From contig NZ_CP022657.1 in NCBI RefSeq assembly GCF_002243515.1, positions 836,001-900,000 of the forward strand: a DNA stretch of 64,000 nt. The letters run 5' to 3'. The position numbers and the translations under genes were made by a program. Below the pieces are notes generated by a model that saw only the letters and a program-made list of their open reading frames with translations, searched no databases and was not told the origin of the DNA. The DNA is from Tumebacillus algifaecis (lineage in GTDB: Bacteria > Bacillota > Bacilli > Tumebacillales > Tumebacillaceae). This document shows, in pieces, positions 1 to 64,000 of this stretch (its first letter is position 1; every line of letters begins with the position of its first letter).

Positions 1-136
1 AGCCGGATAAACAGAATATTCACGACCCATTATAACATAAGTTGGGACTTCTTGACTGTACGCCGCGTGCGATGATGTGTGTACTTTTCGAGAACAGCGC
101 ATGATAATGAAAGAGAACAAAGGAGGGAGCGCCTCA

Positions 137-1279
137 ATGACTGTCCTCACGGTGCTGGTCGGCATCCCGGCCAGCGGAAAATCAGCAGTCGCCCGCGAAC
201 TGATCGAAGCTACGAACAGCATCTGGATTCAGGGCGACAGGTCCCATCATGCGACATCTGGTGAACAGGATGTCCGCACAAACAGCGGAGATCTGGTGTT
301 TCGAAAGTTGCAAGACCAACTGCGTACCGCGATGCAAAGCGGTCGCAACATTGTGCTCGACGCCAAGCTTCGCACGCCCACTTACCGCAAACCATACCTC
401 GAACTCGCGCGAAAGCACGGTTATGCGACCGAGGCAATTTTTCTAAACGATCCGCTTGAGACGGCGCTCGCCAACAACGAAAAGCTCCGCGAGCAGGGTG
501 AACTGTCGCTCTCAGAAGAGCAGCTTCGCCGTGCTGAACGTCTCCTGCAAATCCCGACCTATGCGGAGGGTTTCGACAAGATCAAAGTGCGCACAAAAGA
601 GCCGATCGACGAGGAAGCGGCCGCATTTTTCCATGCGCACAAAGCGCGTCTAATCAAGGAGCCGTGCAAATTGATCCGCGAACTGGAGGCGGACGGGCGT
701 TTAGAAAAATGGCTGCCAGAACTGCACAACGCAATTCCGGTCGATCAGCACAACCCGCACCATCATTTCACCGTCTATGAGCACATTATCAAAGCGAGTG
801 AAACGGTTGCCGGCAGTTCGTTAAAAATGGTCTGGACGATGTTGCTCCACGACATTGGCAAAGCGTACCCCGGCATCAAACAGTTCCTCGGTGTCGTCAC
901 CACCCCGTTCGGGCGCTGGCAAGCGAAAGACCGCGTGCTGATCGACAACGGTGCCGACATACGGGAAGGACGTGACCTAGGCGATTTTTATAGCGTGCAA
1001 GGTGAAAAAATTCCCAAGGCGCACATTAAAACCGATCTGAACGGACATTTCTACGACCACGAAAACCTCGGCGCGCAACTGTCTTATCGCATTTTGACAC
1101 GTTTTGGCTACTCGCACGATTTTGCGCTGAACGTGGCGACCTTGATCCAATTTCACATGCTGATGCCCCGCGATATCGTCACGGTCGAACTCGCGCAACT
1201 TCGCAAATTCTATGCAAAAACTGGCCCGTACGCTGCCGATCTGATGCTGGTTCGGCTCGCCGATACGCGCGGCAAATAG
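137..1279 (+). CDS. Polynucleotide kinase-HD phosphohydrolase (Pnk-HD), putative RNA/DNA end-healing enzyme
   Basis: A 380-residue protein with two domains. The N-terminal half is a T4-Pnk-like P-loop kinase: Walker A GIPASGKSA lies near residue 11, followed by the acidic segment NIVLDAKLRTPTYR and an arginine-rich lid. The C-terminal half is an HD hydrolase with HHHFTVYEH, MLLHDIGK and a later QFH, resembling the HD domain of CCA-adding enzymes. Bifunctional kinase/HD end-healing proteins are known in the order HD then Pnk; here the order is reversed. I infer 5'-phosphorylation plus 2',3'-cyclic or 3'-phosphate removal on nucleic acid ends. The start is ATG 137 because AGGAGGG sits 10 bases upstream; an in-frame ATG at 77 has no ribosome site. 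Substrate is unproven. Confidence 0.75.
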   Translation: MTVLTVLVGIPASGKSAVARELIEATNSIWIQGDRSHHATSGEQDVRTNSGDLVFRKLQDQLRTAMQSGRNIVLDAKLRTPTYRKPYLELARKHGYATEAIFLNDPLETALANNEKLREQGELSLSEEQLRRAERLLQIPTYAEGFDKIKVRTKEPIDEEAAAFFHAHKARLIKEPCKLIRELEADGRLEKWLPELHNAIPVDQHNPHHHFTVYEHIIKASETVAGSSLKMVWTMLLHDIGKAYPGIKQFLGVVTTPFGRWQAKDRVLIDNGADIREGRDLGDFYSVQGEKIPKAHIKTDLNGHFYDHENLGAQLSYRILTRFGYSHDFALNVATLIQFHMLMPRDIVTVELAQLRKFYAKTGPYAADLMLVRLADTRGK

Positions 1280-1291
1280 CAATTCCTCACG

Positions 1292-1332
1292 AGACGCGGC
1301 TCAGAGAACATTTTTGCTGCGTCTGTTTTTTT
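1292..1332 (+). terminator. Terminator after the Pnk-HD gene
   Basis: An imperfect stem pairs AGACGCgGC with GCtGCGTCT, followed by a run of seven T. It lies 13 bases after the stop codon and separates this gene from the pcrA promoter. Confidence 0.7.
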
Positions 1333-1346
1333 GTGGGCGAGAGTGC

Positions 1347-1376
1347 TTGGTTGGGAGAACTTATGTTTGCTATAAT
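1347..1376 (+). promoter_or_regulatory. Sigma-A-like promoter for the pcrA operon
   Basis: TTGGTT at 1347-1352 and a perfect TATAAT at 1371-1376 are separated by 18 bases, about 70 bases before the chosen pcrA start. Confidence 0.55.
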
Positions 1377-1447
1377 TAGCTACGATAAAAGAAGTAGAAC
1401 TGACATGAGGTGTTGCTCACATGTTTTCAATACAAGGCGGGGAGAAG

Positions 1448-3658
1448 ATGCTTGAAAATCTCAATCCGCAGCAAAAAGAGGCGGTGTTGCACAGTGCAGG
1501 CCCGCTGTTGATTATCGCAGGGGCAGGCTCGGGCAAGACGAGCGTCCTCACCCGCCGCATCGCCTATCTGATCGAAGAGCGCCGCGTTGCGCCGTGGCAG
1601 ATTCTGGCGATCACATTCACCAACAAAGCGGCCCGCGAGATGCGCGAACGAGTCGAGAACCTGATTGGACCGACTGCGCATGACATCTGGATCTCGACGT
1701 TTCACTCGATGTGCGTGCGCGTTCTGCGCCGCGATGCCGATAAGCTTGGCTACACCAATTCCTTTACCATCCTCGATGCGGGCGATCAACTCACCGCCGT
1801 CAAGCAGTGCTTAAAGGAACTGAATCTCGACCCGAAAAAGTTCGACCCGCGCGGTCTGCTCGCCACGATCTCCAATGCGAAAAACGATCTGCTCACCCAC
1901 GAGCGCTTCGCTTCCACCGTCCGGGACGGCGACGTGTTTGGCGGCGTGGCTGCCCAGGTGTACGAAGCCTACCAAAAGAAACTCAAGTCGAACAATGCGC
2001 TCGACTTTGACGACCTGATCATGAAGACGGTCTATCTGTTTCAACATCACGAAGATGTGCTGTCGCTGTACCAAAATCGCCTGCATTACATCCACGTCGA
2101 CGAGTATCAAGACACCAACAAAGCGCAGTACAAGCTGGTGCAGATGCTGGCCAAGAAAAAGCGCAACATCTGCGTCGTCGGCGACTCCGACCAGTCGATC
2201 TACGCCTGGCGCGGTGCGGACATCACCAACATTCTCAATTTCGAGAAAGACTATCCGGAGACGACGGTGATCAAGCTCGAGCAAAACTATCGCTCAACCG
2301 GACGGATCTTGGAAGCGGCCAACCATGTGATCGCCAACAACCGCGAACGCAAAGAGAAAAATTTGTGGTCCACCAAGGCTGAAGGCGAACTGGTCAAGCT
2401 CTACAAAGCGTATGATGAGCATTCGGAAGCCCAATTTGTGATCCAACAAACTCTCGAACATCTCAAGGGCGGGGGCAGACATTCTGACATCGCTGTGCTC
2501 TACCGCACCAACGCCCAGTCCCGTGTGATCGAGGAAGCGTTGCTCAAATCGACCGTTCCCTACACGATCTACGGCGGGGTCAAGTTCTATGAGCGCAAAG
2601 AGATCAAAGACATCTTGGCCTACCTGCGCTTGATCGCCAATTTGAATGACGACCTGTCGCTCACCCGCGTGATCAACGTGCCCAAACGCGGGATCGGCGA
2701 TACGACGGTCGGCAAGATTCTCGACTATGCTGCGACGCACGGCATCTCCGCCTTTCAAGCGCTGATGGAGATCGAAAACGTCGGCATCCGCGGCAAAGCG
2801 AACGGGGCGATCAAAGAGTTCGTCCTGCTTTTGCGCAACTTTGCGACGCAAATGCCGTATCTTTCTGTCACGGACTTGGCTGAAGAGGTGATGAAGCTCA
2901 CTGGGTACCGCAAAGAGCTGGAGCTGGAAAAAACGCTGGAAGCCGATGCGCGTCTGGAAAACTTGGACGAATTCCTCTCCGTCACCGCAGAGTTTGACAA
3001 CAAGCACGAAATGACCGAAGAAAATCGCCTCGTCGAGTTCCTGTCCGATGTGGCGTTGATCGCCGACAGCGAACAGTCGGAAGGGGAGACGGGACCGGAG
3101 TCGATCAAACTGATGACACTGCATGCGGCAAAAGGCTTGGAGTTTCCCGTCGTGTTCCTCGTCGGCCTCGAAGAAGGCATGTTTCCGAGCAATCGAACGC
3201 TGACCCAAGGCGATGAACGCGACGTCGAGGAGGAGCGGCGCCTGATGTATGTCGGAATCACCCGCGCCGAAGAGAAACTGTTCATCTCTCATGCTGGGTC
3301 ACGGATGATGTACGGTCAGATCAAAGCCAATCCACCGTCCCGTTTCATTCGCGAAATTCCACCGAGCCTGTTGGAAGAAGTGGGCATCATCCGCCGCCAG
3401 CCTGCACAGGAGCGCGTTCGAAGCGACATTCCGGGCCTGCAAAACGGAACCCGCGTGCCGAGCGGGTTTGGTGCCGATCCCAATTTGACGTGGGAAGTGG
3501 GCGAATGGGTCGCACATCGCAAATGGGGACTTGGCGAGATCGTGAAGTCGGAAGGCGTTGGTGACAACTTGGAGCTGTACATCCAGTTTGAAGACCTCGC
3601 CATCGGCATGAAAAAGCTGTTGGCACGCTTTGCGCCGATCGTCAAGGTGGAGGACTAG
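1448..3658 (+). CDS. pcrA: ATP-dependent DNA helicase PcrA (UvrD/Rep family)
   Basis: A 736-residue superfamily 1A 3'-5' helicase for repair, plasmid replication and removal of bound protein from DNA. Visible motifs in order are Walker [20 protein letters not shown], the Walker B region [26 protein letters not shown] and the late [12 protein letters not shown]. The C-terminus carries the short Tudor-like tail ([12 protein letters not shown]) that binds RNA polymerase in PcrA proteins. ATG 1448 gives the usual [13 protein letters not shown] start; an ATG at 1421 behind TGAGGTG would add nine residues. It begins an operon with ribBA, ligA and a thioredoxin-like lipoprotein. The usual upstream partner pcrB is absent. 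Confidence 0.95.
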
Positions 3659-3681
3659 AGTTTTGGAGGGAGAAGAGTCAG

Positions 3682-4884
3682 ATGGCACACTTTCATCGAA
3701 TCGAAGAAGCGCTTGAAGACCTGCGCCAAGGAAAAGTGGTCATCGTCGTAGACGATGAAGACCGCGAAAACGAAGGCGATTTCATCGCACTTTCCGAATA
3801 TGCGACTCCGGAAGTGATCAATTTTATGATCACCGAAGGACGCGGACTCGTCTGTGTTCCGATCACCGAGGCGCGGGCCAAACAGATTGGGCTGAGCACG
3901 ATGGTCGAGGATAACACCGACACGCATGGCACCGCGTTCACCGTGTCGGTCGATGCGAAAGATGGGACGACCACAGGCATCTCCGCCTTTGAGCGCGCCG
4001 TGACGATCCAAGCATTGATCGATCGCGCGACCAAGCCGGACGACTTCAAAAAGCCGGGCCACATCTTCCCGCTGATCGCAAAAGATGGCGGCACCCTGCG
4101 CCGGGCTGGACACACGGAGGCGGCGATCGACCTCGCACGCCTCGCAGGTGCGTACCCGTCCGGCGTGATCTGCGAAGTGCTGAATCAAGACGGAACGATG
4201 GCTCGCGTGCCCGACCTCGAACAGATCGCACACAAGCATGATCTGAAGATGATCACCATCGCCGATCTGATCGCCTACCGCAAACAGAGCGAAGTGCTGA
4301 TCAACCGTGCGGTCGATGTGCGGATGCCGACCGAGTTTGGCGATTTCCGCATGGTCGCATACACCAACTCGATCGACGACAAAGAGCATGTCGCGATCAT
4401 CAAAGGGGACATCTCGCCTGACGAAGCGGTGCTGGTGCGCGTGCATTCGGAGTGTTTGACTGGTGATATATTTCATTCCTTCCGTTGCGACTGCGGCCCG
4501 CAAAAAGAAGCGGCACTGCGCCAGATCGATGAAGCGGGCAAAGGGGTTCTGCTCTACATGCGTCAAGAAGGACGCGGCATCGGTCTGATCAACAAGTTGA
4601 AAGCATACCAGTTGCAAGACCAAGGCTATGACACCGTCGAAGCGAACGAACAGCTTGGATTCAAAGCGGACCTGCGCGAATATGGCATCGGTGCCCAGAT
4701 TTTACGCGACCTTGGTGTGCGCAGGATCAGACTGCTCACCAACAACCCGCGCAAGATCAAAGGTCTTTCCGGCCACGGGCTTGAAGTGGTCGAGCGCGTC
4801 GCTTTGCAGATGGAATCGAACGAAAACAACGAAGGTTACTTAAAAACGAAACAAGCCAAACTCGGCCACATGCTGAAGTTTTAG
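3682..4884 (+). CDS. ribBA: Bifunctional 3,4-dihydroxy-2-butanone-4-phosphate synthase / GTP cyclohydrolase II
   Basis: A 400-residue fusion for riboflavin synthesis. The N-terminal RibB half (about 1-200) makes the four-carbon unit from ribulose 5-phosphate and shows [11 protein letters not shown] and the [13 protein letters not shown] motif. The C-terminal RibA half opens the GTP ring and shows [18 protein letters not shown], the zinc-binding cysteine region, and [11 protein letters not shown]. It is preceded by GGAGGG. Unusually it sits 23 bases after pcrA and 12 bases before ligA, inside a DNA-repair operon rather than a rib operon, and I see no FMN riboswitch upstream. Function is clear from sequence; the reason for this location is not. 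Confidence 0.95.
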
Positions 4885-7448
<2,564 letters not shown>

Positions 7449-7456
7449 TCCAGAAA

Positions 7457-7487
7457 AGCCCTGACAGCGGCGCGGTCAGGGCTTTTT
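7457..7487 (+). terminator. Terminator of the pcrA-ribBA-ligA-tlpA operon
   Basis: A perfect nine-base stem AGCCCTGAC/GTCAGGGCT with a GC-rich loop and five T, eight bases after the stop. Confidence 0.9.
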
Positions 7488-7505
7488 GATTGAAGACCCT
7501 TAAAA

Positions 7506-7534
7506 TTGACGCGGCTCGTTCGATCACTTATAGT
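7506..7534 (+). promoter_or_regulatory. Candidate promoter for murA
   Basis: TTGACG at 7506-7511 and TATAGT at 7529-7534 with an optimal 17-base spacer. This leaves an 80-base leader before the murA start. Confidence 0.6.
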
Positions 7535-7618
7535 GAAAGAAAAAGAGCCACAGAGAACCCATTTTTTGTGGTAAAATGTGTATATCGAGCCAGAATTAAC
7601 GGATGGGGTGTACAACGA

Positions 7619-8899
7619 ATGGAAGTACTTCGCGTAAAAGGCGGGGCTCCGCTGAATGGCGAAATTCAGGCATCGGGGAGCAAGAACTCCGTCCTGGCAA
7701 TCATGTGTGCCGTTCTGCTCTGTGACGGCGAAACGATTTTGGAAAACGTACCGAACTTGAGCGATGTAAATACGTTGATGGAAATTTTGGAAGAGACGGG
7801 TGTCAGCTGTGAATGGGCAGCTCCGAACACGCTGCGCTTTGTCAATAACGGTTTGACCAATTGGACGGTCTCCGAAGATCTGGTTCGCAAGATGCGCGCT
7901 TCTTTCTCCATCTTTGGCCCGCTGCTGGCGAAAGCGGGGAAGGCACAGATTCCGCTTCCTGGCGGCTGTGTGATCGGGGCGCGCCCGGTAGACCAGCATC
8001 TGAAGGCGATGCAGGCGCTTGGCGCTGAGATCAAGATGCTCGATGGAAGCGTCTATGCTGAGTGCAAGGGCGGCCGTCTGCAAGGCGCTGCGATGTTTCT
8101 CGGCACGCGCTTTGGCTCGACAGTCGGCGGCACCAACGCAGCGATCATGGCGGGGGCGCTGTCCAGCGGCACGACCGTCATCTACAATGCAGCCCGCGAG
8201 CCGGAGATTGTCGATCTTGTGATGTTCCTGAACAAAGCGGGGGCGAAGATCCGCGGCGTCGGCACCGATATCATCACGATCGAAGGTGTCGAGAGCTTGA
8301 ATGGCGTGCGCTACACCTGCATGACCGACCGCATCGAATCGGGTACCTACCTGTGCGCAGGCGCGATCACCCGTGGTCGAGTCACCGTTAAAGGCATTCC
8401 GCCGCAGTCGCTGGCAGGACTTCCGTCTCTGCTGTTCGACATGGGTTGTGACATCTCGCTCGAAGGCGACTCGATCACCGTCGATGCTCGCGATCGCGAC
8501 CTGCGTGCGACACATGTGATCACGTTTGCCTACCCTGGTTTTGCCACCGATCTGCAGCCGGCGATGCTGACGCTGCTCACGACGGCAAAAGGCATTTCCT
8601 ATGTGAAAGAGACCGTTTTTGATGCACGCTTTGGTTTCACCCAAGAGCTGACTCGCATGGGCGCAGATATTAAAATTTCTGGCGATACGGCGATCGTCAG
8701 CGGCGTGGAGCGCCTGACGGGTGCACGTGTCGTCGCAAGCGACCTGCGCGCAGCAGGCGCGATGATTCTCGGTGGCTTAGCTGCTGATGGCACGTCCACG
8801 GTCGAAGGTTTGCAATATCTGGACCGTGGTTATGAAAACCCGGTCGCGAAACTGCAATCGATCGGTGCGCAGATCGAGCGCGTAACACCGGGAACGTAG
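7619..8899 (+). CDS. murA: UDP-N-acetylglucosamine 1-carboxyvinyltransferase MurA
   Basis: A 426-residue enzyme that transfers enolpyruvate from PEP to UDP-GlcNAc, the first committed step of peptidoglycan synthesis. Evidence includes the start RVKGGAPLNGEIQASGSKNS and the catalytic cysteine Cys117 in LPGGCVIGARPVDQH, which is also the fosfomycin target residue; the binding motif TDLQPAMLTLL follows. ATG 7619 is used because family homology begins there and GGGGTG lies just upstream. Many Bacilli have two MurA paralogues and the window alone does not say which this is. The next gene encodes an IreB/ReoM-family protein, a family that controls MurA stability in Listeria. Confidence 0.95.
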   Translation: MEVLRVKGGAPLNGEIQASGSKNSVLAIMCAVLLCDGETILENVPNLSDVNTLMEILEETGVSCEWAAPNTLRFVNNGLTNWTVSEDLVRKMRASFSIFGPLLAKAGKAQIPLPGGCVIGARPVDQHLKAMQALGAEIKMLDGSVYAECKGGRLQGAAMFLGTRFGSTVGGTNAAIMAGALSSGTTVIYNAAREPEIVDLVMFLNKAGAKIRGVGTDIITIEGVESLNGVRYTCMTDRIESGTYLCAGAITRGRVTVKGIPPQSLAGLPSLLFDMGCDISLEGDSITVDARDRDLRATHVITFAYPGFATDLQPAMLTLLTTAKGISYVKETVFDARFGFTQELTRMGADIKISGDTAIVSGVERLTGARVVASDLRAAGAMILGGLAADGTSTVEGLQYLDRGYENPVAKLQSIGAQIERVTPGT

Positions 8900-8941
8900 A
8901 GAAAAGAATTTGTCTTGACCAAGAACAGGAGGGGCTTGACC

Positions 8942-9199
8942 ATGTCCAACCTCGACAAGACCATGATTTTCCGACTTGACCAAGAATCAGAACTGCTCAA
9001 TGAAATCATCACGTCGGTCGTTCCGGCACTTCGTGAACAAGGCTACGATGCGGCGCGTCAACTGGCTGGCTTTATTGTGACCGGGGAGAGCAACTACATC
9101 ACCTCGGCGAACAATGCGCGCGCGACTATGGCCAAGATGGACCGCTTGCTGGCGGTCGAACAGATCCTCAACGACTACTTCAAGCTGAAGGGTCTGTAA
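8942..9199 (+). CDS. IreB/ReoM-family regulatory phosphoprotein (divergent UPF0297 member)
   Basis: An 85-residue small helical protein. The start MSNLDKTM matches the phosphorylated N-terminus of ReoM/IreB, with threonine at position 7, and ALREQGYDAARQLAGFIVTG followed by YITSANNAR matches the family core. In Listeria, unphosphorylated ReoM promotes ClpCP degradation of MurA, and a Ser/Thr kinase relieves this. Several basic residues usual in the C-terminal half (IPRH and part of the RRLER region) are replaced here, so this is a divergent member and perhaps a second copy. A strong AGGAGGGG supports ATG 8942. It follows murA by 42 bases and is probably co-transcribed. Confidence 0.8.
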   Translation: MSNLDKTMIFRLDQESELLNEIITSVVPALREQGYDAARQLAGFIVTGESNYITSANNARATMAKMDRLLAVEQILNDYFKLKGL

Positions 9200-9203
9200 G
9201 CGT

Positions 9204-9238
9204 AAAAAGCATTTCTCCGAGCGGAGGAATGCTTTTTA
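9204..9238 (+). terminator. Terminator after the murA-ireB-like pair
   Basis: A long stem AAAAAGCATTtCTCC/GGAGgAATGCTTTTT, symmetrical enough to serve the converging minus-strand small gene as well. Confidence 0.9.
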
Positions 9239-9271
9239 TTTGTCAGCCACCCGACTCATTGCACGGTACGA

Positions 9272-9415
9272 TTATTCTTTACCGCGCAGGAAGTCTGGTA
9301 CGGTGGAACGGTTCTCTTTCTTGACGCGAACAAATGCGATGCGGTTCGACATACGCCCGAGCATGAACACCGCCGGGATGGCGATGAGATGGAACAACAG
9401 GATGCCGCTAATCAT
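9272..9415 (-). CDS. Small single-span membrane protein, 47 residues, unknown function
   Basis: An ATG at 9415 preceded by AGGAGG with nine-base spacing opens a 47-codon frame. The product starts MISGILLFHLIAIPAVFML, one hydrophobic span, followed by a basic cytoplasmic tail (RMSNRIAFVRVKKENRS) ending in FLRGKE. I do not recognise the family. The strong ribosome site, hydrophobic-then-basic layout and terminator at the 3' side make it a real gene rather than chance. It is convergent with the murA unit and divergent from tagO. Confidence 0.65.
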   Translation of the reverse strand: MISGILLFHLIAIPAVFMLGRMSNRIAFVRVKKENRSTVPDFLRGKE

Positions 9416-9830
9416 GTTCAACTACCTCCTATGGTTCGTATTGCTAGATTCTATGAGCCATTTTTGCCAAGTAGAACCACGACTGCAAGCGGGCGGGAAC
9501 GGACAGAAACGATCGAACAGCCCGTATTTGTATGACAACTGCCAAACACTGTAACCTTTCTCGATTCCTCGACGTCTAATCTACAGGAAACGGATGAGAT
9601 TGTGGACAATCTGTAAAAGAATGACGAAAAACGACGCTCTGTGGAGAATTTCGTGCATTGGAACTTCCGTTTTGGCTGAGTTTTTTGGTATAATAAGTAC
9701 GTTTCACGGGCGCCTACTATCCGGCGCTCGTTTCTCTGAGTGGAGTATCCAACCTTTTTGGAAATAAAAGTGGAATTTTGCGCACACTACGTATATAGAC
9801 TGTGGCGCAGAGGGAGGCTTACGAAAGAAG
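9416..9830. other. Intergenic region between divergent genes
   Basis: No further gene is visible. It should hold the promoter of the minus-strand small membrane protein. An extended -10 (TGGTATAAT, 9686-9694) with a weak -35 faces tagO, leaving a ~130-base leader with a short hairpin (GGGCGCC/GGCGCTC near 9709-9730). Confidence 0.5.
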
Positions 9831-10823
9831 ATGCAATCCCCACAAATGCTGACCTTGACTTTGGTCGTCTCGTTTGCGCTCGTGTACTTCATGGTGCCGT
9901 ACCTGCGCAAGGTGGCGTTGAAGACAGGGTTCGTAGACATGCCGAACCCTCGGAAACTGCACAAAGAGCCGATTCCGGTACTCGGCGGGGCGGCGATTTA
10001 TTTCGGATTTATCGTCTCGACCTTATTGATTCAACTGATCTTTTTCGGGAAATTGGACGACACGTTTTACGGCATTGCGCTCGGCGGCTTGCTCCTGTTT
10101 GTGATTGGAGTGCTCGATGACTATTACAAGACGCGCGGCAAAGACTTCCCGGCTTGGCCGAAACTGTTGACTCATATTGCAGCAGCTTTTGTTCTGGTCG
10201 GCTTTGATGTGAGAGTAGAAGCGGTGACGATCCCTTGGCTGGACCTGCCCTACTATTCTTTCACCGACCACGGGATGGGCTGGGTGTCCATCTTGGCCAC
10301 CGTGCTTTGGGTGGTTGCGCTCACCAATATGCTCAATTTCTTGGACGGTGTAGACGGTTTGGCCGCGGGCATCTCGTCGATCTCCGCGATCACGTTGCTG
10401 TTTATCGCCATCCTGTCTGGCAACGGCCCGGTTGCGTTCTATGCAGTGGCGGTGATCGGTGTATCGCTGGCCTTCCTGAAGCACAATTTCCACCCGGCCC
10501 GCATTTTCATGGGCGATGCGGGTGCGACCTTCTTAGGCTTCGCGCTTGCAGCTCTGGCAGTCGATGGAGCGTTCAAGTCCGCGACGTTCGTCTCGTTGAT
10601 CGTGCCGGTATTGGCGCTTGGCGTACCGATCTTTGACACGCTGTTCGTGCTGTTCAAGCGGATCAAAGAACGCCGTCCGTTGCACCAGGCTGACAAATCG
10701 CACACGCACCACACGTTGATGCGCAGTGGGATGAGCCAAGTTCAGACCGTTTCATTCATGTATCTGCTCGGCATTTGCTTCTCGCTATTGTCGATCGTAG
10801 TATTGCTTGTCAACTACAATTAA
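9831..10823 (+). CDS. tagO: Undecaprenyl-phosphate N-acetylglucosaminyl-1-phosphate transferase (TagO/WecA family)
   Basis: A 330-residue polytopic membrane enzyme with about ten hydrophobic spans. It moves GlcNAc-1-phosphate from UDP-GlcNAc to undecaprenyl phosphate, the first step of wall teichoic acid or other cell-surface glycan assembly. Key motifs are DMPNPRKLHKEPIPVLGG, the aspartate pair in VLDDYYKTRGKDFPAW, NMLNFLDGVDGLAAG and HNFHPARIFMGDAG, plus a late histidine motif in HHTLMRSG. AGGGAGG lies about 13 bases before ATG 9831, slightly far; ATG 9846 is an alternative. It is transcribed alone, between its own extended -10 and a terminator. Confidence 0.9.
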   Translation: MQSPQMLTLTLVVSFALVYFMVPYLRKVALKTGFVDMPNPRKLHKEPIPVLGGAAIYFGFIVSTLLIQLIFFGKLDDTFYGIALGGLLLFVIGVLDDYYKTRGKDFPAWPKLLTHIAAAFVLVGFDVRVEAVTIPWLDLPYYSFTDHGMGWVSILATVLWVVALTNMLNFLDGVDGLAAGISSISAITLLFIAILSGNGPVAFYAVAVIGVSLAFLKHNFHPARIFMGDAGATFLGFALAALAVDGAFKSATFVSLIVPVLALGVPIFDTLFVLFKRIKERRPLHQADKSHTHHTLMRSGMSQVQTVSFMYLLGICFSLLSIVVLLVNYN

Positions 10824-10834
10824 AACGTCCCAAT

Positions 10835-10869
10835 CACTCCTTGTCCGCATGCTGGGCAGGGAGTTTTTT
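10835..10869 (+). terminator. Terminator after tagO
   Basis: The stem CACTCCtTGTCC/GGGCAgGGAGT is followed by six T. Confidence 0.85.
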
Positions 10870-10943
10870 GTTCAGGGTAGCAACTTCTCCGATCTTTTGC
10901 CATACTACTAAGCAGAACGAAGCTTGAGGAGGCTGAAAGACAG

Positions 10944-11258
10944 ATGATCATCACCACAACCTCGATTGTACAAGGGAAAGAGATTACCAAGTATCATTCG
11001 GTAGTTACCGGAGAAACAATAATGGGGGCCAACGTCGTGCGTGACTTTCTCGCGTCGATCACCGACATCGTCGGCGGGCGTAGCGGGGCATACGAGTCCA
11101 AGTTGAAACAAGCCCGTGAGATCGCGTTTGCAGAAATGAAAGAGGAGGCGCTGCGCCAAGGGGCCAATGCGATCGTCGGCGTTGACATCGACTATGAAGT
11201 GATCCGCGATGGCATGCTGATGGTGGCCGTTTCTGGAACCGCAGTCACACTCCAATAA
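10944..11258 (+). CDS. YbjQ/UPF0145 family protein
   Basis: A 104-residue cytoplasmic protein. It shows the family pattern: [11 protein letters not shown] near the start, [13 protein letters not shown], a central [16 protein letters not shown] and [17 protein letters not shown] before the C-terminus. Structures in this family form pentamers and a metal-binding role has been suggested but not settled. It has a GAGGAGG ribosome site and stands alone between two terminators. Confidence 0.85.
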
Positions 11259-11264
11259 ATGCAT

Positions 11265-11302
11265 AAAAAAGGCCGCCCTTGTGTCGAAAGGCGGCCTTTT
11301 TT
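11265..11302 (+). terminator. Bidirectional terminator
   Basis: A perfect stem AAAAAAGGCCGCC/GGCGGCCTTTTTT with a 12-base loop. It ends the YbjQ-like gene and could also stop the minus-strand regulator transcript. The next 190 bases, to 11492, hold no supported gene. Confidence 0.9.
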
Positions 11303-11492
11303 ATGGTGGGGGACTTCTCATAGGTAGTTGCGGACTAAGAGTTGTCTTACCATCATCATACATCGGGAAAACAAAATTTTACATAGTTGATAAGTATCAT
11401 TTTGATAATGGTTCTGTAGTCATAATCGCAAGAATTTGGGAGCGCTGTGCGGCCCAGATGAGACTAGAGTCACAGAAGACGGCAGCGCTGAC

Positions 11493-12023
11493 TTATTGGC
11501 TCTTATATTCAGCAAGTAAAATCAATGCCGATTCAGCTCCCACATTGACCACGCGATGCGGGACGCACGATTTCCAACTAAACGAATCGCCTTCGGAAAG
11601 CTCGACCTGATCCTCACCTTGGATCGCCAGCACCTTGCCGCGCAGGATGAGATGGCTTTGTTCCCCTTCGTGTGACTGCGACATCTCTTCGGTCGAAGCG
11701 TGTGGTGGTAACTCGATGATCTTCATGCCAAGCCCGATGTCGCGCGTCAATTTTTCCACTCTCAATTGATCTGCGCCAAAAGTCGAATACTCCCGCTCCT
11801 CTTTGCGCACCACATGAATACGGTGTTCCTTCTCCAACAAAAAGTAAGCCAGCGGCACCTGCAAAAAGTTGGCGATGCTTTGCAGTGTGGCAATCGATGG
11901 CGACGTTTTATTATTTTCTAGATTGGAAATAAACCCTTTGGACAACCCCGTTCCTTCGCAGAGCTGGGGAATGGTGATGTTTTTGCGCTTGCGAATTTCT
12001 CGTACCATCAACCCGATATCCAT
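11493..12023 (-). CDS. XRE-family transcriptional regulator with C-terminal cupin domain
   Basis: A 176-residue regulator. Residues 5-60 form an XRE helix-turn-helix (IPQLCEGTGLSKGFISNLEN), and residues 105-175 a cupin fold (HEGEQSHLILRGKV, LSEGDSFSW, PHRVVNVG). Such regulators sense small ligands through the cupin and control genes for polyamine, amino acid or redox metabolism. GGAGGG stands seven bases before ATG 12023. It is divergent from the azoreductase gene, with 235 bases between them, so it may control that gene; the ligand is unknown. Confidence 0.85.
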   Translation of the reverse strand: MDIGLMVREIRKRKNITIPQLCEGTGLSKGFISNLENNKTSPSIATLQSIANFLQVPLAYFLLEKEHRIHVVRKEEREYSTFGADQLRVEKLTRDIGLGMKIIELPPHASTEEMSQSHEGEQSHLILRGKVLAIQGEDQVELSEGDSFSWKSCVPHRVVNVGAESALILLAEYKSQ

Positions 12024-12258
12024 CGTTTGCCCTCCACGCTCGAAAGTGATCTAGATTACATTTTAACAAAAATAGGATTGACGCGCTATCTCTGGGGGTG
12101 CTATCTTCATAGTAGCCTAATACGAAACAAAGTTCAATATAAGAAAACAAAGCGACTCGCATGATTTCGCACCCGGTATCGCACCCTAGATATGTTGGGG
12201 ACGGAAGGACCTAAGTCGTGTCGCAACATACTTTCCACAAAAGAGAGGATTGATAAGA

Positions 12259-12897
12259 ATGGCAACTGTACTGTACATTACTGTGAACCCGAAGGCGGAA
12301 GAAGAATCTTTCTCCCTTTCCGTTGGCCGCGAGTTTGTCAACGCCTACCGCGAAGCAAACCCGAACGACGAGGTGATTGAACTCGACCTCTACAAAACGA
12401 ACATTCCGTTGATCGACCCGGACGTTTTCAGCGGATGGGGCAAGCTGCAATCGGGTGCTGCCTTTGACGCGCTTTCCTCGGAAGAACAAGCGAAAGTTGC
12501 TCGCCTGAACGAATTGGCAGACCAATTTGTTGCGGCTGACAAATATGTATTTGTGACCCCGATGTGGAACCTGAGCTACCCGCCGCTACTGAAAGCATAC
12601 ATTGACGCATTCTGCGTGGCAGGCAAAACGTTCCGCTACACCGAGCAAGGCCCGCAAGGTCTGATGGGCGGCAAAAAAGCGCTGCACATCCAAGCTCGCG
12701 GCGGTTTTTACTCCGAAGGACCGGCTGCTGACTTCGAGTTTGGCGACCGCTACCTGCGTGCGATTCTCGCGTTCGTCGGTATCACCGACACGACCACTCT
12801 GGCGATCGAAGGCATGGCAGCTCAACCGGACAACGCAGGCCGCATTAAAGAAGATGCGATCGTCAAAGCGCAAGAACTGGCAAAAACGTTCAACTAA
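12259..12897 (+). CDS. azoR: FMN-dependent NADH-azoreductase
   Basis: A 212-residue flavodoxin-fold quinone/azo reductase that uses NADH and FMN and helps detoxify quinones and thiol stress. Motifs are [17 protein letters not shown] (phosphate-binding loop), [18 protein letters not shown] (FMN site) and [16 protein letters not shown] 12259 has GAGAGGA nine bases upstream; an in-frame TTG at 12250 is less likely. Divergence from a cupin-XRE regulator suggests local control. A candidate promoter TTGACG/CTATCT lies at 12078-12106. Confidence 0.9.
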
Positions 12898-12922
12898 GCA
12901 CTCATCGCTAGACTCGATCATG

Positions 12923-12960
12923 ACGGATGCAAGGCAATCTTTGCCATGCATCCGTTTTTT
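12923..12960 (+). terminator. Terminator after azoR
   Basis: A two-part stem ACGGATGCa..GGCA/TTGCC..TGCATCCGT, followed by six T. Confidence 0.85.
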
Positions 12961-12974
12961 GTTGTTCCCATCCG

Positions 12975-13775
12975 CTATTGTTTGCGGTCGTATTCACGCA
13001 ACAACTCCAACGTCCTGAGCAGCGTCTGATATTCGGATGAACTTAACGACTCGATATGATGTACCCAGTTCATCGCCGATTGTTTCATGTGGTGCTGTAC
13101 GCGGTCATCCTCATACAGCAGTTGTTGTTCGATCAGATCGAGCAGGTCATCTTCCCGTCTCGGAGTTTCAAAAAAGGTTATCCAGTGGTTGGCGAGGTTG
13201 GCGGTGAACGTACCGATCAACCCGATCCCTGTGATCATCAGAAAAGCCGCGATGATCCGACCGCCCTCTGTGACCGGCGAAATATCTCCATAGCCCACAG
13301 TTGTCGTCGTGACCACCGACCACCATAGCGCATCGCCCCAGGTCTGAAACGAATCGTTGTTGCCCTGCTCAAGGAAAAAAACTGCCGATGAACTCCACAG
13401 CAAGATCACGGCTAAAAATGCGAAGATTTTGCGCATCTGCACCGATTTTAGCACGCTCCACAAGAGTGGGGAAGCTTTCAAAAGCCGAATGATGCGCAGC
13501 ACGCGCATCAAACGTGCCAACGGAAAGAGCAGATCAAAGGGGATGATCGCGATGATGTCGAACCAATTTTCCCGCACAAAGCGCGGTTGATCTTTCGAGA
13601 GCGACAGACGAACCAGATACTCGATGCCAAAAAAGAAGATCAGACCGACATCGACACGTCGGATCAATTGTTCGGTCAGATAAGGATGGTCGGCCGGATC
13701 TGCGAAGATGAGAATTGCGTAGGTGATCACCGCAAGCAGGATGATCATCTCGTAAAAAAATCGCCAGAAAGACAT
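12975..13775 (-). CDS. Voltage-gated-type potassium channel
   Basis: A 266-residue six-span channel. An S4-like helix carries regularly spaced arginines (RLMRVLRIIRLLK), and the pore has the selectivity filter TVGYGDISP near residue 160, flanked by the pore helix ALWWSVVTTT and the inner helix RIIAAFLMITGIGLIGTF. The cytoplasmic tail is short and helical, without an RCK domain, and has a glutamate-rich LLDLIEQQLLYEDD. AGGAGGGG precedes ATG 13775. Its 3' end faces azoR; the chemoreceptor gene lies upstream on the same strand but behind a terminator. Confidence 0.88.
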   Translation of the reverse strand: MSFWRFFYEMIILLAVITYAILIFADPADHPYLTEQLIRRVDVGLIFFFGIEYLVRLSLSKDQPRFVRENWFDIIAIIPFDLLFPLARLMRVLRIIRLLKASPLLWSVLKSVQMRKIFAFLAVILLWSSSAVFFLEQGNNDSFQTWGDALWWSVVTTTTVGYGDISPVTEGGRIIAAFLMITGIGLIGTFTANLANHWITFFETPRREDDLLDLIEQQLLYEDDRVQHHMKQSAMNWVHHIESLSSSEYQTLLRTLELLREYDRKQ

Positions 13776-13809
13776 CGGACCCCTCCTCTGGTACTGCTTA
13801 GACTATATG

Positions 13810-13837
13810 AAAAAAGGAGGGGTATCATCCCTCCCTT
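13810..13837 (-). terminator. Terminator of the chemoreceptor gene
   Basis: Read on the minus strand, AAGGGAGGG pairs with CCCTCCTT and is followed by a T run. It separates the chemoreceptor from the K+ channel gene. Confidence 0.8.
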
Positions 13838-13851
13838 TAGTAGAATTTCTA

Positions 13852-15384
13852 TTATTTTGCGGTAAATTGCTCCTTCAGCGAATCGGCCAATTTGTTCAAA
13901 CGGTGAAGTTCCGCATTGACCATCCGGTTCGATGAGACCTGCGATTCGGTGATCGCGTACACCTCTTGCAGCGATGCGACCGACTGCTGCGTCACCGCTG
14001 TGATATTTGCCATCTCGTCATTAATCTGGCGGGAGTTATGTTCGATCTTCTGAATCGATCCGTTCAACTCGCCAACGCCTTCGACCAGAGCGGTGGTCAC
14101 CTCGGTCAGTTGGTGCAGGCCGTTCATCGAGTTCTCCGCCTGTGTCACGGAGCGCGACGTCGCCTGCTTGCCGATGTCGATCTGGGCGACAGATGCGATC
14201 GAATCCTGCAAAATCTTCGACAAGATCGCTTTGATCTCATCGGTCGATGCCTTGCTTTGCTCCGCCAATTTGCGAATCTCTTGTGCGACGACCGCAAATC
14301 CTCGTCCGTGCTCGCCAGCGCGTGCCGCTTCGATCGAAGCGTTTAACGCGAGCAGATGCGTTTGTTCGGCAACTTCTTGAATCGTGTTGATGATCCCGTC
14401 CACTTTTTGCGAGGAATTGTTCAATTCATTGATCGCCTGTGCAGACGTTTCGATCGTCTGCGAAACGACGACGATCTGGTCGTACAGCGAGTGGATGTTG
14501 GTGATCGTGTGATCGATGATCTGCTCGGTGTTGGTCGCCTGTTCGCTCATTTCGTGCGAAGCGCTTGCCGTATGCTCGATCATCTGGTTGATGCTGCTCA
14601 GATCCTGCTCGATTTTGCTGACCGAGTGGCTCTGGTCTTCCAGACCGGACGAAACTTCTTTGAACGCGATGAGCATCTCCTCGTTGGAGCGGTTGATCGT
14701 ATCCGACTTTGCGGAAACAACGGTGGACGTTTGCTCCAATTCGTTGGAGAGGTTTTTGACACTCTCGACGATCGAAAGAAGCTGTTCCTGCTTGTGCTCC
14801 TTATCCGATTCCAGCTCCAAGGTGAATTTTCGCTTGGAAAGGATTTGCAGCGAGGTTGCACCTGAAGTGATGACCAGAAAGATCGCGTGCAGTGCCAGCA
14901 TCGTGATCGTGTACTCGTGTACCCCAAACACCAGTTCAGGGATGATGAAAAATCCGAGCAAGTGCTGGACGGCAAAGATCGCTGTCATCACGAGCAGCAA
15001 CCGTACATCCTCATAGTAGGCTGTGATGGCAACAACCATAAAGATTGAAAAATGCAGCTCGACCATCCCGCCCCCACCGGCGATGAGCGATATGGAGCCA
15101 AATACTTGCGCCAACATCACCAGCCAAGGAATGGCTTGGTGGTCGTTTCTCTTGCGGTACAGCATGTAACTTAATAGAAGCAAGAGCAGCGGAACTGCCA
15201 AAAGCAGATTGAGTGTATTACTAAACGATTCCGCGATGGTGGTCGCTGTACCATCCACATGCCCGCTCGACATCATCGAATGATCGAGCACATGCCAGAC
15301 CCGATTGAGCAGATGGAACAGAATCATCAATCCAACTGTACCCATTGTCAGCAGGATCATGATGCGGTTTTTAAAACCTGTCAC
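13852..15384 (-). CDS. Methyl-accepting chemotaxis protein with a membrane-embedded sensor region
   Basis: About 510 residues. The first ~190 contain six or so hydrophobic spans and no extracellular ligand domain, so sensing is probably within the membrane. The rest is a long coiled coil with the highly conserved signalling tip [19 protein letters not shown] near residue 348. No HAMP domain is evident. GTG 15384 (frame [12 protein letters not shown]) is chosen because GGGGTG lies eight bases upstream; ATG 15429 would add 15 residues rich in cysteine and lacks a clear ribosome site. The gene is divergent from the c-di-GMP protein. Confidence 0.85.
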
Positions 15385-15621
15385 TGAAAGCACACCCCTG
15401 TCCCCACAACATTGTTTTATTCCTGACATTTCGAGTGATCGAAAGTCCCCCTCACATTATAGAATACTTGAGTAATATCACTCAACAAGAGTCTTTCGTC
15501 CTTTTACGAAATAAATTTAAAGATTCATTCTCAGTTTGCTCTACTTGGAACAGGGAAATGACGAATCATGTCGAACTATGACGTACAACATTAAAATACC
15601 TCTTCCTGAGAGGGGATTCGC

Positions 15622-17994
15622 ATGAGTCTGACCTACATAATTACTATCATCCTGCGATTTTTCGCTCTCGTATGGGCACTTGTTATACTGCGGAGGACTT
15701 CCGATTGGCGAATCGGATTGTTGGCGGTCATCCTCACCGCCATGATGGTCTATCAGATGGTATCGCTTTTTCAAGCCCCCTCCGATCAGTGGGTCTTGCT
15801 AACCGACCACAAGGACCTGTATAGGCTGGCAGCAAGCGGCACGATGTTACTGATAATCGTATTCCTTGGTCGTGTCATGACCGAAAATCGAGTGACGCGC
15901 CACTTGTTGTTCAAAGAAGTACAGGCTTTCAAGTCATTCTATGAGCACAATCCGAACGCTTTTTACACGTTGGACCTCGAAGGCCGCGTGTTGGCTACGA
16001 ACAAAGCTTGCCGCAAGATGTTCGGCGACTTAGGTACAGATCGTGGTGAGTGGATCTTTTTTGATGTGGTCGCGGACGAGGAACGTCAACGTGTGCATGC
16101 TCATTTCCTCGAAGCAGCGCAGGGCGATCCGCAGTCTTTTGAAGCGACCGTTTTGCATCAGGATGGGCGCCGTTTGCAGGTGAACATCACCAACATGCCG
16201 ATCTTTGCCGATGGGTCTGTGGCTGGCGTATACGGCATCGCCAAAGACATGACGGAACAAAAAGCGGCTGAGCAGGAGCGGATGCTGTCTGCGCAACGGT
16301 ATCAGGAACTGATGGAATCGATCGAGGCGGTCGTGTGGGAAGGCGATCCGGAGACGTTCGAATACACCTTCATTTCTCCCCAGTCGGAACGAATTTTGGG
16401 ATACAAGCCGGAGCAGTTGATCAAGGATCACGATTTTTGGAAAAGTCGAGTGCACCCAGACGATTATGAAACGATGATCACCTTTTGCCAAGCGGAGTTG
16501 CAAGCGGGGCGCAACCATATGCACGAATATCGGATGCTGGCGGCGGATGGACGCGTCGTCTGGCTCAAAGAGTGTGTGACGGTGGTGCAGGAGGATGGTC
16601 GCGTGACCGGTTGTCGCGGGATCATGGTGAACATCACCGATCGCAAACTGGCGGAGGAGCGTTTGCAACATATCGCCTATTATGACGTGCTGACCAGCCT
16701 GCCCAACCGAACGCGGTTCGAAGATCGTTTGCAACTGGAGATGACGCGGGCGCAGAGTCGGTCGCAACCGTTGGCCGTCCTGCTGCTCGACCTCGACCGC
16801 TTCAAATATATTAACGACTCGCTAGGACACTGCATTGGTGACGAGTTGATCCGCGCCGTCGCCGAGCGGCTGAAAACGTGCGTGGATGAAAAGGTGATCG
16901 TATCGCGCATCGGAGGCGATGAATTTACGTTGATCCTGCCCGGCCTCCACTCGCAAGATGCGGGGCAAGTCGCTGAAATGATCTTGCAGCGCATGGCCGC
17001 ACCTTTTGTGATTGAGCAACATGAGCTGTTTGTGACGTGTAGCATCGGCATCTCGTTTTTTCCGGAGCAAGGCAGCGATCTGACGACGTTGATCAAACAT
17101 GCGGAGTTGGCGATGTACCGAGCGAAAGAGTTGGGGCGCAACAATCACCAGTTCTACGCCACGTCGATGAACGAAGACGCGCTGCAAAAGCTGTCTTTGG
17201 AGCGATTCCTGCGCAAAGCGTTGGGACTGAACGAATTTGTGCTGTTCTACCAACCGCAGGTCAACGTGAAAAGCGGGAAAATCTTCGGCTTCGAAGCGTT
17301 GTTGCGCTGGAAGCATCCAATACTGGGGATGGTATCGCCCGCAACCTTTATTCCGCTGGCAGAAGAGACCGGTTTGATCGTGCCGATCGGGGAATGGGTG
17401 TTGGAGTCTGCATGTCGGCAGATCAAAGGGTGGCACGAGGCGGGCAATCCGCATCTGACCGTAGCGGTCAATCTGTCAGCCCGCCAGTTCCAGCAGGACA
17501 ATCTCGTGGAGATGGTGGAGCGAGTGTTGGCAGAGACGGGAGTCGAGCCGCAGTGTCTGGAATTGGAGATCACCGAAAGTGTCACGATGTATGACGTGGA
17601 GCGGGCGATCATGATCTTGCACGAGTTGAAGAACCTCGGCATCCGCATCTCGCTCGATGATTTCGGTACCGGGTATTCGTCGCTGAGCTACCTCAAGCAT
17701 TTCCCGATTCACACGCTGAAGATCGACCAATCTTTCGTTCGTGACATCACGACCGATGCGGATGACGCGGCGATTGCCACGTCGGTCATCGCACTGGCCC
17801 ATAGCCTGAATCGCCAAGTCGTCGCCGAAGGTGTGGAGACGGAAGCGCACCTGCGCTACCTTGCTGCCCACGGTTGCGTGGAGATGCAAGGCTACCACTT
17901 CAGCGGCCCGCTGCCTGCACAGGAGATCGAAGCGCGATTTTTAAGCGGGAAAGCTTTCAAAATGCCTGCATTACCCCCGTTGTCAGAAAACTAG
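15622..17994 (+). CDS. PAS-PAS-GGDEF-EAL cyclic-di-GMP signalling protein
   Basis: A 790-residue membrane protein. Residues 1-85 hold two or three hydrophobic spans. Two PAS/PAC units follow (about 105-215 and 230-340), then a GGDEF domain with an intact RIGGDEF near 430 and LLDLDRFKYINDSLGH, then an EAL domain with FEALLRW near 555, ITESVTMYD and DDFGTGYSSLSYLK. Both catalytic signatures look complete, so it may both make and degrade c-di-GMP. AGGGG is six bases before ATG 15622. The divergent chemoreceptor suggests a link to motility or surface behaviour. Confidence 0.92.
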   Translation: MSLTYIITIILRFFALVWALVILRRTSDWRIGLLAVILTAMMVYQMVSLFQAPSDQWVLLTDHKDLYRLAASGTMLLIIVFLGRVMTENRVTRHLLFKEVQAFKSFYEHNPNAFYTLDLEGRVLATNKACRKMFGDLGTDRGEWIFFDVVADEERQRVHAHFLEAAQGDPQSFEATVLHQDGRRLQVNITNMPIFADGSVAGVYGIAKDMTEQKAAEQERMLSAQRYQELMESIEAVVWEGDPETFEYTFISPQSERILGYKPEQLIKDHDFWKSRVHPDDYETMITFCQAELQAGRNHMHEYRMLAADGRVVWLKECVTVVQEDGRVTGCRGIMVNITDRKLAEERLQHIAYYDVLTSLPNRTRFEDRLQLEMTRAQSRSQPLAVLLLDLDRFKYINDSLGHCIGDELIRAVAERLKTCVDEKVIVSRIGGDEFTLILPGLHSQDAGQVAEMILQRMAAPFVIEQHELFVTCSIGISFFPEQGSDLTTLIKHAELAMYRAKELGRNNHQFYATSMNEDALQKLSLERFLRKALGLNEFVLFYQPQVNVKSGKIFGFEALLRWKHPILGMVSPATFIPLAEETGLIVPIGEWVLESACRQIKGWHEAGNPHLTVAVNLSARQFQQDNLVEMVERVLAETGVEPQCLELEITESVTMYDVERAIMILHELKNLGIRISLDDFGTGYSSLSYLKHFPIHTLKIDQSFVRDITTDADDAAIATSVIALAHSLNRQVVAEGVETEAHLRYLAAHGCVEMQGYHFSGPLPAQEIEARFLSGKAFKMPALPPLSEN

Positions 17995-18064
17995 AGACGA
18001 ATAATCTATAAATGGGAGGCTTTCCTGAATAAATAAAGTTCGACCATACAGGGGCCATAATAAA

Positions 18065-18103
18065 AAGGAGACAGCATCCACAGGATGACTGTCTCTTCTA
18101 TTT
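18065..18103. terminator. Bidirectional terminator between the GGDEF-EAL gene and selO
   Basis: A stem GAGACAG-CATCC/GGATG-a-CTGTCTC with T-rich tails on both strands, placed between converging genes. The remaining ~200 intergenic bases show no gene. Confidence 0.75.
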
Positions 18104-18197
18104 TGCGAGTGGGAGCACAGCGGGAGTAAGTTCGCTAGACGTTCTGAACAGCTCGATTCATATAGTTTGTAGCGCTGAACCTGCGACGATTGGCAGG

Positions 18198-19676
18198 TCA
18201 GGTACCACAAAAGGTTTGGTAAGGACTGGACGAAGGGTCGGGCAGTTCGGCGTATTCCGCCTGTTCAGGGGAGTGCGCATAGGGGTCGGAAAGAACGGCC
18301 AAGAGCTTCTCCATCACGCTGTAGTCCCCTTCTTCCACGGCGCTTTCCAAGGCAGCCTCTACTCGGTGGTTGCGTGGGATGATCGCCGGGTTGCTGTCCC
18401 GCATCAGCTGATGCGAGCTGGCTTTCGATTCTTGCTGTCTGCCGAGTCTCGCTTGCCACAGTTCATGCCACTCTGCCAATTCCGGGGTACCAGACAGAAC
18501 CGTTTCCTCCACTCGATCAAACGTTAAGGCGAGGAAGGTGTTGGTATAGTCGGCTCGATACTTCTGCATCATCGTGAGCAGATTTTCAATCAGGGATTTA
18601 TCCGCTTCTTCTTCATTGAAGAGCCCCAATTTGGCGCGCAGTCCGGCAAACCAGTTGCGGTGATACAGCTCAGAAAAACTGGAAAGCGCATCCTGAGCGA
18701 GTTGGACAGCTTGCGACTCCTCGTCGTGCAACAACGGCACCAGGGTTTCAGCAAAACGAGTCAGATTCCACACGGCGATATACGGCTGGTTGCCATACGC
18801 ATAGCGACCTTGACTGTCAATTGAACTGAAGACCGTTTTCAGGTCATACGTATCCAAGAAAGCGCAAGGACCATAATCGATCGTTTCACCGCTGATCGTC
18901 ATGTTGTCAGTGTTCATCACACCATGAACAAAGCCAACCAACTGCCATTTGGCGATCAGTGCGGCTTGACGTTTGATAACCTCCTGAAGCAGCGCAAGAT
19001 AGCGGTTCTCTGCATCATCAGCTTCGGGAAAATGACGTTGCAACGCATAATCTGCCAGAGCGCGGAGTTCCTCGCCGGTGCCCCATTGGGCCACATACTG
19101 AAAAGTGCCGACGCGCAGATGGCTCGCAGCCACGCGGGTCAGAATGGCACCGGGCAGGTAGGCTTCACGGATGACAGTCTGCCCGGTTGCCACGACGGCC
19201 AGACTGCGGGTGGTCGGGATGCCTAGCGCATGCATGGCCTCACTGATGATGTATTCGCGCAACATCGGGCCGAGGGCCGCTCGACCATCGCCGCCGCGAG
19301 AGTACGGTGTACTCCCCGAACCTTTGAGCTGAATGTCGAAGCGTTCACCTGAAGGCGTGATCTGTTCGCCGATCAGCAGGGCCCGACCATCGCCTAACTT
19401 CGTAAAATGCCCGAATTGATGTCCCGCATACGCTTGCGCCAGAGGGAAGGCACTTTCGGGAAACTGGTTGCCAGCAAACACGGCTAGCTCTTCTTCGCTT
19501 TGTAGTGCCTGCACGTTCAATCCGAGCGATGAGGCCAGCGGTTGATTGAGCATGATCAACTTAGGCGAGCGGACTTGGCTGGGCGTGACGGGCGAAAAAA
19601 ATGATTCGGGCAAACGTGCATAGCTGTTGTCCAAGTTCCATCCTGCTTCACGATTTGCTGTTCCCATGGTCATCAT
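18198..19676 (-). CDS. selO: Protein adenylyltransferase SelO (YdiU family)
   Basis: A 492-residue pseudokinase-fold enzyme that transfers AMP from ATP to protein hydroxyl groups, tied to redox stress. Family landmarks: [22 protein letters not shown], the ATP-binding region [52 protein letters not shown], and a conserved C-terminal cysteine in QTFCGT, where eukaryotic SelO has selenocysteine. The start is one of three close methionines; GGAG sits best for the second or third, so the true N-terminus may be three or nine bases shorter. It is a single-gene unit. Confidence 0.93.
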
Positions 19677-19940
19677 ATCTCCATTTCTTACTGAAGTAAT
19701 ATGTATCTTGTCTCGTGTTTGTTGCTTTCAGAGGATTACGTTTTGCACAAGTTATTCGGATCATGTTGGCATTTGCTGAAACAAGAAGCCCGCGGCACGA
19801 AGCGTTGTCGCATTTCACGGTTCGCTGACAACCAGAAATCTTCAGGTAGTAGTATCCAGATCCAATTAATTGTACCACGGTTGAGTATAAAATATCCCTG
19901 TCACCAAGGCGGTGGCGGGGATTACGGATCTAGCATCTTT
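19677..19940. other. Intergenic region between selO and the GNAT gene
   Basis: It contains the selO upstream region and, at 19888-19921 on the minus strand, a terminator-like stem (ATCCCcG/CAGGGAT) after the GNAT gene. No gene is supported. Confidence 0.45.
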
Positions 19941-20501
19941 TTATTTCATGTACTCTGCTTGGAGGATTCCATAAACTGCGCAATCCTTGTATTGATTCTT
20001 GGCATTGCGAATCATATGACGGATCGTTCCTTCCTGCACCATGCCAATTTTGCGCATCACTTTCCCTGAAGCGGGATTGTCGAGGTTATGCGCGGCAGAG
20101 ATCTTATGGATGTTCATCCGTTCGAAGCCAAATTCCACAACGGCTCGCAACGCTTCGGTGCCATAGCCTTGATTCCACCACTTGTAACCAAGTGCATAGC
20201 CCACGTCACAGTTTTCCGTAGTGGTGTTTAAATTGAAGAAATCGATGGCACCAATCAGTTCACCACTGCCTTTCAGTTCGATACCCCAGTAACAATATTC
20301 GGGGCTGTCATATCCGCCGACAATCACAGTTACCCTTTCGATAGTCTCGAAAACTGTTTTGTGTGCTCCTCTAATGAGATTGTCGGTTACCCGTTCGTCG
20401 GAGAGCCAATTGTCGAACACGCTTTGGGCATCGGAGAGTTTCAGTTTTCTTAGGATCAAACGGTCAGTTTCTATCGTGGGTGTTCCTAAATAGGTAATCA
20501 T
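19941..20501 (-). CDS. GNAT-family N-acetyltransferase (RimJ/RimL type)
   Basis: A 186-residue acetyl-CoA-dependent transferase. It starts MITYLGTPTIETDRLILRKL, a typical RimJ/RimL opening, and has the acetyl-CoA loop in YKWWNQGYGTEALRAVVEFGF and NPASGKVMRKIGM. The acceptor may be a ribosomal protein N-terminus, an amino acid or a drug; sequence does not say. AAGGAGATGG precedes ATG 20501. The open frame continues upstream to 20666, but that part encodes a piece of an IS21 transposase and is not part of the protein. Confidence 0.85.
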   Translation of the reverse strand: MITYLGTPTIETDRLILRKLKLSDAQSVFDNWLSDERVTDNLIRGAHKTVFETIERVTVIVGGYDSPEYCYWGIELKGSGELIGAIDFFNLNTTTENCDVGYALGYKWWNQGYGTEALRAVVEFGFERMNIHKISAAHNLDNPASGKVMRKIGMVQEGTIRHMIRNAKNQYKDCAVYGILQAEYMK

Positions 20502-20582
20502 CGCACCATCTCCTTGTGTATGTACAGGATAACATTTTTGGATATGAAATTCGGATAAATACGTTCTGCGGAGAGAATCACT

Positions 20583-20655
20583 TTGCCGGTTCACGTTCAC
20601 TCGTTCTGCAATTTCGGTGATCGAACAGCCGTCGTGTTCACACAAAAATAAAAGT
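20583..20655 (-). pseudogene. Scrap of an IS21-family istA 5' end
   Basis: Read on the minus strand it encodes CEHDGCSITEIAERVNVN, which matches REHEGCSITEIAERMNLN at the start of the complete istA in this window; the DNA is similar as well. Only about 70 bases remain. Confidence 0.75.
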
Positions 20656-20681
20656 CCCTGAACCAATGGCGGCGGCAGGGA
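20649..20681 (-). terminator. Terminator of the four-span membrane protein gene
   Basis: On the minus strand AGTCCCTG pairs with CAGGGACT, followed by TTTATTTTT. It overlaps the istA scrap. Confidence 0.7.
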
Positions 20682-20716
20682 CTCTCATGCGCTGAACAAG
20701 ACGGTGAATGCACGTA

Positions 20717-21115
20717 CTAGATGTTGGAGATCGCTACGAGTAGGCAGGAGATAAATGCGATGCTCGTCAGAGGAGTCATGACGAGCTTCTCTTTTTTATT
20801 TTTGGACGCCAAGTTGCCCAGCGTGTTTATCCCCATGAAAATTGTGAGCACCCAGATCAGCGCCTGTGAAGGAAAAAAGCGCAGGTCTGAAGCTAGCACG
20901 TTCGTATGTGACAACATCACATATGCCATAAATAAGAGAATGCCTGCAGCAGCGAGGCTTGCAAAACGCAGACGCGGGGGCAAAACTCCAGGGTGCGTGC
21001 CGCCCCAACTGAACGCTCCTAATGGGAAGCCTAACGCGAGCAGTATTTGAAAAGCGGCTACAACGAAAAAAGAAACGGAACTGATGATCGCTGGAATCTG
21101 AACATTTATTTCCAT
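20717..21115 (-). CDS. Four-span integral membrane protein of unknown function
   Basis: A 132-residue protein with four hydrophobic segments, at about residues 10-32, 50-70, 82-100 and 113-131. A conserved-looking loop (GAFSWGGTHPGVLPPRLRFAS) follows the first span, and a basic cytoplasmic turn (SKNKKEK) precedes the last. I recognise no named family. GAGGAGCAA lies just before ATG 21115. It is a single gene with its own terminator. Confidence 0.7.
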   Translation of the reverse strand: MEINVQIPAIISSVSFFVVAAFQILLALGFPLGAFSWGGTHPGVLPPRLRFASLAAAGILLFMAYVMLSHTNVLASDLRFFPSQALIWVLTIFMGINTLGNLASKNKKEKLVMTPLTSIAFISCLLVAISNI

Positions 21116-21290
21116 GCTCTGTTGCTCCTCCTATCACGATTTACTGAGTGCACAGCTCGGAGAGGAACATCCGTCTCAACCAATCGTATGATGCTTGACT
21201 AGATAATTGTACGATTTTCAAGCCGGAAAGTTTCATGACCGTGATCCGCAAAATCCTATGATCGATAGAGTCGGTTTGCAAGGGGACGCG

Positions 21291-21431
21291 ATGACAGTGG
21301 CTGTATGTATCGATAACGAAAGAATACGTGAGGATATCAAACTGCTCAGCCAAACGCTCAGCGATGATGATGAGCTGAACGGAGAACGGTTGAGCACCTT
21401 GTCCCGTATTTTAAAAGAGATGGGATATTGA
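21291..21431 (+). CDS. Small acidic protein, 46 residues, unknown
   Basis: ATG 21291 follows AAGGGGA and opens a 46-codon frame, [20 protein letters not shown] onward, rich in Asp/Glu/Leu and probably a helical hairpin. The size and two-helix layout recall Spo0E-type phosphatases, but the S-x-x-L-D signature of that family is absent. An in-frame ATG at 21207 without a ribosome site would extend it. The next 240 bases show no gene. Existence and function are both uncertain. Confidence 0.35.
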
Positions 21432-21672
21432 TCAACAGCAGAAAAGTGCTATTGCTGCTAGCTCCGCTCCGGTAAAGGGGGCGGGGCGATCTTTCCAGTA
21501 CGATCGGAGAGACGAATGGTCCGAGGTACGTGAAGCTTGGAGCGATCACGATGGAGCGTTTTGTCATTTTGGTTGTCAAGTAACTAGAGAGGTATCGGAC
21601 TCAAAAACTGTAGCCGCCTCATTTTTCTCAGCCGATGGAACATGCTACAATACCAAGAAAAGGAGGGATTCA

Positions 21673-22653
21673 ATGAACGGGAATGAAAAGACGGGTCGTC
21701 GCGAATTGGCGACATTTGCTGGAGGATGCTTTTGGTGCATGGTGACACCGTTTGAAGAACTTCCAGGGATTGAAGGGATTGTGTCCGGCTACACCGGGGG
21801 GCATAAGGAAAACCCTACGTATGAAGAAGTATGCTCGGAGACGACTGGACACGCTGAAGCGGTACAGATCACGTTTGACCCAGACGTTTTCCCCTATAGC
21901 AAATTGCTCGAACTCTACTGGCGTCAGATCGACCCTACAGATGCGGGCGGACAATTTCATGATCGTGGTGGCTCCTATCGCACGGGAATCTTTTATCACA
22001 ATGAAGAGCAAAAACGCCTAGCCGAAGCGTCGAAAAGGGAGTTAAGCGAGAGCGGACGGTTCGATCGACCGATTGTGACGGAGATCGTGGCTGCGGGACC
22101 GTTTTATGCCGCAGAGGAATATCATCAAGATTTTCACAAAAAGAGCCCGACCCGTTACAAACAGTATCGTCAAGGGTCGGGACGCGATTCATTTATCGCG
22201 CAGAATTGGACCCTACGGAAGAACGAACAGGAACTTCGCGCACAACTGACGCCGATGCAGTATACGGTCACGCAAGAAAATGGCACAGAGCCGCCATTCC
22301 GAAATGAATTTTGGGATCATCAACAGGAAGGCATCTATGTCGATATCGTCTCCGGCGAACCGCTGTTCAGTTCGTTGGACAAATTCGATTCGAACTGTGG
22401 CTGGCCTAGTTTTACCAAACCGCTACTCACCTCCAATGTACAGGGCAAAATGGATACCAGTCACGGCATGGTGCGGATGGAAGTGCGTAGCAAGGAAGCA
22501 GACTCGCACCTCGGTCACGTTTTTGACGACGGTCCTGGACCGGACGGTCTGCGCTTCTGCATCAACTCCGCCGCGCTCCGCTTTATTCCCAAAGAGGAAT
22601 TGGAGCAAGCAGGGTATGGAGAATACTTGCAACTGTTCTCCGACAAAGCATAA
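21673..22653 (+). CDS. msrAB: Peptide-methionine sulfoxide reductase MsrA/MsrB fusion
   Basis: A 326-residue bifunctional repair enzyme for oxidised methionine. The MsrA domain (about 10-165) has the catalytic GGCFWC motif (Cys19) and handles the S-sulfoxide. The MsrB domain (about 185-320) has [28 protein letters not shown] and the catalytic cysteine in [11 protein letters not shown], and handles the R-form. The CxxC zinc pairs found in some MsrB proteins are not seen. No signal peptide, so cytoplasmic. A ribosome site AGGAGGG precedes ATG 21673. Confidence 0.95.
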
Positions 22654-22658
22654 TCGAG

Positions 22659-22685
22659 ACCCCTCACCACAGGTGAGGGGTTTTT
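22659..22685 (+). terminator. Terminator after msrAB
   Basis: A perfect ten-base stem ACCCCTCACC/GGTGAGGGGT with a three-base loop and five T. Confidence 0.92.
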
Positions 22686-22750
22686 CTAACGAGGTCTTTC
22701 ACAGGGCAACAGGCGTTGGATTTCCGACTATGTGGGGCATGTGCAAATGG

Positions 22751-23392
22751 TCAGTGCGCGTTCTGACAAGCTTTCTGCAACTCTTTTGCCGCTTTTTTGA
22801 CGACGCCTTTGGCATCTTGGAGGTAATCTTCGACCAATCCGCTCATTTCGAAGGCTAGACTCGGTAGGTGGGTGACGACGTTGGCCAGACCTTTTAGCGC
22901 CCGAGCGCGGTGTTTGCCCACCCAGAGGGTGAGCGCTTCTCTGAGCAAAGGGTGGGCGAGGTGGGCCGTTTCGCCACCCGCTTTGGCGTAGTTGCTCAGC
23001 GTTTCCACCGCATAGTCGCGGACGATGACGCTCTTGTCGTGTTCGATGATCGTGCGCAAGGTCGGCAGAAGCGGCGTGATCCTCTCGGCGATCAAATGTG
23101 CGATCAGGGCGATAGCATGCATCGCCTCCCAGCGCGCACGCGTCGTTTTGTGAGTGAGTAACGGCAGCAGTGCGTCCGCATAGGGCACGACCAGTTCGGG
23201 TCGCTCTTCCGCCACTTTGGTGAACACTTCAGCACAGTCTGCGATCAGGGCAGCGTCGGTTTCAGGGTGGTGCAGTCCGGCCGCGATCTCTTCGAGTCGT
23301 GTGGGAGATGCAAGACATTGGGTCGCCACGTTAATGTTGGACGCTTGAGTCTTTTCTCCCTTCGCAGTTGAGAGTTCTTGTAACAGGGTCAT
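22751..23392 (-). CDS. HEAT-repeat-like helical protein
   Basis: A 213-residue all-helical protein. At least four tandem helical pairs are visible, each with a VVPYADALLPLL or ITPLLPTLRTIIEHD pattern and aspartate/arginine turns (SVIVRDYAVETLSNYAK), typical of HEAT repeats used for protein binding. No catalytic motif is seen. ATG 23392 overlaps the stop of the upstream gene (ATGA) with GGAG seven bases before it, so the two are translationally coupled; ATG 23404 has no ribosome site. The partner is unknown. Confidence 0.65.
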   Translation of the reverse strand: MTLLQELSTAKGEKTQASNINVATQCLASPTRLEEIAAGLHHPETDAALIADCAEVFTKVAEERPELVVPYADALLPLLTHKTTRARWEAMHAIALIAHLIAERITPLLPTLRTIIEHDKSVIVRDYAVETLSNYAKAGGETAHLAHPLLREALTLWVGKHRARALKGLANVVTHLPSLAFEMSGLVEDYLQDAKGVVKKAAKELQKACQNAH

Positions 23393-24054
23393 GAGAGTCT
23401 CCATTCTGGTTTTAAGATGTTGGACAGCTTGGCGTACGGGATTTGAAAGTTTTGAAAGCTCATGTAATACGGCGTGTACTTGATGGGCGGAAAGTAGATC
23501 ACCAAATATTCGGGGGTCAAAAAGAAGCCTTCGTCCGGATCGATTTTTTCAAAAGGGTGGAACGTGTCGAGGACATGTGTTTTGTCCTGTTGTTTGATGA
23601 CGTCACTGATCTCCGTGACATAATCGACGCCCGGTTGGAACAGGTCTTTCAAGGCATAGCGGGTGCCATCTTGGAGATTGAGCAACAGACTTTTGCGATG
23701 CGACATGCCGTGCGCGCCACCTGTGAACTCGTAGTTGTCATACAAGACGTTGAGGATCGAGCCGTGACGCAACGTGATTTTGTACTCGTTGATATAGGTG
23801 ACGAGCGGACGGCTGTCCGGTTGCGGCTGGTATTGCGCCGCTTTGCGAAACAGGTGGTTGAGCTTCTTTTGCACGGCAGCATCGGGCAGACCGGACAACT
23901 GGGGATAGGCGATTTTGATCTCCGGTTTTTGCTGTGTGAATTGTGCTTTGGTGATTTTGAAGTCGGATGCTCGCTCGGCTGCGGTCGCCGCAGATCCGCT
24001 TAACAGCAGCACGCTGGTTAGTACGAGGAGAAGGCGTGTTTTCCAACTGCTCAT
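23389..24054 (-). CDS. Secreted DUF4163/DUF3298-type protein (RsiV-like fold)
   Basis: A 221-residue exported protein. It begins with a signal peptide (LLLVLTSVLLLSGSAATAAE). The mature part has an N-terminal DUF4163-like section and a DUF3298 section with the hallmark GGAHG and LKDLF. The same fold is the extracellular part of the anti-sigma factor RsiV, which binds lysozyme, and of PdaC. There is no transmembrane anchor or anti-sigma domain here. ATG 24054 is chosen for the preceding GGGAGGAAT and because the signal peptide starts there. It is coupled to the HEAT-like gene. Confidence 0.8.
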   Translation of the reverse strand: MSSWKTRLLLVLTSVLLLSGSAATAAERASDFKITKAQFTQQKPEIKIAYPQLSGLPDAAVQKKLNHLFRKAAQYQPQPDSRPLVTYINEYKITLRHGSILNVLYDNYEFTGGAHGMSHRKSLLLNLQDGTRYALKDLFQPGVDYVTEISDVIKQQDKTHVLDTFHPFEKIDPDEGFFLTPEYLVIYFPPIKYTPYYMSFQNFQIPYAKLSNILKPEWRLS

Positions 24055-24319
24055 CTCGATTCCTCCCTGCCAATTTCTCGATTTGGCATAGTTTTCCCTG
24101 CGCGGAGTGGAACATGTGTCTGGCAGGGCGCAGCGAGAGTTTTTCGTGACCGAGGATTTTATGAACATGATGGGAAAGGTTTGAGGGGGACGCTCCTTCG
24201 AATCTTCGAACGCATCATCACGTATCCGGTTGCTAGGCGGTGAAGTAGAGGCAACCGCTTCGCTTCTCTCCCCTCTCAAATAGGCACATGCTATAATGAG
24301 AGGGGAGGTGGATGGAAAG

Positions 24320-24721
24320 ATGCGGTATCCGAGCAAAAAAGGGTGGTTCTCCTATCTTTTTGTCATCGGTCCTTTGCTGTTTCTGCTCGGGGTAGCTGTG
24401 ATGGCGATCCTCGACCGAGAATGGTTGGCTTTGCCGATCTTAGCACTGGCCGGTGTCTTGAACGTATGGCTTTGGGTCGGGACCTATTATGAATTTCGAG
24501 AGCACGAGCTCTTTGTAAAAGGTGGACCGTTCCGTTGGAAGATCCCCTATGACCAGATCAAGACGGTGCAGAAAACGAGAAGTCTGGTGTCAGGACCGGC
24601 GTTATCGCTCGATCGGATCGAAATTATCTATAAAATGGGAGCTTGTCTGATCTCTCCGGTGCGGGAAACGGAATTTCTGGAGGAGTTGCAGAAACGAAAT
24701 CCGCTGATTCGCCAGCTGTGA
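24320..24721 (+). CDS. Membrane-anchored bacterial PH-domain protein
   Basis: A 133-residue protein with two hydrophobic spans (FLFVIGPLL region and LALPILALAGVLNVWLWV), followed by a bacterial PH-like domain. The pattern YEFREHELFVKGGPFRWKIP then a Q-I-K-T turn and DRIEIIYK are typical. Function unknown; members often sit at membranes under envelope stress. GGAGGT lies 11 bases before ATG 24320; the frame could begin at 24296. Transcribed toward a shared terminator. Confidence 0.65.
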   Translation: MRYPSKKGWFSYLFVIGPLLFLLGVAVMAILDREWLALPILALAGVLNVWLWVGTYYEFREHELFVKGGPFRWKIPYDQIKTVQKTRSLVSGPALSLDRIEIIYKMGACLISPVRETEFLEELQKRNPLIRQL

Positions 24722-24734
24722 GGGTTCAGGATCG

Positions 24735-24769
24735 AAAAGAAGCATCGGGAGCGCCGACGCTTCTTTTTT
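24735..24769. terminator. Bidirectional terminator
   Basis: AAAAGAAGC..CGG/CCG..GCTTCTTTTTT between converging genes, with T runs on both strands. Confidence 0.85.
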
Positions 24770-24797
24770 GCGAGCACAGACCGTAGGGCAAGGTCAA

Positions 24798-25022
24798 CTA
24801 CCCGACGAAGTTCAGATACAACGCAATCGCGCCCATCAACAGCAGGCAGCCTGCAAACACAGAACCGAACAGTTGCAGCCAACGAGGCAACAGCTCAAGA
24901 TTGACCGGCTTCAACGGTCCTCCTTGGACGCGTTGAATGATCTCGCTGTGCTGGTCGAACGGCTCGGGCGTCACTTCAATCGGTCGAGAAGGTTGCGTTT
25001 CATGCACATGCTTCAGTTGCAT
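24798..25022 (-). CDS. Small C-terminally anchored membrane protein, 74 residues
   Basis: A proline- and acid-rich N-terminal part (MQLKHVHETQPSRPIEV) is followed by one C-terminal span (LQLFGSVFAGCLLLMGAIAL), the layout of a tail-anchored protein. AGGAGGGA stands six bases before ATG 25022. Function unknown. Confidence 0.65.
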   Translation of the reverse strand: MQLKHVHETQPSRPIEVTPEPFDQHSEIIQRVQGGPLKPVNLELLPRWLQLFGSVFAGCLLLMGAIALYLNFVG

Positions 25023-25071
25023 TGGCGTCCCTCCTAGGTGTAAAAAATTGTAACTCTAACTTCAGCATAAG

Positions 25072-25100
25072 AAAAACCTTACCATTTGGCAAGGTTTTTT
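25072..25100. terminator. Bidirectional terminator
   Basis: AAAAACCTT.CC/GG.AAGGTTTTTT; it ends the SRPBCC operon on the minus strand. Confidence 0.85.
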
Positions 25101-25107
25101 GCTTTGG

Positions 25108-25563
25108 CTATGCGGAGGCGTCCGCTTCGAGCAGTGCTTTTAACACGATCAGTTCTTTGTCTTGACGTTTGGTCATCATCTTGCGGAGAATCGGGCCCAT
25201 CGTCTTGAACATGATCGAGGTGATCCACCCGTCAGCACCTGCGTAGATCGTGTTGGTGATTCGCGTACCGTTGCCATCCGCTTCTAGCACGATCAGGCTT
25301 TCAAACGGAAAGGGACCGGACGTAGCTTTTATGCCGTAGCGGTAGGGTCGCTCGAAGTCGGTGACGATGTAGGTGATCTCATGGACGCCGTTATAATGGT
25401 ACTTCGTCGCAAATTCCATGCCTTCTTGTGGGGGACCGGAGGTGATGGCGACCGGATCGGTCACGCCGGACACCCAAGTGCCCATGTTTGCAGGGTTGGA
25501 GATATAAGCAAACACTTCTTCGAGCGGACGATCGATAGAGAGTGGATTGGAAGATGCTCTCAT
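25108..25563 (-). CDS. SRPBCC-family (START/polyketide cyclase-like) protein
   Basis: A 151-residue helix-grip fold protein expected to bind a hydrophobic ligand. The opening SNPLSIDRPLEEVFAYISNP and the central YNGVHEITYIV and RPYRYGIKATSGPFPF follow the family pattern; the C-terminal helix is KMMTKRQDKELIVLKALLE. It overlaps the upstream YciI-like gene by four bases (ATGA), so the two form a translationally coupled pair. The ligand is unknown. Confidence 0.8.
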   Translation of the reverse strand: MRASSNPLSIDRPLEEVFAYISNPANMGTWVSGVTDPVAITSGPPQEGMEFATKYHYNGVHEITYIVTDFERPYRYGIKATSGPFPFESLIVLEADGNGTRITNTIYAGADGWITSIMFKTMGPILRKMMTKRQDKELIVLKALLEADASA

Positions 25564-25871
25564 CTGTCGTCTCTCCCTTCCATTAACGAGACGCGGAACG
25601 GATGGACTTCGGCGCTCATCACCGCTTTCACGACGGCCGGATCATTCTGCATGATCGCAGCCGCAGCTTCCGGTGAGTCGGCGCGAAAGATCACGACGCC
25701 ATAGGCCGCGTCCAAGCAGGGGCCGGCGAGGATCAACTGGCCTGCTGACAGCAGTTGTTGCAGGTAGACGAAATGCTCCCCCATGACCGCCTGTTCCGCT
25801 TCGGTCATCGTGGTGATGAAGTCGGGGCGATTCGGGCGGAGCAGGTAGCTGTATTCGGTGGTTGTGGTCAT
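25560..25871 (-). CDS. YciI-family protein
   Basis: A 103-residue ferredoxin-like-fold protein. Characteristic parts are YLLRPNRPDFI, a histidine in MGEHFVYLQQLLSAGQLILAG and a C-terminal PFRVSLMEGR. YciI relatives are small hydrolases or dehalogenase-like proteins and often act as dimers; the substrate is unknown. AGGAGG is ten bases before ATG 25871. It is the first gene of a two-gene unit. Confidence 0.85.
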   Translation of the reverse strand: MTTTTEYSYLLRPNRPDFITTMTEAEQAVMGEHFVYLQQLLSAGQLILAGPCLDAAYGVVIFRADSPEAAAAIMQNDPAVVKAVMSAEVHPFRVSLMEGRDDR

Positions 25872-25987
25872 CTTGGAAGGGCCTCCTTTTTGGCGAAACA
25901 AATTTCATTATAGCAGAACCTTTTGGGCGCTTGACGCATATCCTGACGATGTCTGGATCAGGTTGATTGTCAAAGGAGTCGATTCTG

Positions 25988-26434
25988 ATGCGAAATTACA
26001 TCGGTTGGATCTGGAGCAGTTTATCACGCAGACGGTGGAAACGCTACACCAGCCAGTCGTTTAAACTTGCTTTTGAGTACCCGCCGAACTGGATTCGGAT
26101 TGAAGAGGAGCGCTATCAGGGGCGGGACGGATTTTTCCAGATCGCAGCGGCGAGCGGGGAGGATGGCTTGGACGCAGTCTGCCAGCGCGAGGCCCATCAC
26201 AAGTTCAAACCGTATGGTACCAATCCCAAGCTCAAGCCAGTCCGACATGCTGGGCGAGCGGCCTGTTACGTGTTTCCGTCCGTAGATCAGCCAACCGAGA
26301 TGAAAACACAGTCGGCATTTATTGTTGAGTATCCTGCACCTGTGCAGATCGCGGGTCAGACCTGCCGCTTTCTGGTGCTCTGGGCAGATGAGGAGCACAT
26401 TCGGAACATCGTGAAGACGCTCACATTTAAGTAG
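25988..26434 (+). CDS. Conserved protein of unknown function (PsbP-like / M56-associated domain)
   Basis: A 148-residue protein with a short basic start (WSSLSRRRWKRY) and a domain with the pattern FEYPPNWIRIEEERYQGRDG, HHKFKPYGTNP, YVFPSVDQPTEMK and ILWADEEHI-like end (VLWADEEHIRNIVKTL). I recall the same pattern at the C-terminus of some Bacillus M56/BlaR1-type membrane proteins, where its role is unclear. There is no signal peptide. AAAGGAG is nine bases before ATG 25988. Confidence 0.6.
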   Translation: MRNYIGWIWSSLSRRRWKRYTSQSFKLAFEYPPNWIRIEEERYQGRDGFFQIAAASGEDGLDAVCQREAHHKFKPYGTNPKLKPVRHAGRAACYVFPSVDQPTEMKTQSAFIVEYPAPVQIAGQTCRFLVLWADEEHIRNIVKTLTFK

Positions 26435-26439
26435 AGCCT

Positions 26440-26470
26440 GAGGCCGATCTCTGTCGGGCTCTTTTTCTTT
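26440..26470 (+). terminator. Terminator
   Basis: AGCCtGA/TCgGGCT stem then TTTTTCTTTT, directly after the gene ending at 26434. Confidence 0.6.
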
Positions 26471-26485
26471 TGGAAGCGAACAGCA

Positions 26486-26515
26486 AAAACGCCGGACTGC
26501 TACGTCCGGCGTTTT
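26486..26515. terminator. Bidirectional terminator
   Basis: A perfect 12-base stem AAAACGCCGGAC/GTCCGGCGTTTT with a six-base loop, just before the 3' end of the proline/histidine-repeat gene on the other strand. Confidence 0.88.
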
Positions 26516-26519
26516 CCTG

Positions 26520-27146
26520 TCACACGCATTGGAAAGTCGCGATCTGTCTGAGGTCGATCCCCATGTAGCTCCAGCTAAATCCATTCCAGCGGAAGCCAGC
26601 CACGGTGCGGCGGTCGAGATAGATCGGGTAGAACCAAAAGGAAGCCCCGTTGTGTAGCCAGATATAGACGTAGCGGCGCAGACAGGGACGAAGCGAAGTG
26701 GGACTGACCGCCAACGGTTGCGGGGTGCCTGGGGCGTGATACGGCTTTTTCGGAATGTAGCTGGGCGGCGGGGTGGTCGGCGCGTGGGCGATGCCGGCGC
26801 CGGGAGCACCAGGAGCGCCGGGGAAACCACCAGCGGGCGGATGCGGAACTGGATGATGTGGAACGGGCGGATGCGGAACTGGATGATGTGGAACGGGTGG
26901 ATGCGGAACTGGATGATGTGGAACGGGCGGATGCGGAACTGGGTGTTGCGGAACGGGCGGATGTGGTGCTGGGTGATGGCCCGGCTGTTGGCCCGGTGGA
27001 AACGGGTCTCTTCCCGGCTGGTGGATGAAAGCGGGAAATACAGGATAACCGGGTGTGCCGCCCGGAAAAAATCGCGGATCGTAAGGGATCAAAGCAGGAA
27101 TTACACGGTACTCTTGATCATAGCGCTTCTCTTTACGTTTCGACAT
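26520..27146 (-). CDS. Proline/histidine repeat protein with a conserved C-terminal domain
   Basis: A 208-residue protein. Residues 1-45 are charged then Tyr/Pro-rich; residues ~53-104 are five ten-residue repeats of the type PHPPVPHHPV; then a Gly/Pro/Ala linker; and the last ~60 residues form a compact aromatic domain (LRRYVYIWLHNGASFWFYP, GFRWNGFSWSYMGIDL) that starts and ends with cysteine. This C-terminal pattern recurs in small spore- or surface-associated proteins of Bacillales, sometimes behind collagen-like or proline-rich repeats. No signal peptide. I infer a coat or surface location; this is not shown. Histidine clusters could bind metal. Confidence 0.6.
   Translation of the reverse strand: MSKRKEKRYDQEYRVIPALIPYDPRFFPGGTPGYPVFPAFIHQPGRDPFPPGQQPGHHPAPHPPVPQHPVPHPPVPHHPVPHPPVPHHPVPHPPVPHHPVPHPPAGGFPGAPGAPGAGIAHAPTTPPPSYIPKKPYHAPGTPQPLAVSPTSLRPCLRRYVYIWLHNGASFWFYPIYLDRRTVAGFRWNGFSWSYMGIDLRQIATFQCV
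26837..26986 (-). repeat. Five 30-bp tandem coding repeats
   Basis: Units begin gcggatgcggaactggatga and repeat every 30 bp. Units 1-3 are nearly identical and units 4-5 diverge. They encode the PHPPVPHHPV repeats. Confidence 0.9.
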
Positions 27147-27287
27147 GTTGGGTCAGCTCCTTTCGCTCATTGCTTTTCAGCCTATTCAGCAAGTGGGCGA
27201 TCGGCTACAAGGTGTCAAAACGGAAATGGCAAATCGCGCATCAGAGATGTATAATCATTGTATAACACTCAGAAAGCGAGTCGGGTC

Positions 27288-28199
27288 ATGTACAACATCA
27301 AATCGGTCGCTCAACTGCTCGACATGCCGGCCGTCACGATCCGCGCGTGGGAACGGCGCTATCAGGTGGTCAGTCCGATGCGCTCCGAGTCGGGACATCG
27401 GTTGTACAGCGAGCAGGATATCGAAGATCTTCGCTGGTTGAAAGTCCAAACGGAAGATAAGGGCATCAACATTTCGCAAGCAGTCAAAATGCTGGAGAAG
27501 AGGCGCGCTGAGCGATCGGTGGTCGATCCGCAAGCGGAGTTAGACCTACCTGCACAAAATGCTGAACAGCTGCGTCATCAGTTGTTTCAATCGTTGTTGG
27601 CCTTTCAGTTCGAAAAGACAAATGAGCTGCTCGGCCTGGGTTTTGCCATGTTTAATTTTGAAAAAATGTTCCATGACGTGCTCGCCCCGCTTTTGCAGCA
27701 GATCGGGGATGGGTGGGAGCGCGGCACGGTCAGCGTGGCGCAGGAACATTTCGCCTCCAACATCATCTTGCAGCGCTTCAACCAATTTTTCCAAATCTTT
27801 CAGATCAACCCGCGCCTGCCGAAAGTGTTGGCTTGTTGCCCGCAAGGTGAGCATCATCAAATCGGCCTGTTGCTGTTCACGCTGTTTTTGCGCCGCAACG
27901 GCGTTGAGGTGATCTATCTGGGGCCAGATATGCCGCACGACGGCTTGGCAAAGGTGATCGAACGAAACGATGTTCAGGTGTTGGCGATGTCGCTTAGCGA
28001 CCAGCAACTGCTGGGACAGACCGAAGCGATGCTCGATCGTCTGCACGAACGCTTTCCACATCTGCGCGCGGTGCTGGTCGGGCATGGTTTTCAGAACGTG
28101 TCCGCGCGCTGGAAGCCGAAGCGACTCGATGGCGGCACCGACGCTTGGGCGCAGTGGTTTCGCCAAGACATGTCAGGCGTAGAGAGCAGGGAGCGGTAG
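27288..28199 (+). CDS. MerR-family regulator with cobalamin-binding domain (CarH/LitR-like)
   Basis: A 303-residue regulator. Residues 1-70 are a MerR helix-turn-helix (YNIKSVAQLLDMPAVTIRAW, ERRYQVVSPMRSESGHRLYS). A four-helix segment with GDGWERGTVSVAQEHFASN and a B12-binding Rossmann domain with EHHQIGLLLFTLFLRRNG and LGPDMP follow. The histidine of EHHQIG is the expected lower cobalt ligand. Relatives use adenosylcobalamin as a light sensor and repress DNA in the dark. A TATAAT at 27250-27255 lies close upstream. It is convergent with bluB, which makes the lower ligand of B12. ATG 27288 has only a weak ribosome site; the start could be slightly different. Confidence 0.85.
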   Translation: MYNIKSVAQLLDMPAVTIRAWERRYQVVSPMRSESGHRLYSEQDIEDLRWLKVQTEDKGINISQAVKMLEKRRAERSVVDPQAELDLPAQNAEQLRHQLFQSLLAFQFEKTNELLGLGFAMFNFEKMFHDVLAPLLQQIGDGWERGTVSVAQEHFASNIILQRFNQFFQIFQINPRLPKVLACCPQGEHHQIGLLLFTLFLRRNGVEVIYLGPDMPHDGLAKVIERNDVQVLAMSLSDQQLLGQTEAMLDRLHERFPHLRAVLVGHGFQNVSARWKPKRLDGGTDAWAQWFRQDMSGVESRER

Positions 28200-28208
28200 G
28201 TTTGAATG

Positions 28209-28239
28209 AAAAAAGGCACTCCTAGCGAGCGCCTTTTTT
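28209..28239. terminator. Bidirectional terminator overlapping the bluB stop
   Basis: AAAAAAGGCaCTC/GAGcGCCTTTTTT. The last six codons of bluB lie inside the stem. Confidence 0.85.
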
Positions 28240-28881
28240 CGTGTTCCAAGTATTCAGATGCAGCAGATCGTCAAACGATTGGCGTTTGGCCCAGCCCGAC
28301 TTTTCCAGAATCGGTTGGTTCGGGTAGTCGTCAGTGTAGCCAAAGGAGAGCAAAGCGGTCGGGTCGATGTGCGGCGGAATGTTCAGGATGCGGCGAACGT
28401 CCGACTTTTTGTAAAAGGAGACCCAGCCCATCGCGATCCCTTCCGCATAAGCGGCCAGCCACATGTTTTGAATAGCACAGGCGACCGACAGGATGTCCGT
28501 CTCAGGAATCGAGTTGCGGCCGAGCACATGGTCACCGCCGCGCGTCGGGTCACAGGTGATGCAGACGGTAAGCGGTGCTTCGCGAAGCCCTTCGACTTTG
28601 AGGGCGAGGAACTGATCATCGCGCCCCTCGGCCGCAAAATGGATCGCGAGCGCGCGGCGCTCTTTGTCGGCCGCTCCAGCAAGTTGGTTTTTCACCTCGG
28701 GCGCGGTGACGAGGATGAAGTCCCACGGTTGCATGAAGCCGACCGAAGGGGCGTGATGTCCAGCCATCAGGATGCGGTGAATCTTGTCTTCTTCGAGCGG
28801 GGTGGAGAGGAATTTGCGGATATCGCGACGGTTGTGAATCGCTTCGTAGACCGCATCGCGCTGTCCGTCGTTAAAGTTCAT
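28222..28881 (-). CDS. bluB: 5,6-dimethylbenzimidazole synthase BluB
   Basis: A 219-residue nitroreductase-fold enzyme that cleaves reduced FMN with oxygen to give 5,6-dimethylbenzimidazole, the lower ligand of cobalamin. It has AIHNRRDIRKFLSTPLEEDK, the FMN-site motif HHAPSVGFMQPWDF, and TCDPTRGGDHVLGRNSIPET, characteristic of BluB rather than ordinary nitroreductases. The start ATG 28881 is followed by MNFNDGQRDAVYEAI. The neighbours are a B12-binding regulator and a fragment of a cobA gene, so this looks like the remnant of a cobalamin locus. Confidence 0.9.
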   Translation of the reverse strand: MNFNDGQRDAVYEAIHNRRDIRKFLSTPLEEDKIHRILMAGHHAPSVGFMQPWDFILVTAPEVKNQLAGAADKERRALAIHFAAEGRDDQFLALKVEGLREAPLTVCITCDPTRGGDHVLGRNSIPETDILSVACAIQNMWLAAYAEGIAMGWVSFYKKSDVRRILNIPPHIDPTALLSFGYTDDYPNQPILEKSGWAKRQSFDDLLHLNTWNTKKGAR

Positions 28882-28963
28882 GGGTTACGCCACCTCCGTT
28901 TGGGTTTCGTTGGTCGGTGCTTTTCTTTACTATATTGTGTGGAAGCTGGTGCTGACAATCCTC

Positions 28964-29113
28964 CCGGAGCAAAATACGGTTGTGGGGACGTTGGAGACGA
29001 TCGTAGACATTGCGCGCGAACAGGAGATCGCCAACCCCTCGATCATTTTAGTCGGCGATGTGGTGAACTTGCGGAATGGCATTCGGTGGTTTGAAAGTGA
29101 CTCTGGCAGTTGA
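28964..29113 (+). pseudogene. C-terminal fragment of uroporphyrinogen-III C-methyltransferase (cobA/sumT)
   Basis: The frame encodes PEQNTVVGTLETIVDIARE and then NPSIILVGDVVNLRNGIRWF, the very end of SUMT, which makes precorrin-2. The upstream ~28 codons (from ATG 28880) are unrelated hydrophobic residues, so about 80% of the gene, including the catalytic core, is missing. A terminator follows the old stop codon. It is a decayed gene next to bluB. Confidence 0.8.
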
Positions 29114-29128
29114 AGCCAGAGTTTTTTT
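29100..29128 (+). terminator. Terminator after the cobA fragment
   Basis: A perfect ACTCTGGC/GCCAGAGT stem and seven T; the old terminator of the lost gene. Confidence 0.88.
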
Positions 29129-29183
29129 ATATGGGCAAATGTTCCCCGCCCTACATACGATGATGGGAATGGAGGGGAATGGC

Positions 29184-30254
29184 ATGGAGTTTGCGGTGAT
29201 GCCAGATTATCTCTACGGGGCGTCTGTCCGCATCAACGACAAGTGGCTTGGAATCGTGGAAGATGACCGTCCGCTGTTGTTTCGGGTACGCGATACGGGA
29301 CCGTTTACGTTGCTTGTGGAACTGGCACCACTACGCACCGATCTGACCGGAGATGTGATCGCAGTGCCTTTTGCACGGGTGATCAAGATTCAAGATGGGG
29401 AGATCGTACCGCCCGATGTGGAGACCGATGACGCGCTGCATATTCGCAAGTCGGGGTCAGGCTTTCAACTGCACTTTGTGTATCCGAAAGTGGAGGTGCT
29501 CGGGCAAGGGCTGGAAACTTTGATGATGCCGCTACAGACCGAGACGGCCGACTTCGATCATGACGGGAGGCTCGACGTGGCACAGACGTTTGCCACCAAT
29601 CTGCGCGGACATGTACGACTGAAGTCGGCGAAGGGGAACATCTTGCTACAGGAGGTGTACCCCGACAACGCGCTACAGATTGAGGCGGCCGATTTGACCC
29701 GAGATGGGCGGCCCGATCTGCTGATCTTTTGGCGGGGGGCGCACGATGAACCTTTTCTGCATCTGTATGACGGCGCGGACGGGTCGCTGAGCACCTATCC
29801 GGGATTTACAGGCATGCGCCGCACGGGACTTGCCGATGTGCTGTTGGAAAACAAGGTGCAGACGGGATTTCGAGAGGTCGTCAAGCTCTACCGCTATCTG
29901 CCAGTACCGTATGAATCGGCCCAGTTTCAACTGATGCGCACCGAGACGAAAATCTTACAGCTTGCAGCTGACGAGGAAGATACGGTCGAAGCGTTTCTCG
30001 CGGCGATCGCAGTGGAAGATCGGCAAGGGGCTGAACTCTATCTGGCCAAAGGCGTCAGGCTGCCTGACCTGTCTTGGTATGCGCATGAGATGCATTCGGC
30101 GAAAGATGGGGTCGCGACCGCTTCGATTTTTCAATGGATCGTGCCCGGCTATTATGATCGCGAACTGTGGCTGGAGCTGGAACTGGTTCGTCAGCCGGAC
30201 AAAGTCAGTGTCTGGAAAATCGGTGCGGTCAAGATGAGGGTTCATGGCAACTAA
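29184..30254 (+). CDS. FG-GAP/VCBS-like repeat protein of unknown function
   Basis: A 356-residue protein. The middle contains two calcium-loop-like repeats, TADFDHDGRLDVAQTFATN and AADLTRDGRPDLLIFWRG, as in FG-GAP beta-propeller blades. The last ~100 residues contain a mixed alpha/beta domain (AFLAAIAVEDRQGAELYLAKG). No signal peptide is visible from ATG 29184, which has GGAGGGG six bases upstream; longer in-frame starts exist from 29076 but overlap the previous terminator. The role is unknown; a sensor or binding protein is possible. Confidence 0.6.
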   Translation: MEFAVMPDYLYGASVRINDKWLGIVEDDRPLLFRVRDTGPFTLLVELAPLRTDLTGDVIAVPFARVIKIQDGEIVPPDVETDDALHIRKSGSGFQLHFVYPKVEVLGQGLETLMMPLQTETADFDHDGRLDVAQTFATNLRGHVRLKSAKGNILLQEVYPDNALQIEAADLTRDGRPDLLIFWRGAHDEPFLHLYDGADGSLSTYPGFTGMRRTGLADVLLENKVQTGFREVVKLYRYLPVPYESAQFQLMRTETKILQLAADEEDTVEAFLAAIAVEDRQGAELYLAKGVRLPDLSWYAHEMHSAKDGVATASIFQWIVPGYYDRELWLELELVRQPDKVSVWKIGAVKMRVHGN

Positions 30255-30271
30255 CGCCATGAGCCCTTTTT
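30238..30271 (+). terminator. Terminator with the stop codon in its loop
   Basis: GGGTTCATGGC/GCCATGAGCCC stem followed by five T; the TAA of the preceding gene lies in the loop. Confidence 0.88.
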
Positions 30272-30278
30272 CAGCAAG

Positions 30279-30308
30279 TTGCTGGTAAAATTGGGGTTGT
30301 GTTATAAT
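30279..30308 (+). promoter_or_regulatory. Promoter of the gatCAB operon
   Basis: TTGCTG, an 18-base spacer and an extended -10 TGtTATAAT ending at 30308, 45 bases before gatC. Confidence 0.65.
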
Positions 30309-30353
30309 TTCGTAATGGTCTCCAATGACTGTACGGTTGCGGAGGTGTGACAC

Positions 30354-30644
30354 ATGAGCATCACAAGGCAAGATATTGAACAGATCGCGAACCTGTCACG
30401 TCTGACGCTGACAGAAGGTGAGAAAGAGCATCTGACAGTAACGCTCAGCCAAATCCTGAATTTTGCAGAAGAACTGCAAGAACTGGACGTAGAGCACGTT
30501 GCACCGACCACCCACACGCTTCCGCTGAACAATGTGTTGCGCGACGACACGGTTCGCCCGTGGCTTTCCCAAGATGAAGCACTTTCGCACGCTCCCGATC
30601 AAGAGAACGGGCAATTTCGCGTGCCAGCGGTGATGGAGGGATAG
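30354..30644 (+). CDS. gatC: Aspartyl/glutamyl-tRNA amidotransferase subunit C
   Basis: A 96-residue subunit that stabilises GatA and links it to GatB in the complex that converts Glu-tRNA(Gln) to Gln-tRNA(Gln). The opening ITRQDIEQIANLSRLTLTEG and the tail VLRDDTVRPW are typical. GGAGGTG precedes the ATG. First gene of gatCAB; six bases separate it from gatA. Confidence 0.96.
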   Translation: MSITRQDIEQIANLSRLTLTEGEKEHLTVTLSQILNFAEELQELDVEHVAPTTHTLPLNNVLRDDTVRPWLSQDEALSHAPDQENGQFRVPAVMEG

Positions 30645-30650
30645 TCGGAA

Positions 30651-32096
30651 ATGTCGCTATTGAACGCTTCCATTCGTGAATTACATACAAAGATTGTCAG
30701 CCGAGAAGTCAAACCGTCCGAATTGGTCGGAGCCTCTCTCGCGCGCATCCAAGCGACCGACCCACAAGTCAAAGCATTCCTGCACGTCAATGGCGAGCAG
30801 GCGCTGGCGGCTGCTAAGACGATGGATGACAACATCCCGTCTGACGCAGGTTTGCTTTTTGCCATGCCGGGTGCGCTGAAAGACAATCTGAACACCAAGG
30901 GCATTCCGACCACTTGTGCATCGAAACTTTTACAAAATTATATCTCGGCGTATGACGGCACCGCCGTCGCCAAACTGCAAGCGGCGGGTGCGATCTCAGT
31001 TGGCAAAACCAACATGGACGAATTCGGGATGGGCTCTTCCGGCGAGAACTCCGCCTTTTTCCAGACGCGCAATCCGTGGGATCTCGAACGGGTGCCGGGC
31101 GGTTCTTCCGCCGGGTCTGCTGCCAGTGTGGCGGCTGGACAAGTCCTGTTTGCGCTCGGGTCGGACACGGGCGGCTCGATCCGCCAGCCGGCCGCGTTTA
31201 CCGGAACGGTGGGATTGAAACCGACGTATGGCCTCGTCTCCCGTTTCGGTCTGGTCGCGTTCGCCTCGTCGCTCGATCAGATCGGCCCGCTGACCCGCAC
31301 GATAGAAGACAATGCGATCGTGCTGCAGGCGATTGCAGGCTATGATCGGCAGGACTCGACGTCTGCCAACGCGGGGGTTCCCGACTACGCAGCAGCGCTG
31401 ACTGGGGATGTCAACGGGTTACGCGTCGCCTTGCCCAAGGAGTATTTTGACACAGGTCTCGATCCGATTGTCCGCGAGCAGATCGAACAGGCGATCCAGA
31501 CGTTCGAAGCGCTGGGCGCTACGTTTGGCGAAGTGTCATTGCCGCATTCCAAGTATGCGGTGGCGACCTACTACCTGATCGCCACCGCTGAAGCATCGTC
31601 CAACTTGGCGCGCTTTGACGGCGTGCGCTACGGTGTGCGCGTGGAAGCGGACAACCTGCTGGACATGTACAAACAGACGCGTGGAGAGGGCTTCGGGGCT
31701 GAGGTCAAGCGCCGCATCATGCTCGGCACCTATGCGCTTTCTTCCGGCTATTACGACGCCAACTACCTGCGGGCGCAAAAGGTGCGCACGCTGATCAAGC
31801 AAGATTTTGACCGCGTGTTTGCCGAGTACGATGTCGTGTTGTCCCCGACTGCGCCGACCACGGCGTTTCAGTTCGGGGCGAAGACGAGCGACCCGCTGAC
31901 GATGTACCTCAATGACATTTACACCATTCCGGTCAACTTGGCGGGCATTCCGGCGATCTCCGTCCCGTGCGGGCTGGCGAACGGACTGCCAGTCGGCCTG
32001 CAACTGATCGGGAAAGCGTTTGACGAATCGACACTGCTTCGCGCCGCGCACGCCTTCGAACAGGCGGCAGGTTTTACGGCGCGACCGTCGCTGTGA
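30651..32096 (+). CDS. gatA: Glutamyl-tRNA(Gln) amidotransferase subunit A
   Basis: A 481-residue amidase-signature enzyme that releases ammonia from glutamine for transamidation. The Ser-cisSer-Lys triad regions are visible: the lysine in [15 protein letters not shown], and both serines in [15 protein letters not shown] and [22 protein letters not shown] precedes ATG 30651. It works as a heterotrimer with GatC and GatB, both adjacent. Confidence 0.97.
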
Positions 32097-32109
32097 GGAG
32101 GTCGAGACG

Positions 32110-33555
32110 ATGACTGCGATCCCGTCCAAGTTTGAAACGATCATCGGACTGGAAATCCACGTCGAGATGAGCACGAACTCGAAAATTTTTTGCAGTTGCT
32201 CGACCGCGTTTGGTGCGCCTCCCAACAGCAACGTCTGTCCGATCTGTCTCGGTCATCCGGGCGTATTGCCCGTGCTGAACCGCGAAGCTTTGAACAAGGC
32301 GATGAAGGCTGCGTTGGCGCTGAACTGCCAGATCGCAGCGGAGAGCAAATTTGACCGCAAGAACTATTTCTACCCCGATTTGCCCAAAGCGTACCAAATC
32401 TCGCAGTTCGATCAACCGATCGGCGAGCATGGCTACTTGGAGATCGAAGTGAACGGTGAAACCAAGCGCATCGGCATCAACCGCGTGCACTTGGAAGAGG
32501 ATGCGGGCAAGTCGAGCCATGCGGCAGACGGTTCCGCCACGCTGGTCGATTACAATCGTGTCGGCGTTCCGCTGATCGAGATCGTCTCCGAGCCGGACAT
32601 CCGCACGCCCGAAGAGGCGAAGGCCTACTTGGAGCAGATCAAAGCGATCATGCAATACTGCAAGATCTCCGACTGCAAGATGGAAGAAGGGTCACTGCGC
32701 TGTGATGCCAACATCTCGTTGCGCCCGTGGGGGCAGGAGCAGTTTGGCACCAAGCGCGAGTTGAAAAACATGAATTCCTTCTCCAATGTGCAAAAAGCGC
32801 TCGAGTACGAGCAGGCGACACAGGCGGAGATGATCGAATCAGGTGAAGCGATCAACCAGAGCACGTTGCGCTGGGATGATGCGGCCAAGAAGACGCAGAC
32901 GATGCGTTCCAAAGAGGATGCGCACGACTACCGATACTTCCCGGAGCCAGACTTGGTGCAACTTGTGATCGACGAGGCGTGGGTCGAGTCGATCCGCGAG
33001 ACGATTCCAGAACTTCCGTCGGCGAAGAAAGCACGCTTTATGAATGAACTTGGCCTGCCGTCCTACGATGCGGACGTGTTGACCGCCTCGAAGCGCGTCG
33101 CCGACTTCTTCGAAGCGACGGTGGCGAGCGGGGCGGATGCAAAGTCTGCTTCCAACTGGATCATGGGCGATCTCCTCCGCTATCTGAACCAGAACAACGT
33201 GGAGATCGGCGCGGCGAAAGTCCGCCCCGAGCAGCTCGCGGGGCTGATCAAGATGATTGCTACAGGTAAGATTTCCGCGAAGATTGCCAAAGATGTTTGT
33301 AAGGACATGTTGGAAACAGGTCAAGATCCAGAAGCGATCGTCGCGGAAAAAGGTCTGGTTCAGATCTCCGATGAAGGGGCGCTGACCGCAATTATCGAGG
33401 ACATCCTCAAGCGGCATCCGAAGTCGATAGAAGATTACAAAGCGGGCAAAGATCGCGCGCTGGGTGCGCTGGTCGGCCAAGTGATGAAGGCGACCAAAGG
33501 CCAAGCCAATCCAAGCCTGGTGAACAAACTCATCTTAGAGCACATCAATGTATAG
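32110..33555 (+). CDS. gatB: Aspartyl/glutamyl-tRNA(Asn/Gln) amidotransferase subunit B
   Basis: A 481-residue subunit that phosphorylates the tRNA-bound Glu/Asp and accepts ammonia from GatA. Motifs: [11 protein letters not shown] at the start, zinc-binding cysteines in KIFCSCST and [11 protein letters not shown], and [17 protein letters not shown]-like [13 protein letters not shown]. The C-terminal YqeY-like helical tail is present. ATG 32110 follows GAGGAGG; the frame is open further upstream inside gatA but homology begins at [12 protein letters not shown]. Confidence 0.97.
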
Positions 33556-33582
33556 TCAGACTCGTATTCTTTAGTAGCGGGG

Positions 33583-33613
33583 AACCCCAAGCGTTGCGTG
33601 GCTTGGGGTTTTT
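33583..33613 (+). terminator. Terminator of gatCAB
   Basis: A perfect AACCCCAAGC/GCTTGGGGTT stem followed by T. Confidence 0.92.
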
Positions 33614-33645
33614 CACAGCATGTCTATTACAGGAGGTGTCGCTCG

Positions 33646-34572
33646 ATGACGCGACGACCGCGCGCAAGGCTGATCTATAACCCCAGCGCCGGTAAGGAAG
33701 CTCTGCGGAACCACTTGCCGGATGTGTTGGATCTATTAGAACTTGGCGGTTTAGAAGTTTCTTGTGCCATGACGCACGGAGCGAATGACGCGATCATCGC
33801 GGCGCGCCAAGCTTCGATTGAGCATTTTGATTATGTGATTGCAGCTGGCGGTGACGGTACGATCAACGAAGTGGTCAACGGCCTGTCCAATCTTGACTAT
33901 CGCCCGACGCTCGGGATTCTGCCTGCGGGCACCACCAACGACCTTGGACGAGCACTTGGCATCCCGCGCGATTTGAAAAAAGCCTGTGAGATCATCGTGA
34001 AGCGCAATGCTGTCCCGATGGATGTTGGCAAGATTGGCGAGGACGGCTATTTTATCAACATCGCGGGCTGTGGAAAACTGACCGAATTGACCTATGAAGT
34101 GCCAAGCAAGTTGAAAACGCACCTCGGGCAGTTGGCCTACTATGTGAAAGGCATGGAAAAATTGCCAGGTCTGAAAACGATCCATTTGGAGATCGACTCG
34201 CCCGATTTTGCCTATGAAGGCAAAGCGATGCTCTGTCTGATCGCCAATTCGAACTCGGTGGGCGGTTTTGAAAAACTGGCGCCAAATGCGAAGTTGAACG
34301 ATGGATTGTTCGATGTGATTTTGGTGAAACAGGTCAATTTGCCAGAATTGATCACGTTGGCGCGATTGGCATTAAAAGGCGAGCATGCGAACAGCGATCG
34401 TGTGATCTATTTCCAAACCGAGACGCTGACCATTTCCTCACCAGAGCTGGTGGAGTTGAATCTGGATGGCGAGTTCGGCGGACACCTGCCGCAGAAGTTC
34501 AACTGCTTAAAGCACCATCTGAAAGTGCTGGTCGCAGATCCGGCAGACGGCGGGAGGTTGGCATTGCCATGA
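33646..34572 (+). CDS. dgkB: Diacylglycerol kinase DgkB
   Basis: A 308-residue soluble lipid kinase that returns diacylglycerol, released during lipoteichoic acid synthesis, to phosphatidic acid. Motifs: RLIYNPSAGKEALRNHLPD, the nucleotide loop AAGGDGTINEVVNGL, and LPAGTTNDLGRALGI. The C-terminal part (LVELNLDGEFGG) binds the acyl substrate. AGGAGGTG precedes ATG 33646. As in other Bacilli it lies near gatCAB and rlmD; it overlaps the next gene by four bases. Confidence 0.94.
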   Translation: MTRRPRARLIYNPSAGKEALRNHLPDVLDLLELGGLEVSCAMTHGANDAIIAARQASIEHFDYVIAAGGDGTINEVVNGLSNLDYRPTLGILPAGTTNDLGRALGIPRDLKKACEIIVKRNAVPMDVGKIGEDGYFINIAGCGKLTELTYEVPSKLKTHLGQLAYYVKGMEKLPGLKTIHLEIDSPDFAYEGKAMLCLIANSNSVGGFEKLAPNAKLNDGLFDVILVKQVNLPELITLARLALKGEHANSDRVIYFQTETLTISSPELVELNLDGEFGGHLPQKFNCLKHHLKVLVADPADGGRLALP

Positions 34573-35156
34573 CCCGAACGCGCAAGGGCAGGTTCGTCGA
34601 TGAGCCCTTTCCCAACCTCTGTGACTGGGTCGCCCACCCGGAAGTGCCAAGCCCAGCGGGTGGCACGGTCGTCGCGGCATGCAGTGCGCTTGCCGCGTCT
34701 TTGGCCGAACTGCTGCTTCGCGTGACGAAGAACCGCCTGCACAAGCGGGGGGAAGGGACAGAAGGCATCGATCAACTGCTCACCGAAGCGGCTGAGTTGC
34801 GCGTTCGCCTGCTCGATTATGGCGAAGGCGATGTCTATGAGGCACAAAAGATCATCCAAGGCGAGCGTGCCGCTTGTGTGCGCAAAGATGTCGGGAGTCC
34901 GGCGAAGATCGCAGGCACGATCGTCAAAGTATTGCGCTTGACGAAAGAACTGGCCCCACAGGTGGGGAGCGCACTGCACAGCGATGTGCGCGTGATCGCC
35001 TATCTGGCCCATGCTGGGGTGATGGGCATCACAGAAATCTGTATGGCCAACATCCGCTTCGCTGGCGGGGCGGACGACAAACTGATGACACGTATCGAAC
35101 GCTGGCGGCACGAAGCGACCGAACTTCGCGACGAAATCCTGTCGCGCACCACGTAA
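34569..35156 (+). CDS. Cyclodeaminase/cyclohydrolase family protein (FTCD_C-like)
   Basis: A 195-residue helical protein related to formimidotetrahydrofolate cyclodeaminase. VPSPAGGTVVAACSALAASL is the recognisable motif, and SALHSDVRVIAYLAHAGVMG is the later helical pair. Related proteins convert a formimino- or methenyl-folate, but many stand-alone members are untested. It overlaps dgkB (ATGA) and precedes rlmD by 13 bases, so the three are one operon; a folate enzyme between a lipid kinase and an rRNA methylase is not an obvious pathway link. Confidence 0.75.
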   Translation: MTRTRKGRFVDEPFPNLCDWVAHPEVPSPAGGTVVAACSALAASLAELLLRVTKNRLHKRGEGTEGIDQLLTEAAELRVRLLDYGEGDVYEAQKIIQGERAACVRKDVGSPAKIAGTIVKVLRLTKELAPQVGSALHSDVRVIAYLAHAGVMGITEICMANIRFAGGADDKLMTRIERWRHEATELRDEILSRTT

Positions 35157-35169
35157 GGAGACTTGTTTG

Positions 35170-36555
35170 ATGGCGAAACCGAAACTGCAGGTACCTGTAG
35201 AGAAAAATCAATATATCGAGCTGGACATCACTGGGCTCGGACATGAAGGCGAAGGCGTCGGAAAGTATGAAGGCTTCACCGTGTTTATCCCGCGCGCCTT
35301 GCCGGGCGAGCGTGTGAAAGCTAAAGTGATCCGCGTGCAAAAGACATATGCCAACGGGCGGTTGATCGAAGTCCTATCCGACACAGCAAGCCGCACCGAA
35401 CCGCCCTGCCCAATTTTTCACCGTTGCGGTGGATGTCATCTGCAACATATGACCTATGAAGCACAGTTAAAGCACAAGCGCCAGACGGTGGTCGATGCGC
35501 TGACTCGCATCGGCAAGTTGGAAGGTGTGACGGTGCATGAAACCTTGGGGATGGACAACCCTTGGCAGTACCGCAACAAGGCGCAAGTTCCGATTGGCGA
35601 GATCGACGGGCGACTGGCGGTGGGCTTTTATGCGCCGCGGACGCATGAGATCATCGAGATGCAGAGCTGCGACATCCAGCATGCGTACAATGATCAGATC
35701 GTACATACGACAAAAGCGATCTTGCAGGAGCTGGCGATCCCGCACTATGAGGAAGCGAGTGGTCGCGGGCTGGTGCGCCACATCATCGGACGAGCTGGGT
35801 TTCATACCGGGGAAACGATGCTCGTGCTGGTGACGAACGGACGGAAGATCCCACATCAAGAGGTGCTCATCGACCGCTTGCGGGCAAGAATCCCGCATTT
35901 GGTGAGCATCGTGCAGAACATCAACCGCGAGCAGACCAACGTGATTTTTGGAAACGAAACGCGGACGCTCTGGGGAAAAGACACGATCACCGATACGATC
36001 GGGGAGATTCGGTTCGAAATTTCGGCGGGGTCATTCTTCCAAGTGAATCCGGTGCAGACTGAAGTGTTGTACGGGAAGGCGCTTGAGTATGCGAATCTGT
36101 CTGGCTCGGAGACGGTGATCGACGCCTACTGCGGGATCGGAACGATTTCGCTGTTCTTGGCGCAAAAGGCAAAAGAAGTGTATGGCGTGGAGATTGTGCC
36201 AGAAGCGATCGAGGATGCGCAGAAAAACGCTGCGCTCAACGAAATTCGCAATGCACACTTCGCCGTGGGAGAAGCCGAAACGGTGATTCCGCAATGGCAC
36301 CGCGACGGGGTCCGCGCCGATGTGCTGGTGGTGGACCCGCCGCGCAAAGGCTGTGATGAGCGCCTGCTGGCGACCATCGCGGAGATGCAGCCAGAGCGAG
36401 TGGTGTACGTGAGTTGCAACCCAGGGACGCTGGCTCGGGATTTACGCTATTTGGAGGATCACGGGTATAAGACCGTGGAAGTGACGCCGGTGGATATGTT
36501 TCCACATACGTTCCATGTGGAGTGTGTGGCGTGGCTGGTGAGGAAGGACAATTAA
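35170..36555 (+). CDS. rlmD: 23S rRNA (uracil-C5)-methyltransferase RlmD/RlmCD
   Basis: A 461-residue SAM-dependent enzyme. It has an N-terminal TRAM RNA-binding domain (LDITGLGHEGEGVGKYEGF), iron-sulphur cysteines in CPIFHRCGGCHLQHMTY, the SAM site DAYCGIGTISLFLAQKA, and catalytic motifs VDPPRKGC and YVSCNPGTLARDL. In Bacilli this enzyme methylates one or two uridines (positions 747/1939). AAGGAG precedes ATG 35170. Its final codons (HVECVAWLVRKDN) contain the sequence that recurs three times in the downstream accessory region, so the gene end seems to be an integration site. Confidence 0.94.
   Translation: MAKPKLQVPVEKNQYIELDITGLGHEGEGVGKYEGFTVFIPRALPGERVKAKVIRVQKTYANGRLIEVLSDTASRTEPPCPIFHRCGGCHLQHMTYEAQLKHKRQTVVDALTRIGKLEGVTVHETLGMDNPWQYRNKAQVPIGEIDGRLAVGFYAPRTHEIIEMQSCDIQHAYNDQIVHTTKAILQELAIPHYEEASGRGLVRHIIGRAGFHTGETMLVLVTNGRKIPHQEVLIDRLRARIPHLVSIVQNINREQTNVIFGNETRTLWGKDTITDTIGEIRFEISAGSFFQVNPVQTEVLYGKALEYANLSGSETVIDAYCGIGTISLFLAQKAKEVYGVEIVPEAIEDAQKNAALNEIRNAHFAVGEAETVIPQWHRDGVRADVLVVDPPRKGCDERLLATIAEMQPERVVYVSCNPGTLARDLRYLEDHGYKTVEVTPVDMFPHTFHVECVAWLVRKDN
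36514..36529 (+). repeat. Attachment-site-like core, copy A (inside the rlmD 3' end)
   Basis: catgtggagtgtgtgg, coding for HVECVA in rlmD. Copies B (48654), C (52784) and D (54210) follow in the same orientation, the last with one base changed. Confidence 0.75.
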
Positions 36556-36588
36556 GAGGTGTGGCCTTCGAGAGATTTGAGTTGTGTA

Positions 36589-36616
36589 ATCCCCCTTGGA
36601 AAGGGGGATTTTTTTA
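36589..36616 (+). terminator. Terminator after rlmD
   Basis: AATCCCCCTT/AAGGGGGATT stem and T run. A diverged copy of the stretch from the gene end through this terminator occurs at 52784-52876. Confidence 0.9.
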
Positions 36617-36712
36617 TTACTGTGATGGAAGCAATCGTAGTGGTTTATATGCGCTATTTTAGTAAGAAAACAAAATGATGACAATTGTAAGATCTATTTC
36701 TATTACCTGTGA

Positions 36713-36718
36713 TATAAT
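36713..36718 (+). promoter_or_regulatory. Extended -10 element for the ABC-3C operon
   Basis: TGaTATAAT ending at 36718 with no good -35, 77 bases before the first gene. Base composition turns AT-rich from here on. Confidence 0.45.
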
Positions 36719-36794
36719 AATTTATACAATACTCTCAATGAATATATAAAACCTAACTTGCTTGTCTTCAACTCTGAGCTTAGGAGCGTCAATT

Positions 36795-37922
36795 ATGAAC
36801 GGATTGAAAAATGATGCTACAAAATCGCAATTAGGTAATACTTTTCAACTGTTAGTAGCATTAGAGGCTTGCTTCAGTTTGCAAGAAGGCGAGAAGATTC
36901 ATATTGAAATGTTTGGAGACATCTCAAAGGAATCTGATCATGACTCATATCAGGCCGAAGCCAAACATCATCTTGAGGAGCACAACTTATCCAATCGCCA
37001 TGGAGATTTTTGGAACACCTTGAAAAACTGGGTTGAAAATAAGGACAAACTTATCATTTTTAAAAAGTTTATCTTATACACAACTTCTAGCTATACCGAA
37101 GATTCTATTTATCATGAATGGAATCAATTGCAAAACGTTGAAAAATTAGAACGTATAAAGAAGGAAGGCGAGAAAAAAAAGTCCAGAGAAGCAGCTTTCC
37201 GGAAACTATATGAATTCATTTTTGCAGATGAGGACGTCCTACTTGATGTATTAGAAAAGGTGGTAATCGATAGTGATCAGGTAAATGTGCATCAAAGGTT
37301 AGAATACTTGAAACGTGACCGGGCACTGTTTACTGTGGATGAATCCGACAAGGTAAGTTTTATTAGAGGCTTGTTGGGTGCAATTATTCTGATTCCAACA
37401 GATCCGCCACATAGATGGGACATATCTTATGAGGAATTTAAAGAACTCGTAACTGATCATATCGAGAGATACACCAGAGGTGATCGATCATTAGTCGATC
37501 ATTATGCGTTAAGATTACCGGCAACAACTTCTGGATATGAAACACGTTGCTTTGTACAGGAGATAAGGAAGATAGAGCACCATAAAAGAATTGATGAAGC
37601 GATAACTGACGTATGGAGAAAAAATACTACAGTTATTGACTTTTACAGCGAAGATGCGATTTTCCATAAGGACTTTCAGTTGTATAAAGACAACATTATG
37701 CAAGAACTTAACTACCGTAAGGATAATTTTCTAGAGGACTGCCAAGGGGAGGCTGAGATAGTTATCTATAAAAATTCTAGAAAATTCTATAATGATGCTA
37801 TGATTATTCCTCCAAAGCCAATAGGCAGGATAAAGTATAATCAAGATTTTTTCCAAAGAGGAACAATACATGAAATTGTTGATGAAGGCAAACTAAAATG
37901 GTACTTGGGTGATGGCGTATGA
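36795..37922 (+). CDS. ABC-3C conflict system effector with nuclease-like N-terminus and ABC-3C C-terminal domain
   Basis: A 375-residue protein. The N-terminal ~120 residues match the Cap4/DUF4297-type nuclease pattern: QLGNTFQLLVALEA, IHIEMFGDIS (acidic residues) and SYQAEAKHH (E-x-K), a plausible PD-(D/E)XK active site. The C-terminal ~130 residues resemble ABC-3C C-terminal domains (RCFVQEIRKIEHHKRIDEAI, FFQRGTIHEIVDEGKLKWYL). In that class, defined by comparative genomics, an SMC-like ATPase and a middle component gate the effector. ATG 36795 has TAGGAG eight bases upstream; ATG 36762 does not. Overlaps the next gene by four bases. Likely role: defence against phage or plasmids, by inference. 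Confidence 0.75.
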   Translation: MNGLKNDATKSQLGNTFQLLVALEACFSLQEGEKIHIEMFGDISKESDHDSYQAEAKHHLEEHNLSNRHGDFWNTLKNWVENKDKLIIFKKFILYTTSSYTEDSIYHEWNQLQNVEKLERIKKEGEKKKSREAAFRKLYEFIFADEDVLLDVLEKVVIDSDQVNVHQRLEYLKRDRALFTVDESDKVSFIRGLLGAIILIPTDPPHRWDISYEEFKELVTDHIERYTRGDRSLVDHYALRLPATTSGYETRCFVQEIRKIEHHKRIDEAITDVWRKNTTVIDFYSEDAIFHKDFQLYKDNIMQELNYRKDNFLEDCQGEAEIVIYKNSRKFYNDAMIIPPKPIGRIKYNQDFFQRGTIHEIVDEGKLKWYLGDGV

Positions 37923-38419
37923 GTGTAAGAGCAATCAGTCATATTTCTCTGAATCCGTTTCTAGGTAGCGAAATTATCCAGCATTTCTTAAGTGGGTGCA
38001 AGAATAAGGAGATGGATTTGCCAGCGATCTATCTAGTTTTTCCATTAGTTTACTACGGGGCTTCGCGTGATGGCCTATGTTCGTCTAATCAAAAAAGTTC
38101 CTTATACGAAAAGTTTTTCAAGGACCCAAAGAAGCGTTTGATGTTAGGTGGCCTTGAGGAGCGATACTTCTATTACAAGAAGCTTACCCAAAAGTCGTTA
38201 ATTGTTGGGCATAATGAGATGTGTTTTAGGGTGTCTTATAGTGTTTCACTACTTGAAACTGTCACGTTTAAGGATGAAAAAAACTCGGAACTGTTTGATT
38301 ACTACAAAGCTGCATACTATTTGGGAGTCATCTTCTCTAAGGCGGAGACAAAACACGTACTATCTTATTTCGGGGTGATAGATGATGAAAGCATACTTCA
38401 AGGGCGTTCTATTGTTTAA
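37919..38419 (+). CDS. ABC-3C system middle component
   Basis: A 166-residue protein. The opening SLNPFLGSEIIQHFLSG followed by LPAIYLVFPLVYYG fits the small middle components that sit between effector and ATPase in three-component ABC systems. There are no membrane spans or catalytic motifs. Its start overlaps the effector stop (ATGA), and it overlaps the ATPase gene by 38 bases, so the three proteins are made together. Confidence 0.75.
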   Translation: MSVRAISHISLNPFLGSEIIQHFLSGCKNKEMDLPAIYLVFPLVYYGASRDGLCSSNQKSSLYEKFFKDPKKRLMLGGLEERYFYYKKLTQKSLIVGHNEMCFRVSYSVSLLETVTFKDEKNSELFDYYKAAYYLGVIFSKAETKHVLSYFGVIDDESILQGRSIV

Positions 38420-40328
38420 TGAGCAAGGGGATAAACGTCAAGTTCCTCTAGATGAAGGGGTCAACATCATAACTGGGGATTCTAAAAGTGGAAAAAGTGC
38501 TTTGTTGGACATCATTGATTACTGCCTTGGTAGTACACGTTCGACAATCCCCAAAGGGAAGATCACTAATTTCGCATATTTATATGCAGCTATTTTTGTT
38601 GTTAACTCTCAAGCACTGGTAATTGGAAGAAGAGCATTTGACATTGATGGTCGAACTCATATGTATTTAAGAAGCGAAAACATCGGCATTAAACTAGACG
38701 ACGTAAGTCTAAAATACTTTAATGAGAAATCGCTATATCGAATTGAGGAAGTAAGACAAGTGATCGAAAGTTCACTTGGTTTAAATGTTACAGATACTAC
38801 TGAAGAAGTAGATATTAAGAAAGAAGGCAAGGCCAGTATCCGTAATATGATGTCATATCTTATGCAACATCAAAACTTGATCGCAAGTAAATTTGCGCTA
38901 TTCTACAGGTTTGATCATTTTAAGAAGAAGGAACAAGTAATTAAGCAGTTCCCAGTTTTCGCTGGATGGGTTGATCAAGAGTACTATTCCTACAGAATTA
39001 CTCTTGACCAACTTGAAAAACAAAAAAAGCAACTAGAAAGGGAAGAAGAGCGTGACAAAAAACTGCTAAAAGAAACAACGTTTGATCTGATCAACGCCTA
39101 TAAGAATTACTATAACTTGATAGGTGTTAGATTTGATCAAGATGGATTGTCACTAGAAGATCTTCTAAAGCTCCGAGATAACTTGCCAGACTTCACTAGA
39201 GAAAGTTATCTTTCAGACGGTTTGGAACAAAGGTACGCTCAATTAACAGCGGAATTGGAAGCAAAGGTTCGAGAAAATCAGGCATTAGAGAGAGAAATAA
39301 CCAATTTGAACCGTAGTGAAAATTATGGAAGAGAGTACTCAGAACGATTGAAAACCTTAGCATCAAAAGGGGCAAAATCGCGACCGAAGCTCAAGAAATA
39401 TGCTTGCCCTTTATGCGGCCAAGATAACACAGAAATAAATTCTGATATAATAAATCTACAAGAATCTCTGGAATGGCTAGAGGATGAGATTACTAAAATT
39501 CCACCTTATAGAAAATCATTTACAGAGCAAATAACTCAATTGAAGAACAAACAAGAGGAAATCCAGAAGTTAATACGTGGACTGAGTTCGGAAGTCAAAA
39601 AAATTGAGGAGATGAGGGAGAATCTAAGGAACAACAAAAAATACACCGATCAAGTAATTTACGCCAAGGCACGAATTGATACAGAGGTAAAGTCACTATC
39701 GCAAAGACGTAATTTTAAGAGTATCGATATGACAGCCCTCAACAAACAGATTGTTGAGCTTAAGGGCAAGATAAAAAAATACAGTATAGAAACGTTGTAT
39801 CAACGGGCTGCATCGGATCTTAGTTACAATATGAATAAAATAGCAAAAGGATTGGATTTTGAAAAAGAGTTCGATCCAGTTGACTTAGTTTTCGATTTGC
39901 AGAAGTTTGAACTCTATCACAAGGACAAGTCAGGCGAGATATATCTAAATGAAATGGGGAGTGGAGCTAACTGGTTGTCATGCCATATTGCACTGTTCCT
40001 GAGCTTGCTTCGCTTCTTTGCTGTTGAAAGAAAGTCGGTGATGCCTAGTTTGTTGTTCCTTGATCAGCCGAGCCAGGTGTATTTTCCGAATATTTTATTC
40101 TTTGATGAAGAAAAAGATTCTACTTCTGATATTGTAGAGCAAGAAGATATTCAAGCGGTGAAAAGGATATATTCAACAATACTCGACGAAGTAGAGGAAA
40201 TTGGCCGCATAGTTGGTTATAAACCACAAATAATCATTACCGATCATGTCGACAATTTGGATCTTGGGAAATACAATTTTGAGGATTACGTTAGAGAGCG
40301 ATGGAGAGATGGAGTTGCATTGATATAA
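38382..40328 (+). CDS. ABC-3C system SMC-like ATPase (DUF3732)
   Basis: A 648-residue Rad50/SMC-like ATPase. Walker A is GDSKSGKSALLDIIDYCLG near residue 35. A long coiled coil follows (about 200-300 and 350-450), broken by a zinc-hook-like YACPLCGQDN, then the ABC signature NEMGSGANWLSCH and Walker B SLLFLDQPSQVYFP. DUF3732 ATPases are the ABC component of ABC-3C systems. It has no membrane partner, so it is a nucleic-acid or protein-sensing ATPase, not a transporter. The start is one of two adjacent ATGs (38382/38385). Confidence 0.85.
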   Translation: MMKAYFKGVLLFNEQGDKRQVPLDEGVNIITGDSKSGKSALLDIIDYCLGSTRSTIPKGKITNFAYLYAAIFVVNSQALVIGRRAFDIDGRTHMYLRSENIGIKLDDVSLKYFNEKSLYRIEEVRQVIESSLGLNVTDTTEEVDIKKEGKASIRNMMSYLMQHQNLIASKFALFYRFDHFKKKEQVIKQFPVFAGWVDQEYYSYRITLDQLEKQKKQLEREEERDKKLLKETTFDLINAYKNYYNLIGVRFDQDGLSLEDLLKLRDNLPDFTRESYLSDGLEQRYAQLTAELEAKVRENQALEREITNLNRSENYGREYSERLKTLASKGAKSRPKLKKYACPLCGQDNTEINSDIINLQESLEWLEDEITKIPPYRKSFTEQITQLKNKQEEIQKLIRGLSSEVKKIEEMRENLRNNKKYTDQVIYAKARIDTEVKSLSQRRNFKSIDMTALNKQIVELKGKIKKYSIETLYQRAASDLSYNMNKIAKGLDFEKEFDPVDLVFDLQKFELYHKDKSGEIYLNEMGSGANWLSCHIALFLSLLRFFAVERKSVMPSLLFLDQPSQVYFPNILFFDEEKDSTSDIVEQEDIQAVKRIYSTILDEVEEIGRIVGYKPQIIITDHVDNLDLGKYNFEDYVRERWRDGVALI

Positions 40329-40393
40329 GTTGTAAATAAATACTTAATAAAAATCTTTCTGGAGGTCTTTTATTAGTTTTGATTCTAAGATTA

Positions 40394-40483
40394 TGTGAGC
40401 AACGGTTGCAAAATTCCAAATTTAAACGGTTGAAAATTTCCCCGCTTCCAATGGACAATCTCTCCGAGAGGAGAGATAAATTG
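40394..40483 (+). repeat. Insertion-sequence end remnant, copy 1
   Basis: About 90 bases, from gtgagcaacggttgcaaaat to gagaggagagataa, containing two internal aacggttg motifs. A similar copy, roughly 85% by eye, lies at 42854-42943. They look like left ends of an IS21-like element. Confidence 0.6.
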
Positions 40484-40504
40484 GTCAAGAATGGGGAATT
40501 CTTT

Positions 40505-40619
40505 ATGATTCAAGAAATTAGACAGCGAGGGATGAGCATCACATCCATCGCGAAAATGGTTGGGTCGTGACCGCAAGACAATAAGAAGGTGGATACGAGA
40601 AGGCATCCCGGACCATTAG
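40505..40619 (+). pseudogene. IS21-like istA 5' fragment, frameshifted
   Basis: ATG 40505 starts IQEIRQRGMSITSIAKMVG, a transposase helix-turn-helix. One extra base near 40565 brings a stop (TGA 40568). In the next frame the sequence continues RDRKTIRRWIREGIPDH. Nothing further of the gene is recognisable. The stretch 40620-40860 shows no supported gene. Confidence 0.65.
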
Positions 40620-40860
40620 TGACATTCGGTGGCGAATCTTGAAAAAGTACATTAGACAGCGGGGGAAGAAGGTTCCCGCAATGCGGTTGTCATTGTGGTT
40701 TGGAATGAAAGGTTTGCACGATTTGCAGTACACTATGGGTTTCGGGCACGTACTGAGAAAATTCAATCTGGTGATGATGATTATATTACACGAGCTCGAA
40801 ACTCCTTCAAGAAGAAACTAGCAACTAATGAATAACTTCAATAAAAGTGGAGGTTTTGGA

Positions 40861-41667
40861 ATGAGAGAAAATCCAGATTTCGGACCAAAAAACGTTTATG
40901 TAGCATTTCTCGATATTTTAGGATTTAGTGAAGCTCTGATGGCGAACAAAATCGAAGATATTGAGAAACTGTACAGAACTATAGAGCAAGTTTTTATTGT
41001 TGATAACTCCAAGGCTATGAATAGAAACAAAGAAGGTATCCTAGATGCGTTTGGTAAGATCGGATTGGATCATCTGTTAAACGAATTCGAGGATTCGTCG
41101 ATAGATGCTCATTCTGTTTCAGATAGTCTTTTTTTGTGGACTTCTGACGACTCAGCGCTTAGTTTCCAGCAACTTACACACTACGTAAATAGACTACTTA
41201 CCCAATTCCTAATATACGGCTTCCCAGCTAGGGCTGCAATTACCTATGGAGAAGTAGCAGTAAGAACTGTTAAGACTGGTTTCCATCCGCAAAGAAATGT
41301 TTTTGGCAGAGGTATAGCGAAGGCCCATACACTAGAAGGACTTCAAGTTTGGTCGGGAGCAATCGTGGATGATGTTGCCCTTTCCCATGTCTTACTAAGA
41401 AAGTCATTTGGCGAAACGATGGTAAATTCCCTTTATCGAGAAAAATTCCTTGTTGAATATGAAGTACCTATGAAAAAGGGGGAGGTGAAGAGTTATACAG
41501 CTTTGAACTGGACAGTAAATTTTAATAAGAATGAATTTGGAAAAATGGGGCGGGGAATTGTAGAGAAATTTACTGATCACAACAAGAAAATTGATGACTG
41601 GTCAGTTAGAGTGAAAATTGACAATACGGTGAAATTTTTCAATGATATGAAAACCAGGCAACGTTGA
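40861..41667 (+). CDS. Class III nucleotide cyclase-like protein
   Basis: A 268-residue protein. VYVAFLDILGFSEAL places an aspartate where class III cyclases bind metal; SVSDSLFLW is the second acidic motif, and ARAAITYGEVAV then NVFGRGIAKAHTLEG follows the R-x-G-I-x-x-G and A-x-x-L-E patterns. Similar stand-alone cyclase-like proteins include the cyclases of Pycsar phage defence, which make cCMP or cUMP, though many relatives are untested. GGAGG is eight bases before ATG 40861. No Pycsar-type effector (membrane or TIR) is adjacent; the next gene is DUF5677-like. The pair lies between IS remnants. Confidence 0.6.
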   Translation: MRENPDFGPKNVYVAFLDILGFSEALMANKIEDIEKLYRTIEQVFIVDNSKAMNRNKEGILDAFGKIGLDHLLNEFEDSSIDAHSVSDSLFLWTSDDSALSFQQLTHYVNRLLTQFLIYGFPARAAITYGEVAVRTVKTGFHPQRNVFGRGIAKAHTLEGLQVWSGAIVDDVALSHVLLRKSFGETMVNSLYREKFLVEYEVPMKKGEVKSYTALNWTVNFNKNEFGKMGRGIVEKFTDHNKKIDDWSVRVKIDNTVKFFNDMKTRQR

Positions 41668-41778
41668 TGTAGTTGGCGAGATGTAAAGAAATCCCAGCAC
41701 AAGGTCCTGGATACTTTTGTTAGGGACTGAATGTTGAATAATACGTACAACTTCATTTAAAGGGAGGTAGACAGACTA

Positions 41779-42636
41779 GTGAATTTGTCCATTCCAAAAA
41801 TTGATGCAAGGATATCTGATTATACAGAGACTGTTGTTAGATCATTCTTTGAGAGGCATCAAGAGGAAAAAATCTTGCTTGTTCAACGTACGAGTCATCT
41901 TACAAAGTATTATATTTTCACACAATATTTAATAGATATAGGAGCACTTGACGAGTGTCACAATGCTGAAAGAACAATACTTGCAAATTCTATCTCAGAT
42001 TTTTTTGGAGTTAAGGCTTTGGTGGAAGCTGCTTCTTTAGGTGGTGCACTTACATTGGTAAGGAATCTTCTTGAAAGATTAATCAACCTGAGATACATTC
42101 ATAAGAAGTTCCCAGAGTATGCAGATACCTTTTACTATCATGCTGAATTCGAACAGTATTTAATGTATGAGAGGGATAGAGCCAATGGTGAGGTAATCAT
42201 TGATGAACCATTGATTACACGTATCACACAGCGATACCATGAAATAAAGCATTTATACGAAAAAAAGAGGAGCTGGTATCAAGTTCCATTGGCGAGAGAC
42301 CTTAACTATCAAAAAATTAATGGCAAGACAAGGAAAGTGACCGTTGGAGATCTGGCCCGATACACCGAACTTAGTTTCGAATATGAACGGATCTACAGCC
42401 TTCTCTCTAAGGTATCACATGGACAAGCTGTTACAAAGAATATGGTAATTGCAGATGGTAACTTTACTTCAACTCCAGTTTATGATAGTCCACATATTAG
42501 CGTAACTTGTGGTTTTGCTCTAGAGTATTTCTCGAAAACTGTACAAAGTATTCTAGAGAGAATTGGAAGGAATGATTTCAATGATTATTCAAAATGGCTG
42601 GTACATGAGGCAATGATAAAAGAATATCTAAAATAA
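41779..42636 (+). CDS. DUF5677-like helical protein
   Basis: A 285-residue protein, mostly helical, with LVRNLLERLINLRYIHKKFP early and YERIYSLLSKVSHGQAV (a conserved Ser/His turn) late, as in DUF5677-type proteins of unknown function found in accessory regions. A GTG start at 41779 follows GGAGGT by ten bases. It lies 111 bases downstream of the cyclase-like gene and may be its partner. Confidence 0.55.
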   Translation: MNLSIPKIDARISDYTETVVRSFFERHQEEKILLVQRTSHLTKYYIFTQYLIDIGALDECHNAERTILANSISDFFGVKALVEAASLGGALTLVRNLLERLINLRYIHKKFPEYADTFYYHAEFEQYLMYERDRANGEVIIDEPLITRITQRYHEIKHLYEKKRSWYQVPLARDLNYQKINGKTRKVTVGDLARYTELSFEYERIYSLLSKVSHGQAVTKNMVIADGNFTSTPVYDSPHISVTCGFALEYFSKTVQSILERIGRNDFNDYSKWLVHEAMIKEYLK

Positions 42637-42637
42637 A

Positions 42638-42676
42638 AAAATGCCCATCTATCCACCTTGGTTAGGGGGCTTTTTG
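42638..42676 (+). terminator. Probable terminator after the DUF5677-like gene
   Basis: AAAAAtGCCC pairs with GGGggCTTTTT across a long loop. Confidence 0.45.
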
Positions 42677-42684
42677 TTATGAAC

Positions 42685-42862
42685 TGTTACCACCGATCAA
42701 TTATGTCCGAAAACTGACGACATCTAATGTCCAAAGATTGATGGATAAAATGGACATTTTTCATAGCGAAATAAGAAGATAGAAAAACGGGAGAATTAAG
42801 CAAATTCTCCCACAATCATCTGTTTCACAATGTGGTCGTCAACGATTCGGTGCATGTGTGAA
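42685..42862 (-). mobile_element. Remnant of a second copy of the DUF6431-type transposon (ATPase-gene end)
   Basis: It starts TGTTAC and aligns with 44521-44720, the end of the complete transposon. On the minus strand it still encodes RIVDDHIVKQMIVGEFA, against RIIDDHMIKRVIEGELT in the intact ATPase. The rest of the element is missing. Confidence 0.7.
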
Positions 42863-42943
42863 CAACGGTTGTAAAATACCCAATATAAGCGGTTGAAAAT
42901 TCTCCATTTCTAACGGACGATCTCTCTGAGAGGAGAGATAAGG
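42854..42943 (+). repeat. Insertion-sequence end remnant, copy 2
   Basis: gtgtgaacaacggttgtaaa to gagaggagagataagg, similar to 40394-40483. The two copies flank the cyclase-like/DUF5677-like pair in direct orientation. Confidence 0.6.
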
Positions 42944-42964
42944 ACACACCAACTTTTACCTATT

Positions 42965-43011
42965 CGGCTACACCTCATGAGGAGGTAGCGTAAACTCATG
43001 AGGTGTAGCCG
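42965..43011 (+). repeat. 17-bp perfect inverted repeat at the recombinase start
   Basis: Arms at 42965-42981 and 42995-43011 are perfectly complementary around a 13-base loop. The ribosome site GGAGG spans the left arm and loop, and the ATG (42998) lies in the right arm, so the hairpin would hide both. Confidence 0.85.
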
Positions 43012-44473
43012 TATCTGCGGGTTTCCACGAATAAGGAAGAGCAGAAAACGAGTATTGAGAATCAGGAGTCGCTTTTCTACAGTTTCATTGCCCAGAAGGG
43101 GTGGGAACTGCATGACTTCTACATTGACATTGAGACAGGGACGACAGACAAACGTGAAGGTCTGAAACGCCTGATCGAAGATGCTGAGCAGTGGAAGTTT
43201 GACTGTATTCTTGCCAAAGAATTGTCGCGGTTGGCTCGGAACGGGGAACTCTCGTACAAGATTCGCCGCGTGTTGGAGGAGAACAGAATCCACATCACCA
43301 CTTTAGATGGTGCTATCAACACGCTCGAAGGAAATATGGACAAGTTCAGTCTGTACGCATGGCTGTACGAAGAGGAAAGCCGTCGCATTTCCAAGCGGAT
43401 CAAGACGGTGTTCCGGCAGATGGCCGCACGGTGAGAGTTCAAATACGGGTACGATGTACGGAACAAACGACTCGTAAAGCGTCAAGATGAGACAGTGGAA
43501 GCAGTCAGGATGATTTTCCAACTGTACCTGCAAGGGAGAGGTGTCGAAGCGATTGCCAAACAGATGGATGCCCTGGGTTTCCCAACTCCCGCTCAGGTTG
43601 CGGGGAAAAGAAATGCGGGTTTCTACTGGCAAGGATCGTCGATCAAACTGATTTTGCAGAATCCGCATTACGTCGGTGATCTTGTGCAAGGCAGAAGTCA
43701 CACGAAAAGCGTCACAAACAAGGCGCGAGAAACAGTTCCCGAAGAGGACTGGGTTGTGATCTCGGATGCCCACGAACCAATCATTTTGCGAGAGGATTTC
43801 GAGGCTGTTCAGAGCTTGATGAAAAGCCGATCTGTGAAGCGCCCTAAGATGAAGAAACACCTGTTTACGAACTATGTGTACTGTGCCGACTGTGGTACTT
43901 CGCTTTGGTATATACAATTTAGAAAAGGGTACGTCTGCGGAAGTTTCAAAAAGCACGGTGCAACGGCTTGCAGCAGTCACGCGATTAAGGAAGAGTAACT
44001 GAAAAACCTAATCCTCCATGACCTGCGGGAAATCGTCCGTATCGGCTTGGACAGGGAACGAGTTCTATCCAAGGTCGAGGCGAACATGTGCAAAGCCGAA
44101 CGCGAGCAAGAAAAGCGAATCCTCCAATTAGAAAAAGGGATCGACAAACTCAAGGCAGAGAACAGGAAGTACTTGAAACTTCTCGCGGATGAAACGATTA
44201 CAAAAGACGAATACAAGGAAATAACTGAATATAACCGCCTGAAGATGGAGCAACTACAGAAGGATATCGTTGTCGCCAAGCAATCCATGTATCAGCAAAG
44301 TAAGAATTAGGATGTGGGGCAATATGATTTCTAAGGAGTTGGGGAAGGTCGTGGAAATGGATGACCTGACACCGGAACTTTTGCATCGGCTGGTGGAGAG
44401 AATTGAGGTAGGGGAGAATCAGCGAATTATGATTCACTACAAGTTCGCTAATCCCTTACATGGTGTGAGTTAG
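42998..44473 (+). pseudogene. Large serine recombinase, inactivated
   Basis: A resolvase-type catalytic part (YLRVSTNKEEQKTS, KELSRLARNGELSYKIRR), a recombinase domain (GFPTPAQVAGKRNAGFYWQG, LILQNPHYVGDLVQG) and a zinc ribbon (YCADCGTSLWY..YVCGSFKKHG) are followed by a coiled coil and the end DDLTPELLHRLVERIEV. It is broken four times: ATG 42998 is one base out of frame with YLRVS; in-frame TGA at 43432; in-frame TAA at 43996 (GAA expected); and a frameshift near 44300. The intact protein would be about 490 residues. It was probably the integrase of an element in this region. Confidence 0.85.
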
Positions 44474-44514
44474 AGTTGTAACAGCATCCCTGAATCAATC
44501 ACAAATCGGTGAAG

Positions 44515-44520
44515 GGGGAG
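44515..44520 (+). repeat. Target site duplication, left copy (GGGGAG)
   Basis: Identical to 47537-47542 on the other side of the 3-kb transposon. Confidence 0.85.
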
Positions 44521-44630
44521 TGTTACTACTGCCCTATAATGTCCGTAAACTGACAGGCTTTGCTGTCCAAGAGTTGACGGAAATGATGACCGCGTTAGCG
44601 GTGCCACCCCTGAAAGGAAAAGCGGGAGAA

Positions 44631-45431
44631 TTAAGTCAATTCTCCCTCGATCACCCGTTTTATCATGTGGTCGTCAATGATCCGGTGCTTGTTCGCTGCA
44701 CCGTAGATCAGACTATGTGTCGCCGCTTTGTTCACCAAGCGAACTGTACCGCTCGAATAACGGTAAATCTCATCGATCGCACCGTCCGTAAAAAGATCCC
44801 GGCTAACGCCGGCATATTCCAAATGACGTGAGATATATGCTCCCACTTGTGAGCGGTCGTAGTGAACAAGTTTGCATTGCAGATCAATTCTTTGGCGAAT
44901 AGCCGTGAACGTCTGCAGTTGCAGACGTTCCCACAACTCATTTTGCCCGACCAGGATCAAGGCCATAGGACTCTGAGCGTCCATTCTGAAGTTGAGCAAA
45001 AATCGCACTTCTTCGAACATCTCCTTGTCCAACAAATGCGCCTCGTCAACCACCACTACAGGCTGTAAGCGATGAACTCCTCGCATCAATTCAATTTCCC
45101 GATGCAATTGTCGCTTACTGTCTCCTCGATAAAACTTCGCTTCACACCCCAATTGTTCGAGCAATCCTTTGTAAAAATGGCGTGGCGTTAGCTTCGAATC
45201 AGATAAATAGAGCAATTTGAATCTCGATGAGTCAAGTACATCTGCAAACCGGCGGATCGTCGTTGTTTTACCCGTTCCGCAGTCACCTGTCACAACTGAA
45301 AACCATTGCCTTTCGGCGGTATATGCCAACCTCTCCAGCGTTTCTTCCAAAACATCTGAAGCATACAACTCATGAGTCGGCATGTCGCGTGAAAAAGGTG
45401 TTCTCGTCATTTCGTAAAACGCTTCAAACAT
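44631..45431 (-). CDS. Transposition AAA+ ATPase (ExeA/TniB-like)
   Basis: A 266-residue ATPase with Walker A GDCGTGKTTTIRRF and Walker B VVVVDEAHLL, followed by a sensor region (DAQSPMALILVGQNELWERL) and C-terminal helices. Proteins of this type select the target and activate the DDE transposase. ATG 45431 has GAGGAGG close upstream and overlaps the transposase stop by eight bases, so it is translationally coupled; open frame further upstream lies within the transposase gene. Confidence 0.88.
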   Translation of the reverse strand: MFEAFYEMTRTPFSRDMPTHELYASDVLEETLERLAYTAERQWFSVVTGDCGTGKTTTIRRFADVLDSSRFKLLYLSDSKLTPRHFYKGLLEQLGCEAKFYRGDSKRQLHREIELMRGVHRLQPVVVVDEAHLLDKEMFEEVRFLLNFRMDAQSPMALILVGQNELWERLQLQTFTAIRQRIDLQCKLVHYDRSQVGAYISRHLEYAGVSRDLFTDGAIDEIYRYSSGTVRLVNKAATHSLIYGAANKHRIIDDHMIKRVIEGELT

Positions 45432-46779
45432 CCGGCTGTGCCTCCTCCCGCATCTTACGGAACGAGACAGCGCGTGTCTGACGTTCTTTTCGAACTTGAT
45501 TCTTCTTCTCTGCAGCGACCAATAACCGCGAACCATTTGCTGAAACTGTTTCAATTGTCGATGGCAACGAGGGGCGTTGTCCTGCCCATTCACCGATGGT
45601 CAGCTCTTTCGCCTGCCACGGCGTGTGATTGCCATATTCAATGGTAATTGTTGAGATGTCACGCGGGTCGTAGACGACTTCCACTCTATGCCCGATGAAC
45701 GGGAGCCCAACCTCGTATTTTTTACCCATAAAGCTGATACAACCAGCCTTGTCCACTTTTCGGGATTCGCTGTGTAGGAACGCATCCGCGATAATTGATT
45801 CTTCGACGAGTCGGAGCGGTGTCGAGTCGCTACGGAACGCTACCTGAGGGCTTGAACTGTCATCAAGTGCGGAGTGGGGCTTGGTCTGGTAACATTCGGT
45901 GAGCCAAACTTGAAACAATTCATTGAGTTGGTCGAGTGTTTGCGGCTTTTCCAACATCACTTCCGCAAGGAAACTGTCTATGACTCGGTTGAAACGCTCG
46001 ATCTTCCCCTTGGATTCGGCTGCATATGGTCTCGTAAAGCGAAGGCGAATACCTAGTTTGGCGCATGTGCGAGTCATGCTTTTGGTTCGAAATTGCTTGC
46101 CGTTATCAAAGTAGACAGATTCAGGAACGCCACTTGTTTGGATTGCGTAACGGAAACAGTCTTCCACAATCGTTTGATCGAGTGTCGGATAGAATGCGGC
46201 ATGTAACACATAACGTGTCGCATCGTCGATGAATGCAACGAGGTACACCTGCTTGTTAGCTCCGCCTTCACCAATCGGTAGATAGGGCCCGAACTTGATA
46301 TCGCTTTGCCACAAGCGGTTGCGCTGTTTGTGTTGAAAGCGTCTGGCCGCAAGGCCGGCGGTTGAGTAAAGTCGCATATGGCGAGTGCTGTAGCCGCGCT
46401 CCATCAATTTCTCTTGCAACGTGCTACGCTTAATCTCACCGGGCTTGGCCAAACCTTCCCATTCGAGTATCTGAATGATTTGCGCGACACTGCGACTTGG
46501 TACTTCTCGACGAAGCAGAATCGCTTGCTCTAGCAGATAAGGAGTGATCGCTTCGGCTGATCGCCGCTTTCCCATTCCTTGAGGTCGAAGTCCAGCGAAG
46601 CCGTCGGTTCGATAGGCAGACAAATAGCGTCGAAGAGTTCGCTCGGATAAGCCCGTCTGTTCACAAATGGCTTTCTTCAGTTCCTTGGCTTTGCCAGGGT
46701 CAATCCCTTCGGCTACTAGCGGAGAGATCAGTTGCATGCGCTCTGCGGCGACTTCTTCCGCCTTTTTTTCGTTATTCAT
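45424..46779 (-). CDS. DDE transposase/integrase (TniA-like)
   Basis: A 451-residue transposase. N-terminal helix-turn-helix domains (LSERTLRRYLSAYRTDGFAG) are followed by the rve catalytic core: first Asp in LWQSDIKFG, second in VYFDNGKQF, Glu in AAESKGKIERFNR. A C-terminal beta-barrel-like Mu_C region follows (FMGKKYEVGLPFIGHRVEV). All three catalytic acids are present and the frame is intact, so it may be active. Confidence 0.9.
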   Translation of the reverse strand: MNNEKKAEEVAAERMQLISPLVAEGIDPGKAKELKKAICEQTGLSERTLRRYLSAYRTDGFAGLRPQGMGKRRSAEAITPYLLEQAILLRREVPSRSVAQIIQILEWEGLAKPGEIKRSTLQEKLMERGYSTRHMRLYSTAGLAARRFQHKQRNRLWQSDIKFGPYLPIGEGGANKQVYLVAFIDDATRYVLHAAFYPTLDQTIVEDCFRYAIQTSGVPESVYFDNGKQFRTKSMTRTCAKLGIRLRFTRPYAAESKGKIERFNRVIDSFLAEVMLEKPQTLDQLNELFQVWLTECYQTKPHSALDDSSSPQVAFRSDSTPLRLVEESIIADAFLHSESRKVDKAGCISFMGKKYEVGLPFIGHRVEVVYDPRDISTITIEYGNHTPWQAKELTIGEWAGQRPSLPSTIETVSANGSRLLVAAEKKNQVRKERQTRAVSFRKMREEAQPDV

Positions 46780-46823
46780 AGGAGTCTACAGTCCTTTCCA
46801 ATAGGATGTAGATCCACCATATA

Positions 46824-47333
46824 TCAAGGGATGTCGGACAAGAAGGCAAAACGGGTATGTACCCATAATTGAGAATGAACGATGGGGCGGACAACTCTCG
46901 CCAGCCATCCGACGCCTTGTCCGACAAAATGTCCGATCCGTTGGAGTGCAGATGATGAAGGTACGGACAATGCCTCCACCGGATTTCCTGAACGCGACGC
47001 AATTGTTAATAAACAATTCACCCAATACTGCCAACACTTCCCGAACCAAACGCGCCAGCGGTACAAGGTCGATTCATCTGCTGCTACGTCTGGAGCCTGT
47101 CTATTAGACACAACTGATTCGAGGCATTCGGTTTCATAACGTTTGTAAGGGACGAGCAAATCCGGTAATTCATGATGAATCCGCTCGCAACCTTTGCAAC
47201 GCAAACGACGAATTATGTAGGTGATCTGATCGCCGGTTGGCTTTCGCCCGACGCGCCTCCGACTCCCGATTGTGTACAAGTCATCTTCACATATTGGGCA
47301 AATATGCTTCTCTGCACTCCGTATGAAAAACAC
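46824..47333 (-). CDS. DUF6431 zinc-finger helper protein of the transposon
   Basis: A 169-residue protein with a CPICEDDLY zinc finger, IIRRLRCKGCERIHHELPDL, VPYKRY and a helix-turn-helix-like DVAADESTLYRWRVWFG. DUF6431 proteins are found with this kind of DDE transposase and ATPase and may guide target or end recognition. GTG 47333 is preferred because the conserved part starts there (VFFIRSAEKHICPIC); the frame is open to 47498. It ends 44 bases before the transposase gene. Confidence 0.75.
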   Translation of the reverse strand: MFFIRSAEKHICPICEDDLYTIGSRRRVGRKPTGDQITYIIRRLRCKGCERIHHELPDLLVPYKRYETECLESVVSNRQAPDVAADESTLYRWRVWFGKCWQYWVNCLLTIASRSGNPVEALSVPSSSALQRIGHFVGQGVGWLARVVRPIVHSQLWVHTRFAFLSDIP

Positions 47334-47536
47334 CAAGCTTTTCTTCAATTTGATAATGAGATACAATAACCATATGGTTTTTTTGGGGGACGACTCTGGT
47401 GCAACTGTTGGCGCAGTGGCACATCTTTCAGAGGCGTCCTTTTCCTGTTCTAGGATATGTATGGTGGTCATTATATCCGTCAACCTTTGGACAGGCAATA
47501 GCGTCAGCTTTTGGTCATTTAGAATCGGCTGTTACA

Positions 47537-47542
47537 GGGGAG
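47537..47542 (+). repeat. Target site duplication, right copy (GGGGAG)
   Basis: It now serves as the ribosome site of the nuclease gene (GGGGAG, five bases before ATG 47548). Confidence 0.85.
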
Positions 47543-47547
47543 TAAGG

Positions 47548-48618
47548 ATGCCCACAATTTCTAGTGCTATGTTACCCGCGCCAAAGAGTTGGGATGAATT
47601 TGAAGAAATCACACGAAGCTCTTTTAAGATAAAATGGAGCAGCCCAAACCTTACGCGGATTGGAAGACAAGGTCAACCGCAGGATGGAGTAGACATTTAT
47701 GGGGAGAATGACCTTGGGCAGAACACAGGTGTTCAATGTAAGTTGGTTCAAGATCTATCTTTAAAAACCATACTTGATGAAGTGGAACAAGCTGAGAATT
47801 TCACTCCGAGTTTGGACGTCTATTACATTGCCACAACTGCACCAACGGATTCCAAGTTGCAAAAGGAACTACGAATAATTTCTAAAGAGCGGGTTAGTCA
47901 AAACAAGTTCCCAATAGGTATTTTCTTTTGGAACGATATTATTCAGGATTTGATTACAAACGAAGCAGAGTTTCAAAAGCATTATCAGCAGTTTGTTTTG
48001 AAGCCTCAGGAACGTCCAGCAGGAGGTAGAGGCAACCGCCAAATTTCTCTCTTGGATATCGCTTATTTCGGTAGACATATCCATGATAATATGAATTTGT
48101 TGTTTCATGAGTTTTCTTGGGAACCCGAAGGATTTACTAGGTTTATCACTGATCTTGATGCCTGTGTGAAGGTTGTCATGGAAGGACAAGAGAGAGCAAA
48201 TCTTGTTCAAGAAATTCAGGCTCTTTCTGATTATACTCTGCCAGTTGTAACTGGGAAGGAGGCGCGTCCGAAGGGGTGGGGTCCCGCGAAGGAAATGGCC
48301 ACCTCGATTGAGAATAAGATTAAGGCTTTAGAATACAGGTTAGAGGGACAGGAATCGATCATTTTTAAGCTGGGACAATACTTAGGAAATTGGAATCATG
48401 CCGAGTATCACTTTGGAAATGGTCAAAAACTCAGTGAGCGGCATGAGCGAATGATTTGTTCCTTTATAGAAAAGATATCAAACGATGGCGCGGTACCACC
48501 TGAGGTGGTTGAGAAGTTCAAGGAATACCGGGAAACGGACAGTATAGCAATCGTCCACATCCCTCATAGCGTGTACAACCGCGTTCGCTCGATGATTTAT
48601 GAGCAAATGATGCCTTGA
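47548..48618 (+). CDS. PD-(D/E)XK (Mrr-like) nuclease-domain protein, putative defence effector
   Basis: A 356-residue protein. The first ~150 residues show a well-known nuclease pattern: PAPKSWDEFEEITRSSFKI, GRQGQPQDGVDIYGEND (catalytic Asp), VQCKLVQD (Q-x-K), then FTPSLDVYYIATTAPTDSKL and FWNDIIQDL. The C-terminal ~200 residues are helical, without a recognised domain. Such nuclease domains lead many phage-defence effectors (for example Avs-type), usually fused to a sensor. ATG 47548 is set by the GGGGAG site. The transposon inserted just upstream, cutting it from its former promoter region. Confidence 0.7.
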   Translation: MPTISSAMLPAPKSWDEFEEITRSSFKIKWSSPNLTRIGRQGQPQDGVDIYGENDLGQNTGVQCKLVQDLSLKTILDEVEQAENFTPSLDVYYIATTAPTDSKLQKELRIISKERVSQNKFPIGIFFWNDIIQDLITNEAEFQKHYQQFVLKPQERPAGGRGNRQISLLDIAYFGRHIHDNMNLLFHEFSWEPEGFTRFITDLDACVKVVMEGQERANLVQEIQALSDYTLPVVTGKEARPKGWGPAKEMATSIENKIKALEYRLEGQESIIFKLGQYLGNWNHAEYHFGNGQKLSERHERMICSFIEKISNDGAVPPEVVEKFKEYRETDSIAIVHIPHSVYNRVRSMIYEQMMP

Positions 48619-48653
48619 GTTATAGACAACAAAGTAGTGACCGACACACCACA

Positions 48654-48695
48654 CATGTGGAGTGTGTGGAGTGGCTTGTGAGGAAGGACAATTAA
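48654..48695 (+). repeat. Attachment-site-like copy B (42 bases of the rlmD end)
   Basis: Identical to the last 42 bases of rlmD except for two changes, including the TAA. It is preceded by agtgaccgacac, which also precedes copy D. Confidence 0.8.
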
Positions 48696-48722
48696 ATCAG
48701 AGATGTATTGGCGGAAATAGCA

Positions 48723-48750
48723 AAGAGGGGCGGTTAACCCCTCTTTTTTG
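48723..48750. terminator. Terminator between the nuclease and kinase genes
   Basis: AGAGGGG/CCCCTCT stem with six T on the plus strand. Confidence 0.8.
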
Positions 48751-48810
48751 TTGGATTATGTACGATGAACAAAATAAATACCATTAGATTTCGAGCGGAT
48801 ATAAACTGTC

Positions 48811-49323
48811 CTATGTAGTTGGATTATGCAGGCGTGAAGCAATGTTCAAGTCATTGTTATCATTAAGTCTAATAACTTTTCCTTTGTATAACCGTAACCG
48901 GGATTCGAAATCATCTCGACTTCTTTCAAAATCTCTTGTCCATTTATACATCATTTTTAACATCTCAATATCAGGCTTGTAGTTACACTTTTCAATACCA
49001 AGAATTTGTTTGAGAAACCGGGCTAAGATTCTTATTCTACGTTTCCACAAAGGTGTATCTAGAAATATGATCGTATCCGCCATTTCAAATAAACAACGAT
49101 ATGATGGTCGGTCTGTCCCTTCGAATATCCATACTCCAATTTTATCAATGTTCTTAATGACCTCAATCTGCTCATAAGCGGTACGTTTATACCTTCCGGT
49201 CTCAGTTTGATGATGAACGATACTATCCAATTCATACCAAGGAATATTAAATCTTTCAGATAGTCGCTTGGCAAGTGTTGTTTTACCGCTAGCTACAATT
49301 CCAATAATGAGAACCTTTTTCAA
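48811..49323 (-). CDS. Small P-loop nucleoside/nucleotide kinase-like protein
   Basis: A 170-residue adenylate kinase-like (FlaR/topology-modulation type) protein. It has Walker A IGIVASGKTTLAKRL, then ELDSIVHH and YRCLFEMADTIIFLDTP, with a basic lid KRRIRILARFLKQ. The substrate is unknown. A TTG start at 49323 has GAGGTG seven bases upstream; a GTG at 49338 has no ribosome site. It lies between attachment-like copies B and C, with the resistance genes. Confidence 0.75.
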   Translation of the reverse strand: MKKVLIIGIVASGKTTLAKRLSERFNIPWYELDSIVHHQTETGRYKRTAYEQIEVIKNIDKIGVWIFEGTDRPSYRCLFEMADTIIFLDTPLWKRRIRILARFLKQILGIEKCNYKPDIEMLKMMYKWTRDFERSRDDFESRLRLYKGKVIRLNDNNDLNIASRLHNPTT

Positions 49324-49550
49324 GTTATTACACCTCACATTGACATTATGGTTGTGTGTTCCCTATTTACGAGTTAGAAACTTGTTGGAATAATTATAAT
49401 GTATCATAGGGAACCACCATAGGAAGGTTATTTACGTCAAGCCGACATTCAGGAAAATTTCAGGCGCGTCAGATGACCGTAAACCGGTTCAACACCCTTA
49501 AACTTGAGTTGAGCAACCTTATCCATAGAAAAGGTAATCCATCGTAATGT

Positions 49551-49579
49551 TTGCAATTCAAAAGGGGGTATGCTAATAT
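49551..49579 (+). promoter_or_regulatory. Promoter of the lsa-type gene
   Basis: TTGCAA at 49551-49556, a 17-base spacer and TAATAT at 49574-49579, followed by a ~230-base leader. Confidence 0.65.
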
Positions 49580-49594
49580 CGTGCTGACACTAAA

Positions 49595-49621
49595 ATGATT
49601 GGAGTGAAGAGGATTATGTAA
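49595..49621 (+). promoter_or_regulatory. Leader peptide / start-stop uORF of the lsa leader
   Basis: ATG 49595 opens MIGVKRIM followed by TAA. The last codon pair, ATG-TAA at 49616-49621, lies close behind AGAGG and GGAG and could act alone as a minimal start-stop frame. The stop is three bases before the first attenuator stem. Confidence 0.6.
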
Positions 49622-49623
49622 TT

Positions 49624-49794
49624 TTTCTTGCCATTTTTTTGAAGAATATAACAGAGTTTGTTTTATTCTTCATGGGCAAGAAAGTTACCTGATTCTTTTC
49701 ACTCAAAAAATATATCCTTTTCATACCCTGCATTGGGTAGGATTTGCCGTATTTTTTGAGCTACAAGAAAGGTAACTTTCTTGTAGCTCTTTTT
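49624..49794 (+). promoter_or_regulatory. Transcription attenuator before the ABC-F gene
   Basis: Segment 1 (TTTCTTGCC, 49624-49632) pairs with segment 2 (GGCAAGAAA, 49675-49683), enclosing a GAAGAAT/ATTCTTC stem. Segment 2 (CAAGAAAGTTACC, 49677-49689) is also perfectly complementary to GGTAACTTTCTTG (49771-49783). The latter is part of a 14-bp perfect terminator stem (49758-49771 with 49776-49789) followed by TTTTTATTTT. A ribosome stalled on the uORF would free segment 2 and prevent termination. Confidence 0.8.
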
Positions 49795-49820
49795 ATTTTG
49801 ACAAAGGAGGTTGAAGACAT

Positions 49821-51305
49821 ATGTCATTGATCAAGGTAACGAACCTGACGTTTGCTCATGACGGCAGTTACGACAACATCTTTGAGAATGTAAGCTTTCA
49901 AATTGATACCGACTGGAAGTTGGGCTTTACGGGGAGAAACGGCCGGGGCAAGACCACGTTTCTCAATCTACTGCTGGGTAAGTACGAATACAGCGGAACG
50001 ATTTCGGCCAACGTCAGCTTCGAGTACTTCCCATTCCACGTTGAACACAAAGAGAACAATACTATCGACGTCGTCGCCGACATCGATCCGGACTTTGAGC
50101 ACTGGCAGCTTCTTCGCGAGCTTTCGCTGCTGCATGTGTCGGAGGACGTGTTATACCGACCGTTCGAATCGTTGTCCAACGGAGAGCAAACGAAGGTGAT
50201 GCTGGCGGCTCTGTTTTTGAAGGAAAACCGTTTTTTGCTGATTGACGAACCGACCAACCATCTGGATCTGCATGCTCGGAAGCTGGTCAGCGATTATTTG
50301 AACGACAAGAGCGGGTTTATTTTGGTGTCGCACGACCGGGCGTTTCTCGACAACTGCGTGGATCACGTTCTTTCGATTAACAAGACGAGTATCGATATCC
50401 AGAAAGGGAATTTTTCCGACTGGTGGGAGAACAAACAACTACAGGACAACTTTGAGATGGCCGAGAACGACAAGCTGAGGAAGGACATCAAGCGGCTGTC
50501 CGAAGCGGCCAAGCGGACGAGCAGTTGGTCGCACGATGTGGAAAAAACAAAAAACGGCACCCGCAACTCCGGCTCCAAGGTCGATAAAGGGTACATCGGT
50601 CACAAGGCCGCCAAAATGATGAAGAGGTCCAAATCGATCGAGAACAGACAACAATCTGCGATCGAGGAAAGATCCCAGTTGCTTAAAAACGTTGAAAGCT
50701 CGGAAAGCCTGAAAATATCTCAATTGTCGTATCACAAACAGCAATTCGTCGAGGTTGACCGCGTTTCGATTCAGTACGGCGAGAAGGAGGTTTGCCGCGA
50801 CGTCAGCTTTACGGTGGAGCAAGGGGATCGCATTGTGCTCTCCGGTCCGAACGGTTCAGGTAAATCCAGCTTGCTCAAACTGATTTGCGGTGAGGAAATT
50901 CCTTATTCCGGCACGTTGCGAATAGGGAGCCAATTGAAAATATCATACGTTTCGCAGGACACTTCGCACTTACGGGGCAATTTGTCGGAATTCGCCAGAA
51001 ACTGCGGGATTGATGAAAGCCTGTTCAAAGCGAATTTGAGTAAACTCGATTTTTCGCGCGTGCAATTCGAAAAGGACATCGCTTCTTTTAGTGGCGGTCA
51101 GAAGAAGAAGGTGCTGATCGCGAAAAGCCTCTCCGAGAGGGTTCATTTGCATGTTTGGGACGAACCGCTCAATTTTGTCGACGTCATTTCCCGGATGCAA
51201 ATCGAAGAGCTACTGCTGGAGCATTCTCCAACCATCATTTTTGTGGAGCATGACAGCGAGTTTTGCAAGCATGTCGCGACCAAGATTGTGGAACTGAAAG
51301 ACTAA
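49821..51305 (+). CDS. Lsa-family ABC-F ribosomal protection protein
   Basis: A 494-residue ABC-F ATPase with two nucleotide-binding domains and no membrane spans. It has GRNGRGKTTFLNLLLG, LSNGEQTK and LIDEPTNHLDLH in the first, and GPNGSGKSSLLKLICG, FSGGQKKK and VWDEPLN in the second. The linker between them (about 190-300) is charged and should reach the peptidyl transferase centre. The start SLIKVTNLTFAHDGSYDNIF is typical of Lsa proteins, which protect ribosomes from lincosamides, pleuromutilins and streptogramin A. AAAGGAGG precedes ATG 49821. Its attenuator suggests induction by ribosome-targeting drugs. The spectrum is inferred from family. Confidence 0.9.
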   Translation: MSLIKVTNLTFAHDGSYDNIFENVSFQIDTDWKLGFTGRNGRGKTTFLNLLLGKYEYSGTISANVSFEYFPFHVEHKENNTIDVVADIDPDFEHWQLLRELSLLHVSEDVLYRPFESLSNGEQTKVMLAALFLKENRFLLIDEPTNHLDLHARKLVSDYLNDKSGFILVSHDRAFLDNCVDHVLSINKTSIDIQKGNFSDWWENKQLQDNFEMAENDKLRKDIKRLSEAAKRTSSWSHDVEKTKNGTRNSGSKVDKGYIGHKAAKMMKRSKSIENRQQSAIEERSQLLKNVESSESLKISQLSYHKQQFVEVDRVSIQYGEKEVCRDVSFTVEQGDRIVLSGPNGSGKSSLLKLICGEEIPYSGTLRIGSQLKISYVSQDTSHLRGNLSEFARNCGIDESLFKANLSKLDFSRVQFEKDIASFSGGQKKKVLIAKSLSERVHLHVWDEPLNFVDVISRMQIEELLLEHSPTIIFVEHDSEFCKHVATKIVELKD

Positions 51306-51330
51306 TAATTTTTAGGAGATGAAAACGGTG

Positions 51331-51441
51331 ATGGATGAGATTGTAGATGATTGTGTGAATCGGTTCCTGTTAGCTGAAGCGGTTCACGAAAAAACAAATC
51401 GGTTGCCGGAGGTTTACCAATCTATCGACAGGTGCACGTAG
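51331..51441 (+). CDS. Short ORF between lsa and cfr-like genes, 36 residues
   Basis: ATG 51331 (or GTG 51328, nine bases after AGGAG) opens MDEIVDDCVNRFLLAEAVHE to a TAG at 51441. No family is recognised; it may be the beginning of a deleted gene or a regulatory upstream frame for cfr. Downstream, 51470-51530 holds GTTGG/CCAAC and CAAC/GTTG alternative pairings and a T run that could form a weak attenuator. Confidence 0.3.
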   Translation: MDEIVDDCVNRFLLAEAVHEKTNRLPEVYQSIDRCT

Positions 51442-51547
51442 CGATCCGTCTGCAAGCGTCTGCCTTTTTCTGTATAGTTGGTTTGACGTGTCAAAGCGCC
51501 AACTGACGGTTGCTTTTTTACGTTTTCTCCGGCGGTAAGGAGAAGAC

Positions 51548-52579
51548 ATGAGACCAATCTCTAAATATGAGACGATTCGGCGAATGTTGTCCGACTCCAA
51601 GCAGCCCGAGTATCGGTATGCTCAGATTATGGACGCGATTTTCAAGCAAAACGTCGGCGAATACGAACGGATGACCTTACTGCCCAAAGTTTTGCGCGAT
51701 GAGTTGACCCGGATGCTTGGTCCGAACGTCTGCAGCATCGTTCCGGTAAAGGAACTCACGTCGAAACAGGTCAGCAAGGTGCTGTTTGCCATTGCGGGCG
51801 ACGAACGCGTGGAGACTGTACGTCTTACTTATGAGCGGGGGTGGAATTCGTATTGTATTTCCACGCAGTGCGGCTGCGGATTCGGGTGCAGGTTTTGCGC
51901 CACTGGTACGATCGGCCTGAAACGAAATCTGACCGCCGACGAAATTACCGACCAATTGCTACACTTTCGCTTGAACGGCCACGCCTTGGACAGCGTCTCC
52001 TTCATGTGCATGGGGGAGGCGCTCGCCAACCCGCATATTTTTGATGCAATGACGATTTTGACCGACCCGCATCTCTTTGGTTTAGGACATCGACGAATTA
52101 CGATTTCCACCATCGGCCTGTTGCCGGGGATCGACAAGTTGACACGGGAGTTTCCACAGGTCAATCTCATCAACTCGTTGCATTCGCCGTTCGACGATCA
52201 GCGAAGCGAGTTGATGCCGATCAACGACCGATTCCCAGTCCGCGACGTGATGAAGGCATTGGATCGTCACATCAGGCATACAGGGAGAAAGGTGTATATT
52301 GCGTATACTCTTCTTCAAGGAGTCAACGACTCAACGGAGCATGCGGAAGCAGTTGCCGAGTTGTTAAGGGGTAGGGGACCTGGGGAACATCTCTACCACG
52401 TTAACCTGATTCCCTTCAATTCGACCGAAATTTTGCCAGACAGCTATCGTCAATCTGATTCGAATCGGATTAAAGCGTTTGCTCGGATCTTGAAGTCAAA
52501 GGGTATCAGCTTCACGGTCCGAACTCAATTCGGATCGGACATTAACGCGGCATGCGGCCAGCTATACCGCTCCGAATAA
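51548..52579 (+). CDS. Cfr-family 23S rRNA (adenine-2503-C8) methyltransferase
   Basis: A 343-residue radical SAM enzyme with the cluster motif CGFGCRFCATG and the mechanistic cysteine in the C-terminal AACGQLY. Features that favour Cfr over the housekeeping RlmN are GEALANP (RlmN has GEPL), ELMPINDRFPV and QFGSDINAACGQLY. Cfr methylates A2503 at C8 and blocks phenicols, lincosamides, oxazolidinones, pleuromutilins and streptogramin A. One oddity: FMCMGEA has Cys where Cfr proteins usually have Gly (FMGMGEA). AAGGAG precedes ATG 51548. Known chromosomal Cfr-like genes occur in Bacillales. Confidence 0.85.
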   Translation: MRPISKYETIRRMLSDSKQPEYRYAQIMDAIFKQNVGEYERMTLLPKVLRDELTRMLGPNVCSIVPVKELTSKQVSKVLFAIAGDERVETVRLTYERGWNSYCISTQCGCGFGCRFCATGTIGLKRNLTADEITDQLLHFRLNGHALDSVSFMCMGEALANPHIFDAMTILTDPHLFGLGHRRITISTIGLLPGIDKLTREFPQVNLINSLHSPFDDQRSELMPINDRFPVRDVMKALDRHIRHTGRKVYIAYTLLQGVNDSTEHAEAVAELLRGRGPGEHLYHVNLIPFNSTEILPDSYRQSDSNRIKAFARILKSKGISFTVRTQFGSDINAACGQLYRSE

Positions 52580-52958
52580 ACAATGTCGGAAATTAAATTT
52601 ATTTCGCTGGACCAGCGGGTCATGCAAGGAGGAAGCCCTTCGAGAAGTAATTTAGCGTTTGATTGTATGTATTGAGATTGAGTTACAGGGATGGAATTAT
52701 TATCCACAATAATTTCGGGAATCCGTTGTCTGCGGGGGTGTAATTCGCCTCTCTGTATTGGCGTAAATATTAAGCACTCTATACATGTGGAGTGTGTGGC
52801 ACAACTCGTAAGGAAGGAAATTTAGAGGTGTGGCTTTGAAACGTTGTTGCGTGATCCCCCTGTGAAGGGGGATTTTTAATTTATTGTGCATTTCACGATT
52901 AATTGGAGGTGGCTTAGCGCAATCGAATGGCGGATAATATTAGAAAGAGGAGATTAAT
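52580..52958. other. Intergenic region containing attachment-like copy C
   Basis: Copy C starts at 52784. A short frame at 52583-52675 has no ribosome site. No gene is supported here. Confidence 0.5.
52784..52876 (+). repeat. Attachment-site-like copy C with the rlmD terminator
   Basis: It starts catgtggagtgtgtggc, keeps aggaagga, agaggtgtggc and a terminator (GATCCCCC/GGGGGATTTTT), and so mirrors the whole 36514-36616 stretch in diverged form. Confidence 0.8.
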
Positions 52959-53042
52959 ATGGAAAAATGGAAATGTGACAAAGGAGAGTCAGGAAAAGGT
53001 GAAGCGGGTAATCTGAATATGAATGAAGGAGCCGTCAATTGA
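52959..53042 (+). CDS. Short upstream ORF, 27 residues, coupled to the hydrolase gene
   Basis: AGAGGAG seven bases upstream supports ATG 52959 (MEKWKCDKGESGKGEAGNLN and on). Its TGA overlaps the TTG start of the next gene, so translation is probably coupled. No family is recognised. Confidence 0.4.
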   Translation: MEKWKCDKGESGKGEAGNLNMNEGAVN

Positions 53043-54082
53043 AAAGAAAATACATCAAGATAACAAAAATAAGTATTTTTATTATTGTTATGCTGCTTGC
53101 AATCGGAATGGTTTTTCCAACATGGACACCTCGAATTGAAGGAGATAATAGCATAAGTTCTTTAAAACAGATCGAGATTAATGGCACTGATCATGAAGTC
53201 ATGATTAGGGGAGTGGATCGACGCAATCCGATAATAATCTTTGTGCATGGCGGTCCTGGCTGTTCTGAAATTCCTTATGTGCGGAAATATCAAGATTTGC
53301 TTGAAAAAAACTTTACAATTGTACACTATGATCAACGTGGAAGCGGGAAGTCGTATCACTTTTTTGAGGATTACTCTACACTATCCGCAGACTTGCTCGT
53401 AGATGATTTGTTGGCCTTAACAGATTATGTTGAAATGGAATTTGGACAAGAAAAAGTGTTGCTGATAGGCCATTCTTTTGGCACATATATTGGGATGAAA
53501 GCTGTCGCAAAAGCGCCTGACAAATTTGTTGCTTATGTTGGAATCGGGCAGGTTGCCGATCATAGGAAAAGCGAATTGGATAGCTTGAATTATTCAATTA
53601 AACAAGCAAAATTAGCCGGTAACCTAAAGGATGCGGAACGATTAGAACAGCTTCGAGGTGCAATCGAAAAAGGGGAGCAACTTACGCCAAGAAATATGGT
53701 TCGAAAATATGGCGGAGCAGCTAGATTAATTGATGATAATTGGGATTATTACACAGGGTTTCTCTTTAATCCGGAGTATAATTTGCTCGATGTTATTCGT
53801 TATTTAAATGGAGTTTCATTATCGCAAGAAATTTTGTTGGAGGAAGAGTCGAAAAATAATATCACAAGCATTGTCGATAAAGTAGATATACCCGTTTATT
53901 TTGTAATGGGACAATATGATTATATGACATCTGTAAAGGCGGCAAAAGAATACTTTGAAGTACTGGAAGCGCCGAAGAAGGAATTTGTAATTTTCGAAAA
54001 ATCCGCTCATTATCCTCAGTTTGAGGAGGAAGAGTTATTTGCTGAATGGTTGAAAAAAACATGGAGTCAGATTAAATTCTGA
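53039..54082 (+). CDS. Membrane-anchored alpha/beta hydrolase (proline iminopeptidase-like)
   Basis: A 347-residue protein with an N-terminal span (ISIFIIVMLLAIGMVF) and an extracellular alpha/beta hydrolase domain. HGGPG (oxyanion), DQRGSGKS, the nucleophile in GHSFG, a late Asp in FVMGQYDYM and the His in KSAHYPQFEE complete the triad. HGGPG and DQRG(S/C)G are typical of prolyl iminopeptidase relatives. A TTG start is inferred from GGAG seven bases upstream and overlap with the small upstream frame. It lies alone between attachment-like copies C and D. Confidence 0.85.
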   Translation: MKRKYIKITKISIFIIVMLLAIGMVFPTWTPRIEGDNSISSLKQIEINGTDHEVMIRGVDRRNPIIIFVHGGPGCSEIPYVRKYQDLLEKNFTIVHYDQRGSGKSYHFFEDYSTLSADLLVDDLLALTDYVEMEFGQEKVLLIGHSFGTYIGMKAVAKAPDKFVAYVGIGQVADHRKSELDSLNYSIKQAKLAGNLKDAERLEQLRGAIEKGEQLTPRNMVRKYGGAARLIDDNWDYYTGFLFNPEYNLLDVIRYLNGVSLSQEILLEEESKNNITSIVDKVDIPVYFVMGQYDYMTSVKAAKEYFEVLEAPKKEFVIFEKSAHYPQFEEEELFAEWLKKTWSQIKF

Positions 54083-54209
54083 GGAGCAGTCAGTTCGACA
54101 GGTGAATGAGGGTACTAATAATTTTCTAAAGGGATCTACTGGATAATAAAAATTTACTTACCGCCACTGCTCTTCATGCGGCTTAAATTGCAGTGACCGA
54201 CACTCAAGT

Positions 54210-54225
54210 CATGTGGAGTGTGTAG
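54210..54225 (+). repeat. Attachment-site-like copy D
   Basis: catgtggagtgtgtag, preceded by agtgaccgacac as in copy B. After the core the similarity to rlmD is lost. Confidence 0.7.
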
Positions 54226-54246
54226 CGTTACTGAAATGGCACGGAA

Positions 54247-54439
54247 ATAACCAGTAGACCCATTGGGTTATGAGGGGTACGGAATGGCTATTCCGTGTCT
54301 TTTTTGTGCTTCAAAATCGAATCATGACGCGGACATATCGCCGAATCCTGATTCAATACATAGCCTAAATTAGGCAGATGTATCGGTTACAAGTTCGAAA
54401 CGTCGAAAACGAGGAGGTGCGAATGATTTGGAAAATGAA
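54247..54439 (+). repeat. Long direct repeat, copy 1 (partner at 61504-61695)
   Basis: About 190 bases from ataaccagtagaccca through a terminator to a GAGGAGG ribosome site and TTG start. The partner ends at the oxalate decarboxylase start. Similarity is roughly 80% by eye. Confidence 0.8.
54279..54305 (+). terminator. Terminator inside repeat copy 1
   Basis: ACGGAAT/ATTCCGT with a four-base loop, then GTCTTTTTT. Confidence 0.8.
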
Positions 54440-54592
54440 AAATTCCTCTTTTTGGAATCTGGACGAAATGGCATGGTTGTTACAAATACTGTCAAGCTTG
54501 CTACTGGGGATAATACCAGCGTAGTTGTCATTAGGGGTCATGTAGATGGATATAAATATAAGAACCCTCCATGTATGGAGGGTTCTTTTTGA
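54428..54592 (+). CDS. Short ORF behind repeat copy 1, 54 residues
   Basis: TTG 54428 aligns with the TTG start of the oxalate decarboxylase gene behind repeat copy 2 (MENEK versus MVSEK), and GAGGAGG lies upstream. It encodes ENEKFLFLESGRNGMVVTN and more, ending inside a terminator stem, so the 3' end is probably truncated. An alternative frame from ATG 54423 gives 33 residues. No family recognised. Confidence 0.35.
   Translation: MENEKFLFLESGRNGMVVTNTVKLATGDNTSVVVIRGHVDGYKYKNPPCMEGSF
54561..54591 (+). terminator. Terminator
   Basis: AGAACCCTCCAT/ATGGAGGGTTCTTTTT, a near-perfect 12-bp stem. Confidence 0.85.
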
Positions 54593-54700
54593 GTAATAAA
54601 TGTACCAATTGCATTCTGTTCGTTGGACGATCGTGCCCGTTACTTGAATAATTCGTTTCTGAATCTGACCACCGTCTGTTTGGAATAATCCCCACAAAAA

Positions 54701-54740
54701 AAAGCGCCGGCTCACGATGTTATCATGAACCGGCGCTTAT
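54701..54740 (-). terminator. Terminator of the minus-strand hydrolase operon
   Basis: On the minus strand AGCGCCGGTTCA/TGAGCCGGCGCT (one mismatch) followed by eight T. Confidence 0.85.
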
Positions 54741-54841
54741 TCCGTTTCCACAAATACGTTCAAATTGAGCTGCTTTAACAACCGTTCCAAGAGCACCGCT
54801 GCTTCCACCCCAAGGGTGAAAACAGGGCCTACTCGTCCCAT
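54737..54841 (-). CDS. Short minus-strand ORF, 34 residues, probably a gene end
   Basis: It encodes GPVFTLGVEAAVLLERLLKQ and ends at a TAA directly before the terminator. The ATG at 54841 has no close ribosome site, so this looks like the C-terminus of a lost gene rather than a complete one. Confidence 0.35.
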   Translation of the reverse strand: MGRVGPVFTLGVEAAVLLERLLKQLNLNVFVETE

Positions 54842-54886
54842 TGGTCACCGCGGGACTCCGGCTGGTTGCTATTCAGGAAGCGCGTG

Positions 54887-55468
54887 TCATTTGCGACGAG
54901 CCGTTCGCTCGATGCCATCAGCGGTTACTTTGTACAGTTGGTGCGGCAGGTCGTGTCCCATGCCGTCAACCAACATGAGCTCGGCGCCCGGGATGGCAGA
55001 AGCTGTGTCCTCGCCACACGCCGGGACGAACAGGGGATCGTCCGTCCCATGAATAACAAGTGCTGGTACTTTTATGGTCGCCAGCCGCGGACGACGGTCA
55101 CCGGAGATAGCGATCGCAGCAATTTGTCGTCCGACACTGCCTGGATCGTAGGCTCGATGGACTTCCTCCAGAATGAGTGCCCGATAAGCGTCTTCTTCAA
55201 ACGGATAGCCAGTGCCGGCGATGCGTTTGGCAAAAGAGAGGCGTTGCGCCAAAAATCCTGCTTCATCCTCAAAGGGGTTCGGCGCCGGTTTAGTCATCAT
55301 CGCCATGACTTCCGGGGAAGCTTGCGGAAGGGTGGGATTACCGGAACTAGACATAATGGAGGTGAGTGATAAAACCCGTTCCGGGTACTCACTGGCTGCA
55401 ATCTGGGCGATCATTCCGCCCATCGACCTGCCAACGAAATGTGCCCGGTCAATTGAAAGGGCGTCGAG
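54887..55468 (-). pseudogene. Alpha/beta hydrolase, C-terminal part, split by an IS21-family element
   Basis: It carries the nucleophile motif GRSMGGMIAQIAASEYPERV, a cap region, the catalytic Asp region VIHGTDDPLFVP and the late His in DGMGHDLPHQL. Removing the element and one GTCGAG copy joins it in frame to 57905-58220 to give ..IGLLDALSIDRAHFVGRSMGG. The whole gene would encode about 300 residues. The interrupted gene ends the DUF2239-DUF1330 operon. Confidence 0.9.
55463..55468 (-). repeat. IS21 target site duplication (GTCGAG)
   Basis: Identical to 57905-57910 at the other end of the element. Confidence 0.88.
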
Positions 55469-55536
55469 TGTGTTTCGCAACTGAAAAGTGCAGAGTATCG
55501 CGGCCATTTTGTGCATAGCACCGCCAACATCGAAAT

Positions 55537-57761
<2,225 letters not shown>

Positions 57762-57904
57762 CCTCTCGATCCCCCTTGGTCGTCGCAAACCGTAGGGTAA
57801 GTTAGTAGATCGATGTTGGCAAGTGCTTTTTTTATGCCAAAATGTCGCGGGCAAAGTCTGCACTTTTACGCCGCGACATTCTGCAATTTCATTATGCGAT
57901 AAAC

Positions 57905-58220
57905 AGTCGAGCAGTCCGATAGCATCATTGGACATGTCATCGAGTGTGTAAGGGATGTCTGGTCGCTGTCCTGACATGAGAGCAGTCGCCAGTGCGTCAA
58001 AATCCAGCGTCGGATGATGGCTAAAGTGTGTCGAGCAACCTACGTCGCGATTGTCAAAGCGGATTACGCGAAAGCCCCGCGCCGCTAATATCTGACAAAA
58101 CGGAACCGTCCATCGAATCATCTGGCTTCCAAGCCCGGCGATTAGGATAATTGCCTCGTCATTTTCGTTACCGAAACTGTCATAAGCCAATTCAACACCG
58201 TTGACTTTCAGAATGTTCAT
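57905..58220 (-). pseudogene. Alpha/beta hydrolase, N-terminal part, split by the IS21-family element
   Basis: It starts MNILKVNGVELAYDSFGNEN, with GLGSQMIRW (oxyanion loop) and RVIRFDNRDVGCS. GAGGAG lies about ten bases before ATG 58220; ATG 58226 is closer to the ribosome site. The partner fragment is at 54887-55468. Without the nucleophile half it cannot be active. Confidence 0.9.
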
Positions 58221-58235
58221 GATCATGTTCTCCTC

Positions 58236-58676
58236 TTATTTCGGTATCGGAAGTTCTGCCATAGGCAGAAGGCGTGAATCTTCGATCGCTGCAGTCCGAT
58301 GCCCGATACCGGCCAGGTAGTCTTGGTGACTTGAAAAAGCAAGAAACGACTGCGCGCTGCTCTGGCGGATCAGCATAACAAGATCCCATCTTTCGTCTTC
58401 TGGTCCGATAAGAAACTCACCGCCATCGCCAAGAAACATGATTTCACCTCCGCTTTCACGGAGATATGGGAGGGTGTGCTCAATATAGCGGTTGAAAGCT
58501 TCGGCACCGCTGATTGGCTCCTCTGGTGTTAGTTCAGGATTGGCTGTGTAATCGGCAACATCACGAAAACGCAGCAGGTTCAACATGATGATGCTGCCCT
58601 CAATGCCTCGTTGCATGAACCTCATGCCAGCGCGTTGCGATGGTTCGATGTAACGAATAGATGCAAGCTCTGTCAT
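58236..58676 (-). CDS. DUF1330-family protein
   Basis: A 146-residue dimeric alpha/beta barrel (ferredoxin-like) protein. SIIMLNLLRFRDVADY, EAFNRYIEHTLPYLRESGGE and SSAQSFLAFSSHQDYLAGI follow the DUF1330 pattern. The substrate is unknown; the fold is shared with small monooxygenases and isomerases. AAGGAG precedes ATG 58676. It lies between the DUF2239 gene and the split hydrolase, all in one direction, apparently one operon. Confidence 0.8.
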   Translation of the reverse strand: MTELASIRYIEPSQRAGMRFMQRGIEGSIIMLNLLRFRDVADYTANPELTPEEPISGAEAFNRYIEHTLPYLRESGGEIMFLGDGGEFLIGPEDERWDLVMLIRQSSAQSFLAFSSHQDYLAGIGHRTAAIEDSRLLPMAELPIPK

Positions 58677-58736
58677 AGCGTGGCTCCTTTCGTAGTTCCT
58701 TTAATAATTCTTTTCGCCTCCAAATGCTTTCATTCA

Positions 58737-59345
58737 TTAGTTCCCTTCAGGGAATGCAGTAGCGGCTAATCTTTTGACATGGTTTCTGATATCAGGTGCC
58801 CAGTCATCTATGAAGTGGTAGAAACGATCCAGATCACCAGCATACAGTGCCCGCAGAGCTTCTTCGTATTTAGGGAAGTTCCCGGCCATAGCTGTCATAA
58901 AGGTATATGTTGCTTCTTGTGACTCTCGGATATTGCTCTGTTTTTCTCCAGTACGGCGAGCCTCATCAATGAGTTTTCGTAATGTTACCGACGCCCCTCC
59001 AGGTTGACTCTTGAGCCATTCCCAATGCCGTGGCAATAACGTAACCTCACCGGATACAACCCCCAGCTTGGGTCGACCGACCCGCCGCGTAGACAGGTGA
59101 TTCACTTCCGTATCGGGTACGTCACCAAACTGTTCTCCTAATCGTTTGAGCACATCATCTGTCTTCCCACGAAAATCAATATCCACTTGCTTCCCCGTGG
59201 AATCGTCAAATAAAAGCAACTGTGTGAGGTCTCTGTCTTCCAGAGCATCCTTCACTGTAGTAACAACGTGCTGTAACGAACCACTGGCGACGACTCCCAC
59301 ACCCAAAAATGCCGTGCAGTAAAAGCTTGTTAGGGCATTACTCAT
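58737..59345 (-). CDS. DUF2239-family protein
   Basis: A 202-residue protein. TSFYCTAFLGVGVVASGSLQ at the start, a central GRPKLGVVSGEVTLLPRHWEWL and a C-terminal helical part (LYAGDLDRFYHFIDDWAPDI) match DUF2239. The central motif looks like a DNA-binding or regulatory segment, but no function is established. It is the first gene behind a promoter overlapped by two TACCCGGGTA palindromes. Confidence 0.8.
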   Translation of the reverse strand: MSNALTSFYCTAFLGVGVVASGSLQHVVTTVKDALEDRDLTQLLLFDDSTGKQVDIDFRGKTDDVLKRLGEQFGDVPDTEVNHLSTRRVGRPKLGVVSGEVTLLPRHWEWLKSQPGGASVTLRKLIDEARRTGEKQSNIRESQEATYTFMTAMAGNFPKYEEALRALYAGDLDRFYHFIDDWAPDIRNHVKRLAATAFPEGN

Positions 59346-59378
59346 GCTGATCTGACCTCTTCTCTTATTGTTTCACCT

Positions 59379-59407
59379 ATTATACCCGGGTAAAAATAAA
59401 AAATCAA
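59379..59407 (-). promoter_or_regulatory. Promoter of the DUF2239 operon
   Basis: On the minus strand TTGATT (59407-59402), a 17-base spacer and a perfect TATAAT (59384-59379). Confidence 0.7.
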
Positions 59408-59420
59408 TATTACCCGGGTA
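59383..59420 (-). promoter_or_regulatory. Two operator-like palindromes TACCCGGGTA
   Basis: One copy (59383-59392) overlaps the edge of the -10; the other (59411-59420) lies just upstream of the -35. The centres are 28 bases apart. This layout suits a dimeric repressor such as a TetR-family protein, which is not encoded nearby. Confidence 0.65.
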
Positions 59421-59473
59421 AAAAACACGACCTAAGAGGAACCGCGCTCAGGCTATTGATTCATTCAAAAGAC

Positions 59474-59507
59474 AACCCCCAGTTTCCAACCAAAAACTGG
59501 GGGGTTA
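59474..59507 (-). terminator. Terminator-like hairpin upstream of the DUF2239 promoter
   Basis: AACCCCCAGTTT/AAACTGGGGGGTT. It would insulate the operon from the transporter transcript. Confidence 0.6.
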
Positions 59508-59584
59508 CAATTTGGTGAGGAAAAATTCCTTTTATTTTTGCGTTTCGTTTGAATTTAGCTAGTGGGTCATTTTTTGGATAAAGC

Positions 59585-59612
59585 AAAAAAGCCGCTGCGT
59601 TTGCAACGGCTT
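59585..59612 (-). terminator. Terminator of the transporter gene
   Basis: On the minus strand AGCCGTTGC/GCAGCGGCT then six T. Confidence 0.8.
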
Positions 59613-59648
59613 CAGATCGTAGGATTGTGCCACAAATCCGTCCTTTTT

Positions 59649-60641
59649 TTATTCAGAAGTCAGCTTAGCATTGTTGTCACGCAGGATCAAATTGGGAACA
59701 ATGCGAACATAAATAAGTTCACCTGCAAGCTCGACGATGGTCTGCGTTACAATAATTGCTGCTACAAGTGTGCTCCAGTTTTCAGGCAAAGCTAAAGCAA
59801 GGGGAAGAACTACAAGGGAATTACGTGTTCCTGCACTAAAAATAACTGCTCGTCCTGACCTAACATCTAATCGCAGCCATTTTACGATAAAACGTGAAAT
59901 GAACGGCATTATGAACATAAATGCAATATAAATTGGAACAACTTTGATAAGTAGATCCCAGTAGGCGGATAGCTTACCAATTTGTGATGCCACAACGATA
60001 AAAAGCGTAAGAGCCATCAGGGGAACAGGAATCCATGCAGATGCATCTAACAGCACTTGACCGCTACGATTATTTTTGGAGAAAAGTTGTGTGCCAATTG
60101 CCAAGAGAAGCGGTAATACGATGATGATAAGGAATGCTTCAATAAAAGGTCCAGGGTTAACAACTTCTGATGCTTTATTGCCCATGAAAATCCATAGGTA
60201 CACAGGTAATAAGAGCATTTGTGTCACAAAAAGAACAGGCGTTGATAAGAGCATTAGTTTTTCATTGCCGCGGCCTAAATGAGTAAATACAATGACGTAG
60301 TCAATGCAAGGTGTCAGCAATACAAGATACACGCCCAGTAATACTGGAGCTTGCTGAGGCAAGAAGTGAGATAACAACCAAACGACAATCGGTACTGCAA
60401 TGTAATTTGCAGTTAGGATCGCCAAGAGAAAACGACGATTTCCAAAGGATTCTTTTATGGATACAAAAGGAATCTGAGTAAACATCCCGTACATTAGGAC
60501 AGCGATTACGACTGAAATAAGAATGTGATTATCTAATGCCAACATGAGTTTAGGGGCAAACAAGCCAAGTCCCGCTGCTAGAACTAAGATCATGACGTAT
60601 AGCCAAATCTGATTCTGTTCAAGTTTCTCACGAGATATCAT
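59649..60641 (-). CDS. Arsenic resistance-type transporter (ACR3/BASS superfamily)
   Basis: A 330-residue membrane protein with about ten spans. The conserved cysteine in LLTPCIDYVIVFTHLGRGN and FSAGTRNSLVVLPLALALPE match arsenite efflux and bile-acid:sodium symporter-type carriers. No arsR or arsC gene is adjacent, so the substrate is uncertain. The 227 bases upstream hold no other gene. Confidence 0.75.
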   Translation of the reverse strand: MISREKLEQNQIWLYVMILVLAAGLGLFAPKLMLALDNHILISVVIAVLMYGMFTQIPFVSIKESFGNRRFLLAILTANYIAVPIVVWLLSHFLPQQAPVLLGVYLVLLTPCIDYVIVFTHLGRGNEKLMLLSTPVLFVTQMLLLPVYLWIFMGNKASEVVNPGPFIEAFLIIIVLPLLLAIGTQLFSKNNRSGQVLLDASAWIPVPLMALTLFIVVASQIGKLSAYWDLLIKVVPIYIAFMFIMPFISRFIVKWLRLDVRSGRAVIFSAGTRNSLVVLPLALALPENWSTLVAAIIVTQTIVELAGELIYVRIVPNLILRDNNAKLTSE

Positions 60642-60868
60642 TCCTTCACCTTCTCCGTTATCTACTAATTTTGCTGTGAAACAGTGTTCAAAGCTTGGTC
60701 TTTATTTTCTTGACATTCAATAGGAAACAATGTTAGACCAGAAACAGCGGCCACTATCTAGCTTCCGATCTTACCAACCAGCCGTTTTGTACACCTATTT
60801 TATCTACTTGCCCAGCATGAATGCTTTCATAAAATTGACGTCTAATTCAAAAAAACAGGGGGTTAGCA

Positions 60869-61411
60869 ATGGATAATACCCAATGGAAAGCCATCTTTTC
60901 CTGTGATTCCAGATATGACGGAAAGTTTTTTTATGCTTTATCAAGTACGGGAACGTTTTGCAAGCCATCATGTTCGTCTCGCACACCCAACCCTAAAAAT
61001 GTTCGTATTTTCTATAACGAAGAGGCGGCCAGATCGAGTGGATTTCGTCCTTGTCAACGTTGTAGACCAGATCATGCAGATTGGGAAGGGTTAAAAAGGG
61101 AATTATTCGTCAAAACAAAAAAATATATCCTTCATCACTATGATCAAAAATTGACGCTGAAGGATATTGGCGACGCTTTAGAAAAAAATCCATACTATAT
61201 TCAACGTACTTTTAAAGAGATGATGGGTATCAGTCCTTTACAATTCCTACATGACGTTCGAATCGAAAAGTCTAAAGGGTTACTAAAAGAAGGACATTTA
61301 TCAACGACTCAAATTAGTTTTGACGTTGGTTTCAGTAGCCTGTCCCATTTCTCGAAGGTTTTTAAGGAAAAAACAGGGATGACCCCGAAACGTTATCGTG
61401 AGGTAAACTGA
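60869..61411 (+). CDS. adaA: AdaA-type methylphosphotriester transferase / AraC-family activator
   Basis: A 180-residue protein. The N-terminal zinc domain accepts a methyl group from DNA phosphotriesters and shows FCKPSCSSRTPNPKNV and GFRPCQRCRPD (four cysteines, C-x3-C and C-x2-C). The C-terminal AraC helix-turn-helix pair (KDIGDALEKNPYYIQRTFKE, ISFDVGFSSLSHFSKVFKE) then activates the adaptive response. The usual partner, an O6-methylguanine methyltransferase (adaB), is not next to it. GGGGG precedes ATG 60869. Confidence 0.9.
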   Translation: MDNTQWKAIFSCDSRYDGKFFYALSSTGTFCKPSCSSRTPNPKNVRIFYNEEAARSSGFRPCQRCRPDHADWEGLKRELFVKTKKYILHHYDQKLTLKDIGDALEKNPYYIQRTFKEMMGISPLQFLHDVRIEKSKGLLKEGHLSTTQISFDVGFSSLSHFSKVFKEKTGMTPKRYREVN

Positions 61412-61435
61412 AAATTTTACTGGTAGGGAAGGTCC

Positions 61436-61497
61436 GTCAAATTGATTCGGCAAAATCCTCACTATGAAGGAGACCTTGTACAAGGTATAAGCCAAAT
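61436..61497 (+). pseudogene. Serine recombinase scrap
   Basis: It encodes VKLIRQNPHYEGDLVQGISQ, nearly the same as IKLILQNPHYVGDLVQG in the decayed recombinase at 43.7 kb, and stops abruptly at the long direct repeat. Confidence 0.8.
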
Positions 61498-61503
61498 CAG
61501 GAG

Positions 61504-61695
61504 ATAACCAGTAGACCCAATGGGTAATGAGAGGCACGGAATTACTATTCCGTGTCTTTTTTGTGCTTTGAGAATGAATCACAACGCGGACATATACCCG
61601 AATCCTGGTTCAATACATAGCCTAAATTATGCACATGTACCGGCGTCATGTACGAAACGTAGGAAACGAGGGAGGCGAAAGAGTTGGTAAGTGAA
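61504..61695 (+). repeat. Long direct repeat, copy 2 (partner at 54247-54439)
   Basis: It starts ataaccagtagacccaatgg and ends within the first codons of the oxalate decarboxylase gene. It contains the terminator at 61536-61562 and the ribosome site GGGAGG. Confidence 0.8.
61536..61562 (+). terminator. Terminator inside repeat copy 2
   Basis: ACGGAAT/ATTCCGT with a four-base loop then GTCTTTTTT; the same as in copy 1. Confidence 0.8.
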
Positions 61696-62874
61696 AAACG
61701 GATTGGACAGATCCCGCAACCGATCGGGAGTGATGGCAGCGGATGGTGGGATTTAGGCCCGCGGGACGTCATTCGAGACCTTCAAAACCCCGACCTGCTA
61801 GTTCCACCTCCCACCGATGCCGGAACGATACCGAACCTAAAGTTTTCTTTTTCGGATGCCCATAGGCAGTTAAGTCACGGCGGTTGGTCGCGCGAAGTGA
61901 CAATTCGGGAGCTTCCGATTGCGACCACGCTTGCCGGGGTGAATATGGCTCTGACTCCGGGCGGTGTACGCGAGTTACATTGGCATCAACAAGCGGAATG
62001 GGCGATCATGCTTGTAGGGCGGGCTCGCATTACATCGGTGGACCAGCACGGGAGGAACTTCATTGCGGACGTAGGCGTGGGTGATCTGTGGTTTTTCCCT
62101 CCAGGAATTCCACATTCGATTCAAGGTTTGGAAGAAGGTTGCGAGTTTTTGCTTGTCTTTGACGACGGTAAATTTTCGGACCTCAATACGTTATCGATCT
62201 CAGATTGGTTCGCACATACGCCACGGGATGTGCTATCGGCCAATTTTGGTGTGCCTGCGAGCGCTTTTGCTGAGATCCCGAAATGCCAGCGATACATTTT
62301 TCAAGCAAACGTGCCCGGTTCCCTTGAAAGCCAAAAAGTAGCAGACCTATGCGGTACGGTGCCACAAACCTTTTCTCATCGACTGCTGGCACAAAAGCCG
62401 ATTGTAACTCCGGGCGGTACGGTACGGATCGTTGATTCCACCAACTTTCCGATTGCGAAAACAATAGCCGCTGCTTTGGTCGAAATCAAACCGGGTGCGA
62501 TGAGAGAAATGCACTGGCATCCAAACAACGATGAATGGCAGTATTATATCTCAGGCACGGGACGCATGACAGTTTTTGCTCCCGATGGTACGGCCCGCAC
62601 GTTCGATTATCGTGCGGGGGATGTAGGATATGTACCGTTTGCATTTGGGCACTATATTCAGAACACGGGCGATCAAAGTTTGTGGTTTTTGGAGATGTTT
62701 AAGAGTGACCGCTTTGCAGATATTTCACTGAATCAATGGATGGCGCTCACACCTCAGCAATTGGTACAGGAGAACCTAAACGCTGGCCCCGAAATAATGA
62801 ACGCATTGCGGACTGAAAAATGGCCAGTCGTCAAATACCCTGGGTTTTCTTACTTCCCAAGAACGAGTAAATAA
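61684..62874 (+). CDS. Oxalate decarboxylase (bicupin, OxdC/OxdD family)
   Basis: A 396-residue manganese enzyme that splits oxalate to formate and CO2. Both cupin domains keep their metal ligands: [13 protein letters not shown] in the first and [15 protein letters not shown] in the second. [16 protein letters not shown] and [16 protein letters not shown] give the fourth ligands. A TTG start follows GGGAGGCGAAAGAG. Decarboxylase rather than oxidase activity depends on a lid region I cannot confirm by eye. It lies just after the second long repeat, so it may have arrived as cargo. Confidence 0.9.
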
Positions 62875-63017
62875 ATCGTGCAACATTGGGGGCGAATGAT
62901 CGTACCCTCCGTTATGCCCCGATTGCTGTGACAGGAGGCGGGGCCGAGCTGCGCCGACTGCAACGAGCGTGTCCATTTTGAAGACATTCTTTTCATAACT
63001 CTCCCTACAATCGGTAA
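62875..63017. other. Junction between the accessory region and the RHS gene
   Basis: No gene, ribosome site or repeat was identified; probably the boundary where the RHS gene lost its 5' part. Confidence 0.4.
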
Positions 63018-64000
63018 GGATGTTTTGCGCTAAGTGCATACACTTCCACTTTGGCAACTTCGCCGTTTGCGACGTACAGTGAAGCCGATTCCTTCCGTTC
63101 AAGCGTAATTAGCAAAAAAGGAAGCGTCTTCTCCTCCACTTCCTGGAGTGGGGACTCGACCTACATCAGTGCGCGGGAAGTGACCTACTTTAACGACTCC
63201 TCTCCAACTATTCAACCGATTGAGGTCGGATCGTACACCAACTATTACAACAAAACGGTTAAATCAAACGAAGAAGCCCTCTATCCAATCGGTACCGGCT
63301 GGTCGTGGAAGATGCCGTCCGTCGAATCGAAAGATGGCAAGAAATATGTTCATCTTGCCGATGGCGGCACTTATGAGGTGTCGGGATCCACGTTGAAAGG
63401 CTATACCTGGAAGGATCTTACTTACGCTGCAGACACGTCTGTCGTTGTCAATGGCGTAACATCAGCATCTGTGCTTAAATCGGAAAACTCCGGCATCAAG
63501 GACTATTTTGACTCCACAGGCCGTCTGATCAAGAAGACAGACACCTATGGCAACTATGTGCAGTTTCTGTATACTACACATGCAACGTACGGCAAAGTCT
63601 TGTCCCGCATTGAGAACTCGGTGGGCAATGCGATCACGATCACCTATTCCCCGCAGGAAGTCCGACTGACCCAAGGCGACCGCACGGTTGTCTACACCAA
63701 ACAAGCTTCCTCTGCGGCGGAGAACAAAGAGCTACTGACCTCCGTCACCGACGAGGCGGGGCGCCGCACCACGTACGACTATGCGATCAAAGCGGCACGA
63801 TTTAACCTGCTCGGAAGCACGCCGAACACGTCCAACCCGTATGCGCTTGTCACTGGGGTCACCCATCCGACCGGCGCGAAAACGGTCTACCAATACGAGC
63901 CGAACGTAACCAAACGTTTCCTTGGTTCTTCGGCGGTGAACGAAACGTACCGTCTTGCATCCGTTTCCGATCAACTGATCTACAGCAACGGAACGGTGGA
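63018..64000 (+). pseudogene. RHS/YD-repeat (WapA-like) gene, 5'-truncated and running off the window
   Basis: An open frame from 63018 (after TAA at 63015) to the window end has no start codon with a ribosome site. It encodes STSWSGDSTYISAREVTYFN, YPIGTGWSWKMPS, SGIKDYFDSTGRLIKKTDTY, DEAGRRTTYDY and TGVTHPTGAKTVYQY, all typical of the region leading into RHS/YD repeats of large secreted toxins or wall proteins. Since no signal peptide or 5' part is seen, it is either a displaced cassette or a decayed gene. The downstream end is outside the window, so I cannot judge toxin or immunity genes. Confidence 0.7.

Follow-up and report, generated by a model that had tools for sequence, protein, structure and literature searches.

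A third MurA and a candidate private IreB-type regulator in a conserved gene pair of Tumebacillaceae

A gene for a third MurA homologue (murA3) and a gene for a second, divergent IreB/ReoM-family protein (ireB2) were found side by side in the window, the 64,000-nt stretch of the Tumebacillus algifaecis genome analyzed here (NZ_CP022657.1, positions 836,001 to 900,000). We are moderately confident, from the comparison of sequences, that the two genes constitute an operon in which the enzyme is accompanied by its own, kinase-gated IreB-type regulator. The pair is adjacent in all seven Tumebacillaceae genomes compared, which span two genera, and both partners appear to have changed together at the contact reported between MurA and ReoM. 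Natural enzyme-regulator pairs with changes on both sides offer a route to mapping the contact, to understanding its specificity, and to separating inhibition from proteolysis. They bear on the reasons for which Gram-positive bacteria maintain more than one MurA and on the way in which IreB distinguishes among these enzymes.

The two genes are located on the same strand, 42 nt apart (Table 1), and the spacing ranges from 23 to 54 nt across the family genomes. The promoter-like element TGTGGTAAAATGTGT is identical in 7/7 Tumebacillaceae genomes, and the DNA farther 5' is not conserved. We take this element to be a vegetative-type extended -10. A separate match to the promoter consensus, at 7506-7534, is not conserved among the family genomes. 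On the 3' side of ireB2, the first 70 nt fold with -24.3 kcal/mol, and strong hairpins follow the gene in all six genomes compared, four of which show a clear T-run; a simple terminator scan at the locus called no terminator after ireB2. Because the two genes share a promoter element and a hairpin comes after ireB2, they most likely form their own two-gene operon. In a domain scan, the pair is flanked by a thioredoxin-fold gene upstream and a family-4 glycosyltransferase gene downstream.

Table 1. Features of the murA3-ireB2 locus (window positions)
Feature	Position	Strand	Description
Conserved promoter-like element TGTGGTAAAATGTGT	7567..7581	+	TAAAAT at 7572-7577; 37 nt 5' of murA3
murA3	7619..8899	+	426 aa; UDP-GlcNAc 1-carboxyvinyltransferase homologue
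ireB2	8942..9199	+	85 aa; divergent IreB/ReoM-family paralogue
Hairpin with T-run, likely terminator of the murA3-ireB2 operon	9202..9239	+	17-pair hairpin

MurA3 scores 500.7 bits against the TIGR01072 equivalog profile (cut-off 392.7). It retains 58 of the 67 columns that are invariant in other MurAs, and its catalytic motifs (the Cys, Lys22, and Asp305, in what we presume to be the standard numbering) are intact. A 3-residue insertion at about residues 162-168, directly before the SVGAT-type substrate loop, was observed in 7/7 MurA3 sequences and was absent from the other MurAs of the two alignments compared. IreB2 belongs to the IreB family by PF06135 (68.8-69.6 bits, cut-off 25); against NF003997, the IreB equivalog of NCBI, it scores 68.9 bits, short of the cut-off of 91. 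Its matches include four PDB sequences, namely IreB, ReoM, and two of Streptococcus suis CcpS (E = 4e-10 to 2e-6). An AlphaFold2 model of IreB2 alone shows three helices and is of low quality (pLDDT 59.7), as is the model of a read-through MurA3-IreB2 chain (pTM 0.43).

The phosphoacceptor-type Thr7 (MSNLDKTM) is kept in 7/7 IreB2 orthologues, so that the first-pass annotation, which had reported a murA followed at 42 bases by an IreB/ReoM gene with this residue, is borne out by profiles, coordinates, and orthologues alike. That annotation had also pointed to differing basic residues near the C terminus, which holds in part. Of the four arginines of ReoM that were tested in Listeria, Arg62 and Arg70 are kept, Arg66 is Ala, and Arg57 is Ser, although the canonical IreBs of the same order already have Ser or Asn at position 57. 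In Listeria ReoM, changes of Arg57 and Arg62 are reported to be lethal (PMC7286690). Judging by the alignments, the telling change in IreB2 is instead Asp51 to Glu: in the loop around this residue, GESNY takes the place of GDPAY in 7/7 IreB2 sequences, and position 51 is Glu in all seven and Asp in 51/51 ordinary copies compared.

The T. algifaecis genome (4.52 Mb, one contig) was searched for the remaining members of the circuit. The PF06135 search returned two IreBs, i.e., IreB2 and a canonical IreB1 (107 bits), whose gene is flanked by ruvX and by a gene for an AI-2E transporter; no alaS was present within the 14 kb read around it. Thus the second IreB that the first-pass annotation had proposed to look for does exist, next to ruvX. 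The alaS/ruvX neighborhood that it had described as usual for the family was found at each of the 30 IreB loci that scored highest in the phylum sample (alaS or ruvX within 1.5 kb; murA in none). Four MurA-like proteins were recovered with TIGR01072, three above the cut-off and one just under it (389.3 vs 392.7); a further match, weak at 79 bits, looks AroA-like. One of these MurAs (MurAA) adjoins spoIID/spoIIQ-like genes and another lies in the dcw cluster, most of the neighbor names having been read by eye. All 14 genomes of the order have genes with PASTA domains and a single ReoY-family gene; in T. algifaecis, the former include a 660-aa frame with three PASTA domains, identified by these domains alone. 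Canonical IreB1 and MurAA are both still encoded in the genome that carries the pair.

Across the family genomes, MurA3 is 82-94% and IreB2 78-95% identical to the window proteins; the named genomes with the pair are Tumebacillus avium, T. flagellatus, T. lacus, and T. permanentifrigoris. Adjacency in 7/7 genomes rules out chance as the reason why the two genes lie together. Scanning a collection of named genomes with the IreB2 alignment gave four loci, all in Tumebacillus. Seven genomes drawn from four further families of the order each hold a single IreB with one or two MurAs, and none has a member of the MurA3 clade; two of these seven assemblies are in about 400 contigs. In a sample of the class, IreB was found in 398/398 genomes, with two matches in 10. 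In two of the latter (G113 and G200), the second match is a sub-cut-off piece inside a longer frame, which leaves a real second IreB in eight genomes, the seven Tumebacillaceae and G395. The second IreB of G395 (L043:6825-7103, 95 bits) adjoins genes for a sugar ABC transporter and a LacI-type regulator, as read by eye, and no murA is located in the 14 kb read around it.

Conservation between the two genera of the family differs among these proteins, with a mean identity of 82.1% for MurA3, 80.9% for IreB2, 73.6% for dcw MurA, 67.3% for MurAA, and 63.6% for IreB1. By this ranking, murA3-ireB2 is the best kept and IreB1 looks relaxed. Consistently, the 63.6% of IreB1 compares with 73.1% across the four further families, whereas MurAA is as similar within the family as among three other families (67.3 vs 67.4%) and dcw MurA is more so than elsewhere in the order (73.6 vs 67.7%). 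The drift of IreB1 may reflect a take-over of its work by the new pair. It would also suit IreB2 being a general extra IreB that serves all MurAs, or competes with IreB1, and that lies beside murA3 for co-expression only, as if part of the work of IreB1 had been taken over; and a single IreB of Enterococcus faecalis is reported to serve both MurAA and MurAB (PMC12077105). We consider a general role unlikely, given that IreB2 and MurA3 have changed at contact residues while the MurAAs of the family keep theirs, a pattern that fits separate partners better.

Substitutions that affect this contact are reported for both sides. In Listeria, the MurA substitutions N197D and S262L abolish the interaction with ReoM in two-hybrid and pull-down assays and let MurA escape ClpCP, both residues being in surface helices distant from the active site (PMC8959180). 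Binding of ReoM was unchanged by SPR in vitro (PMC8959180), so the two positions mark the contact by two-hybrid and pull-down only. For the E. faecalis IreB, the D50A substitution (Asp50 corresponds to Asp51 here) is reported to abolish the two-hybrid interaction with MurAB as well as its inhibition, and to severely impair binding of MurAB in thermal-shift assays (PMC12077105).

At both Listeria positions, MurA3 is changed in 7/7 sequences, N197 to Met and S262 to Gly. Position 197 is hydrophobic in none of the 53 unpaired MurAs; S262 is variable among unpaired MurAs too. Across 51 other MurAs, 67 columns are invariant, and five of them (A209, H259, K266, E269, and P303) are uniformly replaced in MurA3. 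In Listeria numbering, the replacements read N197M, A209V, H259S/T, K266L, E269D, and P303A. The segment 255-270, which holds S262, has all three of its invariant columns changed (hypergeometric P = 2e-4, for a segment picked post hoc, after the changes were seen). From their spacing, H259, K266, and E269 would lie on the same helix as S262. All seven MurAAs of the family retain A209, H259, K266, and E269, and five of them also retain N197. Together with Glu51 of IreB2, these replacements suggest that both sides of the reported contact have changed together in the pair. For this reason, there is probably little cross-talk between the pair and the canonical IreB1/MurAA circuit.

The same replacements could be read the other way, with MurA3 having escaped IreB control and IreB2 acting as a decoy or doing some other job, since MurA3 is changed at both positions of escape from ReoM/ClpCP and Asp51 of the IreB2 contact loop is also replaced. 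Such an escape is quite improbable in our judgment: an escaped enzyme would have no need for a co-transcribed IreB that has stayed about 81% identical and in which T7, R62, and Y54 are the same in all seven genomes, and elsewhere paired MurAs sit with ordinary Asp51 IreBs.

This last point comes from genomes of other classes. In the phylum sample, 23 of 346 genomes, T. algifaecis included, have two IreBs; 20 of the other 22 were read (G489 and G575 were left out). In 15 of the 20, one ireB lies directly upstream of a murA on the same strand, at 17-95 nt by match ends. The second IreB of these 15 is by alaS or ruvX in 12. In two (L156:5952-6230 and L158:2539-2814), it lies at the downstream end of a PP2C phosphatase-PASTA kinase-rsgA-rpe run, confirmed with Pfam in one of them, and in one it has none of these neighbors. 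Among the remaining five genomes, three have a Glu51-type IreB, one has its copy near a contig end, and one is without either neighbor. Three genomes with a single IreB also show ireB-murA, giving 18 paired genomes in all. The gene order in these classes, ireB and then murA, is the reverse of that in Tumebacillus. The suggestion that the pair might recur beyond this strain is thus confirmed, both by the seven family genomes and by an IreB with a distinct MurA in other classes.

A single distinct clade (UFBoot 100) unites the 18 paired MurAs from other classes, and their changes are for this reason not independent. All 18 deviate near the escape sites, 13 at position 197 (Ile) and the other five at 266 and 269; three of the 13 with Ile197 deviate at 266 as well. 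Under the same rule, none of the 53 unpaired MurAs deviates at 197, 266, or 269. Unpaired status was established by tblastn for 24 rows of the phylum sample and by coordinates for the rows of the order and two Glu51-type hosts, and the Listeria and B. anthracis MurAs were assumed to be unpaired. Five rows that failed the motif filter of the unpaired set (L088, L099, L101, L103, and L105) all adjoin an IreB and were counted as paired; a fragment (L061_G011) entered neither the residue counts nor the 78-row tree, and the fourth MurA of T. algifaecis (L006) was excluded from the larger MurA trees and counts. The IreBs paired with the 18 MurAs keep Asp51. In two of the paired MurAs (L159 and L160, from G699 and G584), Asp replaces the Cys targeted by fosfomycin.

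The origin of MurA3 was examined with topology tests and larger trees. Duplication of the family's dcw MurA was rejected (AU test, P = 4.6e-6), and duplication of its MurAA was marginally rejected (P = 0.049), so MurA3 is probably not a duplicate of the family's MurAA. MurA3 and the 18 paired MurAs are joined at UFBoot 50 in the 78-row tree and at 91/92 when 42 of the 78 rows (4/7 MurA3, 10/18 paired, and 28/53 unpaired) were analyzed under a mixture model. When the contact segments were removed, this link was lost: the 28 unpaired rows stood on one side of a branch in only 32% of bootstraps. These results point either to an old common ancestor linked to IreB or to the same surface having been reshaped twice by pairing. 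Tentatively, and with less confidence than for the Tumebacillus operon itself, an old MurA class and its own IreB may form self-contained modules with a re-cut contact, which in Tumebacillaceae would be the most constrained entry into cell-wall synthesis while the ancestral IreB and MurAA drift.

IreB2 has residues in common with Glu51 copies from other classes (GYDPARQLA, VTGE, and K-DR-VE) and groups with three of them at UFBoot 99, in a 64-column alignment with long branches; the wider split has a support of 88. Glu51 copies in these genomes also occur without an adjacent murA, and the Asp51-to-Glu change is therefore not tied to pairing. In two families of other classes, Glu51 IreBs (L179:5987-6196 and L181:3643-3828) lie upstream of spoVT on the same strand, with spoVT within about 350 nt on the 3' side in both of the two tested.

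This grouping raises the alternative that the pair is a module of a sporulation stage and not of vegetative stress, which we regard as very unlikely. The element upstream of murA3 looks like a vegetative-type extended -10, and neither of the two scanned genes flanking the pair is spoVT, as against the association of IreB2 with Glu51 copies that have spoVT on their 3' side and the report that B. subtilis mutants require MurAB, a paralogue of MurA, to carry out engulfment efficiently (PMC9600426).

How the private regulator that we favor would work can be sketched from the better-known proteins, the binding, its specificity, the phosphorylation, and the outcome all being conjectural for IreB2 and MurA3. 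Unphosphorylated IreB2 dimers would bind MurA3, the Glu51 loop meeting the surface around 197 and 259-269. IreB2 would thereby restrain MurA3, either by direct inhibition, as IreB does for E. faecalis MurAB, or by hand-over to ClpCP, as in the case of Listeria ReoM; by analogy, turnover of the Listeria type and direct inhibition are both possible outcomes. Under envelope stress, a PASTA kinase would phosphorylate Thr7 of IreB2, so that MurA3 is released and the supply of peptidoglycan precursors goes up.

That IreB acts on MurAs is already known, as is the MurAC clade. With ReoM/MurA/ClpCP of Listeria monocytogenes (PMC7286690, PMC8959180), as far as it is described there, the Tumebacillus pair has in common an IreB-fold protein with Thr7 and Arg62; MurA is the target in Listeria, and PASTA-domain and ReoY-family genes are also present in the Tumebacillus genome. 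Unlike in Listeria, a second, divergent IreB is in an operon with a third MurA whose escape sites are changed. E. faecalis IreB/MurAB (PMC12077105) resembles the pair in that an IreB acts on a secondary MurA through a contact-loop residue, D50. One IreB is reported for two MurAs there, whereas in Tumebacillus this residue is Glu and the IreB appears private. Relative to the family PF06135, IreB2 lies above the curated cut-off and below the NCBI equivalog, with Asp51 changed to Glu and Arg66 to Ala. On the enzyme side, a likeness is seen with MurAC, a third MurA clade of Firmicutes, which like MurA3 is an extra clade distinct from MurAA and MurAB, and which was published without an assigned function (PMC9600426); the main text of that paper mentions neither IreB nor ReoM. 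The literature searched, with full texts from open-licence papers, contained no description of a murA-ireB gene pairing. A link to IreB would provide a testable function for third MurAs of this kind. Furthermore, the proposal that the paralogue might be dedicated to this MurA, made when only the window had been seen, gains support from the presence of a second IreB, from recurrence, and from the changes on both partners.

The fourth MurA of T. algifaecis, the one below the TIGR01072 cut-off (L039:7018-8346; G000:C1:540038-541294), has Asp in place of the fosfomycin-target Cys. Among the other six family genomes, no match as strong was found. Its gene lies beside genes for an NRPS and an MFS transporter, and it looks like a self-resistance copy within a natural-product cluster.
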